NCBI GenBank assembly: GCA_902779135.1 | Contig: CACZAR010000015.1 | Location: 1 to 55,337, forward strand | DNA: 55,337 nucleotides | Direction: 5' to 3' | Source: an uncultured Coriobacteriaceae bacterium | Lineage (GTDB): Bacteria > Actinomycetota > Coriobacteriia > Coriobacteriales > Eggerthellaceae | Part shown: positions 1 through 55,337 of the stretch, piece after piece | Position numbering within the stretch: position 1 is the stretch's first letter | Layout of the letters: the number at the start of each line of letters is the position of its first letter | Position numbers and translations under genes: made by a program | The notes under the pieces: model-generated | Told to the model about the DNA's origin: nothing | What the model saw: only the letters and a program-made list of their open reading frames with translations | The model's database searches: none

Positions 1-1
1 G

Positions 2-34
2 GCCATCGAGGAGAGGCTCGGTAAGGCGGCGTGA
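2..34 (+). CDS. possible 3' end of a CDS cut by the window edge
   Basis: Ten open codons run from the window edge to a TGA stop in a frame with ordinary codon use for this genome (residues AIEERLGKAA). Too little is left to assign a family, and the reading frame is only inferred from codon use. It could equally be non-coding. Confidence 0.3.
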   Translation, partial: AIEERLGKAA

Positions 35-71
35 CGCGCATGGTGTAGAATGCAACCGGTTCCGGGTGATG

Positions 72-116
72 CTGCGTTCGCTCGGGCGGGCTGAAGCCCG
101 CGCCTCGCAAACGCAG
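72..116. repeat. imperfect stem-loop
   Basis: The arms CTGCGTT and AACGCAG enclose an inner GCGGGC-TGAA-GCCCGC hairpin; the middle part of the stem also pairs imperfectly. There is no T-run on the plus-strand side, so it is not a standard intrinsic terminator. It may be a structured RNA or the transcript end of the gene cut at the window edge. Confidence 0.45.
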
Positions 117-160
117 TCGTGACACCAACAATCGGCACACTACCGCTTCTTGGCAGACCG

Positions 161-311
161 CGCTAGGTTTCCCGGGGTTGAGAACGCTTTTTCGTCGTAA
201 TGCGCAACAATGACAAAAGCATTTTTGCAAAACACCAGTTCACAGAGCTGAGAAAGGGAAGCACTCCGAAGCCGATTGGCGAAACTGTTCCCAACCCCGG
301 GAAACCTAGCG
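161..311. repeat. 25-bp inverted repeat flanking about 100 bases
   Basis: Bases 161-185 and 287-311 are reverse complements with one mismatch (core CTAGGTTTCCCGGGGTTG). The enclosed 101 bases are AT-richer than the surroundings and carry no gene. A degenerate copy of the arm (GGGGTTGGGAGC) follows near 340. This could be a small non-autonomous mobile element or a large RNA hairpin. No target-site duplication was identified. Confidence 0.55.
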
Positions 312-670
312 TGCGCTCTCTCGCTTGCTGCAAATTGGGGGGTTGGGAGCAGGTTTTCTCAGTTTTCTGTTGCAAATGCGAGGTTAGGAACAAATTACTC
401 GGACGCCGTTGAGAAAAGAGAGTCTGGAAACAGGGCATCCAGCTCACTGCAGCGATCATCTGTGGTCTTCGCATCAAATAGTTAGGAGTTAAAGGGTGTT
501 TTTTGCTCTTTAAGCCTTATGCCATCCTGGTTCGTGCCCGCATAAGCCATCTTTTCAAACTGAGTTGCCATAACGATAGGTTTACTATTTCTTTCCGAAA
601 AACTGAGACATGCTTTTCTACTGTGCGTACAAGCTATAGTTGCAAAATCGCTAAACAGAAGGAGGCTCTC

Positions 671-865
671 ATGGCTGAAGACATCAAGAAGAGCGAAATT
701 GAGGATGCAGCTTTGGAAACTGTCGCAGGTGGATGGGGTTCCGACGCGGACGCCGTGTGCCCGAAGTGCAAGAGCACGAAGGTTCACCTGTACTACGAGC
801 ATGACGAGCGCGCAGTCATGAAGTGCGATGCGTGTGGCAACCAGTTCGTCATCGGCGAGGACTAA
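671..865 (+). CDS. small peptide with double-glycine leader and zinc-ribbon-like core
   Basis: A 64-residue protein starting at the ATG just after a strong AAGGAGG site (656-664); a longer open frame from 503 lacks this signal. Residues 1-21 are acidic and helical and end in ALETVAGG, the pattern of double-glycine leader peptides that are cut by C39-type peptidase/ABC exporters (Nif11- or bacteriocin-like leaders). The remaining 43 residues contain CPKC and, 19 residues later, CDAC, a four-cysteine zinc-ribbon-like arrangement. No exporter, peptidase or modification enzyme lies next to it. It could be a secreted metal-binding peptide, a RiPP precursor, or an intracellular zinc-ribbon protein whose leader resemblance is accidental. 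The CDS is certain enough; the function is inferred. Confidence 0.75.
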   Translation: MAEDIKKSEIEDAALETVAGGWGSDADAVCPKCKSTKVHLYYEHDERAVMKCDACGNQFVIGED

Positions 866-892
866 AACCTGGCATTCATGGCTTTCGATGAG

Positions 893-923
893 CTGGGGTG
901 GGAGCTTTCCGCGACCGCCCCAG
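893..923 (+). terminator. possible terminator after the small peptide gene
   Basis: A nine-pair stem (CTGGGGTGG with CCGCCCCAG, one G-T pair) encloses a 13-base loop. It is followed by TACTATTTCTAT, which is T-rich but interrupted. It lies 28 bases after the stop codon of the peptide gene. Confidence 0.4.
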
Positions 924-1003
924 TACTATTTCTATATCCCCCAGGGTGTCCTAAGCGCACGTCTTGCGCCGTCGATGACGCGGAGCTTAGGGCTCTGAAG
1001 CGG

Positions 1004-1765
1004 TTACTTTTTCAAGAAGAAATCAGGGCTCATTTCCTGCCAGGCGTCCATGCGCCGGCGCATTTCCGCCTTGCTCTCCTCGTCTTCCTGCAGCGCGAGG
1101 AGCTTCCAGTCCATTTGGCCGAGCGCTTCGACAACTTCGGAGAGCTTGGCATAGGGGATGGAGATGACGAAGCGACCGGCGGGGTAGATTTTGCGGCGGC
1201 TCATGCCGTGGCCCATGCCGGATATGACGTAGTTCACCTTGCCGGTGACATAGGGGTAGCCGAACAGCCACGCGCAGGACAGAACGGGTGAGGAGGTGCT
1301 CTGCCAAAGGTCGCCTGAAATGTAACTCGTGGCACGCATGATGATGTTCGCTTGCTCGATGTCGGCGACGCAGAGCAAGATGTCGGGTTCGAAGTCGCAC
1401 AGGTGAAGCGGGCAGAACACGACGAAGTTCACTGCGCCCGGCGTGAGCGTCTTGATTTCGTGATACAGGCGCGCATTGGGCGCCTGGGTTCTGAACACTC
1501 CGAAATCGACACCTGCTTGACCACTTGCAGCCAGGGGAGGCTTGTCGATCTGGCCCATGATCATCCTGCCGAAGCAGTTGTCGTCGTCTTTGGTGGTGAA
1601 GAACGCACGGTCTTCCACAGCAGCCTTTTTTGCAAACTCGCAGAACGAAAGAACCTCGTCGATGTGTTCGACGCCTTCGGGTTGGCTGTAGCAATACTTG
1701 ATGGCGATGGGTTGAAATTCGCAATTCAAGCGGGAGAACAAGTCCTTTGCCTTCTGGGTAAGCAT
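1004..1765 (-). CDS. DUF169-family protein
   Basis: 253 residues, similar in layout to the DUF169 (COG2043) family of unknown function common in anaerobes and archaea. The family's features are seen: an N-terminal LTQKAKDLF-type helix, a CFGRMIMG segment near residue 70, several conserved cysteines (CPLHLCDF, LLCVAD), and a glycine-rich GMGHGMSRRK stretch near residue 190. The start was set at 1765 because a GAAGGAG ribosome-binding site sits just upstream of it; the open frame extends 16 codons further without such a signal. It is transcribed divergently from the MmgE/PrpD gene. DUF169 proteins have sometimes been linked to metal or corrinoid chemistry, but nothing here proves a role. Confidence 0.75.
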   Translation of the reverse strand: MLTQKAKDLFSRLNCEFQPIAIKYCYSQPEGVEHIDEVLSFCEFAKKAAVEDRAFFTTKDDDNCFGRMIMGQIDKPPLAASGQAGVDFGVFRTQAPNARLYHEIKTLTPGAVNFVVFCPLHLCDFEPDILLCVADIEQANIIMRATSYISGDLWQSTSSPVLSCAWLFGYPYVTGKVNYVISGMGHGMSRRKIYPAGRFVISIPYAKLSEVVEALGQMDWKLLALQEDEESKAEMRRRMDAWQEMSPDFFLKK

Positions 1766-1935
1766 GTCGGCTCCTTCAGGTTCGATTTGGCATCCAGTGC
1801 AATGGTATCGCAATGCAATTACGCCCAGGAAGGTCGTTTCCTTAAGCTTCTGATGCAGGTCGTAATTGGAACAGCTCGCGCTTGTTCTACAATTCTAAAA
1901 AGCAAGGTCTGATTGGAAACGAGGTGCAATTCATC

Positions 1936-3303
1936 ATGAACGTGACGAGGGAATACTCGAAGTTCGCCATCAACACGCATTTCGACGATTTGCCCGAAGA
2001 GGCAATCGAGAGATTCAAGATTCGTTTGCTTGACTCGATTGGCGTTATCGCCGCCAGCATGCATGCCGGTGGTATCGACGAGTGTGTCGACTTGTTCGGC
2101 GGCATCGGCGGCGCCGAAGAGGCGACGATCCTGTTCCATGGGGTCCGCCTTCCCGCAGACAAAGCCTCGCTCGTGAACAGCATGATGGCACGCTCGTTCG
2201 ATTACGAACCGGTTGGCGGGGAATTCGTCGACGGTACTGCGGGTGCGGCTCACATCAGCGGCAGCTCGATTCCCTGCATGCTGGCAATGGGCGAGCTGGT
2301 TCACGCATCGGGCAAGGATGCCATTGCCGCCACTGTACTCGGTGACGATCTGGCAACCCGCCTTCAGCAAGGTACCGGGTTTGCGTTCGACAAGGGCTGG
2401 GACAACACGGGCACGTTCAACGGTTTGGGTTGCACGGTGCTTGCCGCCAAATTGCTGGGGCTCAACGAAGAGCAGTGCGTAAATGCCCTTGGCATCGATA
2501 TCAACACCATTGGCTCGACGATGGACGGTGTCATCGACGGCGTGCTGGCCTTCAAGCTGCCCCACGGCTTGTCGGGAATGAACGCAATCATGTCTGCGCG
2601 CATGGCGCAGCGCGGTTTCACAGGCACGAAAGACGCCCTGTGCGGCCTGCACGGCTACTTCGACCTCTTCGGAAACGAGAACAGCGACCCGTCGACGGTT
2701 CTCAGCAATCTGGGTAAACGCTTCTACACTGATAGCGAGATCAAGCCGTGGCCGTCATGTCGCATCACGCATGCGCCCATCCAGGCTGTGCTCGAGTTGA
2801 AGCGGGAGCATGGGTTCAGCGCGGATGACGTCGAGCGCATCACGGTGACGCTCCAACAGGGAAACGGCAGCCTCGTCGACTTCCCGTACGTGCCTGGGCT
2901 CGAGATTCCGAACTTCAACTTGCGATTCCTGCTCGCGTTGGCGCTTTCGAAGGGTGCAGTTGTGCCCAGATATTTCGAGGACGAATACCAAAACGATCCC
3001 GAAATCGTGCGCATCGCCACGAAGCTCGTCGATGTCGCGTACAGCGCCGACTTGAAGAACCTGTTCTCGGCAGAGGTGAAGCTCGATCTTGCTGATGGCC
3101 GATCGGTGTCCACGTTCGTGCCGCAACCGAAGGGCAACATGGCGTTCGACCCGCTCACGCATGACGAACTCATGCAGAAGTACTACACGAACATGGAGTA
3201 CAGCGGTGTGGTTTCGCGCGAGCGTGCGGATGAGATTGCGGACGCGGTCGAGCGTTTCGAGGAAATCGAGGACATCAACGACTTCGTCGCTTTGATGCGC
3301 TAG
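1936..3303 (+). CDS. MmgE/PrpD family protein (2-methylcitrate dehydratase-like)
   Basis: 455 residues, full length for the MmgE/PrpD fold, which includes 2-methylcitrate dehydratase, cis-aconitate decarboxylase and iminodisuccinate epimerase. Recognisable parts are the N-terminal helical block with LLDSIGVIAA, the AHISGSSIP segment, the FNGLGCTVLAAKLLGL segment, and the C-terminal domain beginning at about residue 275 (KPWPSCRITHAPIQA). The start at 1936 is preceded by an ACGAGG site; the longer frame from 1882 has no signal. No citrate-synthase or lyase genes of a methylcitrate cycle are nearby, so the substrate cannot be assigned. A terminator follows. The gene may share a divergent control region with the DUF169 gene. 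Confidence 0.85.
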   Translation: MNVTREYSKFAINTHFDDLPEEAIERFKIRLLDSIGVIAASMHAGGIDECVDLFGGIGGAEEATILFHGVRLPADKASLVNSMMARSFDYEPVGGEFVDGTAGAAHISGSSIPCMLAMGELVHASGKDAIAATVLGDDLATRLQQGTGFAFDKGWDNTGTFNGLGCTVLAAKLLGLNEEQCVNALGIDINTIGSTMDGVIDGVLAFKLPHGLSGMNAIMSARMAQRGFTGTKDALCGLHGYFDLFGNENSDPSTVLSNLGKRFYTDSEIKPWPSCRITHAPIQAVLELKREHGFSADDVERITVTLQQGNGSLVDFPYVPGLEIPNFNLRFLLALALSKGAVVPRYFEDEYQNDPEIVRIATKLVDVAYSADLKNLFSAEVKLDLADGRSVSTFVPQPKGNMAFDPLTHDELMQKYYTNMEYSGVVSRERADEIADAVERFEEIEDINDFVALMR

Positions 3304-3374
3304 CGCAAGAACGGCATAAATGGGTATGCAAAAGTGGTACACCGCTCCCAGGGAGCAATGTGCCAAACTGCTTT

Positions 3375-3412
3375 AACGGCATGTCGCTTTCAAGAGGCGG
3401 CATGCCGTTTTT
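3375..3412 (+). terminator. intrinsic terminator after the MmgE/PrpD gene
   Basis: AACGGCATG pairs with CATGCCGTT across a loop that pairs partly, followed by a run of five T. It lies about 70 bases after the stop codon. Confidence 0.75.
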
Positions 3413-3456
3413 CCTTGTCAAGCTTTTGAGATGGTCCACATGCCAAACGTCGCTTC

Positions 3457-3465
3457 TGCTACCAT
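3457..3465 (+). promoter_or_regulatory. possible extended -10 promoter of typA
   Basis: TGCTACCAT matches an extended -10 element (TGN before TANNNT) 40 bases before the typA start. No good -35 box is visible at the usual distance. Confidence 0.35.
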
Positions 3466-3505
3466 ATGCCGTTGGCATTCGAATCTAAACCACAGGAGCA
3501 CCTGC

Positions 3506-5320
3506 ATGAAGCAAGAAAATATCCGCAACGTCGCAATCATCGCGCACGTCGACCACGGCAAGACAACCATCGTCGACCGCCTGCTATACACAGCGGGCGT
3601 GTTCCGCGAGAACCAGCAGGTCGCTGAACGTGTCCTGGACAGCAACGACCAGGAGCGCGAGCGCGGCATCACCATTCTGTCGAAGAACGTCTCGATTACG
3701 TACAAGGACGTCAAGATCAACGTCATCGACACGCCAGGCCATGCCGATTTCGGTGGTGAGGTTGAGCGCGTGCTCAACATGGCCGACGGGGCGCTGCTCA
3801 TCGTCGACGCATTCGAGGGCCCCATGCCGCAGACGCGTTTCGTGTTGCGCCACGCGCTGGCCACGGGCATGCGCATCGTGGTTGTCGTGAACAAGATCGA
3901 CCGCCCGGGAGCACGTCCGCACGAAGTGGTCGACGAGGTGTTCGACCTCATGTGCGAGCTCGAGGCCAGCGACGAGCAGCTCGATTTCCCCGTTGTCTTC
4001 ACCAGCGCCATGGCAGGTTATGCGCGCTTCGAGCCCGAGGATTCCAATATGAACATGATCCCGCTGCTCGAGACGATTTTGAAAGAGGTGCCTGCGCCCG
4101 AATGCCAGCCCGACGGTCCTATCGCCTTGCAGATTTGCACCGTCGACCACTCGAGCTTCGTTGGACGCATTGGCGTGGGGCGCCTGCACTCCGGCACCAT
4201 CCACAAAGGCGAGCAGGTGCTCGTCGTGAAGAACGACGGCACGCGCTACAACACCACGATCAAGCAGGTGTTCGAGTTCAGGGAGCTCGGCAAGAAGGAG
4301 CAGAAGGAAGTCTACGCTGGTGACATCGTGGCAGTTGTTGGTGTCGACGATGCCGACATCGGTGACATGGTTACGAGCCGCGATCATCCGGTGGTGCTCG
4401 ACCCCATCGAGGTCGAGCAGCCCACCATGGCGGTTGTATTCGAGGCTTCGAACAGCCCGCTCGTCGGTCGCGAGGGCGAAATCGTCGGATCGCGACAGCT
4501 CAAGGAGCGCCTCATGCGCGAAGCTGAGTCGAACATCTCGATGCGCATCACCGAGATTCCCGAGACGACAGGCGTCGAAGTGGCCGGTCGCGGCGTGCTG
4601 CATCTGTCCGTGCTCATGGAGACGATGCGTCGTGAGGGTTTCGAGTTCCAGGTTGGGCGCCCACAGGTCGTCATCAAGACCGATGAAGCCGGCAACAAGT
4701 TCGAGCCGATCGAGGAGGCGACCGTCGACGTGCCCAGCGAATATGCGGGCAAGGCGATCGAGGTCTTCGGCAATGCCGGCGGCGAGATGACCGACATGTA
4801 CCAGCGAGGCGACGATACGCACCTTGTGTTCAAGATTCCGACGCGCGGGACGATGGGCTTGCGCACGCGTCTGCTCAACGTGACGCGCGGCGAAGCGACG
4901 ATGTTCCATCATTTCAGCGAGTACGGCCCCTACCGTGGTGAGATGGCCCATCGCAAGAACGGCATGATGATCAGCATGTCGACCGGCAAGTCGGTTGCTT
5001 ATGCGCTCGACACGCTGCAGGAGCGCGGCCGACTGTTCGTTGGCCCCGGCGAGGACTGCTACGAAGGCATGATCGTGGGCGAGTCCGCCAAGGAAGGCGA
5101 CATGACCGTCAACGTCGAAAAGTCGAAACAGCTGGGCAACCAGCGTTCGAGCAACGCCGACAAGGCCATTCAGCTCACGCCCCCGATTAGGTTCACGCTT
5201 GAGGAGGCGCTCGAGTTCATCGAGGACGACGAGCTTGTGGAGGTCACTCCGAAGTCGATTCGCCTGCGCAAGCGGCTGCTGTCTGCCGTCGATCGCAAGA
5301 AGGCGGCAGCGGGGAAGTAG
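3506..5320 (+). CDS. typA: ribosome-associated GTPase TypA/BipA
   Basis: 604 residues, normal length for BipA/TypA, a translational GTPase that binds the ribosome and supports 50S assembly and stress or cold adaptation. The GTPase domain shows G1 HVDHGKTT (residues 14-21), the G2 region RGIT, G3 DTPGH, and G4 NKID. It is followed by the EF-G-like domains II, III and V and the BipA-specific C-terminal domain (from about residue 480, SMSTGKSVAYAL). The start at 3506 follows CAGGAGC; the frame is open 25 codons further upstream without a start signal. It is a single-gene unit between two terminators. Confidence 0.97.
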   Translation: MKQENIRNVAIIAHVDHGKTTIVDRLLYTAGVFRENQQVAERVLDSNDQERERGITILSKNVSITYKDVKINVIDTPGHADFGGEVERVLNMADGALLIVDAFEGPMPQTRFVLRHALATGMRIVVVVNKIDRPGARPHEVVDEVFDLMCELEASDEQLDFPVVFTSAMAGYARFEPEDSNMNMIPLLETILKEVPAPECQPDGPIALQICTVDHSSFVGRIGVGRLHSGTIHKGEQVLVVKNDGTRYNTTIKQVFEFRELGKKEQKEVYAGDIVAVVGVDDADIGDMVTSRDHPVVLDPIEVEQPTMAVVFEASNSPLVGREGEIVGSRQLKERLMREAESNISMRITEIPETTGVEVAGRGVLHLSVLMETMRREGFEFQVGRPQVVIKTDEAGNKFEPIEEATVDVPSEYAGKAIEVFGNAGGEMTDMYQRGDDTHLVFKIPTRGTMGLRTRLLNVTRGEATMFHHFSEYGPYRGEMAHRKNGMMISMSTGKSVAYALDTLQERGRLFVGPGEDCYEGMIVGESAKEGDMTVNVEKSKQLGNQRSSNADKAIQLTPPIRFTLEEALEFIEDDELVEVTPKSIRLRKRLLSAVDRKKAAAGK

Positions 5321-5347
5321 CGTTCGCAGCGCATAACCGATGGTTTC

Positions 5348-5384
5348 AAAACGGGTTGGGCGTTACCAACCCGTTTTGTTTTGT
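5348..5384 (+). terminator. intrinsic terminator of typA
   Basis: A perfect 12-pair stem (AAAACGGGTTGG with its complement) around a GCGTTA loop is followed by GTTTTGT. Confidence 0.9.
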
Positions 5385-5488
5385 GCCTTCGTGAAGTCAA
5401 AATGTCCATATTGTGCACCGCGATGCGTCGAAAAATGCGTGTGCGAAAATGTGCGAAGTCATTCAACAATTACAGTAGGAGAACAGTC

Positions 5489-6712
5489 ATGAAAATGTCG
5501 AAGCTCTTGAAATCCATGATTACGGTCGGCATCGCAGCCGTTTTTGCAGCCAGCTTGGCGGCCTGTTCGGGCTCTTCGTCCAATTCTGGTGCTGCGGCAG
5601 CGACGGTGAACGGTGTATCGATTCCCGAATCCGATATCACCAAAACCATCGAGAGCGTCCGTACTCAGTCTGGGCTTGATACCGAAGAGGCCTGGGGCCA
5701 GTTCCTCGTTTCCAACAAAATGACGCCCGAGAGCGTTCGCGAGCAGATCATCGATTCCTATGTCAATCAGGAACTCATCAAGTCCGGTGCAGCTGAGCTT
5801 GGCGTTTCCGTTGATAGCTCCGAGGTCGACACGTACGTCGATTCCATGAAGGCGAACTTCGGAGATGACGACGCATGGAAGGAAGCCCTCCAGCAGGCTG
5901 GTTTCACCGAGGAATCCTACCGTGAGAGCATCGAGACTTCTCTCCTTCAGCAAAAGATCAGCGCACACTTCGAGGAAAGCGCCGAAGTGACTGATGCGGA
6001 TGTTCTCGAGTCCGCCAAGATGTATGCATCGTATTACGACGGCGCAAAGCGTTCGTCGCATATTCTGTTCGACGCTGGTGACGAGGCAACTGCCGCTGAC
6101 GTTCTCGAGAAGATTAAATCTGGCGAATTGGATTTCGCCGATGCCGCCAAACAGTACTCGAAGGACAGTTCCGCTGAAAAAGGTGGAGATGTGGGCTGGG
6201 ATCGCATGACGACGTTCGTGACCGAGTACCAGGACGCGCTTGACGGCCTTGAGGTCGACCAAGTCAGTGATCTTGTCACTTCGCAATACGGCATCCACAT
6301 CATCAAGTGCACCGAGGTGTTCACCGCACCTGCAGAGCTGACGAGCCTCGATCAGCTGCCGGCCGATTTCCAGGAGACTTTCAAGTCCATGGCTGCTTCC
6401 ACCAAGGCAAGCACCGCTTATCAGGAGTGGCTCGAGAAGCTCAAGGAATCCGCTGACATCCAGATCAACGACATGCCTTCCGACGCGCCGTACAACATCG
6501 ACTTGACGAAGTATCAGCAAGCTGCTGAATCGGCGAGCGCTGCATCGGCAAGCGCGGAATCTGCCAACACCGAGAGCGCAAGTGCTGAATCCGCCAGCGC
6601 TGAGAGCGCAAGCGCAGAGTCTGCTAGCGCCGAGGCCGCTAGTGCAGAGAGCGCGAGTGCTGAATCTGCAAGTGCGTCGAGCGCAAGCGCGGAAAGCTCC
6701 TCTGGCAACTAG
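5489..6712 (+). CDS. PrsA/SurA-like peptidyl-prolyl isomerase lipoprotein
   Basis: 407 residues. The N terminus is a lipoprotein signal (charged MKMSKLLKS, hydrophobic stretch, lipobox LAAC), so the mature protein is membrane-anchored outside the cell. It then has a SurA-like N-terminal chaperone region (residues about 45-190) and a parvulin PpiC domain (about 200-300; KRSSHILF, FADAAKQYSKD, GGDVGWD, YGIHIIK). The family folds exported proteins. The last 60 or so residues are a low-complexity Ser-Ala-Glu tail encoded by a DNA repeat. The start at 5489 was chosen because the signal peptide begins there and AGGAG precedes it. It forms a single-gene unit with its own terminator. Confidence 0.92.
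   Translation: MKMSKLLKSMITVGIAAVFAASLAACSGSSSNSGAAAATVNGVSIPESDITKTIESVRTQSGLDTEEAWGQFLVSNKMTPESVREQIIDSYVNQELIKSGAAELGVSVDSSEVDTYVDSMKANFGDDDAWKEALQQAGFTEESYRESIETSLLQQKISAHFEESAEVTDADVLESAKMYASYYDGAKRSSHILFDAGDEATAADVLEKIKSGELDFADAAKQYSKDSSAEKGGDVGWDRMTTFVTEYQDALDGLEVDQVSDLVTSQYGIHIIKCTEVFTAPAELTSLDQLPADFQETFKSMAASTKASTAYQEWLEKLKESADIQINDMPSDAPYNIDLTKYQQAAESASAASASAESANTESASAESASAESASAESASAEAASAESASAESASASSASAESSSGN
6530..6707 (+). repeat. degenerate AGCGCNAGTGCNGAA tandem repeat coding a Ser-Ala-Glu tail
   Basis: The 3' end of the foldase gene is built of repeated 6- to 15-base units encoding SAS, SAE and AES blocks. Third codon positions vary between copies, so the repeat is conserved at protein level rather than a recent DNA duplication. 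The length could vary between strains. Confidence 0.8.
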
Positions 6713-6739
6713 CCAATCGTTCAACAAACGATGTTGCGA

Positions 6740-6769
6740 GGCGCTGCGATTTATCGCAGCGCCTTTTTT
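6740..6769 (+). terminator. intrinsic terminator of the PrsA-like gene
   Basis: A perfect ten-pair stem (GGCGCTGCGA with its complement), loop TTTA, then six T. Confidence 0.92.
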
Positions 6770-6785
6770 GTCTGCCCCAGAAACG

Positions 6786-6807
6786 AAAAACGCCCCGTGT
6801 CGGGGCG
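6786..6807 (-). terminator. terminator of the tRNA-Ser pair
   Basis: Read on the minus strand: CGCCCCG, loop ACA, CGGGGCG, then TTTTT. It lies 10 bases after the 3' end of the CGA tRNA-Ser. Confidence 0.85.
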
Positions 6808-6817
6808 TGAACTCTCG

Positions 6818-6910
6818 TGGCGGAGAGGCAGGGATTCGAACCCTGGTTACCGGGTTCACCGGTAAAACGGTTTTCGAGACCGCCGCATTCAACCGCTCTG
6901 CCACCTCTCC
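6818..6910 (-). tRNA. tRNA-Ser (anticodon CGA)
   Basis: A class II tRNA with a seven-pair acceptor stem (GGAGAGG with CCTCTCC), discriminator G, encoded CCA, GGTTCGAATCC T-arm, a long variable arm and the anticodon loop CTCGAAA. It reads UCG codons. Confidence 0.95.
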
Positions 6911-6926
6911 GCAAGGTGGCTAAAAG

Positions 6927-7018
6927 TGGCGGAGAGACGGGGATTTGAACCCCGGATACCCTTTTGAGGTATACACGATTTCCAATCGTGCTCCTTCGGC
7001 CAGCTCGGACATCTCTCC
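6927..7018 (-). tRNA. tRNA-Ser (anticodon GGA)
   Basis: A class II tRNA with acceptor GGAGAGA paired to TCTCTCC, discriminator G, encoded CCA, GGTTCAAATCC T-arm, long variable arm and anticodon loop TTGGAAA. It reads UCC and UCU codons. It is 16 bases upstream of the second tRNA-Ser and is probably cotranscribed with it. Confidence 0.95.
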
Positions 7019-7058
7019 GCTTCCGTAGCCTCGCGCCATTCTGGTGACGCAGCGCTTA

Positions 7059-7088
7059 AGTATACACGAAGCGCGAAAACCGCGGCAA
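7059..7088 (-). promoter_or_regulatory. promoter of the tRNA-Ser pair
   Basis: On the minus strand TTGCCG and TATACT are separated by 18 bases. The -10 box lies 41 bases before the tRNA 5' end. Confidence 0.6.
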
Positions 7089-7138
7089 GTCTTTTCAATT
7101 ACTCCACGATGCGTTGTTGACGGGACTGCTCAAACGCG

Positions 7139-8530
7139 TCATTCTTCAACAGGTTCGGGAACAGCGGGGGTGTCCTGCTCTTCCGTGTCAGAATCTTCCG
7201 ATTCCGCTGACCCGAGATAGCCATCGCTTTCTGCGCTAGCTCGATCGAGGGTGAACGACACGCGCGTGCCCTCGCCGGGAGCGCTCTCGACGTCCATGTG
7301 TGATTGGGGACCGAAATAGCCGTACATGCGGTCGCGCACGTTGCGCACGGCGATGCCCAACCCAGTTGTCGACTCGCCGTCCATCATCGTTGCGCATTGT
7401 GCTTCGGTCATGCCGACGCCGTCGTCTTCAACTGCGATGACCACGGCATCGTCTTCAATAGTGCCAATGATTGAGATCGTGAGCTTACCTTCGGCTCGCA
7501 TCGCGTGCTTCACTGCGTTTTCGACGAGAGGCTGGATCATAAACGACGGCACGAGCATGCTGTAAAGCTCCGGCTGGATATCGACGATGAGCTCAAGCCG
7601 ATCTTCGCCGAAGCGTGCAATCTCGAACGAGAGATACCGTTCGACTTGTTTAACCTCACGCTCGAGGGCGATAAGGTCGTTAGCGTCTTCGAGCGTCGAA
7701 CGGTAGAAGACGGCGAAGTCACGTAGCAGTTCGCGCGCCTTCGCGGGGTCGGTGCGGATAAGCGAGGCAATCGTGTTGATGGTGTTGAAGAGGAAGTGCG
7801 GGTTGATCTGAGCCTGCAGGGCTTTCAACTCCATGCTGGTTGCAAGTTTGGTTTGCTCTTCGAGTGCCGCTGCGGCCATTTGGGTTGAGAGCAGCTCAGC
7901 GAATCCGTGTGCAACCGATTTCTGCGTTTCGCTGATTTGGCTTGGCTTGAAATAGTAGAACTTCAGCGTCCCCATGATCTTGTTGCCGATGTAGAGCGGT
8001 TGGATGATGGCCGCGTTGATGCGCGCGGAGGACATGGGAAGCCCGATGTCGCCGGTGTTGTGTAGAATGCGCGGCTGGCCATCTTCTATCGTGTCGTGCG
8101 TGGCAGTTGTGCGAATGTGCGTACCAGCAGGATTGTTGACGGCGTTGTAGCCGGCGTAGCCAAGGATGACTTCGGTATCGGTGATGGCGACCGCCTTTGC
8201 GGGCGTGGCGGGAAGTAGTAGTTCGCAAATGTGCTGGGCAGCTTCGGGAGTCATGCCGCTTTTCATGCACTCGAGCATCTGGCTCGCAAGTCTCAGCAAG
8301 CTGTCTGACTGACGTGCCGCTTGGGTGTCGGGGTCCATTGCAAGCCAAAGCATGGCAACGAGCGTCAACGAAAAAACGATTCCAGTCGTCAACTGCAAGG
8401 CTATGAGCTCTGGATGGAAGAGCGTGAGAATGATGAGCGCAACTCCAGCGGAAATGGACACCACGCCGAGGACGCCAAGGACAACCCGGCGTGTCTGATT
8501 GAGCCTGAGCAAATCGAATCCGGGTTCCAT
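7139..8530 (-). CDS. LytS-like sensor histidine kinase
   Basis: 463 residues. Two N-terminal membrane helices (about residues 15-65) are followed by a GAF-like sensory region (about 85-210). Then comes a His_kinase domain of the LytS/YehU type with its INPHFLFNTINTI motif, whose histidine is the phosphoacceptor, and a HATPase domain with an N box (PLVENAVKHA) and G boxes (EDDGVGM, GLGIAVRNV). Such kinases usually signal to LytTR response regulators. None is encoded next to it, so its partner must lie elsewhere. The acidic C-terminal tail is unusual. It is the last gene of the operon starting at 13904, 15 bases after the TSUP gene, and has a GAGGTG start signal. Confidence 0.9.
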   Translation of the reverse strand: MEPGFDLLRLNQTRRVVLGVLGVVSISAGVALIILTLFHPELIALQLTTGIVFSLTLVAMLWLAMDPDTQAARQSDSLLRLASQMLECMKSGMTPEAAQHICELLLPATPAKAVAITDTEVILGYAGYNAVNNPAGTHIRTTATHDTIEDGQPRILHNTGDIGLPMSSARINAAIIQPLYIGNKIMGTLKFYYFKPSQISETQKSVAHGFAELLSTQMAAAALEEQTKLATSMELKALQAQINPHFLFNTINTIASLIRTDPAKARELLRDFAVFYRSTLEDANDLIALEREVKQVERYLSFEIARFGEDRLELIVDIQPELYSMLVPSFMIQPLVENAVKHAMRAEGKLTISIIGTIEDDAVVIAVEDDGVGMTEAQCATMMDGESTTGLGIAVRNVRDRMYGYFGPQSHMDVESAPGEGTRVSFTLDRASAESDGYLGSAESEDSDTEEQDTPAVPEPVEE

Positions 8531-8545
8531 AGTTCCGCACCTCGC

Positions 8546-9352
8546 CTAACCGAGCATCCCAGCTTCTTTCAACACCAAGAGTATAGCGGCAATCGTGATG
8601 AATAGTGCGAACACGAATCTGAGCGTGCGTTCGGGGACGTATCTTACCAATTTGGCGCCGATGATTGCACCAGGAATGGTACCGCATGCCATTGCGATGC
8701 CGGCGAGGTATTCGACATTGCCGAGGACGCATTGCATCACTGTTGCGGGAAAGGCGAGTATCATGACGGCGATCAGAGAGGTTCCCGATGTCAGCTTCAT
8801 GGGCATGTCGAGCATTGCGACCATCAGCGGTACCATTATGAATCCACCGCCGAGCCCTACATATCCTGACGCGACCCCTGCCAACATGCCGATGCCCGCC
8901 GCAGCCAGAAGCTTCTTGGAGCTGAGCGCAGGAGGCTTAGGAACAGGCGCATTGGCGCCAGCGCTCCCAATCGATTGCTTGGGAGCCTTCAACGCTTTGC
9001 GAAACATCGTGATTCCCGAATAGGTGATGACGGCTGCTGCTGCCAGCATGACGAGCCAACCAGGAGACAGTTGGGCAAGCCACACGCCGAGCCACGAGGT
9101 GCAAGCGCCTCCGACGCCGAGGGCTATTCCGAGTTTTGGGACGCATGTCTTGGCGCGTGCATGCGAGATGGCTCCCGACACTGACGTGGGAATGATGGTG
9201 AACAGAGAAGTGGCAGTCGAGCCGACGGCGCTCATGCCGAAGACGAGCCTGAAGAGGGGAACCATAACCATTCCGCCCCCGATGCCAAGCATGCCCGAGA
9301 AGAGGCCGATAACGATACCGATGAGCGCCATGATGGCAAACGTGCCGACCAT
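8546..9352 (-). CDS. TSUP-family (TauE/SafE) membrane permease
   Basis: 268 residues with about eight hydrophobic helices and two related halves, each with a glycine-rich repeat (GMLGIGGGMVMVPL near residue 20 and GYVGLGGGFIMVPL near residue 165). This double motif defines the TauE/SafE (TSUP) family, which moves sulfite, sulfonates and related organic anions across the membrane. The substrate cannot be told from sequence. It starts 2 bases after the rsgA stop codon and so is translationally close-coupled to it, and is followed by the kinase gene. Confidence 0.92.
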   Translation of the reverse strand: MVGTFAIMALIGIVIGLFSGMLGIGGGMVMVPLFRLVFGMSAVGSTATSLFTIIPTSVSGAISHARAKTCVPKLGIALGVGGACTSWLGVWLAQLSPGWLVMLAAAAVITYSGITMFRKALKAPKQSIGSAGANAPVPKPPALSSKKLLAAAGIGMLAGVASGYVGLGGGFIMVPLMVAMLDMPMKLTSGTSLIAVMILAFPATVMQCVLGNVEYLAGIAMACGTIPGAIIGAKLVRYVPERTLRFVFALFITIAAILLVLKEAGMLG

Positions 9353-9354
9353 CG

Positions 9355-10338
9355 CTAACGCCCCTTCCTCTTTTGCCGCTTGCGGTCTGATGCCTTCTCA
9401 CCGCGCATATGCCGCGCTTCGTCGCGTCGCTTGCGCGTCGTTTCCACCTCCGCCACCAGCGAGCGATACGAGTCCAATCGTGCTTGTGCGAGCTCGCCAG
9501 ACTCGACAGCTGCGAGCACGGCGCAGCCTGGCTCGTCGGTATGCTTGCAATCGCGGAAGCGACACTGCTCTGCCAGCTCGGCAACGTCGGTGAACGCGAC
9601 ATCGATGCCCGTGTCGGAATCCCATAGGCCAAGCCCTCGAATGCCGGGCATATCGACAACGCGCCCTGCGTCGGGTATTTCAACCATCACCCGATCGACC
9701 GTCGTGTGCCTGCCCTTCCCGTCGCTTGCACGCACGTCGCCGATGCTTTGAACGTCAGCTCCTGCAAGCAAGTTGACCAAGCTCGACTTGCCCACGCCGC
9801 TTTTGCCGATAAGTACGGCAACTTCGCCTTTCGGCACGAGAGCGCGCACGCATGCAATGGACTCCTCGTCACCCACCGACATGACAACGACCGGTACGTC
9901 GCGACCAGCGAGGTCAGCAGCGCTTTTCCGAACTGCTTCTGCTTCGTCGGGGCTTGAGGCCAGGTCGGCTTTTGTCAGCACGATGGCCACGCGTGCTCCC
10001 GTTTCGTGGGCCAACACGAGTTCGCGCTCAAGCCGTTTGATGTTGAGATTCACGATGGGTTCGGCAATGATTACGGAATCGAAGTTTGCGGCGAGCACCT
10101 GCGCGGTCGTGCGCTCGGCTGGGTCTTTGCGCACAAACGCGGTCGTGCGCGGCTCAATTGCCTCGATAATGCCCTTGTCATGCTCTTCGGGAAGGGAAAC
10201 ATCGACCACATCGCCGATCACTGCGCGCACTTTTTCGCCCTTCACGAGGGCCGTTGCATGCTCGCAGCGCAGTTCCGAACCATCTTCGAGTTGAACGAGG
10301 GGAAAGCCTCGGTCGAGCTTGATGACGGTGCCCCTCAT
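9355..10338 (-). CDS. rsgA: ribosome small-subunit-dependent GTPase RsgA
   Basis: 327 residues with an N-terminal OB-fold (about 1-70), a circularly permuted GTPase domain in the order G4 (TKAD, near residue 125), G1 (GKSGVGKSSL, near 180) and G3 (DMPG), and a C-terminal zinc knuckle (CRFRDCKHTDEPGC). RsgA acts late in 30S maturation. The C terminus is very basic. It starts 8 bases after the upstream gene and ends 2 bases before the TSUP gene, inside the long minus-strand operon. Confidence 0.96.
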   Translation of the reverse strand: MRGTVIKLDRGFPLVQLEDGSELRCEHATALVKGEKVRAVIGDVVDVSLPEEHDKGIIEAIEPRTTAFVRKDPAERTTAQVLAANFDSVIIAEPIVNLNIKRLERELVLAHETGARVAIVLTKADLASSPDEAEAVRKSAADLAGRDVPVVVMSVGDEESIACVRALVPKGEVAVLIGKSGVGKSSLVNLLAGADVQSIGDVRASDGKGRHTTVDRVMVEIPDAGRVVDMPGIRGLGLWDSDTGIDVAFTDVAELAEQCRFRDCKHTDEPGCAVLAAVESGELAQARLDSYRSLVAEVETTRKRRDEARHMRGEKASDRKRQKRKGR

Positions 10339-10346
10339 ACCGCAGC

Positions 10347-10988
10347 CTAGCGCATTCGCTCGCGGGCGAAATAGAAAGCAGCCATGAGTGCCGCTCCGGC
10401 AAGGATTAGGAAAAACCCGAGCCCGAAGTTGCTCAAGTTCAGCGTGTCAGGATGCTCGACGCCGCGTGCCGTCACGCCGACATTTGTTGCATGAACATCG
10501 ATGAGACCTTCGTGTTCAGGGCATGCCTGGTTGAAGTTGCCGCGAATTTGAAGCGTCGTACCTGTGACCCCGTAACGTCCAAAATGATCGATTTGAGCTG
10601 CTTGCTCGACAGTCATGTAAACCGAAATGTTGGCATCGCTGCCATCCGCCATAGATTCGACGGTTACCCAGCAGTGTTTTCCGCTTGCATCGTCGAGCAC
10701 GCGATCGCCAATGGCTTCACCGACAAATTGGACAATGCGTCCGTCGTGGAGTGATGTCTCGGCGAGGATATCCTCGATTGTCGTGTCGTAGATGAATGAG
10801 TTGTCGGCGCGCTGCGTCGGGTCGACGATGTTTTCAGGGTTTGTATCGACGCTTGTGGCAGGTTCTGCCGTAGCGCTCGCGCTGCTGCTGGAAGACATGT
10901 CGTCTTCTGCGAAAGCGGAGGCAGGGAAGGCGAACGCCAACGCGAGCGCGAGCATCAACGCGAATATCTTGAAGAGACGTTCGTTCAC
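10347..10988 (-). CDS. membrane-anchored extracytoplasmic protein, OB-fold-like
   Basis: 213 residues. A signal peptide (about 1-27, ending ASAFA) precedes a Ser/Ala/Thr-rich linker. A compact beta-rich domain follows (about 60-170; segments GRIVQFVGEAIGD, CWVTVES and LQIRGNFNQACPEHEGLIDVHA) that resembles an OB fold. A single C-terminal membrane helix ends in RERMR. It would be held on the outer face of the membrane. Its ATG overlaps the trkH stop codon by 4 bases, so the two are translationally coupled, suggesting a role linked to the potassium transporter. I do not recognise the family and the OB-fold reading is tentative. Confidence 0.85.
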   Translation of the reverse strand: MNERLFKIFALMLALALAFAFPASAFAEDDMSSSSSASATAEPATSVDTNPENIVDPTQRADNSFIYDTTIEDILAETSLHDGRIVQFVGEAIGDRVLDDASGKHCWVTVESMADGSDANISVYMTVEQAAQIDHFGRYGVTGTTLQIRGNFNQACPEHEGLIDVHATNVGVTARGVEHPDTLNLSNFGLGFFLILAGAALMAAFYFARERMR

Positions 10989-12541
10989 GAGCGGCGTTTC
11001 CTCTCCTCATTGCGGGCATGCATTGTGCCAACCAAGTCCGAAGGCATGACCGAGGTGACGATTTGGATGAGCAGCGCAAGCAGCGTCACGAACTCGAGAC
11101 GTCCTGCCCACATTTCGAACAGGTAGAAGAGCTCGAGTGGCCATGCCATGCCAGGCGCAACGATGCCGGATGTGATGCCGCCATTCGAGGCCATCGCGAC
11201 CGACTCGAAGATTGCCTGTGAAGCTTCGAAGCCGCTTGCAATGCCTGCCAGTGCACCGATGACGTATGTCACGCCGTACAGAATGAGAACGGTCGTGGCT
11301 TCGCGAACGATGTCGGGTGTCACAGGCCTGCGCCCGATGTGGTTGTACGACGTGACGATACGCGCCGTGTCGGGGGCAAGCGTCTCCTTGAGCGTGGCGA
11401 CGATCGATTTCGAAAGGATTGCGATGCGGTTGATCTTGATGCCGCCGGCAGTCGAGCCAGACGATGCACCCATGGCCATCAAGATGGCCAGTACGAGAAA
11501 CGCGCCCGACGAGAACCCTCCGGCGGCCAACTGTGACGTGGTGACGTTTTGGAAGCCGGTCGTCGTCAACGCCGCAAACACCATGAACAAGCCGCGCCGT
11601 TCGATGTTGGGCAGATTCGAGAACAAGCGGCTTCCGGAAAGCGATGCTGCGAGGACGATTACGATGAGGACGATCCAAGCAATGAGATACCTCACTTCGG
11701 TATCCTCGAAAACCGCCTTCACGCGGCCACGAATAACCTCGGCGTGCAGCGTGAAGTTGATAGACCCGAGCAGCATCACGATGACGAGAATAAATTCGAT
11801 GGATATCGAGTGGTAATACATAATGTTCTGGCTCATCGGAACGAAGCCCGCAGTCATGAATGCCGAAATCGAAACCCAAAACGATTGCAGGAACGCGCGG
11901 GCGGGCTCGATGCCGATGGTCATGCTGATGCAGCCTACAGATATCGTAGAAATCGCGATGAATGTGATACAGATGCGGCCGATGAACTGCGTGGTTTGCA
12001 CGACGTTGGGCACGACGTGCTCGCTGCGGCCTTCGGATGTGAACAGCGATGCGCCGCCGCCCTTGCCAAACAAACCAAAGGACAAACCGACGACGACCAA
12101 ACCCAAGCCGCCCATCAGGTGCATCATGAAACGCCACATGTTGTCTGAGTACGAGAGATGATCGAGATCTTGGACGACCGATGCACCGGTTGTCGTTAGG
12201 CCCGAAACGGCTTCGAACAACGAGTCGAGGTAGCTTGCGTAATGGCCCGACCAATACAGCGGCAGTGCGGCGAAAAACGCCAACACGAGCCAAGAGAGAC
12301 CTGTGATAGCGAACGCTTGCTGCCTGCTCAAGCGCCCCGGCTGGATGCGCAGGAAGCGCAGCGCCGAGCCAGCAATGAGAAAGATGCCGATGGTGAGGAA
12401 ATAGCGTTCAGTCGCTTGCCATTCTCCGAAGATAATAGACGTGAGCAGCGGCACTGCCAGACCGATCGTCGTGAACAGGATGAGCACGCCAAGGTAGTGG
12501 CCGATGACGCGCAGGTCGTAGAGTGACAATCGCTGCCACAT
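10985..12541 (-). CDS. trkH: TrkH/KtrB-type potassium uptake channel subunit
   Basis: 518 residues with about ten membrane helices and the four pore-loop repeats of the superfamily of K+ transporters, whose selectivity filters are visible as TTTGAS, TAGFVP, TTTGFQ and SNGGIT. The SSGSTAGGIK segment is typical of TrkH. TrkH normally works with a cytosolic TrkA/KtrA regulator, which is not in this window. It is preceded by a 49-residue membrane protein after only 3 bases and overlaps the next gene by 4 bases. Confidence 0.95.
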   Translation of the reverse strand: MWQRLSLYDLRVIGHYLGVLILFTTIGLAVPLLTSIIFGEWQATERYFLTIGIFLIAGSALRFLRIQPGRLSRQQAFAITGLSWLVLAFFAALPLYWSGHYASYLDSLFEAVSGLTTTGASVVQDLDHLSYSDNMWRFMMHLMGGLGLVVVGLSFGLFGKGGGASLFTSEGRSEHVVPNVVQTTQFIGRICITFIAISTISVGCISMTIGIEPARAFLQSFWVSISAFMTAGFVPMSQNIMYYHSISIEFILVIVMLLGSINFTLHAEVIRGRVKAVFEDTEVRYLIAWIVLIVIVLAASLSGSRLFSNLPNIERRGLFMVFAALTTTGFQNVTTSQLAAGGFSSGAFLVLAILMAMGASSGSTAGGIKINRIAILSKSIVATLKETLAPDTARIVTSYNHIGRRPVTPDIVREATTVLILYGVTYVIGALAGIASGFEASQAIFESVAMASNGGITSGIVAPGMAWPLELFYLFEMWAGRLEFVTLLALLIQIVTSVMPSDLVGTMHARNEERKRRS

Positions 12542-12544
12542 GGT

Positions 12545-12694
12545 TTATGCCGCTCCCACTCCGACGATGAAACGCACGATGGCAACAATCACGACGAGCG
12601 CCAGCAGGAAGCATACGATGGCGAGCACAAGCGTGCTATACCCGATGATTGCATCAGGTGCCATGTCGATCCAGCTGTCGCGGTCTTTTCTCAT
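12545..12694 (-). CDS. small membrane protein in front of trkH
   Basis: 49 residues: a charged cytosolic start (MRKDRDSWIDMAPD), one long hydrophobic helix (about residues 16-48), and no recognisable domain. The start at 12694 follows a GAGGAG site that overlaps the stop codon of the deacetylase gene, and the stop lies 3 bases before the trkH ATG, so placement in the operon is tight. Its position recalls small single-helix subunits such as KdpF of potassium pumps, but no sequence relation is claimed. It is shorter than most automatic gene cut-offs. Confidence 0.75.
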   Translation of the reverse strand: MRKDRDSWIDMAPDAIIGYSTLVLAIVCFLLALVVIVAIVRFIVGVGAA

Positions 12695-12704
12695 TTGGGT
12701 AATT

Positions 12705-13904
12705 TTACTCCTCTTCTGCTTTCAGTTCTGGGTAGACGAGCATATCGTCTATGGTCACGAACTTGTACCCCCATCGCTTGAGCCAGGGAAGAGCTTTTCT
12801 CAAAGCTTCGATGGTCTGTTCGCTGTTGGCTGAGTCGTGACACAAGATGATGTCGCCAGGCTCGGCGTTGACGATCGTTTCGAAAATGACATCGGAGCCA
12901 GGGGAGAGCCAGTCGCCCGTGTCGATCGTCCAGCCAATCTCGGCGTCGATGTAGGGCGCAACGTTCAACACGGCGTCGTCATTCATCGTGCCACCCGGCA
13001 GCCTGACGCAATGGCTTGGCTCAACGCCAGTCACATTCGAAATAGCCTGGTAGCCGAGGTTGATTTCGTCGATTTGGTCCTGTGCCGCAAGCGAAGAGAA
13101 GTTGAACGAACTGACGGACTGGCCGAACGTGTACGTATGCGTGCACAGTTGATGCCCCTCGTCGTAGGCTCGCTTCACCAGAGCCGCATCCTCTTCCGTC
13201 ATGATTTCCGACCCGACTATGAAAAACGTTGCCTTGGCGTCGTTTTCTGCAAGGATGTCGAGTATTTCGGCAGTGCATTCGGGTGATGGGCCATCGTCGA
13301 ATGTCAAGGCGATGACCTTGTCGTCGCCGACGTCGGGGTTGTAGCACCATCGCACGAGGTCGGTTTCTTCTTTTTGAAGCTTGCGCACCTGTTCGCCAGA
13401 AAGCATCCCTGTGCGTGTCTCCATCGTACCCTCTTCGCCGGGGATGAAGATATGCAAGGCTCCAAGTCCGCCGGTGACAGCGGAGAAGGGGATGGGCTCG
13501 TATTCGCTCTCGTAGTCTTCCACGACGTCTTTGCCGTCGGTGATCGTTATTTCGTCGCCGTTATGCAGCTTCATGTCAGGATCGACTGTTTCGATGCCGT
13601 TCACAGTTGCATAGAACGGGTCGCCGCCGTGTTTTTCAAGAATTTGCCCGCGTAGGGAAATGAGGTCGCCGGAATTGATGGGCAGTCCGCTCTCCTTGAT
13701 GGCGGTTTGCATGGTTTTGGCGCCATGAAGCGTGTATTCGGTGCCGTTGACAGTCACGTTGATGGTCGCGGCGGTCGAGCACAGCTGCGCTGCAAACACA
13801 ATCGCGGCGATGAGGGCTAGGGCAACGAGCGCTTTCCATACGGGAAACGGCTTCGGTGCTTCATGTGTGGCGCGGTTCGAGCCTTTGTTTGAACGTTCCG
13901 TCAT
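12705..13904 (-). CDS. polysaccharide deacetylase (NodB) family protein with an altered metal site
   Basis: 399 residues. A membrane helix (about 23-45) is followed by a DUF348-like beta domain (about 48-125) and a NodB deacetylase domain (about 195-395) that begins with the TFDDGP motif. In active family members the second motif is HSxxHP; here it reads HTYTFGQ, so the first histidine is present and the second metal-binding histidine is replaced by Phe. The third motif (normally RxPY/G) reads RLPGG, and the fourth ends in LCHD. Enzyme activity may therefore be lost or changed. It is the first gene of the operon running to 7139. The start at 13904 has no ribosome-binding site but sits 6 bases after a perfect -10 box. 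Confidence 0.88.
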   Translation of the reverse strand: MTERSNKGSNRATHEAPKPFPVWKALVALALIAAIVFAAQLCSTAATINVTVNGTEYTLHGAKTMQTAIKESGLPINSGDLISLRGQILEKHGGDPFYATVNGIETVDPDMKLHNGDEITITDGKDVVEDYESEYEPIPFSAVTGGLGALHIFIPGEEGTMETRTGMLSGEQVRKLQKEETDLVRWCYNPDVGDDKVIALTFDDGPSPECTAEILDILAENDAKATFFIVGSEIMTEEDAALVKRAYDEGHQLCTHTYTFGQSVSSFNFSSLAAQDQIDEINLGYQAISNVTGVEPSHCVRLPGGTMNDDAVLNVAPYIDAEIGWTIDTGDWLSPGSDVIFETIVNAEPGDIILCHDSANSEQTIEALRKALPWLKRWGYKFVTIDDMLVYPELKAEEE

Positions 13905-13910
13905 GCGTCT

Positions 13911-13916
13911 ATTATA
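13911..13916 (-). promoter_or_regulatory. -10 box of a leaderless promoter for the deacetylase-trkH-rsgA operon
   Basis: TATAAT on the minus strand ends 6 bases before the ATG at 13904, so transcription should begin at or within a base or two of the start codon. No ribosome-binding site is present. A -35 box is not clear. Confidence 0.7.
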
Positions 13917-13980
13917 ACGGTGTCTTTTTTTCCGAAAGCGCTATCATATAAAGGTTACTAAAACGACCGAAAGGAACAAA

Positions 13981-15144
13981 ATGCCCCGCATTCATTGCCT
14001 AAACAACATTTCCAAGAAGGGCACCGATCGCTTGCCCGAGGGCTACGAGCTCACCGATGAGCTCGCAAACGCCAATGGCGTGCTCGTTCGCAGCGCCCAA
14101 ATGCATGACACCGCTTTCCCCGAAAGCCTCCTCGCCATCGCACGCGCTGGTGCCGGCGTCAACAACATTCCGCTCGACCGTTGCGCTGAAGAGGGCATCG
14201 TCGTGTTCAACACCCCCGGTGCCAATGCAAATGCCGTGAAGGAGCTCGTCCTCTGCGGTATGCTGCTTGCCAGCCGCGGCATCGTCGACGGTGTCGTGTG
14301 GTGCCGCGAGAACGCCGACGACGAGAACATCGCCAAGTCGGTCGAGAAGGCCAAGAAGGCATTCGCTGGTCGCGAGATCCTCGGCAAGAAGCTCGGCGTC
14401 ATCGGCCTGGGTGCCATCGGCGCGCTCGTCGCCAATGCAGCCATCGAGCTCGGCATGGAAGTTTACGGCTACGATCCCTACGTGTCGGTCGACGCCGCGT
14501 GGCGCCTCTCGAACGCCGTCAAACACGTGACGAATCTCGACGACATCTGCTCCGAGTGCGACTACATCACCATCCACGTGCCTGCCATGGATTCGACCAA
14601 GGGCATGATTGGCGAGCACGAGATCGAGCTCATGAAGAGCGACGCCGTCTTCCTGAACTTCTCGCGCAACACGCTCGTCGACGAAAGCGCGATGGTGCGT
14701 GCGCTTGAGGCTGACCAGCTGGGTCGTTACGTGACCGACTTCGCCAATCCGACCATCATGGGTGCGAAGAACACCATCATCTTGCCGCACCTGGGCGCAT
14801 CGACCGCTGAGGCCGAGGAGAACTGCGCTGTCATGGCCGTCAACCAGCTCGTCGACTTCATCGACAACGGCAACATTGTCAACTCGGTGAACTTCCCGGC
14901 TTGCTCGCTCGGAGCGCTTCGCCCCGTTGGCCAGCGCATCACGCTCATCCATCGCAATACCCCTGGCGTGATCAACGGCGTGACCGACGCCATCGCACAG
15001 CATGGTCATAACCTTGCGAACATCGTCAGCAAGGCTCGCGGTGATTTTGCTTACACGATTATCGACATCGATGACGAGGTGGGCGAGGACGCCCTCGAGA
15101 AGCTGAGCGCTCGCGAAGGCATCGTGAGGGTTCGTATCCTCTAA
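13981..15144 (+). CDS. serA: D-3-phosphoglycerate dehydrogenase
   Basis: 387 residues. It catalyses the first step of serine synthesis, 3-phosphoglycerate to phosphohydroxypyruvate with NAD. The substrate-binding half contains RAGAGVNNI; the NAD-binding domain has the GLGAIG fingerprint (about residue 140). Catalytic Arg, Glu and His lie in NFSRNTLVD, the segment that follows it, and LPHLGAST. A C-terminal ACT-type regulatory domain (about 318-387) is present. The start follows GAAAGGA. It is a single-gene unit divergent from the deacetylase operon and ends in a strong terminator. Confidence 0.95.
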   Translation: MPRIHCLNNISKKGTDRLPEGYELTDELANANGVLVRSAQMHDTAFPESLLAIARAGAGVNNIPLDRCAEEGIVVFNTPGANANAVKELVLCGMLLASRGIVDGVVWCRENADDENIAKSVEKAKKAFAGREILGKKLGVIGLGAIGALVANAAIELGMEVYGYDPYVSVDAAWRLSNAVKHVTNLDDICSECDYITIHVPAMDSTKGMIGEHEIELMKSDAVFLNFSRNTLVDESAMVRALEADQLGRYVTDFANPTIMGAKNTIILPHLGASTAEAEENCAVMAVNQLVDFIDNGNIVNSVNFPACSLGALRPVGQRITLIHRNTPGVINGVTDAIAQHGHNLANIVSKARGDFAYTIIDIDDEVGEDALEKLSAREGIVRVRIL

Positions 15145-15170
15145 AAAGGCTGCATAGACTAGAAAAGCGA

Positions 15171-15200
15171 CAGGCACCGGAAACGGTGCCTGTTTGTTTT
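15171..15200 (+). terminator. intrinsic terminator of serA
   Basis: A nine-pair stem (CAGGCACCG with CGGTGCCTG), GAAA loop, then TTTGTTTT. Confidence 0.92.
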
Positions 15201-15201
15201 C

Positions 15202-15222
15202 TTGGAGCGGGTGACGGGACTC
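15202..15222 (-). repeat. duplicated 3' end of tRNA-Gly
   Basis: This 21-base stretch is identical to 15393-15413, the 3' acceptor and T-arm end of the tRNA-Gly gene including CCA. Only the 3' part is present, so it is not a functional tRNA. It could be a scar of an element that integrated into the tRNA end, or one edge of a tRNA-derived repeat. Confidence 0.7.
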
Positions 15223-15350
15223 CGGCTTTCGCTTCGCGAAATCCAGCGTCCTCGCGCTTGCGCGCTCGGACCGTCGGCCTACAAACGCGCCACTGGCGCG
15301 TTTGCTTAACGGCCTCCCACCTCATCGGTTCGAGTCCCTGGTCCCTGATA
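15223..15350. repeat. structured tRNA-like repeat between serA and tRNA-Gly
   Basis: This stretch is unusually rich in short palindromes: TTTCGC-TTC-GCGAAA, GCGC-TT-GCGC, and a nine-pair hairpin AAACGCGCC-ACT-GGCGCGTTT (15283-15303). It ends in a T-arm-like sequence GGTTCGAGTCCCTGG (15327-15341) on the plus strand. Together with the tRNA-Gly fragment on its left, both ends look like tRNA T-arms in opposite orientation. No protein is likely here. Confidence 0.5.
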
Positions 15351-15354
15351 AAAC

Positions 15355-15382
15355 ACAACGCCCACCCGTAGGTGGACGTTGT
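15355..15382 (-). terminator. terminator of tRNA-Gly
   Basis: On the minus strand ACAACG-CCACC type stem halves pair around a four-base loop with one internal mismatch. The hairpin is followed by GTTTTATC. It lies 11 bases downstream of the tRNA-Gly 3' end. Confidence 0.65.
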
Positions 15383-15393
15383 TGTAAATCTAT

Positions 15394-15468
15394 TGGAGCG
15401 GGTGACGGGACTCGAACCCGCGAATGCGAGCTTGGGAAGCTCGTGCCTTACCACTTGGCGACACCCGC
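15394..15468 (-). tRNA. tRNA-Gly (anticodon CCC)
   Basis: A seven-pair acceptor stem (GCGGGTG with CACCCGC), discriminator T, encoded CCA, T-arm GGGTTCGAGTCCC, and anticodon stem CGAGC/GCTCG around the loop TTCCCAA. It reads GGG codons. Confidence 0.95.
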
Positions 15469-15540
15469 AATAGCAATTGGCAATGATAGCGTTCTTTTCT
15501 GGTTGATGCACGGATATGTGACGAATTGTGAAAATATTCC

Positions 15541-15569
15541 TTGCATGGCTTTTTGTGCTGGGGTATTAT
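15541..15569 (+). promoter_or_regulatory. promoter of tRNA-Leu
   Basis: TTGCAT and TATTAT are separated by exactly 17 bases. The -10 box ends 27 bases before the tRNA-Leu 5' end. Confidence 0.7.
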
Positions 15570-15596
15570 CTTTCTCGCTCGTTTAACGGGTCATAT

Positions 15597-15683
15597 GCGG
15601 GTGTGGCGGAATTGGCAGACGCGTACGGTTCAGGTCCGTATGGGGGCAACCCCGTGAAGGTTCAAGTCCTTTCACCCGCACCA
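15597..15683 (+). tRNA. tRNA-Leu (anticodon CAG)
   Basis: A class II tRNA with acceptor GCGGGTG paired to CACCCGC, discriminator A, encoded CCA, long variable arm and the anticodon loop TTCAGGT. It reads CUG codons. Confidence 0.95.
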
Positions 15684-15694
15684 TTTACACACTA

Positions 15695-15718
15695 GCCGTT
15701 CTCGCGAACGGCATTTTT
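15695..15718 (+). terminator. intrinsic terminator of tRNA-Leu
   Basis: A GCCGTTC-TCGC-GAACGGC hairpin is followed by ATTTTTG, 11 bases after the tRNA. Confidence 0.85.
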
Positions 15719-15735
15719 GTTATATGGGGGCTGCC

Positions 15736-16377
15736 ATGGCATTTGACGCATATATATTCGACCTCGACGGAACGCTGCTCAACACGCTTTCCGACTTGAC
15801 GAACATCACTAACATGGCGCTTGCCGAACACGGCATGCCCGCCCGTACGTCCGACGAAATCAACAGCTTCGTTGGAAATGGCGCACGTGTGCTTCTGCAA
15901 CGTGCTGCAGTTCCTGGCACCTCAGAGGAAGAGATCGATGAGATTCTCGCTCGGTGGAGAGAGCTTTATCCGGAGTTTGGGCACAAATATACGCATCCCT
16001 ATGAGGGAATGCCCGAAACGCTCGACAAGCTCAAGGCAGACGGAGCGAAGCTCGGCGTTCTGTCGAACAAGTTCGACGCCGCAACGCGCTTCGTGATTTC
16101 GGGACAATTCCCAGGTGTGTTCGACATCGTGTGGGGAGAAGGCCCGAATGTGCCGCGAAAACCAGACCCCACGGGACTGCTCAACATGATGGCTGAACTT
16201 GGTGTAAAACCCGAACGCGTGGCGTATATCGGAGACTCGGGTGGCGACATGACCGTCGCCCATGCTGCAGGGTGTACTGCAATAGGCGTGACCTGGGGTT
16301 ATCGCAGTGTCGAAGTTCTTAAGACCGCTGGCGCCGATATGCTCATCGACACGCCTTCCCAGCTCTATAATGTGTAG
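15736..16377 (+). CDS. HAD-superfamily phosphatase, phosphoglycolate phosphatase-like
   Basis: 213 residues with all four HAD motifs: DLDGTLLNT (nucleophile Asp, near residue 8), a Ser/Thr motif in GVLSNK, the Lys in RKPDPTGLL, and GDSGGDMTVA with the Mg-binding acidic residues. The helical cap (about 15-85) is of the Gph/PGP type. The substrate is probably a small phospho-acid such as 2-phosphoglycolate, but related HADs vary widely. The ATG at 15736 has GGGGG at a suitable distance; the ATG at 15724 has no signal. It is probably cotranscribed with the phosphohexomutase 26 bases downstream. Confidence 0.88.
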   Translation: MAFDAYIFDLDGTLLNTLSDLTNITNMALAEHGMPARTSDEINSFVGNGARVLLQRAAVPGTSEEEIDEILARWRELYPEFGHKYTHPYEGMPETLDKLKADGAKLGVLSNKFDAATRFVISGQFPGVFDIVWGEGPNVPRKPDPTGLLNMMAELGVKPERVAYIGDSGGDMTVAHAAGCTAIGVTWGYRSVEVLKTAGADMLIDTPSQLYNV

Positions 16378-16403
16378 CGTCGGTTCGAATGAAAGGAACA
16401 GCG

Positions 16404-18089
16404 ATGACGAGGGAAACCGAACTGCTTGCAACGTGGCTCGACAACGTGGAGGAAGCCGATCTGCGCGAAGAGCTCGAAGCCATGCGCGACGATGAAAAGG
16501 CGGCAATCGAAGCATTCCACAAGGACCTCGAGTTTGGTACCGCCGGCTTGCGCGGCATCATCGGTGCAGGCACCGACCGCATGAACGTTTATACGGTTGG
16601 ACGCGCTACCCAGGGTTTTGCGGATTACCTGGTTGCAAACTACGAGAACCCGTCCGTCGTGATCGGGCGCGACAGCCGCAACAAGGGCGAAGAGTTCGTC
16701 CGCCGCACAGCTGAGGTGTTCGCAGCCAACGGCGTGAAAGCCTACGTGTTCCCGCGCATCGTGCCGACGCCCACAGTCAGCTTTGGCGCGCGTGATTTGG
16801 GATGCGCCGGCGCCGTGAACATGACAGCCAGTCACAACCCCGCGCCGTATAACGGCTACAAAGCTTACGATCACACCGGTTGTCAGATTGCAACCGAAGC
16901 AGCCGACGCTATTTCTGCCGCCATCGCCAACGTCGATACGTTTAGCGGCGTCAAGATGTGCGATTTCGACGAGGCGCTCGCCGACGGTCGCATCGAATGG
17001 GTCCCCGAAGAGGTCATCGACCGCTTCATCGACGCCGTCGAGGCTTGCTCGGTTGCGGGCGAAGGCGCTGCAAACGATCCGCTGAAGGTCGTGTACACCC
17101 CGCTCAACGGTACGGGCCTCGAATGCGTCAGCCGCATTCTCGAGCGCGTTGGCATCACCGATGTGACGGTTGTTCCCGAACAGGCAGAGCCCGATGGAAA
17201 CTTCCCCACGTGCACCTATCCGAACCCCGAAACGCGCGAGGCTCTCAAGCTCGCCATCGAGCTTGCCGAAGAAGTGCATCCCGACCTCGTGTTGGCAACC
17301 GACCCCGATGCCGACCGCGTGGGTGCTGCCGTGAAGGACGGCGACGACTACCTGCTGATCTCGGGCAATGAGATGGGCGTCCTGCTGCTCGATTACGTCG
17401 CGCAGCGCATTGCGGATGATGAAGGCGCCGAAGCCATAGCGAACAAGGTCGCGGTTACAACCATCGTTTCGTCGGTCATGGTCGACTCCATCGCCAAGCA
17501 GTACGGTTTCGAGATGCGTCGCGTGCTCACCGGCTTCAAGTACATCGGCGGCGTCATCGCCGATCTCGAGGCAGAAGGTGCGCCTGACCGCTTCCTGTTC
17601 GGTTTCGAAGAGAGCTATGGCTATCTGAACGGCACGCACGTCCGCGACAAAGACGCCGTCGACGCATCGATGCTCATTTGCCAGATGGCGCAGTACTATC
17701 GCGCCAAAGGCATGAACCTGGCTGACGCTCTCCGCAATCTGTACGAGAAGCACGGTTACTTCCTGAACAAGACTCTGTCGTTCTCGTTCCCAGGTGTCGA
17801 GGGCGGCGAGAAGATGAAGTCCCTGATGACCGGCTTGCGCGAACAGCCGCCAGCCAACATCGCGGGTTTGGCTGTCGAAGGCGTCGTCGACTACGCGACG
17901 GGCGTCAACGGCTTGCCGAAGGCGAATGTCATCGAGTTCGATCTCGAGGGCGGCAACAAGGTCATCTTCCGTCCCAGTGGCACCGAGCCCAAGGTCAAGG
18001 CGTACTTGTTCGCTACACGCGAGACGCGCGAAGGCGCTGAAGAACTGCTCGGTACGCTCGAAGCCGCTGCAACTGAGGCTCTGTCGTAG
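16404..18089 (+). CDS. phosphohexomutase (phosphoglucomutase/phosphomannomutase family)
   Basis: 561 residues, the length of the PgcA-type alpha-phosphoglucomutases. Signatures are FGTAGLRG near residue 45, the phosphoserine loop TASHNP (about residue 137), the Mg-binding loop DPDADR (about 300), the sugar-binding GFEESYG (about 400), and the phosphate-binding RPSGTEPK (about 520). It interconverts hexose 1- and 6-phosphates and would feed UDP-sugar synthesis together with galE downstream. The start at 16404 follows AAAGGA. A terminator follows. Confidence 0.93.
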   Translation: MTRETELLATWLDNVEEADLREELEAMRDDEKAAIEAFHKDLEFGTAGLRGIIGAGTDRMNVYTVGRATQGFADYLVANYENPSVVIGRDSRNKGEEFVRRTAEVFAANGVKAYVFPRIVPTPTVSFGARDLGCAGAVNMTASHNPAPYNGYKAYDHTGCQIATEAADAISAAIANVDTFSGVKMCDFDEALADGRIEWVPEEVIDRFIDAVEACSVAGEGAANDPLKVVYTPLNGTGLECVSRILERVGITDVTVVPEQAEPDGNFPTCTYPNPETREALKLAIELAEEVHPDLVLATDPDADRVGAAVKDGDDYLLISGNEMGVLLLDYVAQRIADDEGAEAIANKVAVTTIVSSVMVDSIAKQYGFEMRRVLTGFKYIGGVIADLEAEGAPDRFLFGFEESYGYLNGTHVRDKDAVDASMLICQMAQYYRAKGMNLADALRNLYEKHGYFLNKTLSFSFPGVEGGEKMKSLMTGLREQPPANIAGLAVEGVVDYATGVNGLPKANVIEFDLEGGNKVIFRPSGTEPKVKAYLFATRETREGAEELLGTLEAAATEALS

Positions 18090-18122
18090 CGAAATTACGG
18101 CTTGCTCGTTTTGGAAACGACG

Positions 18123-18153
18123 AAACGCCGGCTTTCGGGCCGGCGTTTCTTTG
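18123..18153 (+). terminator. intrinsic terminator of the phosphohexomutase gene
   Basis: A ten-pair perfect stem (AAACGCCGGC with its complement), loop TTTCGG, then CTTTG. Confidence 0.85.
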
Positions 18154-18170
18154 TGCGTATGGATGCCGAA

Positions 18171-18431
18171 TTATTGGTGGGGTTTCAATAGATCGGCAGG
18201 TGCAACCGACAAGCTGTCAGCGATCCGCGCAATGCATGACAGCCGTACGTCGGCTTCGCCTCTTTCTATTTTGTCGAGCTGGGGACGGCTAACGCATGCA
18301 ATGTGCGCGAGCGTCTTTTTGGGCAAACTCTGCTCGGCGCGAAGCCGTTGCACGTTTCTGCCAACGGTTTCGTTCAAGGATGTCGCATGCTCGGGTTGGT
18401 TTTCAAAGGCGTCGTCATCGTGAAAGCTCAT
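18171..18431 (-). CDS. XRE-family transcriptional regulator
   Basis: 86 residues. A Cro/C1-type helix-turn-helix covers residues about 23-82 (VGRNVQRLRAEQSLPKKTLA, then SRPQLDKIERGEADVRLSCIARIADSL). No further domain is present, so this is a minimal DNA-binding regulator. It faces away from the LCP gene. The ATG at 18431 has no ribosome-binding site and lies 7 bases after a TACACT -10 box, which suggests a leaderless mRNA. A 6-bp inverted repeat upstream is a likely self-operator. Confidence 0.88.
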   Translation of the reverse strand: MSFHDDDAFENQPEHATSLNETVGRNVQRLRAEQSLPKKTLAHIACVSRPQLDKIERGEADVRLSCIARIADSLSVAPADLLKPHQ

Positions 18432-18438
18432 GCCCGCC

Positions 18439-18482
18439 AGTGTAGGGCGATGCTATGCCAGCGTTGTTGGATATAACCAACA
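18439..18482 (-). promoter_or_regulatory. leaderless promoter and likely operator of the XRE gene
   Basis: TACACT (18439-18444, minus strand) ends 7 bases before the ATG. Upstream, TGTTGG-ATATAA-CCAACA (18465-18482) is a perfect 6-bp inverted repeat located where the -35 region would be. This is a typical place for an autorepressor operator. Confidence 0.55.
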
Positions 18483-18550
18483 GACGACTGTGCGTTTCGG
18501 TGACTGAATTCAAGTGTGCATGTGCTCAGGGTGGTCGTAATGTGGCTGTC

Positions 18551-18579
18551 TTATGGGTAAAACGCCTCGATGCTAAAAT
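18551..18579 (+). promoter_or_regulatory. promoter of the LCP gene
   Basis: TTATGG and TAAAAT are separated by 17 bases, and TGC precedes the -10 box (extended -10). It lies 55 bases before the gene. Confidence 0.6.
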
Positions 18580-18633
18580 AAAAAAGTTGTAGAAGATAGG
18601 CTCAGCGCCGCGGAAGAACCAGGACACCTCTCG

Positions 18634-19714
18634 ATGGCTCGTAAATCGGTCAAGCGCAATCAAAAGATCAATACTCGAGACAACAGCGAAGCACCAATTC
18701 AGGGAATGAATCCCGTTACTCCTTCCCAGGACTATCGCCGCAAGGCGCAACAACCGCAAAATGCGGGCTATGTTCCTGCGAGCTATGGCGCGGCGAGCCA
18801 GTATTCCCGCAACAACGCTAGCTATCACGCAAAGGGTAAAGGTTCATCGAAGGGCGCGAAGGTCGTGGTCGCCATCATCTTCATCGCGCTAATTGCCACA
18901 GTCGCCGGTCTGGGCTTCTACGTGTACAAGCAGTCCCAGAAAGATGCCGTCAATGCCGACTTGCACAAGCTGGACGACGCTGAGATGCAAGCACTCGACA
19001 GTGCCTTGACGGGTTCGACGACGTTCGAAGAGCCGTTCACTGTGCTGCTGCTTGGGTCTGATGCTCGCGTAGACGACGAAAGCATGGGAGCGCGTACGGA
19101 TACCAACATCATCGTGCGTGTCGACCCGTTCACCAACACCATCACCATGATGTCGATTCCGCGCGACACGGCTGTTGACCTGCCTGGTGTGGGTATGGCG
19201 AAATTCAACGCTGCTTATTACTACGGCGGGCCGAGTGGCACGATTGAGGCAGCGACCAATCTAACGGGCATTCCTATCGACCATTATGCTGAAGTCAACT
19301 TCGAAGGCTTGGTCGATTTGATCAACGCTATCGGCGGCATCGACGTTTACGTCGACGAACGGATTGACGATCCCGATGCGGGTGATTACGTCATCGAAGA
19401 GGGCGAACAGCATCTCAACGGGGAGCAGGCACTCGTGTTTGCGCGCAGCCGCGCCTATGCGGACGGCGACTACACGCGACAGCGCAACCAGCGCAAAGTC
19501 ATCGATGCCATCATTCACAAAGGCCTCGAAGCTCCTGCAACCGATGATTCGCCACAACAACGACTACCCGGTCACGATCTACTCGGCGAACATCCCGTCC
19601 TATCCTGACATGATCGGTGATGTGTCCTACGTCATCGCGGAAGATGCCGGTGTGGCCGAGATGTCCCGCATTTTCATGGAAGGTGGAGACATTTCCCAGG
19701 TTGCTACGAACTAA
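18634..19714 (+). pseudogene. LCP-family (LytR-CpsA-Psr) gene with internal deletion and frameshift
   Basis: LCP proteins attach teichoic acids or other polymers to peptidoglycan outside the cell. The reading frame from 18634 gives a cytosolic tail, one membrane helix (about residues 73-95) and most of an LCP domain (LLLGSDAR, RTDTNIIVRVDP, MSIPRDT, GGIDVYVDE, LNGEQALVFARSR, RQRNQRKV). At about 19530-19560 the frame goes wrong and ends at 19608. The expected C-terminal part (from RHNNDYPVTIYSANIP) continues in the +1 frame to 19714. The stretch normally found between these two parts, several tens of residues, is absent, so this is a deletion that also shifts the frame. It is either a decaying gene or an assembly error. 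Confidence 0.8.
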
Positions 19715-19730
19715 TCGTTCGATTAAAAAG

Positions 19731-19856
19731 CTGGCGTTCGGTAAAGAGCCCAGCGAGGCAAGCCCGAGGAGCTGAGAAATCCACACGCCCGCCTTATGGC
19801 GGGCGTGTTAGTTCGAGGCGACGAAGCGGCGAGCGATGCTCTTTACCGAACGCCAG
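19731..19856. repeat. perfect 19-bp inverted repeat with a nested hairpin
   Basis: Bases 19731-19749 and 19838-19856 are exact reverse complements (CTGGCGTTCGGTAAAGAGC). Centred between them is an 11-pair hairpin, ACACGCCCGCC-TTAT-GGCGGGCGTGT (19783-19808). It lies between the convergent LCP and galE genes and may serve as a terminator for both. The outer arms are longer and more distant than in a normal terminator. Confidence 0.75.
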
Positions 19857-19861
19857 TATTG

Positions 19862-20989
19862 TTAGTCTGCATACCCATTCGGGTTGTTGGACTGCCAGCG
19901 CCAGCTGTCCTCGCACATGCGGTCAAGGTCGTATTCTGCCACCCAGCCGAGTTCGTCACGCGCCTTGTCGCATGCAGCGTAGTTCTCGGCGATGTCGCCA
20001 GCACGACGGGGTTTGATTTCATACGGGAGATCGCGTCCGCATGCTTTGCTGAAAGCTCGCACCACATCGAGCACGCTCGAGCCACGGCCAGTGCCCAGAT
20101 TGAAGATTCCCACGCCACGACGCGTTCCGTCTTCTGCAGGCTCTCCTGCAATCGAGCCGAGGCCGATTGCCGCGCCTGTGCCGACCTTGCCGCCCATCCA
20201 GCGCAACGCTGCAACGTGGCCGCGCGCCAGGTCGACGACATGGATGTAGTCGCGCACGCCCGTTCCGTCGGGGGTGGGGTAGTCGTCGCCGAACACGCCC
20301 ACTGCAGCGAGCTTTCCGACTGCAACCTGTGCAACGTAGGGCACGAGGTTGTTGGGGATGCCCTTTGGATCTTCGCCGATGAGGCCTGACTCATGTGCGC
20401 CGATGGGGTTGAAGTAGCGCAGCAGCACAACGTTCCATTCGTTATCGCCGATATAAAGGTCGGTGAGTACCTGCTCGAGCATCGACTTGGTCTGGCCATA
20501 CGGATTGGTGGGCGTGTGCTTCGGGCAATCTTCCGTGATGGGGATGAATTCCGGTTCGCCGTAAACGGTGGCACTGCTCGAAAACACGATGTTCTTCACA
20601 CCATGAGCGCGCGCGACGTCGCACAGGACGAGCGTGCCAGCAATATTGTTCCAGTAGTACTCGAGCGGTTTCGCAACGCTTTCGCCAACCGCCTTGAAGC
20701 CTGCGAAATGGATGATGGCATCGATGTCCCAGGTGGTGAATACATGCTCGAGGACTTCGCGATCGAGGATCGAGCCTTCGACGAACGCGCAGCGCTTTTC
20801 GTCAACGTTTGCTATGGTGCGAACGCGCTCGATGGCTTTGGGCGACGAGTTTGACAGGTCGTCGAGGATCACGACATAGTAGCCTTCGTCGAGCAGCTCG
20901 ACGCATGTGTGGCTGCCGATAAATCCTGCGCCGCCTGTGACCAGGATGGTCATGTTCTCTGCCGATTTTGCAAGCCCTTTGTTTGCCAT
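19862..20989 (-). CDS. galE: UDP-glucose 4-epimerase
   Basis: 375 residues. It interconverts UDP-glucose and UDP-galactose. The N-terminal NAD-binding motif TGGAGFIG is near residue 18, the SSSATVYG segment near 135, and the catalytic YxxxK is in NPYGQTK near 160. It is some 35 residues longer than most GalE proteins: it has 12 extra residues at the start and a glycine-rich insertion near residue 290. The start at 20989 is preferred over an inner ATG (20953) because GGAGGG precedes it at the right distance. With the upstream phosphohexomutase it supports nucleotide-sugar supply for surface polymers. Confidence 0.94.
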   Translation of the reverse strand: MANKGLAKSAENMTILVTGGAGFIGSHTCVELLDEGYYVVILDDLSNSSPKAIERVRTIANVDEKRCAFVEGSILDREVLEHVFTTWDIDAIIHFAGFKAVGESVAKPLEYYWNNIAGTLVLCDVARAHGVKNIVFSSSATVYGEPEFIPITEDCPKHTPTNPYGQTKSMLEQVLTDLYIGDNEWNVVLLRYFNPIGAHESGLIGEDPKGIPNNLVPYVAQVAVGKLAAVGVFGDDYPTPDGTGVRDYIHVVDLARGHVAALRWMGGKVGTGAAIGLGSIAGEPAEDGTRRGVGIFNLGTGRGSSVLDVVRAFSKACGRDLPYEIKPRRAGDIAENYAACDKARDELGWVAEYDLDRMCEDSWRWQSNNPNGYAD

Positions 20990-21126
20990 TGGGGACCCTC
21001 CGTTTTCGAATACTCCAGAGCCCCCCTATAATAACCTATGAACAAGATGGACTGCCGTCCGCAGGTCTGCGTGAAGGAGCAATTTCCCTTTTCGTGGCTT
21101 CGGCGGCGTGAGAGCGGAGGTTGACT

Positions 21127-22344
21127 ATGAGAGACTTCGTGTACTACTCGCCAACAAGGTTCGTGTTTGGGCGGAAGATGGTTGATACGACGGGCGCCGA
21201 AATGGCGGCAATGGGTTTCAACCGTGTGCTGCTCGTCTACGGCAAGGGTTCGGTTGTCCGGTCTGGCGTGCTTGACCGAGTGAAGGCGTCGCTTGAAGCT
21301 GCGGGCGTTTTATATGTTGAAGCGGGCGGCGTTCGCCCGAACCCCGAGGTCAACTGGGTTCGCGATGCCATTGCTAAAGCGCGCGAGAACGAGGTTGATG
21401 GTGTGCTGGCCGTTGGCGGCGGCAGCACCATCGATGCTGCTAAGGCAACGGCGTTTGGTATTCCCTACGATGGCGACGTGTGGGATTTCTTCGCCAAAGG
21501 CCAAAAGATCGAGAAATGCCTGCCCATTGCTGTTGTGCTTACGATTCCAGCGGCTGGGTCCGAAGCGTCTGCGTCGTGCGTCATCAGCTGTGATGCTGAG
21601 AACCGCAAAGTCGGAACGAGCGGGGACATCTTTCGCCCGAAGCTGGCCGTAATGGACCCCGAACTCACATTCACACTGCCGCCGTACCAGACCGCAGCTG
21701 GCGTGACCGACATGATTTCGCACATCTGCGAACGCTACTTCAGCGGTGTGGAAGCGGTTCCTGTGACTGATAACATTGCGACGGGGCTCGTGAATGCGTT
21801 GATTGATGAAGCTCCGCGCGCTCTCGAGGACCCAGAAGATTACGATGCTCGCGCAACGATCATGTGGGCGGGCATGTTGGCTCACAACGATATCGCGGGT
21901 TGTGGACGCAGCTTGTCGCCGACGGCGCGCGCGGGCGGTTGGGAGAGCCATGCGCTCGAGCACGAGCTTTCGGCTCATCATCCCGAGATCACCCACGGTG
22001 CCGGTCTCGCCGTTGTCATGCCAGCATGGATGCGCTACGTGTGGCGCAGCGATCCGCAGCGATTCCTCGACTTTGCGGCTGCGGTGTTCGGAATCGAGCC
22101 GGTTGACGACGAGTTCTCGCCGCGCGATGAGGCAATCGAAGACGCCGTGGAGGTTGCAATCGATGAGCTGCAGGCGTTCTTCCGCTCACTTGGCATGCCG
22201 GCGACGCTTGCTGACTTCGGATTGACGGCAGATGACATCGACCCGTTGCTCGAGACATTGCGCGTCAACAAGGGAGAATGCTTCGGCGCTTTCCAGAAGC
22301 TCACGCTCGAGGACTGCCGCAAGATTTACGAGAGTTGCCTATAG
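21127..22344 (+). CDS. iron-containing alcohol dehydrogenase
   Basis: 405 residues of the group III (iron-dependent) alcohol dehydrogenases, close in layout to the butanol dehydrogenase/YqdH branch. The NAD-binding loop GGGSTIDAAKA is near residue 97. Metal ligands appear in TDMISHICERYF and in HALEHELSAHHPEITHGAGLA (the family HxxGH-like region). It reduces or oxidises short-chain alcohols and aldehydes, likely with NADH. The ATG at 21127 follows GCGGAGG. It converges with the TatD gene and the two coding ends overlap by 19 bases. Confidence 0.92.
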   Translation: MRDFVYYSPTRFVFGRKMVDTTGAEMAAMGFNRVLLVYGKGSVVRSGVLDRVKASLEAAGVLYVEAGGVRPNPEVNWVRDAIAKARENEVDGVLAVGGGSTIDAAKATAFGIPYDGDVWDFFAKGQKIEKCLPIAVVLTIPAAGSEASASCVISCDAENRKVGTSGDIFRPKLAVMDPELTFTLPPYQTAAGVTDMISHICERYFSGVEAVPVTDNIATGLVNALIDEAPRALEDPEDYDARATIMWAGMLAHNDIAGCGRSLSPTARAGGWESHALEHELSAHHPEITHGAGLAVVMPAWMRYVWRSDPQRFLDFAAAVFGIEPVDDEFSPRDEAIEDAVEVAIDELQAFFRSLGMPATLADFGLTADDIDPLLETLRVNKGECFGAFQKLTLEDCRKIYESCL

Positions 22345-23063
22345 TTGAACAATCTGTGGAAGGTGCTGTCGATGATTTCGAGAGCACCTTCGCCTTTTAT
22401 GGCGGCAATTGCTTGGGAGACGGTGTCGAGCTCGTGGCATAGCTCGGTGAGTGAGTAGTCGACGTTCTGGCCGGGAGGTGCGTCCGTCTCGAGCAGCAAT
22501 TGCTTTGCGGGAATCGCCTTGACGTACTCGCGGCCTTTCGCAGTTGCAACCATGCGTGGGCCGACTGAGAAATAGCATCCTGCGACGATTGCGCGTTTCA
22601 TCTGGTCACTTGGGCCAGTGTACCAATGGAGCAGGCATGTGCACGATTCGAGCGCACCGCACGTCTCGAGGATGTCGAGCGTTTCGCGTGCAGCGTGCAC
22701 CGAGTGTATCGAGATGATCTTGCCACCCTGTTCGGCGCATGCGTTGGCAATGGTTTGGAACACCTCAAGCTGTGCATCGCGTGTTTCCTCATGGCGCCTG
22801 CTGAAATCGAGCCCCACTTCGCCAACGAACCGAACATCTTCGGGGATTGACGGCAAAGTTGATGCCGTTGTGTCATCGACCCACCAGGGGTGCATCCCCC
22901 AACCGACGTGTACATTCCCAAAATCGGAGAGACGTGCCCGCGCTGCGGCCCACCCATCGGGCGTTACCGTATTGGCGAAAAGCGCGATATCCGCCGAATA
23001 AGCGTCGGATGCCACTTGCTCGGCGTTTGCCATGAAATCAAGGTGAACATGTACGTCGTGCAT
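22326..23063 (-). CDS. TatD-family metal-dependent hydrolase
   Basis: 245 residues with TatD motifs: HVHLDF near the start (metal-binding His pair), GEVGLDF (Glu ligand), a His in IIHSVH-like position, HWYTG, and TDAPPG near the C terminus. TatD proteins are 3'-5' DNA exonucleases or related phosphoesterases; the precise role here is open. The start at 23063 follows AGGAG; the longer frame from 23102 lacks such a site. Its 3' end overlaps the convergent alcohol dehydrogenase gene. Confidence 0.88.
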   Translation of the reverse strand: MHDVHVHLDFMANAEQVASDAYSADIALFANTVTPDGWAAARARLSDFGNVHVGWGMHPWWVDDTTASTLPSIPEDVRFVGEVGLDFSRRHEETRDAQLEVFQTIANACAEQGGKIISIHSVHAARETLDILETCGALESCTCLLHWYTGPSDQMKRAIVAGCYFSVGPRMVATAKGREYVKAIPAKQLLLETDAPPGQNVDYSLTELCHELDTVSQAIAAIKGEGALEIIDSTFHRLFNYRQLS

Positions 23064-23102
23064 GAGGCGTCTCCTTTGGCGCGCCGAATTGCTTTCTCGC
23101 AT

Positions 23103-23108
23103 TATAAT
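23103..23108 (+). promoter_or_regulatory. possible -10 box for the amino-acid ABC ATPase gene
   Basis: A perfect TATAAT lies 38 bases before the start codon. The nearest -35-like hexamer (TTGGCG, 23077-23082) is 20 bases away, longer than usual. Confidence 0.4.
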
Positions 23109-23146
23109 AATCAGGTTACAAACGAATTTGCAGGAAGGGGCCTTTG

Positions 23147-23887
23147 GTGGGCGAATCCGACATCATGGTAAGCATCCAGCATCTCTCGAAGTCATTTGGC
23201 GAGACCGAGGTGCTCCGCGACGTAAACGTTGACGTCAAGCGCGGCGAGGTCGTCGTCGTGCTCGGACCGTCTGGCTCGGGCAAATCGACGATGCTTCGTT
23301 GCATCAACTTGCTCGAGAAACCGACGGGCGGTCATATTTTCATCGAGGGGCAGGAAATCACGGCTCCTGGCACCGACGTCGACAAGCTCCGCGAACATGT
23401 GGGCATGGTGTTCCAGCAGTTCAACCTGTTCCCGCATCTGTCGGCCAAGAAGAACGTCATGCTGGCGCAGCGCAAGGTGCTCAAGCGCAGCGAGCAAGAG
23501 GCCGAGCGCATCGCGCTCGAGCAGCTCGACCGCGTTGGACTCGCCGACCGCGCCGACTTCCTTCCGGCAGCACTTTCCGGTGGCCAGCAGCAGCGTGTCG
23601 CGATTGCACGTGCTCTCGCCATGGATCCGCATGTCATGCTGTTCGACGAGGCCACCTCAGCGCTCGACCCCGAACTCGTGCGCGGCGTTCTTGATGTTAT
23701 GCGCAGCCTGGCTGAAGCCGGCATGACCATGGTCGTTGTCACCCACGAGATGGGCTTCGCCCGCGAGGTTGCTGACCGAGTCATCTTCATGGAGGGTGGC
23801 GTCATCGTCGAAGAGGGCTCGCCGTCCGAAGTGTTCGACCATCCGAAGAACGACCGCACGAAAGACTTCCTCGGTCACATCAAATAG
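23147..23887 (+). CDS. polar amino-acid type ABC transporter ATP-binding protein
   Basis: 246 residues of the GlnQ/HisP class. Walker [10 protein letters not shown] (near residue 42), Q-loop ([10 protein letters not shown]), signature LSGGQQQR, Walker [13 protein letters not shown] and the switch His (VVTHEMGFA) are all present. No permease or binding-protein gene is adjacent, so its membrane partners must be encoded elsewhere. Start choice: GTG at 23147 is 6 bases after AGGAAGGGG; TTG at 23144 and ATG at 23165 are alternatives. Confidence 0.9.
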
Positions 23888-23933
23888 AGACAGGCATGTC
23901 GCCTGAGACAAAGCGCATCATTTCGCTCCAGTC

Positions 23934-23964
23934 AACTCAACGTTTCGCGCTCGCGTGTTGAGTT
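23934..23964. repeat. hairpin upstream of the second ABC operon
   Basis: AACTCAAC and GTTGAGTT form a perfect eight-pair stem over a 15-base loop. There is no T-run. It lies 42 bases before the ABC ATPase start and may terminate the upstream message or act in the leader. Confidence 0.4.
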
Positions 23965-24005
23965 TGCATGCCGTGCGGCGAAACGTATGGGAAAATGACT
24001 CCACT

Positions 24006-24827
24006 ATGGATGAGCACAGCATCAACGATATTCTCTTCGAGGACGTCAACCTGACATACGACGGTGACGATGGGTCGCTTGTCGCCGTGCACGACCTTTC
24101 ATTCGAGGTGGCCGCAGGCGAGTCCGTTGCGTTTATCGGACCGTCTGGCTGCGGGAAGTCGACGACGCTACACATGGTCGCCGGCTTGCTCAAGCCGTCT
24201 GAAGGTCGCGTTCTCGTCGGAGGCGTTCCAGTCGACCAACCCCGTCGCGGCACCGCATTCATCCCGCAAGACCTGGGTCTTTTCCCGTGGAAGACCGTGC
24301 TTCAAAATGCAGCATTAGGCTTGACCATCCGCAAGGTTCCCGAAAGCGAAGCGCGCACGCGCGCTACCGAGGCTCTCGAAAAAGTTGGACTCTCTGGGTT
24401 CGAACGTGCGTATCCGAAAGAGCTTTCAGGTGGTATGCGCCAGCGTCTTGCGCTTGCCCGGGCACTTGCGATGGACGCCGATATCTTGTTGATGGACGAA
24501 CCGCTCTCGGCGATCGATGCGCTGCTGCGCGAGTCACTTCAAGATACGCTGCTCGATCTCTGGCTCGAACGTCGCCACACCCAGATGCTCGTCACGCACT
24601 CCATCGGAGAGGCGGTCTATCTTGGCAGGCGGATTCTCGTATTCAGCGAGCGTCCTGGCACCGTCGTTGCTGTGATCGACAATCCCGATGTGGGCATGGC
24701 GGGTTATCGTGCCTCGGCCGAGTTTTCTGCCAAGTGCCAGGAAGTCAGGATTGCTCTGGCGAACGGCTCTTCAGTTGAGACGCAAGGCGGCGACCCGACA
24801 GATTCGGGTGCGGAGGTTGTGCGATGA
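24006..24827 (+). CDS. ABC transporter ATP-binding protein, SsuB/TauB/ThiZ type
   Basis: 273 residues. Walker A GPSGCGKST (about residue 43), Q-loop FIPQDLGLFPWK, signature LSGGMRQR, Walker B ILLMDEPLSAID and switch His VTHS are present. The FPW after the Q-loop and the short C-terminal region are typical of the nitrate/sulfonate/taurine/pyrimidine-precursor group. Its last 4 bases overlap the permease start codon. No substrate-binding protein is encoded nearby, so the substrate is unknown. The start at 24006 has no strong ribosome-binding site. Confidence 0.9.
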   Translation: MDEHSINDILFEDVNLTYDGDDGSLVAVHDLSFEVAAGESVAFIGPSGCGKSTTLHMVAGLLKPSEGRVLVGGVPVDQPRRGTAFIPQDLGLFPWKTVLQNAALGLTIRKVPESEARTRATEALEKVGLSGFERAYPKELSGGMRQRLALARALAMDADILLMDEPLSAIDALLRESLQDTLLDLWLERRHTQMLVTHSIGEAVYLGRRILVFSERPGTVVAVIDNPDVGMAGYRASAEFSAKCQEVRIALANGSSVETQGGDPTDSGAEVVR

Positions 24828-25576
24828 ACCGGCCGCCTTCGATGATTCGACGCATTATCGGCTACGTGTTCGCCGTCGTGTTCATAATTGCCGGCTGGTG
24901 GATAACGGCTTTGTTGGTGAACTCGCCTGCATTGCCCACGCCCGCTGCCACCGTTGGCGTGCTTGCGCAAAACGCCCCGACGCTCGTGCCCTACTTCTGG
25001 ACGAGCGCCTACCGCGTCATCGTTTCGCTTGTCATCGGAACTGCGCTTGCCGTGCCGATTGCCCATGTTTTTGCGCGTTCCCGCACGCTTGACGCGCTGT
25101 TCGCGCCGGTGCTCTATCTGCTCTATCCGATTCCCAAAGTCGTGTTGTTGCCGATTCTACTCGTGCTTCTCGGGTTGGCGGATGCACCTAAGATTGCCCT
25201 GATTTCGTTGACGGTGTTCTTCCAGGTGCTTGTTGCGGTGCGCGACTCTGTCAAGATCGTTCCCGAAAGCGCCGTGCTTTCCATCCGCTCGCTTGGCGGA
25301 AGCCGCTGGGATGAATACCGTCACGTAGTAATCCCCGCAACGATGCCCGCGGTGTTCACCTCGCTGCGCATTGGCGTGGGCACGGCAATTGCAGTGTTGT
25401 TCATTGCGGAGGCGATGGCCGGCTCGACAGGCTTGGGCTATTTCATCATGCAGTCTTGGTCGATGGTCAATTACCCGCGCATGTTCGCGGGCATCATCGC
25501 ACTTGCCCTGCTGGGCGTCGTGCTCTACGCCATTTTCGACATCATCGAGCGCCGCCTCACCCGTTGGCGCAGCTAA
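24824..25576 (+). CDS. ABC transporter permease, SsuC/ThiX type
   Basis: 250 residues with six membrane helices and the BPD_transp_1 EAA loop in the segment starting ESAVLSIRSLGGSRWDEYRHVVIPATMP (only its core SLGGSRWDEYRHVVIP is diagnostic). It is coupled to the preceding ATPase by an ATGA overlap, so the two form one importer. The periplasmic or lipoprotein binding subunit is missing from the locus. Confidence 0.9.
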   Translation: MNRPPSMIRRIIGYVFAVVFIIAGWWITALLVNSPALPTPAATVGVLAQNAPTLVPYFWTSAYRVIVSLVIGTALAVPIAHVFARSRTLDALFAPVLYLLYPIPKVVLLPILLVLLGLADAPKIALISLTVFFQVLVAVRDSVKIVPESAVLSIRSLGGSRWDEYRHVVIPATMPAVFTSLRIGVGTAIAVLFIAEAMAGSTGLGYFIMQSWSMVNYPRMFAGIIALALLGVVLYAIFDIIERRLTRWRS

Positions 25577-25595
25577 TCCGAAGTTGTTTTAGAGC

Positions 25596-26069
25596 CTACC
25601 GACGTGGGAGCGATTTCAGCAGCTTCCAGGCCTTTTGCTTGCCAGCATCGGACTTCATGAGATCGTCGAGGTTGCGGAACATGACGGCGGGACGGCCGAG
25701 TACACGTGCAGGTGCGTCTTGCTCGAACTGCGAGCGGTATGCCAAGCAAGCGAGTGAGACCACCTCTGCGTCGGCGCAGATCAGCAGCAGGGGATCGAGG
25801 CCTTCGACAAGCAGGAAGAGCGCTTGGGAATCGAGAGGGATATCGCCGCCTTCGGCCGAAGCGTCAAGTGGTTCGATGGTCGCTACGGAGAAGGCGTCGG
25901 TTCCATACCCAAATGCGGCAAACGACTTGTCGAGAGCATCCAAGGAAGCATCGCACGGTCGCTTCGAAGCCAGCACGAGTGCTGCACGGCCCGCATCGCC
26001 TTCGACGTAATCGCCGAAAAGCTCGAAAATACTAGCCGCTCCCGCTCCATATATGTTACTCTGCGCCAT
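25596..26069 (-). CDS. conserved-looking protein of unknown function
   Basis: 157 residues, predicted soluble, with no membrane segment or signal. It appears alpha/beta with several hydrophobic strands (AALVLAS, ALFLLVEG, PLLLICADAEVVSLACLAY) and ends in a basic helix. I do not recognise the family. The start at 26069 was chosen over 26129 because GGGGAA precedes it, though at a slightly long distance (about 10 bases). It is convergent with the ABC permease gene and divergent from the nikR unit. Confidence 0.65.
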   Translation of the reverse strand: MAQSNIYGAGAASIFELFGDYVEGDAGRAALVLASKRPCDASLDALDKSFAAFGYGTDAFSVATIEPLDASAEGGDIPLDSQALFLLVEGLDPLLLICADAEVVSLACLAYRSQFEQDAPARVLGRPAVMFRNLDDLMKSDAGKQKAWKLLKSLPRR

Positions 26070-26086
26070 TATTTTCACACTTCCCC

Positions 26087-26115
26087 TTGCGAAATGCCGC
26101 AAGCGCTCGTATAAC
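26087..26115 (+). promoter_or_regulatory. promoter of the nikR unit
   Basis: TTGCGA and TATAAC are separated by 17 bases, 72 bases before the first gene. No copy of the E. coli NikR operator (GTATGA-N16-TCATAC) was found here. Confidence 0.5.
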
Positions 26116-26187
26116 AGACATGATAGCAAGGTTGGTGAAGCGGTGGAGGGGTTCTCCTCGGCTTCGTCAAAACGAAAGGAACGTCAT

Positions 26188-26442
26188 ATGTGCAGCAACG
26201 GTATCAACACTGGACAATTCGAGCAGATGATCGACCAGATCGACGACCATATCAAGCTCGAGCGCCGCTGGGTTCACAACCTGGCCCATCAAGCGGGCGA
26301 CGCGGGTTTCAGCAAAACCGACGATAAGCTCCATTCCGCACAAGAGCTGCTCGACGAGGTGCGTGCCTTGTTGGCGGACGCGAAGGATGAGCTCGAAGAA
26401 GAAGCTGCATCCGCGCCGGGCGTAACGGTCAGTTTGGTTTAG
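26188..26442 (+). CDS. small helical protein cotranscribed with nikR
   Basis: 84 residues. After a short start (MCSNG), most of the protein is amphipathic helix rich in Asp, Glu and Leu, with four histidines in the first half (DDHIKLERRWVHNLAHQAG and KLHSA) and an acidic second half. This could be a two-helix or coiled-coil protein. The start follows GAAAGGA. nikR begins 8 bases after its stop codon, so a nickel-related role is a reasonable guess, but no family is recognised. Confidence 0.75.
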   Translation: MCSNGINTGQFEQMIDQIDDHIKLERRWVHNLAHQAGDAGFSKTDDKLHSAQELLDEVRALLADAKDELEEEAASAPGVTVSLV

Positions 26443-26450
26443 GGGCTCGC

Positions 26451-26873
26451 ATGTCGAACGAACTTGCCCGTTTCTCGGTTGCGATGCCCGAGGACCTGCT
26501 CATGCGCTTCGACGGCTTCGTCGCCCGTCGTGGTTTGGCGAAGAATCGAAGCGAAGTTGTTCGTGACCTGGTGCGCGAGGCGCTCATCGCCGAAGAGGCC
26601 GAACTGCCCGGCACTGAGGTCATGGGCACGCTGACCATCGTGTTCAACCACCATTCCCACGACGTGCAGGAGAAGCTGCATCACATCCAGCACGCTCACT
26701 ACACCGAGGTCGTCTCGACCACGCACGTGCATCTCGACGAGGACAACTGCCTCGAGGTCATCATCCTGCGTGGCGAGGCAACTGACGTGCGCGACATCGC
26801 GGATGTCATTTTGGGCACGAAAGGTGTCAAGAACGGCGGTCTTGTCGTCACCACGACTGGTCAAATGATCTAA
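26451..26873 (+). CDS. nikR: nickel-responsive regulator NikR
   Basis: 140 residues. An N-terminal ribbon-helix-helix DNA-binding domain (about 1-48, ARFSVAMPEDLLMRFDGF) is followed by an ACT-like nickel-binding domain. The high-affinity nickel ligands are conserved: the first His in the HHSHD region and the motif THVHLDEDNC, which has the same His-x-His-x5-Cys spacing as E. coli His87, His89 and Cys95. It represses nickel uptake when nickel is bound. hypE follows, which fits nickel supply for hydrogenase. Confidence 0.94.
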   Translation: MSNELARFSVAMPEDLLMRFDGFVARRGLAKNRSEVVRDLVREALIAEEAELPGTEVMGTLTIVFNHHSHDVQEKLHHIQHAHYTEVVSTTHVHLDEDNCLEVIILRGEATDVRDIADVILGTKGVKNGGLVVTTTGQMI

Positions 26874-26885
26874 GCGCAACCAGAG

Positions 26886-26919
26886 CGCGGCAGGACGGCG
26901 ATTGTTCTGCCGCGTTTTA
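26886..26919 (+). terminator. terminator between nikR and hypE
   Basis: CGCGGCAGGA pairs with TTCTGCCGCG (one G-T pair), followed by TTTTAA. Confidence 0.7.
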
Positions 26920-26972
26920 AATGTGACGGCAAGGCTGCTCTTCCGTCACGTCCTGAGCAATTGGAGTTTCAA

Positions 26973-27998
26973 ATGGAAGATAAGGTTTTGCTCGGCCACG
27001 GCAGTGGCGGCACGATGATGCGTCGCATCATCGACGAGGTGTTCTTCGAGGCATATGCGGGCGACGAGCTGCGTCGCGGTGACGATGCCGCAGTGCTTCC
27101 CGAGTTGCCCGAAGGCGCCCGCCTTGCGTTCTCGACCGACAGTTTCGTAGTGACGCCGCATTTCTTCCCCGGTGGCGACATCGGGCATCTTGCGATTTGC
27201 GGAACGGTGAACGACATCGCCACGAGCGGTGCCAAACCGCTCTATCTGAGCTGCGGTTTCATTCTTGAAGAAGGCTATCCCATCGCCGATCTCAAGCGTA
27301 TTTGCAAGAGCATGGCCGATGTGGCCATCGAGGCAGGCGTGAAGCTCGTAACGGGCGACACGAAGGTTGTCAACAAGGGCCATGGCGACGGTGTGTACAT
27401 CAACACGAGTGGAATCGGCGTTGTGCCCGAAGGGGTCGATCTGGGTGGAGCGAAGTGCCAGCCCGGCGATGTCGTGCTCGTCAGCGGCACGCTTGGCGAC
27501 CATGGGATCACCATCATGAGCTGTCGCGAATCGCTGTCGTTCTCGGCCGATGTCAAGAGCGATGCGGCGCCTTTGAACCATCTGATAGCCGACGTGTTAG
27601 AAGCCGCTCCTGGAGCCGTGCGCTGCTTCCGCGACCCGACCCGTGGCGGTCTGGCGTCGACGCTCAACGAACTCGCCGAGCAATCACAGGTCGATATCGC
27701 CATCGACGAAGACGCAGTGCCGGTGCGCGACGCGGTACGCGGCGCATGCGACATGTTGGGCTATGACGTGTTCCAGGTCGCAAACGAGGGAAAGATGGTT
27801 TGCATCGTTTCCGCAGAGGTTGCTGACCAGGTGCTTTCTGCTATGCAAGCCAATAAATACGGTGTCGACGCCGCCATCATCGGCGAGGTGAGCGCAGTAC
27901 AGCCGGACCGCGGTCCGAAAGTGTTCGTACGCAATGCATTCGGCGGGCGTCGGATTCTGGACATGCTCGTTGGAGAGCAGCTTCCCCGTATCTGCTAG
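26973..27998 (+). CDS. hypE: hydrogenase maturation factor HypE
   Basis: 341 residues of the PurM/AIR-synthase-like fold. HypE dehydrates the thiocarbamoyl group on its C-terminal cysteine to a cyanide ligand for the NiFe hydrogenase active site. Seen here are the N-terminal GHGSGG motif, GDDAAVL, the ATP-binding GTVNDIATSGA and the invariant C-terminal PRIC. The other hyp genes and the hydrogenase itself are not in this window. The ATG at 26973 follows GGAG. Confidence 0.96.
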   Translation: MEDKVLLGHGSGGTMMRRIIDEVFFEAYAGDELRRGDDAAVLPELPEGARLAFSTDSFVVTPHFFPGGDIGHLAICGTVNDIATSGAKPLYLSCGFILEEGYPIADLKRICKSMADVAIEAGVKLVTGDTKVVNKGHGDGVYINTSGIGVVPEGVDLGGAKCQPGDVVLVSGTLGDHGITIMSCRESLSFSADVKSDAAPLNHLIADVLEAAPGAVRCFRDPTRGGLASTLNELAEQSQVDIAIDEDAVPVRDAVRGACDMLGYDVFQVANEGKMVCIVSAEVADQVLSAMQANKYGVDAAIIGEVSAVQPDRGPKVFVRNAFGGRRILDMLVGEQLPRIC

Positions 27999-28029
27999 GA
28001 TCTCATTGCCGAAAAAAGGAAAACAGTAC

Positions 28030-28057
28030 TTGCAAATGCGGCAAGTAATGGTATCTT
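28030..28057 (+). promoter_or_regulatory. possible promoter of the ferredoxin gene
   Basis: TTGCAA and TATCTT are separated by 16 bases, 54 bases before the start codon. Confidence 0.4.
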
Positions 28058-28111
28058 GCGCAAAGAGAGATTCTTAGGGGTACCTAGCTTTGATTGGAAA
28101 AGGAGTTCACT

Positions 28112-28300
28112 ATGGCACGTCCCTTGATTGATGCTGACGAGTGCATCGGTTGTGGCATTTGCGTCGACGCTTGCCCGCAAGAAGTTCTGGAAGTTCCTGG
28201 CGGTGTCGCCGAAGTCGTGAACGAAGATGCTTGCATCGGTTGCGGCGAATGCCTCGAGGAGTGCCCGATGGGTGCAATCACCGAGATTGCCGAGGATTAA
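28112..28300 (+). CDS. 2[4Fe-4S] ferredoxin
   Basis: 62 residues with two complete cluster motifs, CIGCGICVDACP and CIGCGECLEECP, typical of low-potential clostridial-type ferredoxins that carry electrons in anaerobic metabolism. The start follows AAAGGAG. It is a single gene with its own terminator. Confidence 0.95.
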   Translation: MARPLIDADECIGCGICVDACPQEVLEVPGGVAEVVNEDACIGCGECLEECPMGAITEIAED

Positions 28301-28330
28301 CGAAGAGAATCCAAGCTTCATATGAGATCT

Positions 28331-28356
28331 AGGCCTGCTTTCGAGCAGGCCTTTTT
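28331..28356 (+). terminator. intrinsic terminator of the ferredoxin gene
   Basis: AGGCCTGCT-TTCG-AGCAGGCCT followed by a T-run; perfect nine-pair stem. Confidence 0.92.
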
Positions 28357-28405
28357 GCTGTTCAAACACATAGTTGACAGAATTATGACACCTCACAGCA
28401 TATAA

Positions 28406-28435
28406 CTTGACATGACATGACTCAGATTTTATAGT
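28406..28435 (+). promoter_or_regulatory. dnaK promoter overlapped by a HAIR-type HspR operator
   Basis: A consensus TTGACA (28407-28412) is 17 bases from TATAGT (28430-28435). The same stretch contains CTTGACA-N7-ACTCAGA (28406-28426), close to the HAIR consensus CTTGAGT-N7-ACTCAAG bound by HspR. A repressor here would block the -35 box. The leader to the dnaK ATG is about 100 bases. Confidence 0.75.
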
Positions 28436-28540
28436 TGACATCGTTGAAGATAAGCTCGCATGTCTTCAGGTAGGTTTAAGCGAGCGCTGCAACACTTATA
28501 TATAAGGTAACAATGTCCGAAGGGATGAGAGGTAATACAA

Positions 28541-30397
28541 ATGGCAAAGATTCTTGGTATCGACTTGGGCACCACCAACTCGGCGATGGCGGTCATGGAG
28601 GGCACCGTGCCCGAAATCCTCGTCAACGCAGAGGGTGACCGCACCACGCCTTCGGTCGAGGGCTTCCGCAAAGATGGCGAGCGCGTCGTGGGCAAGGCTG
28701 CAAAGAACCAGGCAGTCACGAACCCCGAGAACACGGTCAGCTCCATCAAGCGCTTCATCGGCCGCGCGTACTCCGAGACCCTCGAAGAGCAGAAGACCGT
28801 TTCGTACAACATCAAGCAAGGCAAGGACGGCCGTGCAGTTGTAGAGATCGACGGCAAGGACTACACCCCCGAGGAGATTTCGGCAATGGTCCTGCAGAAG
28901 ATGAAGAACGACGCTGAAAAGCAGCTGGGCGAGCCCATCACCCAGGCTGTCATCACCGTTCCGGCATACTTCAACGACGCTCAGCGTCAGGCCACGAAGG
29001 ATGCCGGCAAGATCGCAGGCCTCGAAGTTCTGCGCATCATCAACGAGCCGACAGCTGCAGCTTTGGCCTATGGCCTCGACAAGACGAACAAAGACGAGAA
29101 GATTCTCGTCTTCGACCTGGGTGGCGACGACTGGGATCAGCGTGTCATCAATTGGCTTGCCGACAAGTTCCAGGCCGAGAACGGCATCGACCTGCGCACC
29201 GACAAGATGGCTCTGCAGCGCCTGAAGGAAGCTTCCGAGAAGGCCAAGATCGAGCTGTCTTCCGTCACGCAGACCAACATCAACCTGCCGTTCATCACGG
29301 CAGACGCTTCCGGCCCGAAGCACCTCGACTACACGCTGACACGTGCTGAGTTCGAGCGCATCACCCGCGACCTGCTCGATCGTTGCCGCAAGCCTGTTGA
29401 GCAAGCGCTGCAGGACGCTGGCTACACGTCCAGCCAGATCGACGAGGTCATCCTGGTCGGTGGCTCCACCCGCATGCCCGCCGTGCAGGAGCTCGTCAAG
29501 ACCATCACGGGCAAGCAGCCGAACATGTCGGTCAACCCCGACGAGGTTGTTGCCATGGGCGCAGCTGTTCAGGGCGGCGTTCTCGCTGGCGACGTCCAGG
29601 GCATCCTGTTGCTCGACGTCACCCCGCTGTCGCTCGGTGTTGAGACGCTCGGCGGTGTCATGACGAAGATGATCGACCGCAACACGACCATCCCGACCCG
29701 CAAGTCCGAGATCTACTCGACCGCAGCTGACAACCAGACGTCTGTCGAGATTCATGTCCTGCAGGGCGAGCGCCCGATGGCACGTGACAACAAGACGCTT
29801 GGCCGCTTCCAGCTCTCCGGCATTCCGGCCGCACGTCGTGGCGTGCCGCAGATTGAGGTCACGTTCGACATCGATGCCAACGGCATTGTGAACGTCTCCG
29901 CCAAGGACCTGGGCACCGGCCAGCAGCAGCAGATCACCATCTCCGGCTCCACGGCCCTGTCCGACGACGAAGTCGATCGCATGGTCAAGGATGCCGAGGC
30001 CCACGCTGAGGAAGACAAGCGTATCAAGGAAGAGGCCGAGGTCCGCAACAACTGCGACAGCCTGGTCAACGCCACCGAGCAAACGCTGCGCGAGCTTGGC
30101 GACAAGGTTCCGGCAGATGCCAAGTCCCAGGCGGAAGGCGCAATCGAGCAGGCCAAGACCGCTCTTCAGGGCACCGACATCGAGGCAATCAAGTCGGCTA
30201 CCGAGGCTCTGCAAGAAGCCGGTTACAAGCTGGCCGAGATTGTCTACTCGCAGAATGGTGCCCAGGGCGCCAGCGGGTTCGACCCCGCAGCTGCCGCCGC
30301 TGCCGCTGCTGCGGCCCAGGGTGCGCAGAGCGCTCCGGCTGACGATGGCACCATCGAGGCCGACTACGAGGTCGTCGATCCTGACGAGGAGAAATAG
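28541..30397 (+). CDS. dnaK: Hsp70 chaperone DnaK with an in-frame gap in the ATPase domain
   Basis: 618 residues. The N-terminal IDLGTTNS phosphate-1 motif, the VPAYFND segment, [12 protein letters not shown], the adenosine motif VGGSTRMP, the substrate-binding domain and the C-terminal EADYEVVD tail are all normal. At residues 190-200, however, the sequence runs LVFDLGG directly into DDWDQRV. Normal DnaK has LGGGTFD and about 25 more residues before the LGGDDWD-like segment. About 28 residues, including the phosphate-2 motif and the Thr next to it, are therefore missing in frame. This should cripple ATP hydrolysis. Either the gene is really damaged or two short CTGGGTGGC repeats were collapsed in assembly. 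It heads the grpE-dnaJ-hspR-clpB operon. Confidence 0.93.
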
Positions 30398-30399
30398 AG

Positions 30400-31092
30400 A
30401 TGACGAAGCGTAAAGACGAAGACGTCAAAGAAGGCTTCCAGATTCCGATTGAAGATGCTGCCGACGAAGCTGCGTCTGACGAAGTAGCTGCCGAAGAGGC
30501 CGAGACGGAAGAGGCCGAGATCGTCGAAGACGCCCAAGCTGCTGAGGAGGACATCGTGTCCGAAGCCGAAGCGGTTGTGGAGGAAGCCGCGGCTGCTGCC
30601 ACCGGCGAGCTCGAAAAGCTGCGCAAGGAAGCATCCGATTGGCAAGATCGCTACCTGCGTCTGCATGCCGAGTGGGACACCTACCGTCGTCGCACGAGCG
30701 AGCAGCGCGCGGAAGAGAAGACCCGCGCCGCCGAGAAGCTGGTCGAGAGCATGCTTCCCGTTCTTGACGATTTCGAGCGCTCGATCGCCTATGCGACCGA
30801 AAACGGCGAAGCCGGCTTGCTCGAAGGCGTGAAAGCGGTCCAGGCAAAGCTGATGGACGTGCTTGTGAAAGGCGGCGTCCAGGTGATCGATCCGGCGGGC
30901 GAAGCGTTCGACGCTCTTGAAGCCCAAGCCGTCGGCACCGTGCCCGACGAGGAAGCGTTCGACGAAACCGTCCACGACGTCTACCAAAAGGGTTACAAGA
31001 TGGGCAAAAAGGTGATCAGGCCCGCAATGGTGACGATCACCACGGGCGGCCCGAAGCGCCCGAAGCCGGAAGAGTCCGGTGACGAAGAGTAG
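30400..31092 (+). CDS. grpE: nucleotide exchange factor GrpE
   Basis: 230 residues. An acidic Ala/Glu-rich N-terminal third (about 1-75) is followed by the long coiled-coil (about 70-135; LRLHAEWDTYRRRT) and the C-terminal beta domain (about 170-215; VQVIDPAGEAFD). GrpE releases ADP from DnaK. It starts 2 bases after the dnaK stop codon. Confidence 0.95.
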   Translation: MTKRKDEDVKEGFQIPIEDAADEAASDEVAAEEAETEEAEIVEDAQAAEEDIVSEAEAVVEEAAAAATGELEKLRKEASDWQDRYLRLHAEWDTYRRRTSEQRAEEKTRAAEKLVESMLPVLDDFERSIAYATENGEAGLLEGVKAVQAKLMDVLVKGGVQVIDPAGEAFDALEAQAVGTVPDEEAFDETVHDVYQKGYKMGKKVIRPAMVTITTGGPKRPKPEESGDEE

Positions 31093-31096
31093 CACA

Positions 31097-31126
31097 AAGG
31101 GCGGGCTCGAAGCTCGCCCTTGTTTT
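31097..31126 (+). terminator. intra-operon hairpin between grpE and dnaJ
   Basis: An 11-pair stem with one mismatch (AAGGGCGGGCT with AGCTCGCCCTT) is followed by GTTTTA. It may reduce read-through into dnaJ or mark an mRNA processing point. Confidence 0.6.
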
Positions 31127-31145
31127 AGGAAAGGTGGTGTGAGAT

Positions 31146-32075
31146 ATGGCCGGTAAGCCGGATTATTACAAGACGCTCGGCGTGTCGAAGAACGCCACTG
31201 CAGACGAGATCAAGAAAGCCTACCGCAAGGCCGCGCGTGAGAACCATCCCGACGCCGGAGGCGACGAGGAGAAGTTCAAGGACATCAACGAGGCATACGA
31301 GGTGCTGTCCGACGAAAAGAAGCGCAAGATCTACGACCAGTACGGCACGGCCGACCAAAGCCAAATCCCCTTCAACTGGGGTGGTGGCACAGGCGGTGCG
31401 AGTGTCAACTTCGAAGATATCTTCGGCGGTGCTGGCGGTTGGGCCGACATCCTGGAACGCCTGCGCAACGGCGAAGGCGCATTCGGCACCGATTGGGATT
31501 TCGGCAACATCGGAGGCGGTTACGCCTATGGTGGGGCGCCGCGTCCGAAGAAGGGCCAGGATACGACCGTGAACTTGCAGATCACGTTCGACGAGGCGTT
31601 CAACGGCACGACCAAGCGCGTGACCGTGCGCATTCCCGGACGGCAAGAGGCCACCACGCTTGACGTGAAGGTTCCGGCAGGCGCCAACGACGGCGACCGC
31701 CAGCGCTTCCGCGGCCAAGGCGTTCCGGGTCAGAACGGTGGGGCAGCGGGCGACCTGATCATAACGATGAAGATCGCGCCGCATCCGACGTTCAGCAGGA
31801 AGGGCGCCGACGTCCACACGTCAGCGACGGTCAACATGGCCGAAGCTGCGCTTGGCACGAGCATCGTGGTCGATGCTCCCGACGGTTCGAAGATCCGCAT
31901 GAAAGTGCCTGCAGGCACGCAGGCAGGCACGGTGCTCTCGGTCAAGGGCAAGGGTGCACCGCGTGTGAAGGGCACGGGCAACGGCGACTTGAAGGTCACC
32001 GTCAACGTTCCCGTTCCCACCAACTTGAATGACGCTCAGCGCGCTGCGCTCGAGGCGTTCAGGGACGCTTCCTAG
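31146..32075 (+). CDS. dnaJ: J-domain co-chaperone (DnaJ/CbpA type without zinc finger)
   Basis: 309 residues. The J domain covers about 1-70, with the HPD triad in NHPDAGG. A glycine-rich linker ([13 protein letters not shown]) follows, then two C-terminal substrate-binding domains (about 140-305). The CxxCxGxG zinc finger of full DnaJ is absent, so it is a type II (CbpA-like) co-chaperone. It stimulates DnaK and delivers substrates to it. It lies between grpE and hspR. Confidence 0.94.
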
Positions 32076-32085
32076 AAAAGCGAGC

Positions 32086-32108
32086 TAGCCAAAAAGCCGT
32101 TTTGGTTA
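32086..32108 (+). repeat. small hairpin between dnaJ and hspR
   Basis: TAGCCAAAA and TTTTGGTTA pair (one G-T) around AGCCG. There is no T-run after it, so it is probably an mRNA-stability hairpin rather than a terminator. Confidence 0.4.
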
Positions 32109-32124
32109 GTCGAGGAGGAAAAAG

Positions 32125-32514
32125 ATGAACGAGCAAGATCGAAATAGACCGCTGTACATGATCGGCGTTGCAGCTGAGCTTGCGGGGATGCATCCGCAAA
32201 CCTTGCGCTCGTACGAGCAAAAAGGGTTGGTGACGCCCCAACGCACGCGCGGCAACACGCGCATGTACTCGCAGGCCGACATCGAGCGGCTCGCATTGAT
32301 CAACGAGCTGACCGATGAAGGCATCAACCTTGCAGGCGTCATTCGCATCCTCGACCTACGGGGAAGGCTCGATGAGCGCGACCGCGAAATTGACGACTTG
32401 CACCGTCGCGTGAGGCGCCTTGCAGACCGCGTGCACGAGCTCGAGACGCGCGAAAGCGTGAACTCCCTCGTCCGCACAGGCGGAACCACGCTCGCCATAA
32501 GGCGAGTTCACTAG
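32125..32514 (+). CDS. hspR: MerR-family heat-shock repressor HspR
   Basis: 129 residues. An N-terminal MerR-type winged helix (about 10-80; YMIGVAAELAGMHPQTLRSYEQKGLV) is followed by a coiled-coil (about 85-115). In actinobacteria HspR binds HAIR sites, with DnaK as co-repressor, and controls the dnaK and clpB genes. A matching HAIR-like site overlaps the promoter at 28406. Start follows GAGGAGG. Confidence 0.94.
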   Translation: MNEQDRNRPLYMIGVAAELAGMHPQTLRSYEQKGLVTPQRTRGNTRMYSQADIERLALINELTDEGINLAGVIRILDLRGRLDERDREIDDLHRRVRRLADRVHELETRESVNSLVRTGGTTLAIRRVH

Positions 32515-32541
32515 TCAATTCACTGAGAAGGTGATGAAGAT

Positions 32542-35169
<2,628 letters not shown>

Positions 35170-35171
35170 GA

Positions 35172-35206
35172 AACCTGACAGTGGGGACAGTTCCCACTGT
35201 CAGGTT
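35172..35206 (+). terminator. long hairpin after clpB
   Basis: A perfect 14-pair stem, AACCTGACAGTGGG with its complement, closes a seven-base loop. No T-run follows; instead TATAAT (35206-35211) begins at the last base of the stem. It probably ends the clpB message, and could also sit at the promoter of the next gene. Confidence 0.6.
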
Positions 35207-35249
35207 ATAATAGTCCGGCTAATGAAACGATAATGACAAGGGGGCCGTT

Positions 35250-35768
35250 GTGGCAGACCAGGACCAAGTAGTTGAAATTCCGCTGTTGCTCGAGAACGTT
35301 TTGCGTTTCAGCATCAATCAGGCGCGCGACCGTATGCTCGAAGGCGAGGTCATCGAGCCGTTCACCGCTCTTGCGGTCGGTGATACGCTGTTCTTCGAAG
35401 TGCAGGAGGGCAATACGCCCGACGAACGCTTCGCAGCAGCGCGCAAAACCGTTGCCAACGCGAAGGGCGCCCGTACGTACGGGTTCTGCTACGACGGCTT
35501 CATCGACACCGATATGGGCCAGACCGATGCGATCATCGCTCAGGGCGGAATGCCGGGCGAGCCGTACGGCCATGCGATTGGCTTGATTTACCGGGTCGAC
35601 AAAGAGGGCAACCTCAAATTCCACAACGAGCCGATTTACGTTGGGCCGTGCCAGAACTACATGCTCACGCTCGAATCCATTGTTGGCGAAATGCCCAAGG
35701 AGTCTGCGGAAACGCCGGCGGAAGCAGATACGGCCGAGAGCGCCGAGGATGCTGCGCAGGAAGAATAG
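35250..35768 (+). CDS. conserved-looking protein of unknown function
   Basis: 172 residues with a GTG start after AAGGGGG. Residues about 10-145 look like a compact alpha/beta domain (RFSINQARDRMLEGEV, TLFFEVQEG, YGFCYDGFIDTD, YGHAIGLIYRVD); the last 25 residues are an acidic Ala/Glu tail. No signal peptide or membrane helix. I do not recognise the family. It stands between the heat-shock operon and the ribosomal protein operon with a terminator on each side, so it is probably a single-gene unit. Confidence 0.75.
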   Translation: MADQDQVVEIPLLLENVLRFSINQARDRMLEGEVIEPFTALAVGDTLFFEVQEGNTPDERFAAARKTVANAKGARTYGFCYDGFIDTDMGQTDAIIAQGGMPGEPYGHAIGLIYRVDKEGNLKFHNEPIYVGPCQNYMLTLESIVGEMPKESAETPAEADTAESAEDAAQEE

Positions 35769-35803
35769 CCTTCGCGCATAGACCAGTTAGAGAACAAGCT
35801 GCT

Positions 35804-35840
35804 ACGGGCGAGCGACAATTTGTCGCCGCCCGTTTGCTTT
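35804..35840 (+). terminator. intrinsic terminator
   Basis: ACGGGCG-A-GCGACA pairs with TGTCGC-CGCCCGT (one bulged A) around ATT, followed by TTGCTTTT. Confidence 0.8.
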
Positions 35841-36030
35841 TCGGGTGAACCAAGCTGATGCAATGCAGGGCGTGACACGGTTCGATTGCGGTTGCATCAA
35901 TGGATTGCATCAGTACCGTATCAGATGTTCCGCAAGGTGCCGTTCGCTAAAACTCGGAGCGCGCGGCACCGTGCCGGAACCGGGATGGCGTGGTGATAGC
36001 GTGACGTTTTAACGTCCAATGTGGAAATTA
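35841..36030. other. gene-free region before the rpsF operon with repeated TTGCATCA motifs
   Basis: No gene is seen. TTGCATCA occurs three times within 56 bases: reversed at 35857-35864 and forward at 35892-35899 and 35905-35912. A GGTGCCG/CGGCACC inverted repeat spans 35936-35970. GACGTT-TT-AACGTC lies at 36003-36016, just before the promoter. These may be regulator-binding sites or leader structure. Confidence 0.4.
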
Positions 36031-36059
36031 TTGTGAAGGACGTAAGCGTTTGCTAGAAT
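36031..36059 (+). promoter_or_regulatory. promoter of rpsF-ssb-rpsR-rplI
   Basis: TTGTGA and TAGAAT are separated by 17 bases and the -10 box has the extended TGC element. It lies 75 bases before rpsF. Confidence 0.65.
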
Positions 36060-36134
36060 GAGCAGGCTGTTTTTTACCTGCCTCGGTGCAAGCTTTCACC
36101 AGCCGAGGCCGTCTAGTCCAAAGGAGGTGAGCTG

Positions 36135-36428
36135 ATGAAGGCTTACGAACTGCTGTTTTTCGTTGCTCCGACTCTCGAGGAGGAAGCCCGCGCTAATGTG
36201 ATGGGCCGCATCGAGAACGTCATCACCGCAGGTGAGGGCACCGTCGACAATGTCGATAACTGGGGCAAGCGCAAACTTGCGTACGAGATCAACAACCTGT
36301 CCGAGGGTGATTACATCCTCATCGACTTCCATGCTAATCCCGACCACATCGCAGAGCTTGATCGCATTCTGCGCATCAACGACAACGTCCAGCGCCACAT
36401 GATCGTGGCTCGCGCGGACCGCGACTAA
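36135..36428 (+). CDS. rpsF: ribosomal protein S6
   Basis: 97 residues, full length. The S6 fold is evident (MKAYELLFFVAPTL, then WGKRKLAYEINNLSEGDYILIDF). It binds 16S rRNA together with S18, encoded two genes downstream. A strong AAAGGAGG site precedes it. Confidence 0.97.
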   Translation: MKAYELLFFVAPTLEEEARANVMGRIENVITAGEGTVDNVDNWGKRKLAYEINNLSEGDYILIDFHANPDHIAELDRILRINDNVQRHMIVARADRD

Positions 36429-36478
36429 TCGGAAAGATTGCCCGCATATGCGGGCACATGGTAGGAAGAGGTACGAAC

Positions 36479-36964
36479 ATGAGCATCAATCGAGTGATCA
36501 TAAGCGGCAATCTCACGCGCGATCCTGAGCTTCGTCGCACGCAGTCTGGCATGGCCATCATGTCGTTCGGCGTCGCTGTGAACGATCGCCGTCGCAACCA
36601 GCAGACGGGCGAGTGGGAGGATTACGCGAACTTCGTCGATTGCACGATGTTCGGCAACCGCGCAGAAAGTCTGTCGAACTACCTTTCGAAGGGCACCAAG
36701 GTGGCCATCGAAGGCAAGCTCCGCTGGAGCCAGTGGGAGCGCGAAGGCCAGAAGCGCAGCAAGCTCGAAGTCATCGTCGACGAGCTCGAGTTCATGTCTT
36801 CACGCGATCGTCAGCAGGGTGGCTATCAAAACAACGGCTACCAACAGGGCGGCTATCAGGGTGGATACCAGGGTGACGGCGGCTACCAGGCTGCTCCTGC
36901 CCCGGCTCCAGCGCCGTCAATCGACGCGACCTCTTCAGTGTACGACGACGATATCCCGTTCTAA
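36479..36964 (+). CDS. ssb: single-stranded DNA-binding protein
   Basis: 161 residues. An OB-fold domain (about 1-108, SINRVIISGNLTRDPELR) is followed by a flexible Gly-Tyr-Gln-rich linker and the conserved acidic tail DDDIPF that recruits repair and replication proteins. The ATG at 36479 follows GGAAGAGG; an in-frame ATG at 36458 has no site. Confidence 0.96.
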   Translation: MSINRVIISGNLTRDPELRRTQSGMAIMSFGVAVNDRRRNQQTGEWEDYANFVDCTMFGNRAESLSNYLSKGTKVAIEGKLRWSQWEREGQKRSKLEVIVDELEFMSSRDRQQGGYQNNGYQQGGYQGGYQGDGGYQAAPAPAPAPSIDATSSVYDDDIPF

Positions 36965-36982
36965 GATTGAAAGAGGCAATAA

Positions 36983-37246
36983 ATGGCCGATTATTCTAAA
37001 CAGCCTCGTCGTAAGTACTGCCAGTTCTGCAAGGACCAGGTGGACTACGTCGACTACAAGGACACGCAGGTTCTGCGCAAGTTCGTGACTGATCGCGGCA
37101 AAATCAAGCCGCGTCGTGTCACGGGCGCCTGCGTGCAGCATCAACGCGACATCGCGAACGCCGTGAAGCGCGCTCGCACGATGGCCCTCATGCCCTACGC
37201 GGTTCCCGCTGTCAGCGGCCGCGGTGACCGTCGTAGGCGCGACTAA
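36983..37246 (+). CDS. rpsR: ribosomal protein S18
   Basis: 87 residues with the S18 core ([24 protein letters not shown]). It keeps a CxxC pair (CQFC) and a later Cys and His, so it is the zinc-ligand-containing (C+) form of S18. It lies between ssb and rplI. Confidence 0.96.
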
Positions 37247-37261
37247 AGAAAGGGGCCCACA

Positions 37262-37846
37262 ATGAAAGTTATTCTTCTTGAAGAGCTGAGGGGCAAGGGC
37301 GGCGAAGGCGACGTCGTCGAAGTTTCCCGCGGTTTCGCCAACAACTACCTTCTCAAGAAGGGCATTGCCGTGAAGGCGACTGAGGGCAACCTCAAGCAGC
37401 TCGAGCTCCGTCGTAAGAACATCGCCAAGCGCGAAGAGGTTCGCATTGCCAACGCTGAGAGCCTGAAGGCCCAGCTCGAGGGTGCAACCTTCACCATCAA
37501 GGCCAAGGTTGGCGACGAAGGCATCCTGTTCGGTTCCGTCACTCCTCAGATGATCTCCGATGCCATCAAGGAGCAGAAGGATGTCGAGGTCGACCGTCGT
37601 CGCATCGACGTTCGCCAGGCCATCAAGGTCGTCGGCGAGCATGCTGTCGAGGTTTCGATTTACCGCGACATCAAGGCCGAGGTCAAGCTGCTCGTGACCG
37701 ACGAGCAGGGCGTCGTTTTCGGCGCTGAGGCTCCTGCTGAGCCCGAGGCTGTCGAAGAGGTTGCTGAGGAAGCTGCCGAGGAAGCGGTCGAGGAAGCAAC
37801 TGAAGAGGCTGTAGAGGCTGCCGAACCGGAGGCTGCCGAGGAATAG
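37262..37846 (+). CDS. rplI: ribosomal protein L9 with acidic extension
   Basis: 194 residues. The two L9 domains are seen (MKVILLEELRGKGGEGDVVEV with the FANNYLL motif, and the C-terminal domain to about residue 150). L9 is normally near 150 residues; here an extra 40 residues are almost only Glu, Ala and Val. Such tails are seen in some actinobacteria. Last gene of the operon. Confidence 0.95.
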   Translation: MKVILLEELRGKGGEGDVVEVSRGFANNYLLKKGIAVKATEGNLKQLELRRKNIAKREEVRIANAESLKAQLEGATFTIKAKVGDEGILFGSVTPQMISDAIKEQKDVEVDRRRIDVRQAIKVVGEHAVEVSIYRDIKAEVKLLVTDEQGVVFGAEAPAEPEAVEEVAEEAAEEAVEEATEEAVEAAEPEAAEE

Positions 37847-37863
37847 TTCCTCAAAGAAAAAAG

Positions 37864-37899
37864 TTGTCCACTGTGGAATGCAGTGGAAAATGTGGAAAA
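37864..37899. promoter_or_regulatory. cluster of DnaA-box-like 9-mers before dnaB
   Basis: Four near-matches to TTWTCCACA or TTGTCCACA occur in 36 bases: TTGTCCACT (37864-37872), and on the other strand CATTCCACA (37872-37880), TTTTCCACT (37882-37890) and TTTTCCACA (37891-37899). A hairpin CCACTG/CAGTGG overlaps them. DnaA binding is only inferred. Confidence 0.35.
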
Positions 37900-37936
37900 C
37901 CCCTTCTGCTCAAGATAGAGCGAAGGGGTTTTCCCC
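37896..37936 (+). terminator. intrinsic terminator of the rpsF-rplI operon
   Basis: AAAACCCCTT pairs with AAGGGGTTTT, with an inner GCTC/GAGC extension. It ends in TTTT followed by CCCC. Confidence 0.75.
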
Positions 37937-38048
37937 TCTATGCTGTGGAGTTGAAAAACGGGCTGATTTGCACGCAAAAATTGATGATGAACAGGCTCTT
38001 TGACTGCGTTACTATGGAACGACCAATGCGAGAAGACAAGGAAGACAG

Positions 38049-39428
38049 ATGCCTGGACCTATGGTGAACGACACAGCGAGTGAGACGAATTCGAACAAGC
38101 CCATCCCTGCGAACATCGAAGCCGAAAAATCGGTTCTTGCAGCGTGCATCCTCAACGGCGACATCCTCGAGGAGATTCTGCTCAAGCTCAAGCCCGAAGA
38201 CTTTTTCAGGCCCGCGCACAAGATTATCTTCGAGGCAATCGTCAACTTGAATGCTCGCCGCATTCCCGTTGACCAGATTTCGCTTGCGGACAACCTCAAC
38301 GCAACTGGTCAGCTTGATGTGGTAGGTGGACGCTCATACATCGTCGATTTGGCAGACAACACCTTTGCGTTGACGAATTGGTCGAACCATGCCGACATCG
38401 TGAAGCGCACATCGATTCTAAGGCAGCTCATCTTCGCATCGGCGGGCATCACCGCCCTTGCGTACAATGCGCCTGACGACCTCGACGAGGTGGTCGAGGA
38501 AGCCGAGAAAACGTTGTTCCAGGTCACGGAAAAGCGCGTCTCATCGTCCTTTACGAAGATGGACGTGCTCCTCACCGACGCGTTCGAAGAGCTCACGAAG
38601 CTTGCCGAGCAAGGCGACCACATTGCAGGCGTTCCGACCGGCTTCAAGGATGTTGACGAGCTGTTCCACGGCCTTCGCGGCGGCGACCTCATCATTCTGG
38701 CTGCTAGGCCAGGCGTTGGCAAGACGTCTTTGGCGCTGAACATGGCCGTCGAGGCTGCCAAGAAAGGCACGTCGGTCGCGTTCTTCTCGCTGGAAATGAG
38801 TGCAGGCCAGCTCGTGCAGCGCATCCTCTGCGCTGAAGCGCGCGTGAATCTCGGCCGAATTCGCAGCGGACGCATTTCGGAGGGCGACTGGGGCGCAATT
38901 GCCGATGCGTCGAACCGCCTTTCCCAGCTCGACCTGTACATCGACGACTCACCGGGCCTCTCCATTCTCGAAGCGCGCGCCAAAGCGCGTCGCGAGCTAA
39001 GGGCTGCGCAGGGGCACGGCTTGATCGTCGTCGATTACCTCCAGCTCATGCAGCCGGCCATAGCGCGCCGCGACAGCAACCGCGCCGTCGAAGTTGGCGA
39101 GATTTCGCGAGGGCTCAAGATTCTCGCAAAGGAAATGGACATGCCGGTGCTCGCACTCTCGCAGCTCTCGCGTGCGGTCGAGATGCGTGGCAAGAAGAGA
39201 CCTCAGCTGTCCGACCTGCGTGAATCGGGCTCGATCGAGCAGGATGCCGACATTGTCATGTTCATCGACCGATCGATGGACGAGGCCGAAGCTGAATCCG
39301 ACGATCGTCCCGATTGGGGAACGGCTGAGCTGCTCGTGGCCAAGCACCGCAATGGTCCCACGCGCGACATCACGCTTGCGTTCGTCCCCGAATACACTCG
39401 CTTCATGAACTATGCCGAATCGGCGTAG
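38049..39428 (+). CDS. dnaB: replicative DNA helicase DnaB
   Basis: 459 residues. The N-terminal domain (about 15-120; EAEKSVLAACI) and the RecA-like helicase domain are present: Walker A ARPGVGKT near residue 220, Walker B LIVVDYLQLM, the arginine-finger region and the terminal RNGPTRDI segment. There is no intein. It unwinds DNA ahead of the replication fork. The ATG at 38049 follows AAGGAAG. The location just after rpsF-ssb-rpsR-rplI is common in actinobacteria. Confidence 0.96.
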   Translation: MPGPMVNDTASETNSNKPIPANIEAEKSVLAACILNGDILEEILLKLKPEDFFRPAHKIIFEAIVNLNARRIPVDQISLADNLNATGQLDVVGGRSYIVDLADNTFALTNWSNHADIVKRTSILRQLIFASAGITALAYNAPDDLDEVVEEAEKTLFQVTEKRVSSSFTKMDVLLTDAFEELTKLAEQGDHIAGVPTGFKDVDELFHGLRGGDLIILAARPGVGKTSLALNMAVEAAKKGTSVAFFSLEMSAGQLVQRILCAEARVNLGRIRSGRISEGDWGAIADASNRLSQLDLYIDDSPGLSILEARAKARRELRAAQGHGLIVVDYLQLMQPAIARRDSNRAVEVGEISRGLKILAKEMDMPVLALSQLSRAVEMRGKKRPQLSDLRESGSIEQDADIVMFIDRSMDEAEAESDDRPDWGTAELLVAKHRNGPTRDITLAFVPEYTRFMNYAESA

Positions 39429-39485
39429 CCGCATCGCAAACGTAATATCAACCGAGGACTGCTTCGCTCAGAGACGTTGCGTCGT

Positions 39486-39513
39486 TTGAATGCCGAATAT
39501 CGTGCGGTACACT
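39486..39513 (+). promoter_or_regulatory. leaderless promoter of the YhaO-like gene
   Basis: TTGAAT and TACACT are 16 bases apart, and the -10 box ends 6 bases before the ATG at 39520. No ribosome-binding site is present. Confidence 0.6.
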
Positions 39514-39519
39514 GATTGC

Positions 39520-40818
39520 ATGACCAGGAAACTCACGTTCATACATGCTGCGGACATTCACATGGGGGCTCCCGTGCGAGGTTTCGCCGACCTGACTCCT
39601 GAATGGGAAGCGAGACTGATCGAGTCGATTCCCACGGCGTATGATCGCGTGATTTCCGCTGCGCTTTCCCGAAACGTCGATTTCGTCATCATCGCGGGCG
39701 ACATGTTCGATACAGCCCATGCTTCGTATGGCGATTACCTTCGCTTCATCGACGGGTTGAACCGGCTTGACTCGGCTGGAATACCCTCGTATCTCATCGC
39801 GGGTAATCACGATCCGTTCGTCGTATGGAGCGAATCTCTCGAGTTCCTGCCGCCATCGGTCCATTTCATTGGTGGTGAGGCACCCGAATTCGCCCTGTTC
39901 GAGCGCGACGGTGCGCCCCTTTGTCTCATCGGCGCCCGTGGTTATCACAATCAGGCATGGCCTCTCGAGGAGCCCATTGCCGATGGAATCGATCGTGATG
40001 CGGCAGTTGAGGCGTTAAGGTTGACGCGTCCCGACGCTCAGAGTGCTCCGTTCATGGTCGGCATCATCCACACCGGCCTTGACCTCGACCAGAGCAAGGC
40101 GTACTCCAATCCTGAGAAGTTGATGCGCTCTGACGTGGATTACTGGGCGTGCGGCCATCTCCACAAGCGTCTTGTCCTGCCTTCGGAAAGCCATCCGCGC
40201 ATCGTGTTCCCCGGATGCATCCAAGGGCGCGATCTTAAGGAGTCCGAGAGCCGCGGCTGCTATTGCGTGACGATCGAGGAGCAGCAAGGTTCGTTGAAAC
40301 CGAGCATCGCCCTCGAATTCCTGCCTACCGCAAGCGTTGTGTTCCACACCATCAAGGTGGACGTGTCCTCTTGCAAGACGCTCGCCGATGCTGGCCAGCT
40401 TCTTCAGAGCAACCTGTTCCACGAGAACGGGCACGACCACTGCGAGAACATGGTCGTGCGTATCATCCTCGAAGGGAAAACCGATTTGCATGAATACCTC
40501 GTTCAACCGCATGTTTTGGACGATATGCGCAAGCGGTTGAACGATGCCTATCCGACGTTCTATTGCGATGCGCTGATTGCCCGAACAGCTCCCCAGCGTG
40601 ATTTCGAACTGGCAAAACGCGAAGGATTGTTTGCATCACACATCCTCAGCGTTGCCAATCGGCAGCGATCTGACGAGGACGCAACGATCAATTACATCCA
40701 GAGCGAATTCGTGAAACGCGGCATCGCGGTTCCTGCGTCGCTTCCACGAAGGATTTCGGACTTCAATGACGTGGCCGAAACGCTCGTCATGGACCTGCTC
40801 GAGAAGGAATCCGAATGA
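39520..40818 (+). CDS. YhaO-like DNA repair metallophosphoesterase
   Basis: 432 residues. The calcineurin-like phosphoesterase domain covers about 1-270, with the metal ligands in FIHAADIHMG, AGDMFD, AGNHDPF and CGHLH. The C-terminal 150 residues are the family's capping region. It belongs to the SbcD/Mre11-like YhaO group, which acts as a nuclease with an SMC-like ATPase. That partner overlaps its stop codon by 4 bases. The first ATG of the frame (39490) is less likely than 39520, where the family start pattern begins. Confidence 0.9.
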   Translation: MTRKLTFIHAADIHMGAPVRGFADLTPEWEARLIESIPTAYDRVISAALSRNVDFVIIAGDMFDTAHASYGDYLRFIDGLNRLDSAGIPSYLIAGNHDPFVVWSESLEFLPPSVHFIGGEAPEFALFERDGAPLCLIGARGYHNQAWPLEEPIADGIDRDAAVEALRLTRPDAQSAPFMVGIIHTGLDLDQSKAYSNPEKLMRSDVDYWACGHLHKRLVLPSESHPRIVFPGCIQGRDLKESESRGCYCVTIEEQQGSLKPSIALEFLPTASVVFHTIKVDVSSCKTLADAGQLLQSNLFHENGHDHCENMVVRIILEGKTDLHEYLVQPHVLDDMRKRLNDAYPTFYCDALIARTAPQRDFELAKREGLFASHILSVANRQRSDEDATINYIQSEFVKRGIAVPASLPRRISDFNDVAETLVMDLLEKESE

Positions 40819-42971
40819 GCAGGTTCATGGAACATATTCACATCGGGCGGTTCGGCGGGCTCGAGGATTACCAGATTGGCCCGTTCGAGCGAGGGCTCAA
40901 TGTGGTATACGGTCCGAACGAGGCCGGCAAATCGACGATTGCGTCTTTCGTGGGTGGCGTGCTGTTCGGATGGGAAGAAGCCCATGGCGTGCGAAACACC
41001 TACAGTCCGGCGACGGGCGAGCGTTCGGGTGCTCTCGCGTTCTCTGACGGCACCGTGGCCAGCCGCGAAAACAACGAGGACGGCCTCAAGGGCGATGCGC
41101 ATCCGACGAGCGATATCGACAGCGCAACATTCAAGACGATGTTCTCGCTTACCTCGGATGAACTGAGGTCGCTTCGAAACTCATCGGACGTCACGGCTCG
41201 TCTGCTCACCGCTGGCTCAGGGACCGGCACAAGTCCTGCTGGCGCGTTTGTGGAAATCGAACAGCGCATTGCCACGTTGACATCACGTTCGCCTGAAGCC
41301 GATGGATCGATTTTCAATCTCGCAGAACGGCTCGATGCCGAACACGAACTGGTCAAAGAGTTGGGCGATGAGGCCGAGCGCAGGATTCGGGAAGACTGGG
41401 AGCTGAAGACCCTGCAGGAGGATCGTGAGATAACCGCCCGACATCTTTCCGACGTGAACCGCGAAATCGAGAAGCTCGGTTCGAGCCGCGACCGCATCGA
41501 GCGCATCGATGCACAGGTCGACGAAGCTCAAGCTGAGCTTTCCGCGCTCGAGGCCGAATACTCCGAACATGTGGCTGAGCAAGCGGAAGATACGGGTCTT
41601 GATCGCAGGCTCATGCTCCTCGACAACGTTGCCGATCGCTCGTTGCGCGACAAGCTCGACGAATATGCCGACGAGCAGGCAAAAGCTACGCGCGGGGTTG
41701 ATATAGCAAAGGAAAACGCTGCGGCTTCATCGGCTGCATACGAGGCGCTCATGGAGATGGATACCGATTCTCCTCAGGTTAAACGCGCAAGGGCGTCGAA
41801 AACCTCCCTTGCTGTGCTTCCGGCTCTGCTTGCCCTTGCATTTGCGCTGGCCGGTGTTCCCGTGTTCGTGCATGCGCGGGCCATCAACAGCCTCTCGCTT
41901 ACTGCTCTCGGTATCGGCCTCATCGTGTTCGCCTGCTTGCTGGCAGTAACGACGGTGGCACTCGTTGCGCGTCCCGACCGGACGGCCGAAGCGCTCGACG
42001 CCCGTAAGCAGGATGCCCAATGGGTCATGTTGCAAGACAAGAAGAAACTCGACACCAGTTTGGCTGCCAAACAGCTGCTGGACGATGATGTGGAAGCATT
42101 CCTCGAGGAAAAGGGGCTTGCTGCAGCCAACGGGTCGATTCGCCAAGCGCGTTCGCTTCTCGATGATGCCCGCGAGGCCCGTTCTGACATGCAGGCGCGC
42201 AACCAACGCCTCGCGTCTCTCGAAATGCGCATCGAGACGAACAAGCAAACGATAGAGAGCCTCACCCGCGAACGAGCGGACATCCTTGTTGACGCTGGTT
42301 ATGAGATCGATGCATCAATCTCAGACCTCGAAAACGAGATCGAAATCAAGGAAAGCCAGCGCGAAGCGTTGTCACGGACCTGCGACGAAATGAGCGTGCG
42401 CATGGGAGAGCTTGCCGAACGCCTCGAGACCGCGCGGAACGACCGCTCGTTCGACATTGCGAAGATACGGCATCAGCAGACGCGTGTGCGCTTGCGTGAA
42501 GCCAAACACGAGCTTGTCTCGCTCTTGCTCGCGAAGCGGATGCTCGAGAAGAGCATCGCGGCGTGGGAGAGCCGCAGTCAGCCCGAGGTGTATCGCAAAG
42601 CCAGCGAGCTGTTCTCCACCGTGACAGGCGGCGCATGGACGCAGATTTCCATGACGGCAGAAGGGCGGCTTGTGGCAATCGCGCATGATGGCACGGCGCG
42701 CGAAGTGCGTCATCTGTCGCTGGGCACCTGCCAACAGCTCTATCTCTCGCTGCGCGTGGCGATGCTCTTGCATGCCGACAACGTCGGGCGTGCGATACCG
42801 GTGCTTGCCGACGACATCCTCGTGAATTTCGACTCGACGCGCCGTCGAGCTGCCGCCCGCATTCTCGCGGAATTGGCTGAGTGCCGACAGGTCATCGTGT
42901 TCACCTGCCACCAGGAAACAGTTGAGGCGTTGCGTGAGGCTCAGCCCAAATTGAACTACCTCGTGCTGTAG
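40815..42971 (+). CDS. YhaN-like SMC/Rad50-type ATPase with membrane helices
   Basis: 718 residues. Walker [10 protein letters not shown] is near residue 35, the coiled-coil arms cover about 160-310 and 400-590, and the signature [14 protein letters not shown] and the Walker [12 protein letters not shown] lie near 630-680. Two hydrophobic helices in the middle (about 335-390, [16 protein letters not shown] and [21 protein letters not shown]) sit between the coiled-coil arms, as in YhaN-type proteins. It is much shorter than SbcC. With the YhaO-like nuclease it likely processes DNA ends, possibly at the membrane. Confidence 0.88.
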
Positions 42972-43036
42972 GTTTGATGGCACGCTGCTCCCAGGGAACG
43001 CTGATCGTTTGCGCAGTCAATCCGAAAGGACTCACC

Positions 43037-44359
43037 ATGAACACAGTGTTGGTCGGCGCCCAATGGGGCGACGAGGGCAAGGGAAAAGTAACCGACCTCA
43101 TTGCCCGCGACTACGATTTCGTTGTTCGTTATCAAGGCGGCAACAACGCAGGTCACACAGTAATCCACGGCGACACGAAACTCGCGCTGCATCTCATGCC
43201 GTCGGGCGTGATGTATCCGGACTCCGTACCGGTTATCGGTAACGGTGTCGTGATCGATCCGGGCGTGCTCGTCAAAGAGATGGCGATGCTCCAAGCTGAG
43301 GGCATTTCCTGCCAGAATCTCAAGATCAGCTGCGATGCCCACATCATCATGCCCTACCACAAGGACCTCGACGGTGCCGATGAGAAGCGCCTCGGCGCGA
43401 ACCAAATCGGCACGACGAAGCGCGGTATCGGCCCGTGCTATCAGGACAAGGCAGGTCGCAAGGGCATCCGCGTGCAGGATCTTATGGACGAGCGCATCTT
43501 CCGCTTGAAACTCGAGACGGTGCTCGCCCAGAAGAACCCGATTCTCGAGAAGATCTACGGTCTTCATACGTACACGGTCGAGGAAATTTGCGAGGAATAT
43601 CTGCCCTACGCGAAGATCCTCAAGCCGTACATGGCAGAGACCGCGCAACTGCTCAACGAGGCGCTGCGCGAGGGCAAGTCGATCCTGTTCGAGGGTGCAC
43701 AAGGCACGCTGCTCGACATCGATCATGGCACCTACCCGTTCGTCACGTCGTCGCCATGCTGTGCTGGTGGTGCGGCGACTGGCACCGGCGTGGGCCCGAA
43801 GGCCATCAACCGCGTGCTGGGCATCCAGAAAGCTTACGTCACGCGCGTTGGTGCTGGTCCGTTCCCGACCGAGCAGCGCTTTGCCGAAGATGGCGGCGTT
43901 GGGGAAGAGGTCGAGATCGGCGAGACGATTTGCTCCGTTGGCCACGAGTACGGCGTCACGACTGGGCGCAAGCGCCGTTGCGGATGGTTCGATGCTGTCA
44001 TCGGCCGCTATGCGGTTGAGGTCAATGGTCTGACCGACGTGGCGCTCACCAAGCTCGACGTGCTTTCCGTGTTCGACACCATCAAGGTGTGCGTCGCGTA
44101 CGAATGCGATGGCAAGCGCTACGATTACTTCCCCATGCAGCAATCGGTGCTGTTCCACGCGAAGCCCATCTATGAGGAGCTTCCCGGCTGGAAGGGCGAG
44201 GACATCACCGAGTGCCGTTCGTTCGAGGAGTTGCCCCAGAACGCGCAAGACTACGTCAAGCACCTCGAGGACATTTGCAACGTGCGCATCAGCTTCGTGT
44301 CGGTTGGTCCCGACCGCGATCAGACCATCGTCAGGGATTGGTATCGCGACGAAGACTAG
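43037..44359 (+). CDS. purA: adenylosuccinate synthetase
   Basis: 440 residues, full length. The P-loop [47 protein letters not shown] and [10 protein letters not shown] motifs are all present. It joins IMP and aspartate with GTP, the first committed step to AMP. The ATG follows GAAAGGA. purD begins 49 bases later, so the two purine genes form a unit, possibly read through from the yhaO-yhaN pair. Confidence 0.97.
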
Positions 44360-44407
44360 CAAGACACGACGGCTTTCGAGTTCTAGTAATTGTTGAAAGG
44401 AACACAA

Positions 44408-45697
44408 GTGAACATCCTGGTACTGGGTAGTGGCGGACGAGAACATGCAATTACATGGGCGTTGAAGAAGTCGCCCAAGACAGAGGAACTGTTTGTTGCG
44501 CCGGGCAACGGCGGCACGGCGCTCATCGCCGAGAACGTTGGCGGCCTCGATGCCGAAGACGGTCAAGCCGTACTCGATTTCGTGCAGGAAAACGACATCG
44601 CCCTCGTGGTCATCGGCCCCGAGGCTCCACTCGTTGCTGGAGTTGCCGATGTGCTGCGCGGCGCCGGCGTTCCCGTGTTCGGGCCCGATTCGCAAGGTGC
44701 CCAGCTTGAGGGAAGCAAGACCTTCTGCAAGGAATTCATGATGCGCAACAACCTTCCGACGGCCGAGTACCTATCGACCGACGATGAAGCTGCCGCTCAT
44801 GCGTATATCGACAAGATGGGCGCCCCCATCGTCGTCAAGGCTGACGGACTGGCTGCCGGCAAGGGCGTTGTCGTCGCCCAGACCGTCGAAGAAGCTCATG
44901 CTGCTGTCACCTCGTGCTTCGAGGGTGCATTCGGCAAAGCGGGCAACACGGTTGTCATCGAGGAATGCCTCACGGGTCCCGAGTGCTCGATGCTCGCGTT
45001 CGTTTCGGCGGGCAAGGCGTATTGCATGGCTCCCTCGCAGGACCACAAGCGTGCTTACGACGGAGACGAAGGCCCCAACACCGGTGGCATGGGCGCGTAT
45101 TCACCGGTGCCGATCGTCACAGATGACGAGCTGGAGACGATGATCGACGTCATGAGCCGCGCTGCTGCTGCGACGGCCGACGAGTTCGACTACGACTATC
45201 GCGGTGTGCTCTACGGTGGCTTCATGCTCACGCCTGCTGGTCCGAAGCTGCTCGAGTACAACGCACGCTTCGGCGATCCCGAAACACAAGTTGTTTTGCC
45301 GCGCCTCGAGTCCGACCTCGTTGACGTGATGATGGCTGTCGCTGAAGGCCGTCCCGACGAAATCGAGCTCGAATGGGCAGATAAATGGGCCGTCACGGTT
45401 GTCCTGGCAAGCGCCGGCTATCCGGGTTCTTACGAAAAGGGCAAGGTCATCACCGGACTCGACGCTGCAAACGCGCTCGAGGACGTCACGGTGTTCCATG
45501 CGGGCACGGCTGTAGACGACGAAGGCAATGTTGTCACTGCAGGCGGTCGCGTGCTCAACGTTACGGCAATGGGCGACACGTTCCAGGCTGCACGCGAGCG
45601 TGCCTATGAGGCCTGTGCGCTCATCGACTTCGAGGGCAAGCAAAACCGCACCGACATCGGTCTGCGTGCAATCCGTGGCCGTGATTCCTGGGCCTAG
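44408..45697 (+). CDS. purD: phosphoribosylamine-glycine ligase
   Basis: 429 residues with a GTG start after GAAAGGA. The ATP-grasp domain is clear (LVLGSGGREHA at the N terminus, IVVKADGLAAGKGV, GDEGPNTGGMGAYSP, EYNARFGDPETQ) and the C-terminal domain is complete. It makes GAR from phosphoribosylamine in purine synthesis. A 30-base palindrome follows. Confidence 0.96.
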   Translation: MNILVLGSGGREHAITWALKKSPKTEELFVAPGNGGTALIAENVGGLDAEDGQAVLDFVQENDIALVVIGPEAPLVAGVADVLRGAGVPVFGPDSQGAQLEGSKTFCKEFMMRNNLPTAEYLSTDDEAAAHAYIDKMGAPIVVKADGLAAGKGVVVAQTVEEAHAAVTSCFEGAFGKAGNTVVIEECLTGPECSMLAFVSAGKAYCMAPSQDHKRAYDGDEGPNTGGMGAYSPVPIVTDDELETMIDVMSRAAAATADEFDYDYRGVLYGGFMLTPAGPKLLEYNARFGDPETQVVLPRLESDLVDVMMAVAEGRPDEIELEWADKWAVTVVLASAGYPGSYEKGKVITGLDAANALEDVTVFHAGTAVDDEGNVVTAGGRVLNVTAMGDTFQAARERAYEACALIDFEGKQNRTDIGLRAIRGRDSWA

Positions 45698-45721
45698 GAC
45701 AGCGCTTTAACCATCGATATC

Positions 45722-45751
45722 GAAGGGTCATTTCTGCAGAAATGACCCTTC
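45722..45751 (+). terminator. perfect 30-base palindrome after purD
   Basis: GAAGGGTCATTTCTG is followed directly by its exact complement, giving a 13-pair hairpin with a four-base loop. Only CTGTCGTT follows, so the T-run is weak, but position fits a terminator for purD. Confidence 0.65.
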
Positions 45752-45825
45752 TGTCGTTATGGGGTTTGGAACAAGCTACAATTTGCAAAGCAACGTCAGC
45801 AATCGATTTTCTTTGGAGTCCGCTC

Positions 45826-47139
45826 ATGTTTTCAGAGCGCTTTTTAAGCCTCGCCGTTGATACAACGTCGAAGAATTATTTGAAAATCAACCGCACGACC
45901 GACACGCATGTCCCGGGGCCGCAACCTGGCAAGCGCTACATGCTCTACATGCACGTGCCGTTCTGCACGAAGCTGTGCCCGTACTGCTCGTTCAACCGTT
46001 TCCCGTTCTCGGAGAAACGCGCTGTGCCGTATTTCGAGAGCATGCGCAAGGAAATGCGCATGCTTTACGATTTGGGCTACGACTTCGATAGCGTCTACAT
46101 TGGAGGCGGCACGCCCACGGTCATGATCGACGAGCTGTGCGCGACCATCGATCAGGCACGCGACCTGTTCAGCATCAAGGAGGTCTCGAGCGAGACCAAC
46201 CCCAACCATCTGATTCCCGAGATTCTCGAGAAGCTCGAGGGTCGTGTGCAGCGCCTTTCGGTTGGTGTGCAAAGCTTCGACGATGGTCTGCTCAAGCAGA
46301 TGGATCGCTACGACAAGTACGGTTGTGCCGACGAGATCGTCGAGCGCATTCAGCTGGCCACGCCATACTTCGTGTCGATGAATGCCGACATGATTTTCAA
46401 CTTCCCAGCACAGACGGAGGACATGCTCATCCACGATGTCGAGCGCATCGTCGAATCGGGCTGCACGCAGACCACGTTCTATCCGCTCATGGCATCGCCT
46501 TCAGTTGAGCGTCAGCTGGCAAAGACCGTCGGCTCGGTCGACTACAACCGCGAACAGCGCTACTACGAGATCATCGACGAACTGCTGTCCGGTGGCGAGA
46601 AGCCGCTGTTCACGCACAGCAGCGCTTGGACGTACAACCGCTTCGACTACGACGAAGGCACAAGTGCGGGCGGCGATATGATCGACGAGTACGTCGTGCA
46701 GTACGAGGAATACCCGGCCATTGGCAGCGGCGGCATCACGTATCTGGGCAACAGCCTGTACGTGAACACGTTCTCGCTGCGCGAGTACGGCGAGGCCATC
46801 GCGGAAGGCCGCATGTCCATCATGGGCCGTACCGACTTCAACCTGCACGACCGCATGCGCTACCGCTTCCTCATGCAGCTGTTCGGGCTGCGGCTCGACA
46901 AGCTGCAGTTCGAGCGCGATTTCGGCATGACCGTCGAGAATGGTCTGCCCGCCGAGATGACGTTCATGAAGCTCGCCGGTGCCTTCGCAACCGACACGCC
47001 TGAGGAGCTCACGCTCACCCCGAAGGGCCGCTATTTGGTGGTAGCCATGATGCGCCAGTTCTTCATCGGCGTGAACAGCCTGCGCGATCAGGCTCGTGCC
47101 GCCCTGCCAGCTGAAGAGCGCGAGCTGTTGTTTGGGTAG
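45826..47139 (+). CDS. HemN/HemW-like radical SAM enzyme
   Basis: 437 residues. The radical SAM cluster motif CTKLCPYC lies near residue 45, followed by the YIGGGTPT and SVGVQSFDD motifs of the coproporphyrinogen oxidase-like group and a HemN-type C-terminal domain (from about 320). Candidates are an oxygen-independent coproporphyrinogen oxidase, the heme chaperone HemW, or a class C methyltransferase such as the menaquinone C8 methyltransferases known in Adlercreutzia. The long N terminus before the cysteine motif and lack of other heme genes leave this open. The start follows TTGGAG. Confidence 0.85.
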   Translation: MFSERFLSLAVDTTSKNYLKINRTTDTHVPGPQPGKRYMLYMHVPFCTKLCPYCSFNRFPFSEKRAVPYFESMRKEMRMLYDLGYDFDSVYIGGGTPTVMIDELCATIDQARDLFSIKEVSSETNPNHLIPEILEKLEGRVQRLSVGVQSFDDGLLKQMDRYDKYGCADEIVERIQLATPYFVSMNADMIFNFPAQTEDMLIHDVERIVESGCTQTTFYPLMASPSVERQLAKTVGSVDYNREQRYYEIIDELLSGGEKPLFTHSSAWTYNRFDYDEGTSAGGDMIDEYVVQYEEYPAIGSGGITYLGNSLYVNTFSLREYGEAIAEGRMSIMGRTDFNLHDRMRYRFLMQLFGLRLDKLQFERDFGMTVENGLPAEMTFMKLAGAFATDTPEELTLTPKGRYLVVAMMRQFFIGVNSLRDQARAALPAEERELLFG

Positions 47140-47196
47140 CAGCCAAATAGGCAGTTCTTTTTTGGTTGTTTCTCAATCAGGCAAGCGAGGCACTAC

Positions 47197-48171
47197 ATGA
47201 ACAAGCATGACCGCGAGGTAATGGCGGCGTTTTTCGCCCAAGTCGATGAAAACGGAATTTCGAATGCCGAGAAAGTCGAAACGCGCCATCACGTAATTCG
47301 GCGCATCGAGACAACATCGAAGGACAAAAGCTACGAGGACGCCAGCGAAACTATCGACAACAGGGCAGAAGGTTTGCCCATCGGGGTGGTCGAAGTCGAC
47401 GGTAAGCTCGTGGGGCTCGGTATCCACATCCTGAACGAAGACGTGTATCCACTGCAGAGCTTTGAAATCTATTTGCGCGGTTGCGATCTTGTCGGGAATC
47501 TCGACATTTCGGGCTGTTCTGATCTGGTGTTTGTCGACTTGTACCGGAACCGCATCTCGTCCATCGACGCTGCCAACATGCCGAGCTTGCGCATTCTGGG
47601 CTTGCAGAGCAACCAGATAACGGCGCTTGATCCGACCGAAATGCCTGCCTGCCAGGGTATCGACATCGGCATGAACCGTCTTGAATCCATAGACGTTTCG
47701 CGCAATCCCGAATTGGTCGAGCTGTATGTCAATGACAATTGCTTAACATCGCTCGATACGTCGCATAATGCGAAACTCAAGTATCTGCGTGTGCAGAACA
47801 ATGCAATCACGGATCTCGACACGACGGGCAATCCGTTGCTGCGTCATCTGTATGCAACGGGAAATCCGCTCGTGCGCATACGGGCGTTGGCACCAGGTGA
47901 TGCGGTCAGCAAACCGCTTGAGCTGACTGCAGGCGACGGTGGACATGTTGGATTGTCCTTCAATCCCATCTACAACGCCCAATGGAAAGAAACGGGGGAG
48001 TGGGAGCAGAGCTACCATGCCTATCCTGATGACGGTTTCCTGTTTGTGGGTTGGTACGACGAGTCTGGAAAATGCGTTTCGGAAGAACTCGATTGGATGG
48101 ATGAATACGGCGCATCGCGTGTTCTGCAGGCAAATTTTGTGCAGGTGGTCTGCTCGAGTTCACTTGTATAA
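47197..48171 (+). CDS. leucine-rich-repeat protein
   Basis: 324 residues. Five or six LRR units of about 21 residues lie between about 100 and 225, with the LxxLxLxxNxIxxLD pattern (FVDLYRNRISSIDAA, LGLQSNQITALD, LYVNDNCLTSLD, LRVQNNAITDLD). A C-terminal domain (about 235-315) has a GGHVGLSFNP and DDGFLFVGWYDESG pattern resembling InlB-repeat domains of surface proteins. No signal peptide or membrane anchor is seen, so it may act in the cytosol or be exported by another route. Function unknown. Confidence 0.82.
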   Translation: MNKHDREVMAAFFAQVDENGISNAEKVETRHHVIRRIETTSKDKSYEDASETIDNRAEGLPIGVVEVDGKLVGLGIHILNEDVYPLQSFEIYLRGCDLVGNLDISGCSDLVFVDLYRNRISSIDAANMPSLRILGLQSNQITALDPTEMPACQGIDIGMNRLESIDVSRNPELVELYVNDNCLTSLDTSHNAKLKYLRVQNNAITDLDTTGNPLLRHLYATGNPLVRIRALAPGDAVSKPLELTAGDGGHVGLSFNPIYNAQWKETGEWEQSYHAYPDDGFLFVGWYDESGKCVSEELDWMDEYGASRVLQANFVQVVCSSSLV

Positions 48172-48185
48172 AACGTGAATGTGGG

Positions 48186-48214
48186 TTGACCAGCCGAACG
48201 GTGACTAGTAGAAT
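48186..48214 (+). promoter_or_regulatory. promoter of tRNA-Phe
   Basis: TTGACC and TAGAAT are separated by 17 bases. The -10 box ends 29 bases before the tRNA. Confidence 0.75.
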
Positions 48215-48243
48215 GTCTTTTCGCGTCACGGCGCATAACATCC

Positions 48244-48319
48244 GGTCAGGTAGCTCAGTTGGTAGAGCAGCGGACTGAAAATCCGCGTGCCGAGGGTTCA
48301 AGTCCCCCCCTGACCACCA
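48244..48319 (+). tRNA. tRNA-Phe (anticodon GAA)
   Basis: Acceptor GGTCAGG paired to CCTGACC, discriminator A, encoded CCA, D-arm with AGCTCAGTTGGTAGAGC, T-arm GGTTCAAGTCC and anticodon loop CTGAAAA. Confidence 0.97.
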
Positions 48320-48328
48320 TGATTACAC

Positions 48329-48351
48329 CAGCCCCTACCAGGGGCTGTTTT
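48329..48351 (+). terminator. terminator of tRNA-Phe
   Basis: CAGCCCCT-ACC-AGGGGCTG followed by TTTT. Confidence 0.88.
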
Positions 48352-48389
48352 CATTTCTTAGGGTCATTGCATGGACTTGAACCCTGCTT

Positions 48390-49058
48390 TTATTTCACCA
48401 AGAATTTGCTCACTACGCAGTTGAACGCATCGGGATTTTCGAAGGCGACGAAATGCGTGCCCTCGATGAGCGCCAGTTGCGCGTTGGGAATGCTCTCGGC
48501 GATCAGGCGCGTATGCGTTTTCTCAATCATGTCGTCAGTTCCTGCTACGACGAGCGTGGGCTTGTTCAGCTCAGAAAGCTGGGCAGGGTCGATATGCGGT
48601 TCGTCGATCATCAAACGAAGCAGTTCGAGCAGGTTTTCGTCATTCGCCGAGACAGCTTGCTCGTACTCCTCATCAATTTCACGACGCGTTTGCTCGGTCA
48701 ACCCTTCGGGGAACAGGTTGCCGCCATTGAGGATGAGGCTTTTTACGCGCGTGGGGTGAGCCAACGCGAACAGTATGGCCACATTCGCGCCATCGGAGAA
48801 CCCCAGGATGTGGGCAGATGCAATGTCGAGCTCGTCCATGAAGGCGCGCAAATCATCAGCGAACTGATTGAGTGTGAGCGGAGCTGTGCCGCGAGGAGAT
48901 TTGCCATGCCCACGTGTGTCAACGGCAATCACGCGATAGCGGTTCTGGAAGAAGGCTATTTGGCGTTCGAAATACGAGGAGTCCTCGCCGTTGCCGTGGA
49001 GCAGAATCAGAGGTTCTCCACTTCCATGTTCCGTATAGTGCAATTTGATGTTGTCCAT
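48390..49058 (-). CDS. alpha/beta hydrolase
   Basis: 222 residues. The fold is clear: oxyanion loop LLHGNGED near residue 20, nucleophile elbow GFSDG near 87, acid in AGTDDM near 170 and the catalytic His in EGTHFVAFENP near 200. The cap is small. It is probably an esterase or lactone/acyl hydrolase; the substrate is unknown. The start at 49058 follows GAAGG. Confidence 0.9.
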   Translation of the reverse strand: MDNIKLHYTEHGSGEPLILLHGNGEDSSYFERQIAFFQNRYRVIAVDTRGHGKSPRGTAPLTLNQFADDLRAFMDELDIASAHILGFSDGANVAILFALAHPTRVKSLILNGGNLFPEGLTEQTRREIDEEYEQAVSANDENLLELLRLMIDEPHIDPAQLSELNKPTLVVAGTDDMIEKTHTRLIAESIPNAQLALIEGTHFVAFENPDAFNCVVSKFLVK

Positions 49059-49142
49059 GGCATAACCTTCGATGTCAGAATTCGCTTATCAGCATCACTT
49101 TAAACACTGTATACCAAAGGTTGTGCCAGTAGGACGGCTCTC

Positions 49143-49170
49143 TTGGCGCAACCCGTTCCTTGCGTATAAT
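49143..49170 (+). promoter_or_regulatory. leaderless promoter of the YigZ-family gene
   Basis: TTGGCG and TATAAT are 16 bases apart. TATAAT ends 7 bases before the ATG at 49178, so the mRNA would start at the initiation codon. Confidence 0.7.
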
Positions 49171-49177
49171 GCTGCCC

Positions 49178-49813
49178 ATGGCAAGAATGCTCAAGGCATA
49201 TTCCACGGTGGCGCCTGGTGAAACAGGCGAATCGTTCGTCGAGGACCGCAAAAGCCAATTCTTCGGATTTGCGACGCATGCCGAGTCTGCTGACGAAGCC
49301 ATTGAGTTCAGGCATCGCATCATCGAGCAGATTCCCTCTGCAAGTCATTATGTTTCGGCTTGGGTGTTGGCCGACGGATCCGAGTTCTTCTCTGATGCGA
49401 AAGAACCCCATGGTTCGGCAGGGCTTCCGACCCTGAATGCCATAAAAGGCCGCGAGCTCAAGGATACGGTTTGCGTCGTGGCACGTGTGTTCGGTGGCAC
49501 CTTGCTCGGAAAAGGCGGTCTCATGCGTGCCTATACCAAAGCCGCCTCCGATGCGCTCGATGCTGCGCGCATCGCGCAACGCATTCCATGTCGCTCGCTC
49601 GAAGTCGTTGTTCCATATCAACTGTACGAGCCGCTGACCAGTCGTCTAGCTGATTGGAACGCGCATGTGGACGAAACCGACTTTGCCCAAGATGTCACTA
49701 TGCATCTAGTGACTCCGTCCGGAAACGCTGTTGAGCTCGCAAAGCGCATTCGCGACTTCTCTAGTGCACGGGCAACGTGTTCACTCGGTGGCGAAGAACT
49801 GCGATTCCTGTGA
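49178..49813 (+). CDS. YigZ/IMPACT-family protein
   Basis: 211 residues. An N-terminal IMPACT domain (about 12-125) contains the family pattern DRKSQFFGFA, SDAKEPHGSAGLP and VVARVFGGTLLGKGGLMRAYTKAA. A smaller C-terminal domain (about 135-205) has the ferredoxin-like DUF1949 layout. Bacterial members are linked to translation or ribosome recycling, but the mechanism is not settled. The ATG at 49178 was chosen because it lies at the expected transcription start of a consensus promoter; upstream in-frame starts lie inside the -10 box. Confidence 0.9.
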   Translation: MARMLKAYSTVAPGETGESFVEDRKSQFFGFATHAESADEAIEFRHRIIEQIPSASHYVSAWVLADGSEFFSDAKEPHGSAGLPTLNAIKGRELKDTVCVVARVFGGTLLGKGGLMRAYTKAASDALDAARIAQRIPCRSLEVVVPYQLYEPLTSRLADWNAHVDETDFAQDVTMHLVTPSGNAVELAKRIRDFSSARATCSLGGEELRFL

Positions 49814-49853
49814 CACAAAGTCGGATTCCGGCACGGTCTTTTTGTAGCTATAC

Positions 49854-51287
49854 CTACTCTCGTTCCAGCCAGTCGGAAAGCCGAAGGTACTTCAGCTCTT
49901 CCATGTCTTCCAAGGTTAAACCAGCGACTTCGCGAATCCTGTTGAGTCTGTAGCGCATGGTGTTCGGATGGATGAAAAGAGCTCTTGCTGCTTCAAGTTG
50001 GTTACGTTCGTGGCGCAGGTAGACCGAGAGCGTTGCGCGCAGTTCGGTCTGGTTCTCCTCGTCGTAGCGTTCGAGCGACTCGAGCGCCGGATGAAGCAAA
50101 GGGGCGGTAGAGTCGAGAGCGCGAAATGTACGCAAGAGGTATTCGCAGGCGTAGTCTTCGCAAAGGAATAAACCTCGAGAGTCTCTGGCCTGGTCGAGGG
50201 CAAAACGCGCTTGCTGGAGACGGGTCTGCAAGGTGGTTGGGTCGCCAAAGGGTACCGAAGCCCCTATCGAGACTGACCCTTGGAGTAAATCAATCCTCGA
50301 AACTGCATCGTTTTTCGCAATGCAGAAGCAGGATCCTTCGTAGTCGAGTGGGAAATGGCAGTCAGGCTGGCGCTTCAGGTCGCTGAGCAATGCACTTTTG
50401 GCAAGCTGATCAGCGCGTCCGCTCACTTTGATAGCCAGCAAGCGCCAGGGTGCCAAAGGGAGCGCTTTGGCAAATCTCGCTATATTGTCGGAGCCGACAT
50501 CGTTTCCGTCTAAGAGCCGCTTGAATAAAACTGTGCCGGATTGGAGGGCTCCTGATTCGGAAAGGAGCTCCTCTGCCTTCAAGCAGTACCGCGCAAAAGT
50601 TGGTGCGAGCTGTAGGTTTTGTTCGGTCAAATCGCTGTTCTCTTGAAGGATGGAGATGTACCCCGCGACACCCTTGTCACGCGGTAGGTAGAGCATCGCG
50701 ACGGGATCCCCTCCCTCGTAAACATTGCGCACCAGCTTAGGCTCTTCAGAGAGATCCTCGATTCTGTCGCCCACAGTGTCGAGGTAAGGTTCGTAAAGGG
50801 CGGGGTTCACATTAGCCGTGCCCTTGCAAATGCTTTCCCAAAGCGGATCGACGCGATGGCCTTCCAAGTCGCTCGAAACGATGAAGCTCATGTCAAGGCT
50901 GCCAACCGCCAACGGGTTTTCAAACACTGGCGCTGCTATGTCGACAAATTCTTGAAGTGGAGCGTGGCGGGTTCCTGCATCGAGCAGGTCGGCCTCCCAG
51001 CTGTTGAAGAAATCAAAAGCAGAGAGGATTTTGTTCAGCAACGTATTGTAGTCTGCATCGTCGAAAAGCAACATGCTGTGGTGGTTCACGACCAAGCATT
51101 TGTCAGCGTATTGTTCATCGGTGAAGAAATGCAAACCCATCCCAAAATACAGGTATTCTGGCTGCATTTCCTCCACGTCGTCCATAACGAATCGCAGCCC
51201 TTGGATGCATAGGCTGTCGTCTTGAATGTGACAAATGGGCTGTTGGTCCCGCAGGTACCAGGCTAATAGCGACATGCTCAACTTCAT
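49854..51287 (-). CDS. PucR/CdaR-type transcriptional regulator
   Basis: 477 residues. A long N-terminal sensory region without clear motifs (about 1-290) is followed by a GGDEF-like middle (about 290-400) and a C-terminal PucR-type HTH (about 420-475; AARALFIHPNTMRYRLNRI). It is divergent from the UroD-family gene across a 196-base control region, which suggests that it senses the substrate or methyl acceptor of that enzyme. Start follows GAGG. Confidence 0.87.
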   Translation of the reverse strand: MKLSMSLLAWYLRDQQPICHIQDDSLCIQGLRFVMDDVEEMQPEYLYFGMGLHFFTDEQYADKCLVVNHHSMLLFDDADYNTLLNKILSAFDFFNSWEADLLDAGTRHAPLQEFVDIAAPVFENPLAVGSLDMSFIVSSDLEGHRVDPLWESICKGTANVNPALYEPYLDTVGDRIEDLSEEPKLVRNVYEGGDPVAMLYLPRDKGVAGYISILQENSDLTEQNLQLAPTFARYCLKAEELLSESGALQSGTVLFKRLLDGNDVGSDNIARFAKALPLAPWRLLAIKVSGRADQLAKSALLSDLKRQPDCHFPLDYEGSCFCIAKNDAVSRIDLLQGSVSIGASVPFGDPTTLQTRLQQARFALDQARDSRGLFLCEDYACEYLLRTFRALDSTAPLLHPALESLERYDEENQTELRATLSVYLRHERNQLEAARALFIHPNTMRYRLNRIREVAGLTLEDMEELKYLRLSDWLERE

Positions 51288-51483
51288 GATGACCTCATTT
51301 GTGATTCAACAACAAATGTAAAGAGCGTTCCTTGTGCAAAATTGACGATAGACTACATGGTCTCTCGGAAAACATCCAGGTAACATGCGTATTGGAGAGG
51401 CCGTTTCCCATTATCGCATAGAACCAATTAAACACCGATTTGTGTTTGAAGCACTATGCCCTTAAAGCGAAAGGAAGTTGACC
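51288..51483. promoter_or_regulatory. divergent control region of the PucR regulator and UroD-family gene
   Basis: AT-rich compared with the flanking genes. A 6-bp inverted repeat AAACAC-CGATTT-GTGTTT spans about 51432-51449 and is the best candidate operator for the regulator. Several partial TTGACG-like hexamers occur, but no promoter with good spacing can be set with confidence. Confidence 0.4.
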
Positions 51484-52596
51484 ATGAATCTGTACCAAGA
51501 GCATCTCGAGCGTACTATGAAAGCCGTCCATATGGAGACAGTCGACAAGATTCCGTTTTCATGGAACGGCCCTGCTTATTTGCCCAAGCGCATGGGTCTT
51601 ACGATGGCTGAAGCGGTTACTGACTTTCCGCGCTCTGTCAGCGCAGCGGTTGATTTCTGCAAGGAGCACCCTGGCGTTGACAGTTTGCATTCTCCCTGCA
51701 TGACGCCTTACACACTTCCGATGTTGTGGCTTGCTGAGGTCAAAGCGCCCGGTATCGATCTGCCTGACGACGAGCTGTGGCAGGTTCACGAACAAGAGAA
51801 GATGTCGATTGATGACTACCAGGCCATCATCGATGGCGGTTATGGTCCTTGGCAAGATGCTTACATGAAGGAGCGCATCGGCGACCCTCTGAATAAGCCC
51901 GAAGCGCAGGCTTGGTTCGCCTATGCGGGCACGGGTTTCCAGAGAATGAAGGATGAGGCTAGCATTCCTGTTATGAACTGCGCTTATGGTGCAACTCCCA
52001 TCGAGAACTTCTGCGGAGCACGAGGCATGGAGAACTTCTTTATGGATCTCTTCGAGGAGCCAGAGCTTGTGAAAGAGGCCATGGATGTGGCGTGGCCGAC
52101 GATGCTCGGTGGTTATCTTGCGGGGCTCGAGTCCAAGCCAGTTGGCGCTTGGGTGGGTGGTTGGCGCGCGGCCCCTGAGCTTCTCAGCCACGAAACCTGG
52201 ATGGAATACGTGTGGCCTTATCTACAAGAGATGGTTCTAAAGACCATCGAGGCTGGCGTCACTCCAGTGCTGCACTTCGACTCATGTTGGGACAGCGAGC
52301 TTGAAACGCTCAAGGAGCTCCCTGCAAGGAAATGCGTGCTAATGCTCGATGGTTCTACCGACATGCGCAAAGCGCGCGAAATTTTGGACGACCGCATGTG
52401 CTTGCTCGGCGACGTCCCCTCGAGCATGTTGGCGTTCGGCACGCCGAGTGAAGTGTATGACTACGTAACCAAGTTGATTGACGATGTAGGACCCAAAACC
52501 GGCCTCATGATCAGCTCCGGCTGCGACTGCCCGCTCAACGCAAAAGACGATAACGTCGACGCAATGATCCAGGCAACGGTTGATTATCAGGTGTAG
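51484..52596 (+). CDS. uroporphyrinogen decarboxylase-family methyltransferase-like enzyme
   Basis: 370 residues of the UroD fold group that includes MtaA/CmuA-type cobamide methyltransferases. The C-terminal half has PVLHFDSCWD (about residue 262) and SSGCDCP (about 345); the His and Cys residues could form the zinc site used to activate thiol methyl acceptors. True heme-pathway UroD residues are not obvious. In anaerobes such enzymes take part in O-demethylation or methylamine use. No corrinoid protein is adjacent. The ATG at 51484 follows AAAGGAAG. Confidence 0.85.
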   Translation: MNLYQEHLERTMKAVHMETVDKIPFSWNGPAYLPKRMGLTMAEAVTDFPRSVSAAVDFCKEHPGVDSLHSPCMTPYTLPMLWLAEVKAPGIDLPDDELWQVHEQEKMSIDDYQAIIDGGYGPWQDAYMKERIGDPLNKPEAQAWFAYAGTGFQRMKDEASIPVMNCAYGATPIENFCGARGMENFFMDLFEEPELVKEAMDVAWPTMLGGYLAGLESKPVGAWVGGWRAAPELLSHETWMEYVWPYLQEMVLKTIEAGVTPVLHFDSCWDSELETLKELPARKCVLMLDGSTDMRKAREILDDRMCLLGDVPSSMLAFGTPSEVYDYVTKLIDDVGPKTGLMISSGCDCPLNAKDDNVDAMIQATVDYQV

Positions 52597-52619
52597 CGCA
52601 CGCAGCAAACTAAACGAGC

Positions 52620-52656
52620 CCCGCCGATGATGCTCATCGGTGGGACTTTTCTTTTT
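52620..52656 (+). terminator. intrinsic terminator of the UroD-family gene
   Basis: CCCGCCGATGA pairs with TCATCGGTGGG (one G-T) around TGC, followed by a T-rich tail (ACTTTTCTTTTT). Confidence 0.88.
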
Positions 52657-52840
52657 GCCGATGAACTTGCAGAGCGCATCCGCGGCGTGCTCGGTGCGCA
52701 GGATCGGGGGTTGTCGGGAGGAATTGGGGCGCTGGGCGTGCCCAGGCAAGGCGTTTTCTCTCGACAAGTCCTGATTTGATGCGCTGGCATGTGCTCTGAT
52801 GTTCGAAAACTTGAGTTGTCGAGAAAAAAGCGGCAATAAT

Positions 52841-52876
52841 TGCTATAATGCCTGAAAAAATACCCCCAGGGAGTAT
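52841..52876 (+). promoter_or_regulatory. csoR-copA promoter with CsoR operator
   Basis: TGCTATAAT (52841-52849) is an extended -10 element. Ten bases later, ATACCCCCAGGGAGTAT (52860-52876) is a near-palindrome of the type bound by CsoR repressors (TACCCCC with GGGGTA-like half). Binding there would block transcription near the start site. Confidence 0.7.
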
Positions 52877-52890
52877 AGAGAGGCAAGAAC

Positions 52891-53199
52891 ATGAGCACCC
52901 AAGAATGCGAATGCAAATACAAGAGCACACCGCGCGACGAAGAATTCCAAGCCAATTTGCAGCGTCGGTTAAACCGCGCTATCGGACAGCTTGGCGGCGT
53001 GAAAGCCATGCTCGACGACAATCGCTATTGCGGCGACGTGTTGCTGCAGCTTGCTGCGGCTGAAAAAGCCATCCATCGTGTCAGTGAACTCGTGCTCGAG
53101 AATCACCTGCATACATGCGTTGTCGAGCAGGTGCGCGAGGGCAACGAAGACGTGGTCGACGAGGCCATGGACCTCATCAGGAAGTTCGGGAGCCGATAG
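52891..53199 (+). CDS. csoR: copper-sensing repressor CsoR
   Basis: 102 residues of the DUF156 helical family. The copper ligands are conserved with the spacing of M. tuberculosis CsoR: Cys47, His72, Cys76 (25 and 4 residues apart). An extra CxC near the start (residues 6 and 8) is not part of the family core. Its stop codon directly abuts the copA ATG, so the two genes are cotranslated. Confidence 0.93.
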   Translation: MSTQECECKYKSTPRDEEFQANLQRRLNRAIGQLGGVKAMLDDNRYCGDVLLQLAAAEKAIHRVSELVLENHLHTCVVEQVREGNEDVVDEAMDLIRKFGSR

Positions 53200-55337
53200 A
53201 TGGCCACGCAACGGTTCGATGTCACGGGCATGACGTGCGCCGCCTGCTCAGCGCGCGTTGAAAAAGCGACCGCTGAAGTTGCCGGCGTGGAAAAGGCGGT
53301 CGTCAACCTACTGAAGAACAGCATGGACGTCACGTATGATGGCAGTCCTGAAACGCTCTCGGCCATCAGCGAGGCGGTCGACAAGGCTGGTTATGGGGCG
53401 ATGCCCCGTGTAGAAGCCTCTGCTGCTGTGGTGGGTACGACAGCTCCTATGGTTAAACCCGAGAACACTGCTGCTAAAGAGGCCAAGACGGTGCGAATGC
53501 GTCTCATCGTCAGCTTCATCTTCGCGATTCCGCTGTTCTACCTCGACATGGGGCACATGTGGGGTTGGCCGCTGCCAGCCTGTTTCCTCGGTCCCGAAAA
53601 CTCGATGACGCTTGGGCTTACGCAACTCTTGCTAACCTTGCCCATCGTGTTCGTGAACTTCAAGTTCTTCCGCAACGGTTTCAAGGGCCTTGCGCATCGT
53701 GCACCCAACATGGATACGCTCGTGGCGCTCGGAGCCACTGCGTCAATGGTTTATAGCATCGCGCAGCTGTACCACGTGGGCATCGCGCTTGGGGCGGGCG
53801 AGTTGCATGAAGCGCATATGGCAGCCATGGATCTGTATTTCGAGGGCGCGGGCATGATTCTCACGCTCATCACGCTTGGAAAATACTTCGAAGCGCGTTC
53901 GAAGGGCCGCACAACAGACGCCATCACAGCGCTTATGGACCTTGCGCCCAAGACGGCTACGATCGTTACCGATGACGGCGCTGAACAAGAGGTTCACATC
54001 GAGCGCGTTCAAGTGGGTGACGTGCTTGTGGTACGCGCCGGCCAGAGCGTGCCCGTCGATGGCGTCGTGCTCGAAGGGAACGGGGTCATCGACGAATCGG
54101 CGCTCACGGGGGAGAGCGTGCCGGTGGACAAGGTTGCGGGCGACGAAGTCACAGGCGCGACAGTCAACACTGCTGGCTACTTCAAGATGCGCGCCGTGCG
54201 CGTGGGCAACGATACTGCGCTCGCGCATATCATTCAACTCGTTGACGATGCAACGAGTTCGAAAGCGCCTATCGAACGCTTGGCCGACCGTATAAGCGGC
54301 GTGTTCGTGCCTGTGGTCATAGCAATAGCGATTGTTGTTTTCGTCATTTGGCTTGTCGTTTCGGGCATGGACATCTCCAAAGCCGTCGTGCATGGCATCT
54401 CTGTGCTCGTTATCAGCTGTCCGTGTGCGCTCGGGCTTGCGACTCCAACAGCTATCATGGTCGGAACTGGCCGTGGCGCCAAGCAGGGTATTCTCATCAA
54501 GAGTGCCGAAGCGCTTGAGAATGCGCACAACATCGCGACCGTGGTGCTCGACAAGACGGGCACCATCACAAAGGGTATGCCCGAAGTCGCCGATGTTATT
54601 GCGGCGGAAGGAATCGAAGAGGGCGATTTGCTCATGTTGGCATACGGGCTCGAAAAGAAAAGCGAGCATCCGCTGGCACGAGCGATTTGCGATTATGCCA
54701 AAGAGCAAAAGAGCGACCAGCTGCCCGTAAAGGACTTCCGTCAAATCGCGGGCCGAGGTCTGACGGGTGTGACAGAAGGAGCCGAAGCACTCGGCGGCAA
54801 TTCGGCCATGATGCACGAGGCTGGAATCGACCTGGGTGTTCTCGAATCGAAAGCTGAAGAATTTGCCCAGCAAGGTAAAACGCCGCTGTTCTTCGCATGG
54901 GGCGGTCAGCTGCTCGGCATGATTGCCATCGCAGATCAGGTGAAACCCACAAGCGAACAAGCTGTGCGTGAAATGAAAGCGCTTGGCGTGCGTACGGTCA
55001 TGCTCACCGGCGACAATCAACTCCTGACACGCGATGGCAAAGTCGCAATGGTGGGCGACGGCGTGAACGATGCGCCTGCTCTCGCTCGTGCCGATGTGGG
55101 CATCGCCATTGGGGCAGGCACCGATGTTGCCATCGAAAGCGCCGACATGGTACTCGTGCGCAACGACCTCATGGACGTGGCGGCGGGCATCCAGCTCTCG
55201 CGCGCAACGATGCGCAATATCAAGCAGAACCTGTTCTGGGCGCTGTTCTACAATGTGATCTGCATTCCCGTGGCTGCAGGCGCGCTCACGCCGCTCGGCA
55301 TTACGCTGACGCCTGATATTGCCGCTGCTGCCATGAG
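53200..55337 (+). CDS. copA: copper-exporting P1B-type ATPase, 3' end beyond the window, with an internal gap
   Basis: 712 residues to the window edge. The N-terminal heavy-metal domain has GMTCAACS, followed by membrane helices, actuator TGES, the CPC metal-binding membrane motif, DKTGT with the phosphorylated Asp, the HP of the nucleotide domain, TGDN and GDGVND. These last two motifs are only about 11 residues apart (TGDNQLLTRDGKVAMVGDG) where CopA proteins have about 40. About 28 residues of the P domain are therefore absent, in frame. The pump is unlikely to work unless this is an assembly error. CsoR regulates it through the shared promoter. Confidence 0.94.
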   Translation, partial: MATQRFDVTGMTCAACSARVEKATAEVAGVEKAVVNLLKNSMDVTYDGSPETLSAISEAVDKAGYGAMPRVEASAAVVGTTAPMVKPENTAAKEAKTVRMRLIVSFIFAIPLFYLDMGHMWGWPLPACFLGPENSMTLGLTQLLLTLPIVFVNFKFFRNGFKGLAHRAPNMDTLVALGATASMVYSIAQLYHVGIALGAGELHEAHMAAMDLYFEGAGMILTLITLGKYFEARSKGRTTDAITALMDLAPKTATIVTDDGAEQEVHIERVQVGDVLVVRAGQSVPVDGVVLEGNGVIDESALTGESVPVDKVAGDEVTGATVNTAGYFKMRAVRVGNDTALAHIIQLVDDATSSKAPIERLADRISGVFVPVVIAIAIVVFVIWLVVSGMDISKAVVHGISVLVISCPCALGLATPTAIMVGTGRGAKQGILIKSAEALENAHNIATVVLDKTGTITKGMPEVADVIAAEGIEEGDLLMLAYGLEKKSEHPLARAICDYAKEQKSDQLPVKDFRQIAGRGLTGVTEGAEALGGNSAMMHEAGIDLGVLESKAEEFAQQGKTPLFFAWGGQLLGMIAIADQVKPTSEQAVREMKALGVRTVMLTGDNQLLTRDGKVAMVGDGVNDAPALARADVGIAIGAGTDVAIESADMVLVRNDLMDVAAGIQLSRATMRNIKQNLFWALFYNVICIPVAAGALTPLGITLTPDIAAAAM

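Follow-up and report, generated by a model that had tools for sequence, protein, structure and literature searches.

A double-glycine leader peptide with a zinc-ribbon-like core in an uncultured Coriobacteriaceae bacterium and the peptide family to which it belongs

The window, that is the whole stretch of 55,337 nucleotides analysed here, is the entire contig C15 of the draft genome of an uncultured Coriobacteriaceae bacterium (2.17 Mb in 202 contigs). Judged from its sequence, the small peptide encoded at positions 671-865 is one member of a family of dozens of double-glycine (GG) peptides with zinc-ribbon cores, and the peptides of this set appear to have one promoter type and one peptide-exporter type in common. 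We consider it likely that the product is a stand-alone precursor under common regulation with its relatives, that it is cleaved and exported by a shared NHLP exporter, and that the core folds round a metal outside the cell.

The gene and its product

The peptide is encoded on the forward strand by an intact ORF of 64 codons plus stop, the product being the leader MAEDIKKSEIEDAALETVAGG followed by the core WGSDADAVCPKCKSTKVHLYYEHDERAVMKCDACGNQFVIGED. A 21-residue GG leader and a 43-residue core holding CPKC and CDAC had been described in the original prediction, and reading of the ORF agrees with that description exactly. The features of the locus are as follows.

671..865, + strand: GG-leader zinc-ribbon precursor peptide (ORF reading and family comparison)
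671..733, + strand: leader, 21 aa, MAEDIKKSEIEDAALETVAGG, with I-12, L-7, V-4, G-2 and G-1 at C39-protease recognition positions
734..862, + strand: core, 43 aa, four-cysteine and zinc-ribbon-like (Pfam matches, profile matches to solved zinc ribbons, structure model)
758..769, + strand: first knuckle CPKC, C30 and C33 (conservation in alignments A1 and A2)
824..835, + strand: second knuckle CDAC, C52 and C55 (conservation in alignments A1 and A2)
659..665, + strand: strong Shine-Dalgarno AAGGAGG (sequence read directly)
604..632, + strand: putative ECF-sigma promoter TGAGAC-N16-CGTACAA, its end 38 nt 5' of the start codon (genome motif counts)

Upstream of 671 the frame stays open to 482, and 671 is the likely start codon because AAGGAGG sits 5 nt 5' of the ATG. 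A scan with the sigma-70 consensus found no site 5' of the gene, an Rfam scan of the window returned tRNAs only, and no immunity gene was recognised adjoining the peptide. Further upstream lies a 30-nt inverted repeat (161-190/282-311), 90% complementary and with its arms 91 nt apart, of which no second copy was found when it was compared with all fetched loci.

A family of GG peptides with zinc-ribbon cores

A search with the single peptide recovered weak paralogues in its own genome and genus, the in-frame genus matches consisting of a GG leader and a C..C-n-C..C core. In total 53 distinct GG-leader peptides with intact cores of this kind were collected from the fetched sequences by a pattern demanding GG and both cysteine pairs, features which in this set are consequently no test. 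Ten are encoded in this genome and the remainder in other Coriobacteriales, Erysipelotrichaceae and Lachnospiraceae. Proline follows the first cysteine in 46 of them, glycine follows the second in 38 and the fourth in 40, and the median spacer between the cysteine pairs is 17 residues. A profile built from an alignment of 13 family members (A1) matches 14 of 15 genus genomes and gives 20 matches in the own genome, non-zinc-ribbon GG peptides among them. Outside the order, an Erysipelotrichaceae MAG has two zinc-ribbon GG peptides in tandem (L137) and two Lachnospiraceae MAGs carry such peptides, with three close together at L139; an additional one, in one of these Lachnospiraceae genomes (L183), lies at most 1.5 kb from a C39 exporter.

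Homologues sharing the leader and differing in the core, for which a search had been proposed, therefore exist in the own genome and in related genomes. Homologues that carry a fused cytosolic domain or have no GG leader, named beforehand as evidence against the prediction, were absent among the convincing matches; the leaderless matches are weak generic zinc ribbons, namely a ribosomal-protein-like frame in G092, an order-level match (E 0.0099), and short archaeal matches. Scans of genome contigs, viral contigs, phages and plasmids gave no close homologue of the window peptide, and no close orthologue was found, the 14 genus relatives included.

Since paralogues in the same genome show both parts, leader and core are not a random pairing. 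The combined motif, a C39-type GG leader with C..C-n-C..C after it, has one instance in the real window and none in 100 Markov-shuffled windows. A leader arising by chance had been considered as a candidate and is rejected by the family, the exporters and the promoter, together with the count of zero in the shuffles.

The leader and its relation to Nif11

In most paralogues the leader is Nif11-like and about 45-50 residues long; five of the 13 profile members match PF07862, and several genus relatives score above the TIGR03798 cut-off. The window peptide was not listed against TIGR03798 in NCBIfam at E values up to 10, PF07862 is not among its Pfam matches and, as it matches no Nif11 model, it is not classed as a Nif11 member. 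Its leader is without the N-terminal half of the Nif11 domain and retains the portion read by the C39 protease. For the C39 protease LahT150, the last 13 leader residues have been reported to suffice, with V-4, L-7 and L-12 packed in pockets (PMC6363468). The features expected of a C39 substrate (GG or GA/GS at -2/-1 and hydrophobic residues at -4, -7 and -12) are all present in the window peptide. Among 34 zinc-ribbon leaders, position -12 is L, I or V in 34, -7 is L in 32 and -4 is I or V in 34, and these positions are similarly conserved in 63 leaders with other cores; the selection pattern itself demanded hydrophobic residues there, so that what can be learned here is only that L, I and V are preferred.

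Related genomes also encode short GG leaders, of 27 aa (L167), 38 aa (L180) and 25 aa (G076), the first two behind related promoters, which suggests that the short leader is a working form. The peptides of L167 and L180 (G004:C14 and G014:C160) stand behind the same promoter type; their cores end in HTFRR and make up a second core family of the presumed regulon.

Exporters

The original prediction noted that no exporter adjoins the gene, and the genome bears this out, Peptidase_C39 (PF03412) being matched in two places only, both on contig C2. This answers the proposed search of the rest of the genome for C39-peptidase ABC transporters and, given these transporters and the homologues described above, a shared exporter, as suggested earlier, is the straightforward interpretation. 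The two C39 proteins score 932.9 and 931.1 against TIGR03796 (cut-off 853.3) and their TIGR03797 partners 712.9 and 731.5 (cut-off 709.4). Each module consists of an ECF sigma gene, a partial NHLP HlyD-like gene and the TIGR03796 and TIGR03797 subunits, and by these matches both are complete NHLP-type export modules. A precursor gene adjoining the exporter, as is expected of an NHLP system, is found for a paralogue at module 2; the window gene lies on a different contig. Across 15 genus genomes the numbers of peptide (A1) matches and TIGR03796 matches are correlated (Spearman 0.82, p 0.0002, uncorrected for kinship and genome size), and the single genome without any such peptide is also without the exporter. 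The three Firmicutes genomes, those of the Erysipelotrichaceae and Lachnospiraceae MAGs, encode full-length TIGR03796-like exporters scoring 837-845, slightly below the cut-off of 853.3.

Between NHLP module 2 and its zinc-ribbon GG peptide sits an MGT-family glycosyltransferase (L014:16809-17990 on contig C2; TIGR01426, 294 bits against 260), which might be a tailoring or a self-protection enzyme.

A putative common promoter type

Comparison of upstream regions revealed that TGAAAC-N16/17-CGTATAAT is common to several peptide genes of the genome, a motif that we take to resemble SigW-type ECF promoters. The pattern TGARAC-N15-17-CGTAYAA occurs eight times in the 2.17-Mb genome, against none in the reversed control and about 0.4 expected from composition, and seven of the eight sites, 604-632 included, sit 38-55 nt 5' of GG-leader peptide starts. 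The R and Y positions were picked partly to suit the window site, whose own match is therefore not independent and, because five of the seven peptide-linked sites had suggested the pattern, a binomial probability for the coincidence was set aside. The genus holds 27 pattern sites against two in the control, 19 of which lie 38-100 nt 5' of GG-leader starts; four others precede a small conserved protein with copies near module 2 and on the exporter contig G002:C99. Independent support comes from the remaining sites of the exact TGAGAC/CGTACAA variant: all four other sites in the genus are 5' of GG-leader peptides, two of the four being near-identical copies from related genomes. Allowing one mismatch gives 18 sites in the own genome against six in the control, the peptide of C102 being among the additions.

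A search at E 1e-8 finds four sigma-70 genes in the genome, two of them in the NHLP modules, a third housekeeping-like with 511 residues, and a fourth on C29. Exact promoter matches were absent 5' of the sigma genes of either module. An NHLP-linked sigma factor is the likely reader of the ECF-type promoter.

A small conserved protein with the motif SFREALL (or the similar SFRDELL) and a C-terminal LEDADLEMLAAAEG-like segment adjoins both NHLP modules (L013:9913-10146 and L053 about 2890-3156, contig C2) and occurs also at L122, L172, L176 and L178, several copies standing behind the ECF-type promoter. It has no Pfam match. Counted back from AAA, its LEDADLEMLAAAEG-like segment carries L at -12, -7 and -4 and resembles a leader with AA for GG.

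The core and its putative metal site

Known zinc ribbons act inside the cell, where they bind nucleic acids and proteins. Zn_ribbon_IS1595 is the best Pfam match of the core (24.9 bits, slightly below the cut-off of 25.4), and most of the solved structures picked up by the profile are zinc ribbons, those of ribosomal proteins, TFIIS and RNA polymerase subunits. In A1, C30 is invariant and C33 at least 90% conserved, both are invariant in A2, and C52 and C55 are invariant in the two alignments. AlphaFold2 predictions on nine sequences gave three strands, with a block pLDDT of 78-86 for residues 31-60 and low confidence in the leader; the structure model has a mean pLDDT of 65 and about 83 in the core. 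The hallmarks of a zinc ribbon, two CxxC knuckles at ribbon spacing and three beta strands, can accordingly be seen in the sequence and in the model. The best Foldseek matches include eIF2-beta-type, TFIIS and NrdR zinc ribbons, but none reaches significance (lowest E value 0.034), which is no surprise with a core of 43 residues.

In three paralogues of the same genome a Cys-His form replaces the first cysteine pair:

L121:2856-3149: GG-leader peptide with CEPGQH
L121:6311-6631: GG-leader peptide with CPDGQRH
L047:6323-6652: GG-leader peptide with CPKGGKH

As such a replacement is typical of metal ligands, these swaps favour a metal site over a thioether site.

Alternative explanations

The thioether site belongs to the best-surviving alternative, a RiPP precursor whose four cysteines are crosslinked or otherwise modified, for instance by a radical-SAM/SPASM enzyme acting in trans, the zinc-ribbon look being incidental or a scaffold. 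Nif11 leaders normally work for modification enzymes. The region 3' of module 2 holds, after the glycosyltransferase, a zinc-ribbon GG peptide directly 5' of a radical-SAM enzyme with SPASM-type and peptide-maturase family matches, and further GG-leader peptides of the genome have radical-SAM neighbours (C26, C27, C30 and C55). Beside the window gene, however, no modification enzyme was recognised (translations inspected by eye, the contig beginning 670 bases upstream so that the upstream side is barely visible), and by eye most of the zinc-ribbon paralogue neighbourhoods inspected (C13, C50, C58, C100 and C102) are also without one, as are the Erysipelotrichaceae and Lachnospiraceae loci L137-L139. 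The window leader, moreover, has lost the Nif11 portion to which enzymes of this kind would presumably bind, and the knuckle spacing, the CPxCG and CxxCG motifs and the Cys-to-His variants suit metal sites better, which makes modification of this kind rather unlikely. Beside GG-leader peptides and radical-SAM genes a family of proteins of 330-342 aa recurs (L120:2712-3716, L120:5648-6676 and L121:3332-4324), and the two members scanned against Pfam gave no match.

It is less probable still that the product is an intracellular zinc-ribbon protein that is not exported, its GG segment being a remnant or a product of chance. Zinc ribbons are usually cytosolic, the solved structures matched by the profile are those of transcription and ribosomal zinc ribbons, and the leader is short; yet GG and positions -12, -7 and -4 have been kept intact, no part of the family is more constant than this leader, the promoter is common to exporter-linked peptides, and matching exporters are present in the genome. 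Decay of a Nif11-leader peptide gene into a non-functional copy minus the N-terminal half of its leader, to which the short leader and the lack of an orthologue in 14 genus relatives could point, is the least probable of all, as promoter variant, Shine-Dalgarno, start, frame, C39 contacts and all four cysteines are intact and other GG peptides with short leaders exist, two of them behind related promoters.

The preferred reading is thus that of an exported, metal-binding peptide. Leader, core motif, family, exporters and common promoter sequence are evident in the DNA, and from them we infer cleavage and export, the binding of a metal, the sigma factor involved and the role. An NHLP-linked ECF sigma factor would transcribe the gene from the promoter at 604-632, and one of the two NHLP exporters of C2 would recognise the 21-residue leader via I-12, L-7 and V-4, its C39 domain cutting after GG. 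The 43-residue core would then be exported, leaving the cell unfolded or metal-free, and would fold round one metal ion, probably zinc, with the four cysteines as ligands, to give a small mini-protein stable in the reducing gut. In the low-redox gut disulfides would be reduced, and a secreted mini-protein could instead be held together by a zinc-thiolate site. From the exporter type, one may guess at a role between bacteria, in interference or signalling.

Relation to known systems

Class II unmodified double-glycine bacteriocins, such as the pediocin-like ones, combine a short GG leader and a C39 exporter with a core stabilised by disulfides. The window peptide resembles them in the short GG leader, the C39 exporter and a possibly unmodified core, but has a putative four-cysteine metal site instead of disulfides and no recognised immunity gene beside it. 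With the zinc ribbons of transposases and of TFIIS/RPB9 (PF12760, PF01096) it shares two CxxC knuckles, zinc-ribbon spacing and a three-stranded model, whereas here the predicted mature peptide consists of nothing but the ribbon, and an export leader precedes it.

The Nif11-derived peptides (N11P, TIGR03798) and the NHLP systems (TIGR03794/03796/03797; PMC2887384) have the GG leader type of the paralogues, form large paralogous families in which the core varies, and use exporter modules of the same families as those in this genome. They differ in that their peptides form heterocycles or lanthionines in place of a zinc-ribbon core, that most genes here stand alone, without exporter or modification enzyme, and that the window leader keeps the C-terminal part only, with no TIGR03798 match. 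In the lah system of Lachnospiraceae C6A11 (PMC6363468) one C39 exporter-protease, LahT, likewise serves many precursors, whose leaders are conserved and whose cores vary, and recognises them through residues -4, -7 and -12; the lah precursors are clustered with the transporter, whereas the genes described here lie scattered, and what connects them is a promoter motif. Searches of largely open-access papers yielded no description of Nif11 or double-glycine leaders joined to zinc ribbons, the part of Haft et al. 2010 (PMC2887384) consulted mentions zinc for a cyclodehydratase only, and zinc-ribbon cores on GG export leaders are seemingly an undescribed set.

Significance

It is possible, though we put this forward tentatively, that gut anaerobes secrete a large and diversifying set of metal-clamped mini-proteins, scattered zinc ribbons with export leaders that would be co-induced by exporter-linked ECF sigma factors and in which zinc-thiolate knuckles would take the stabilising part that disulfides have in oxidising surroundings. 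If this is true, zinc ribbons behind an export leader, in dozens of variants, would constitute a new class of secreted mini-protein spanning Coriobacteriales, Erysipelotrichaceae and Lachnospiraceae. A common ECF-type promoter can tie stand-alone precursor genes to a far-off exporter, and may thus offer a practical route to orphan peptides in fragmented genomes.
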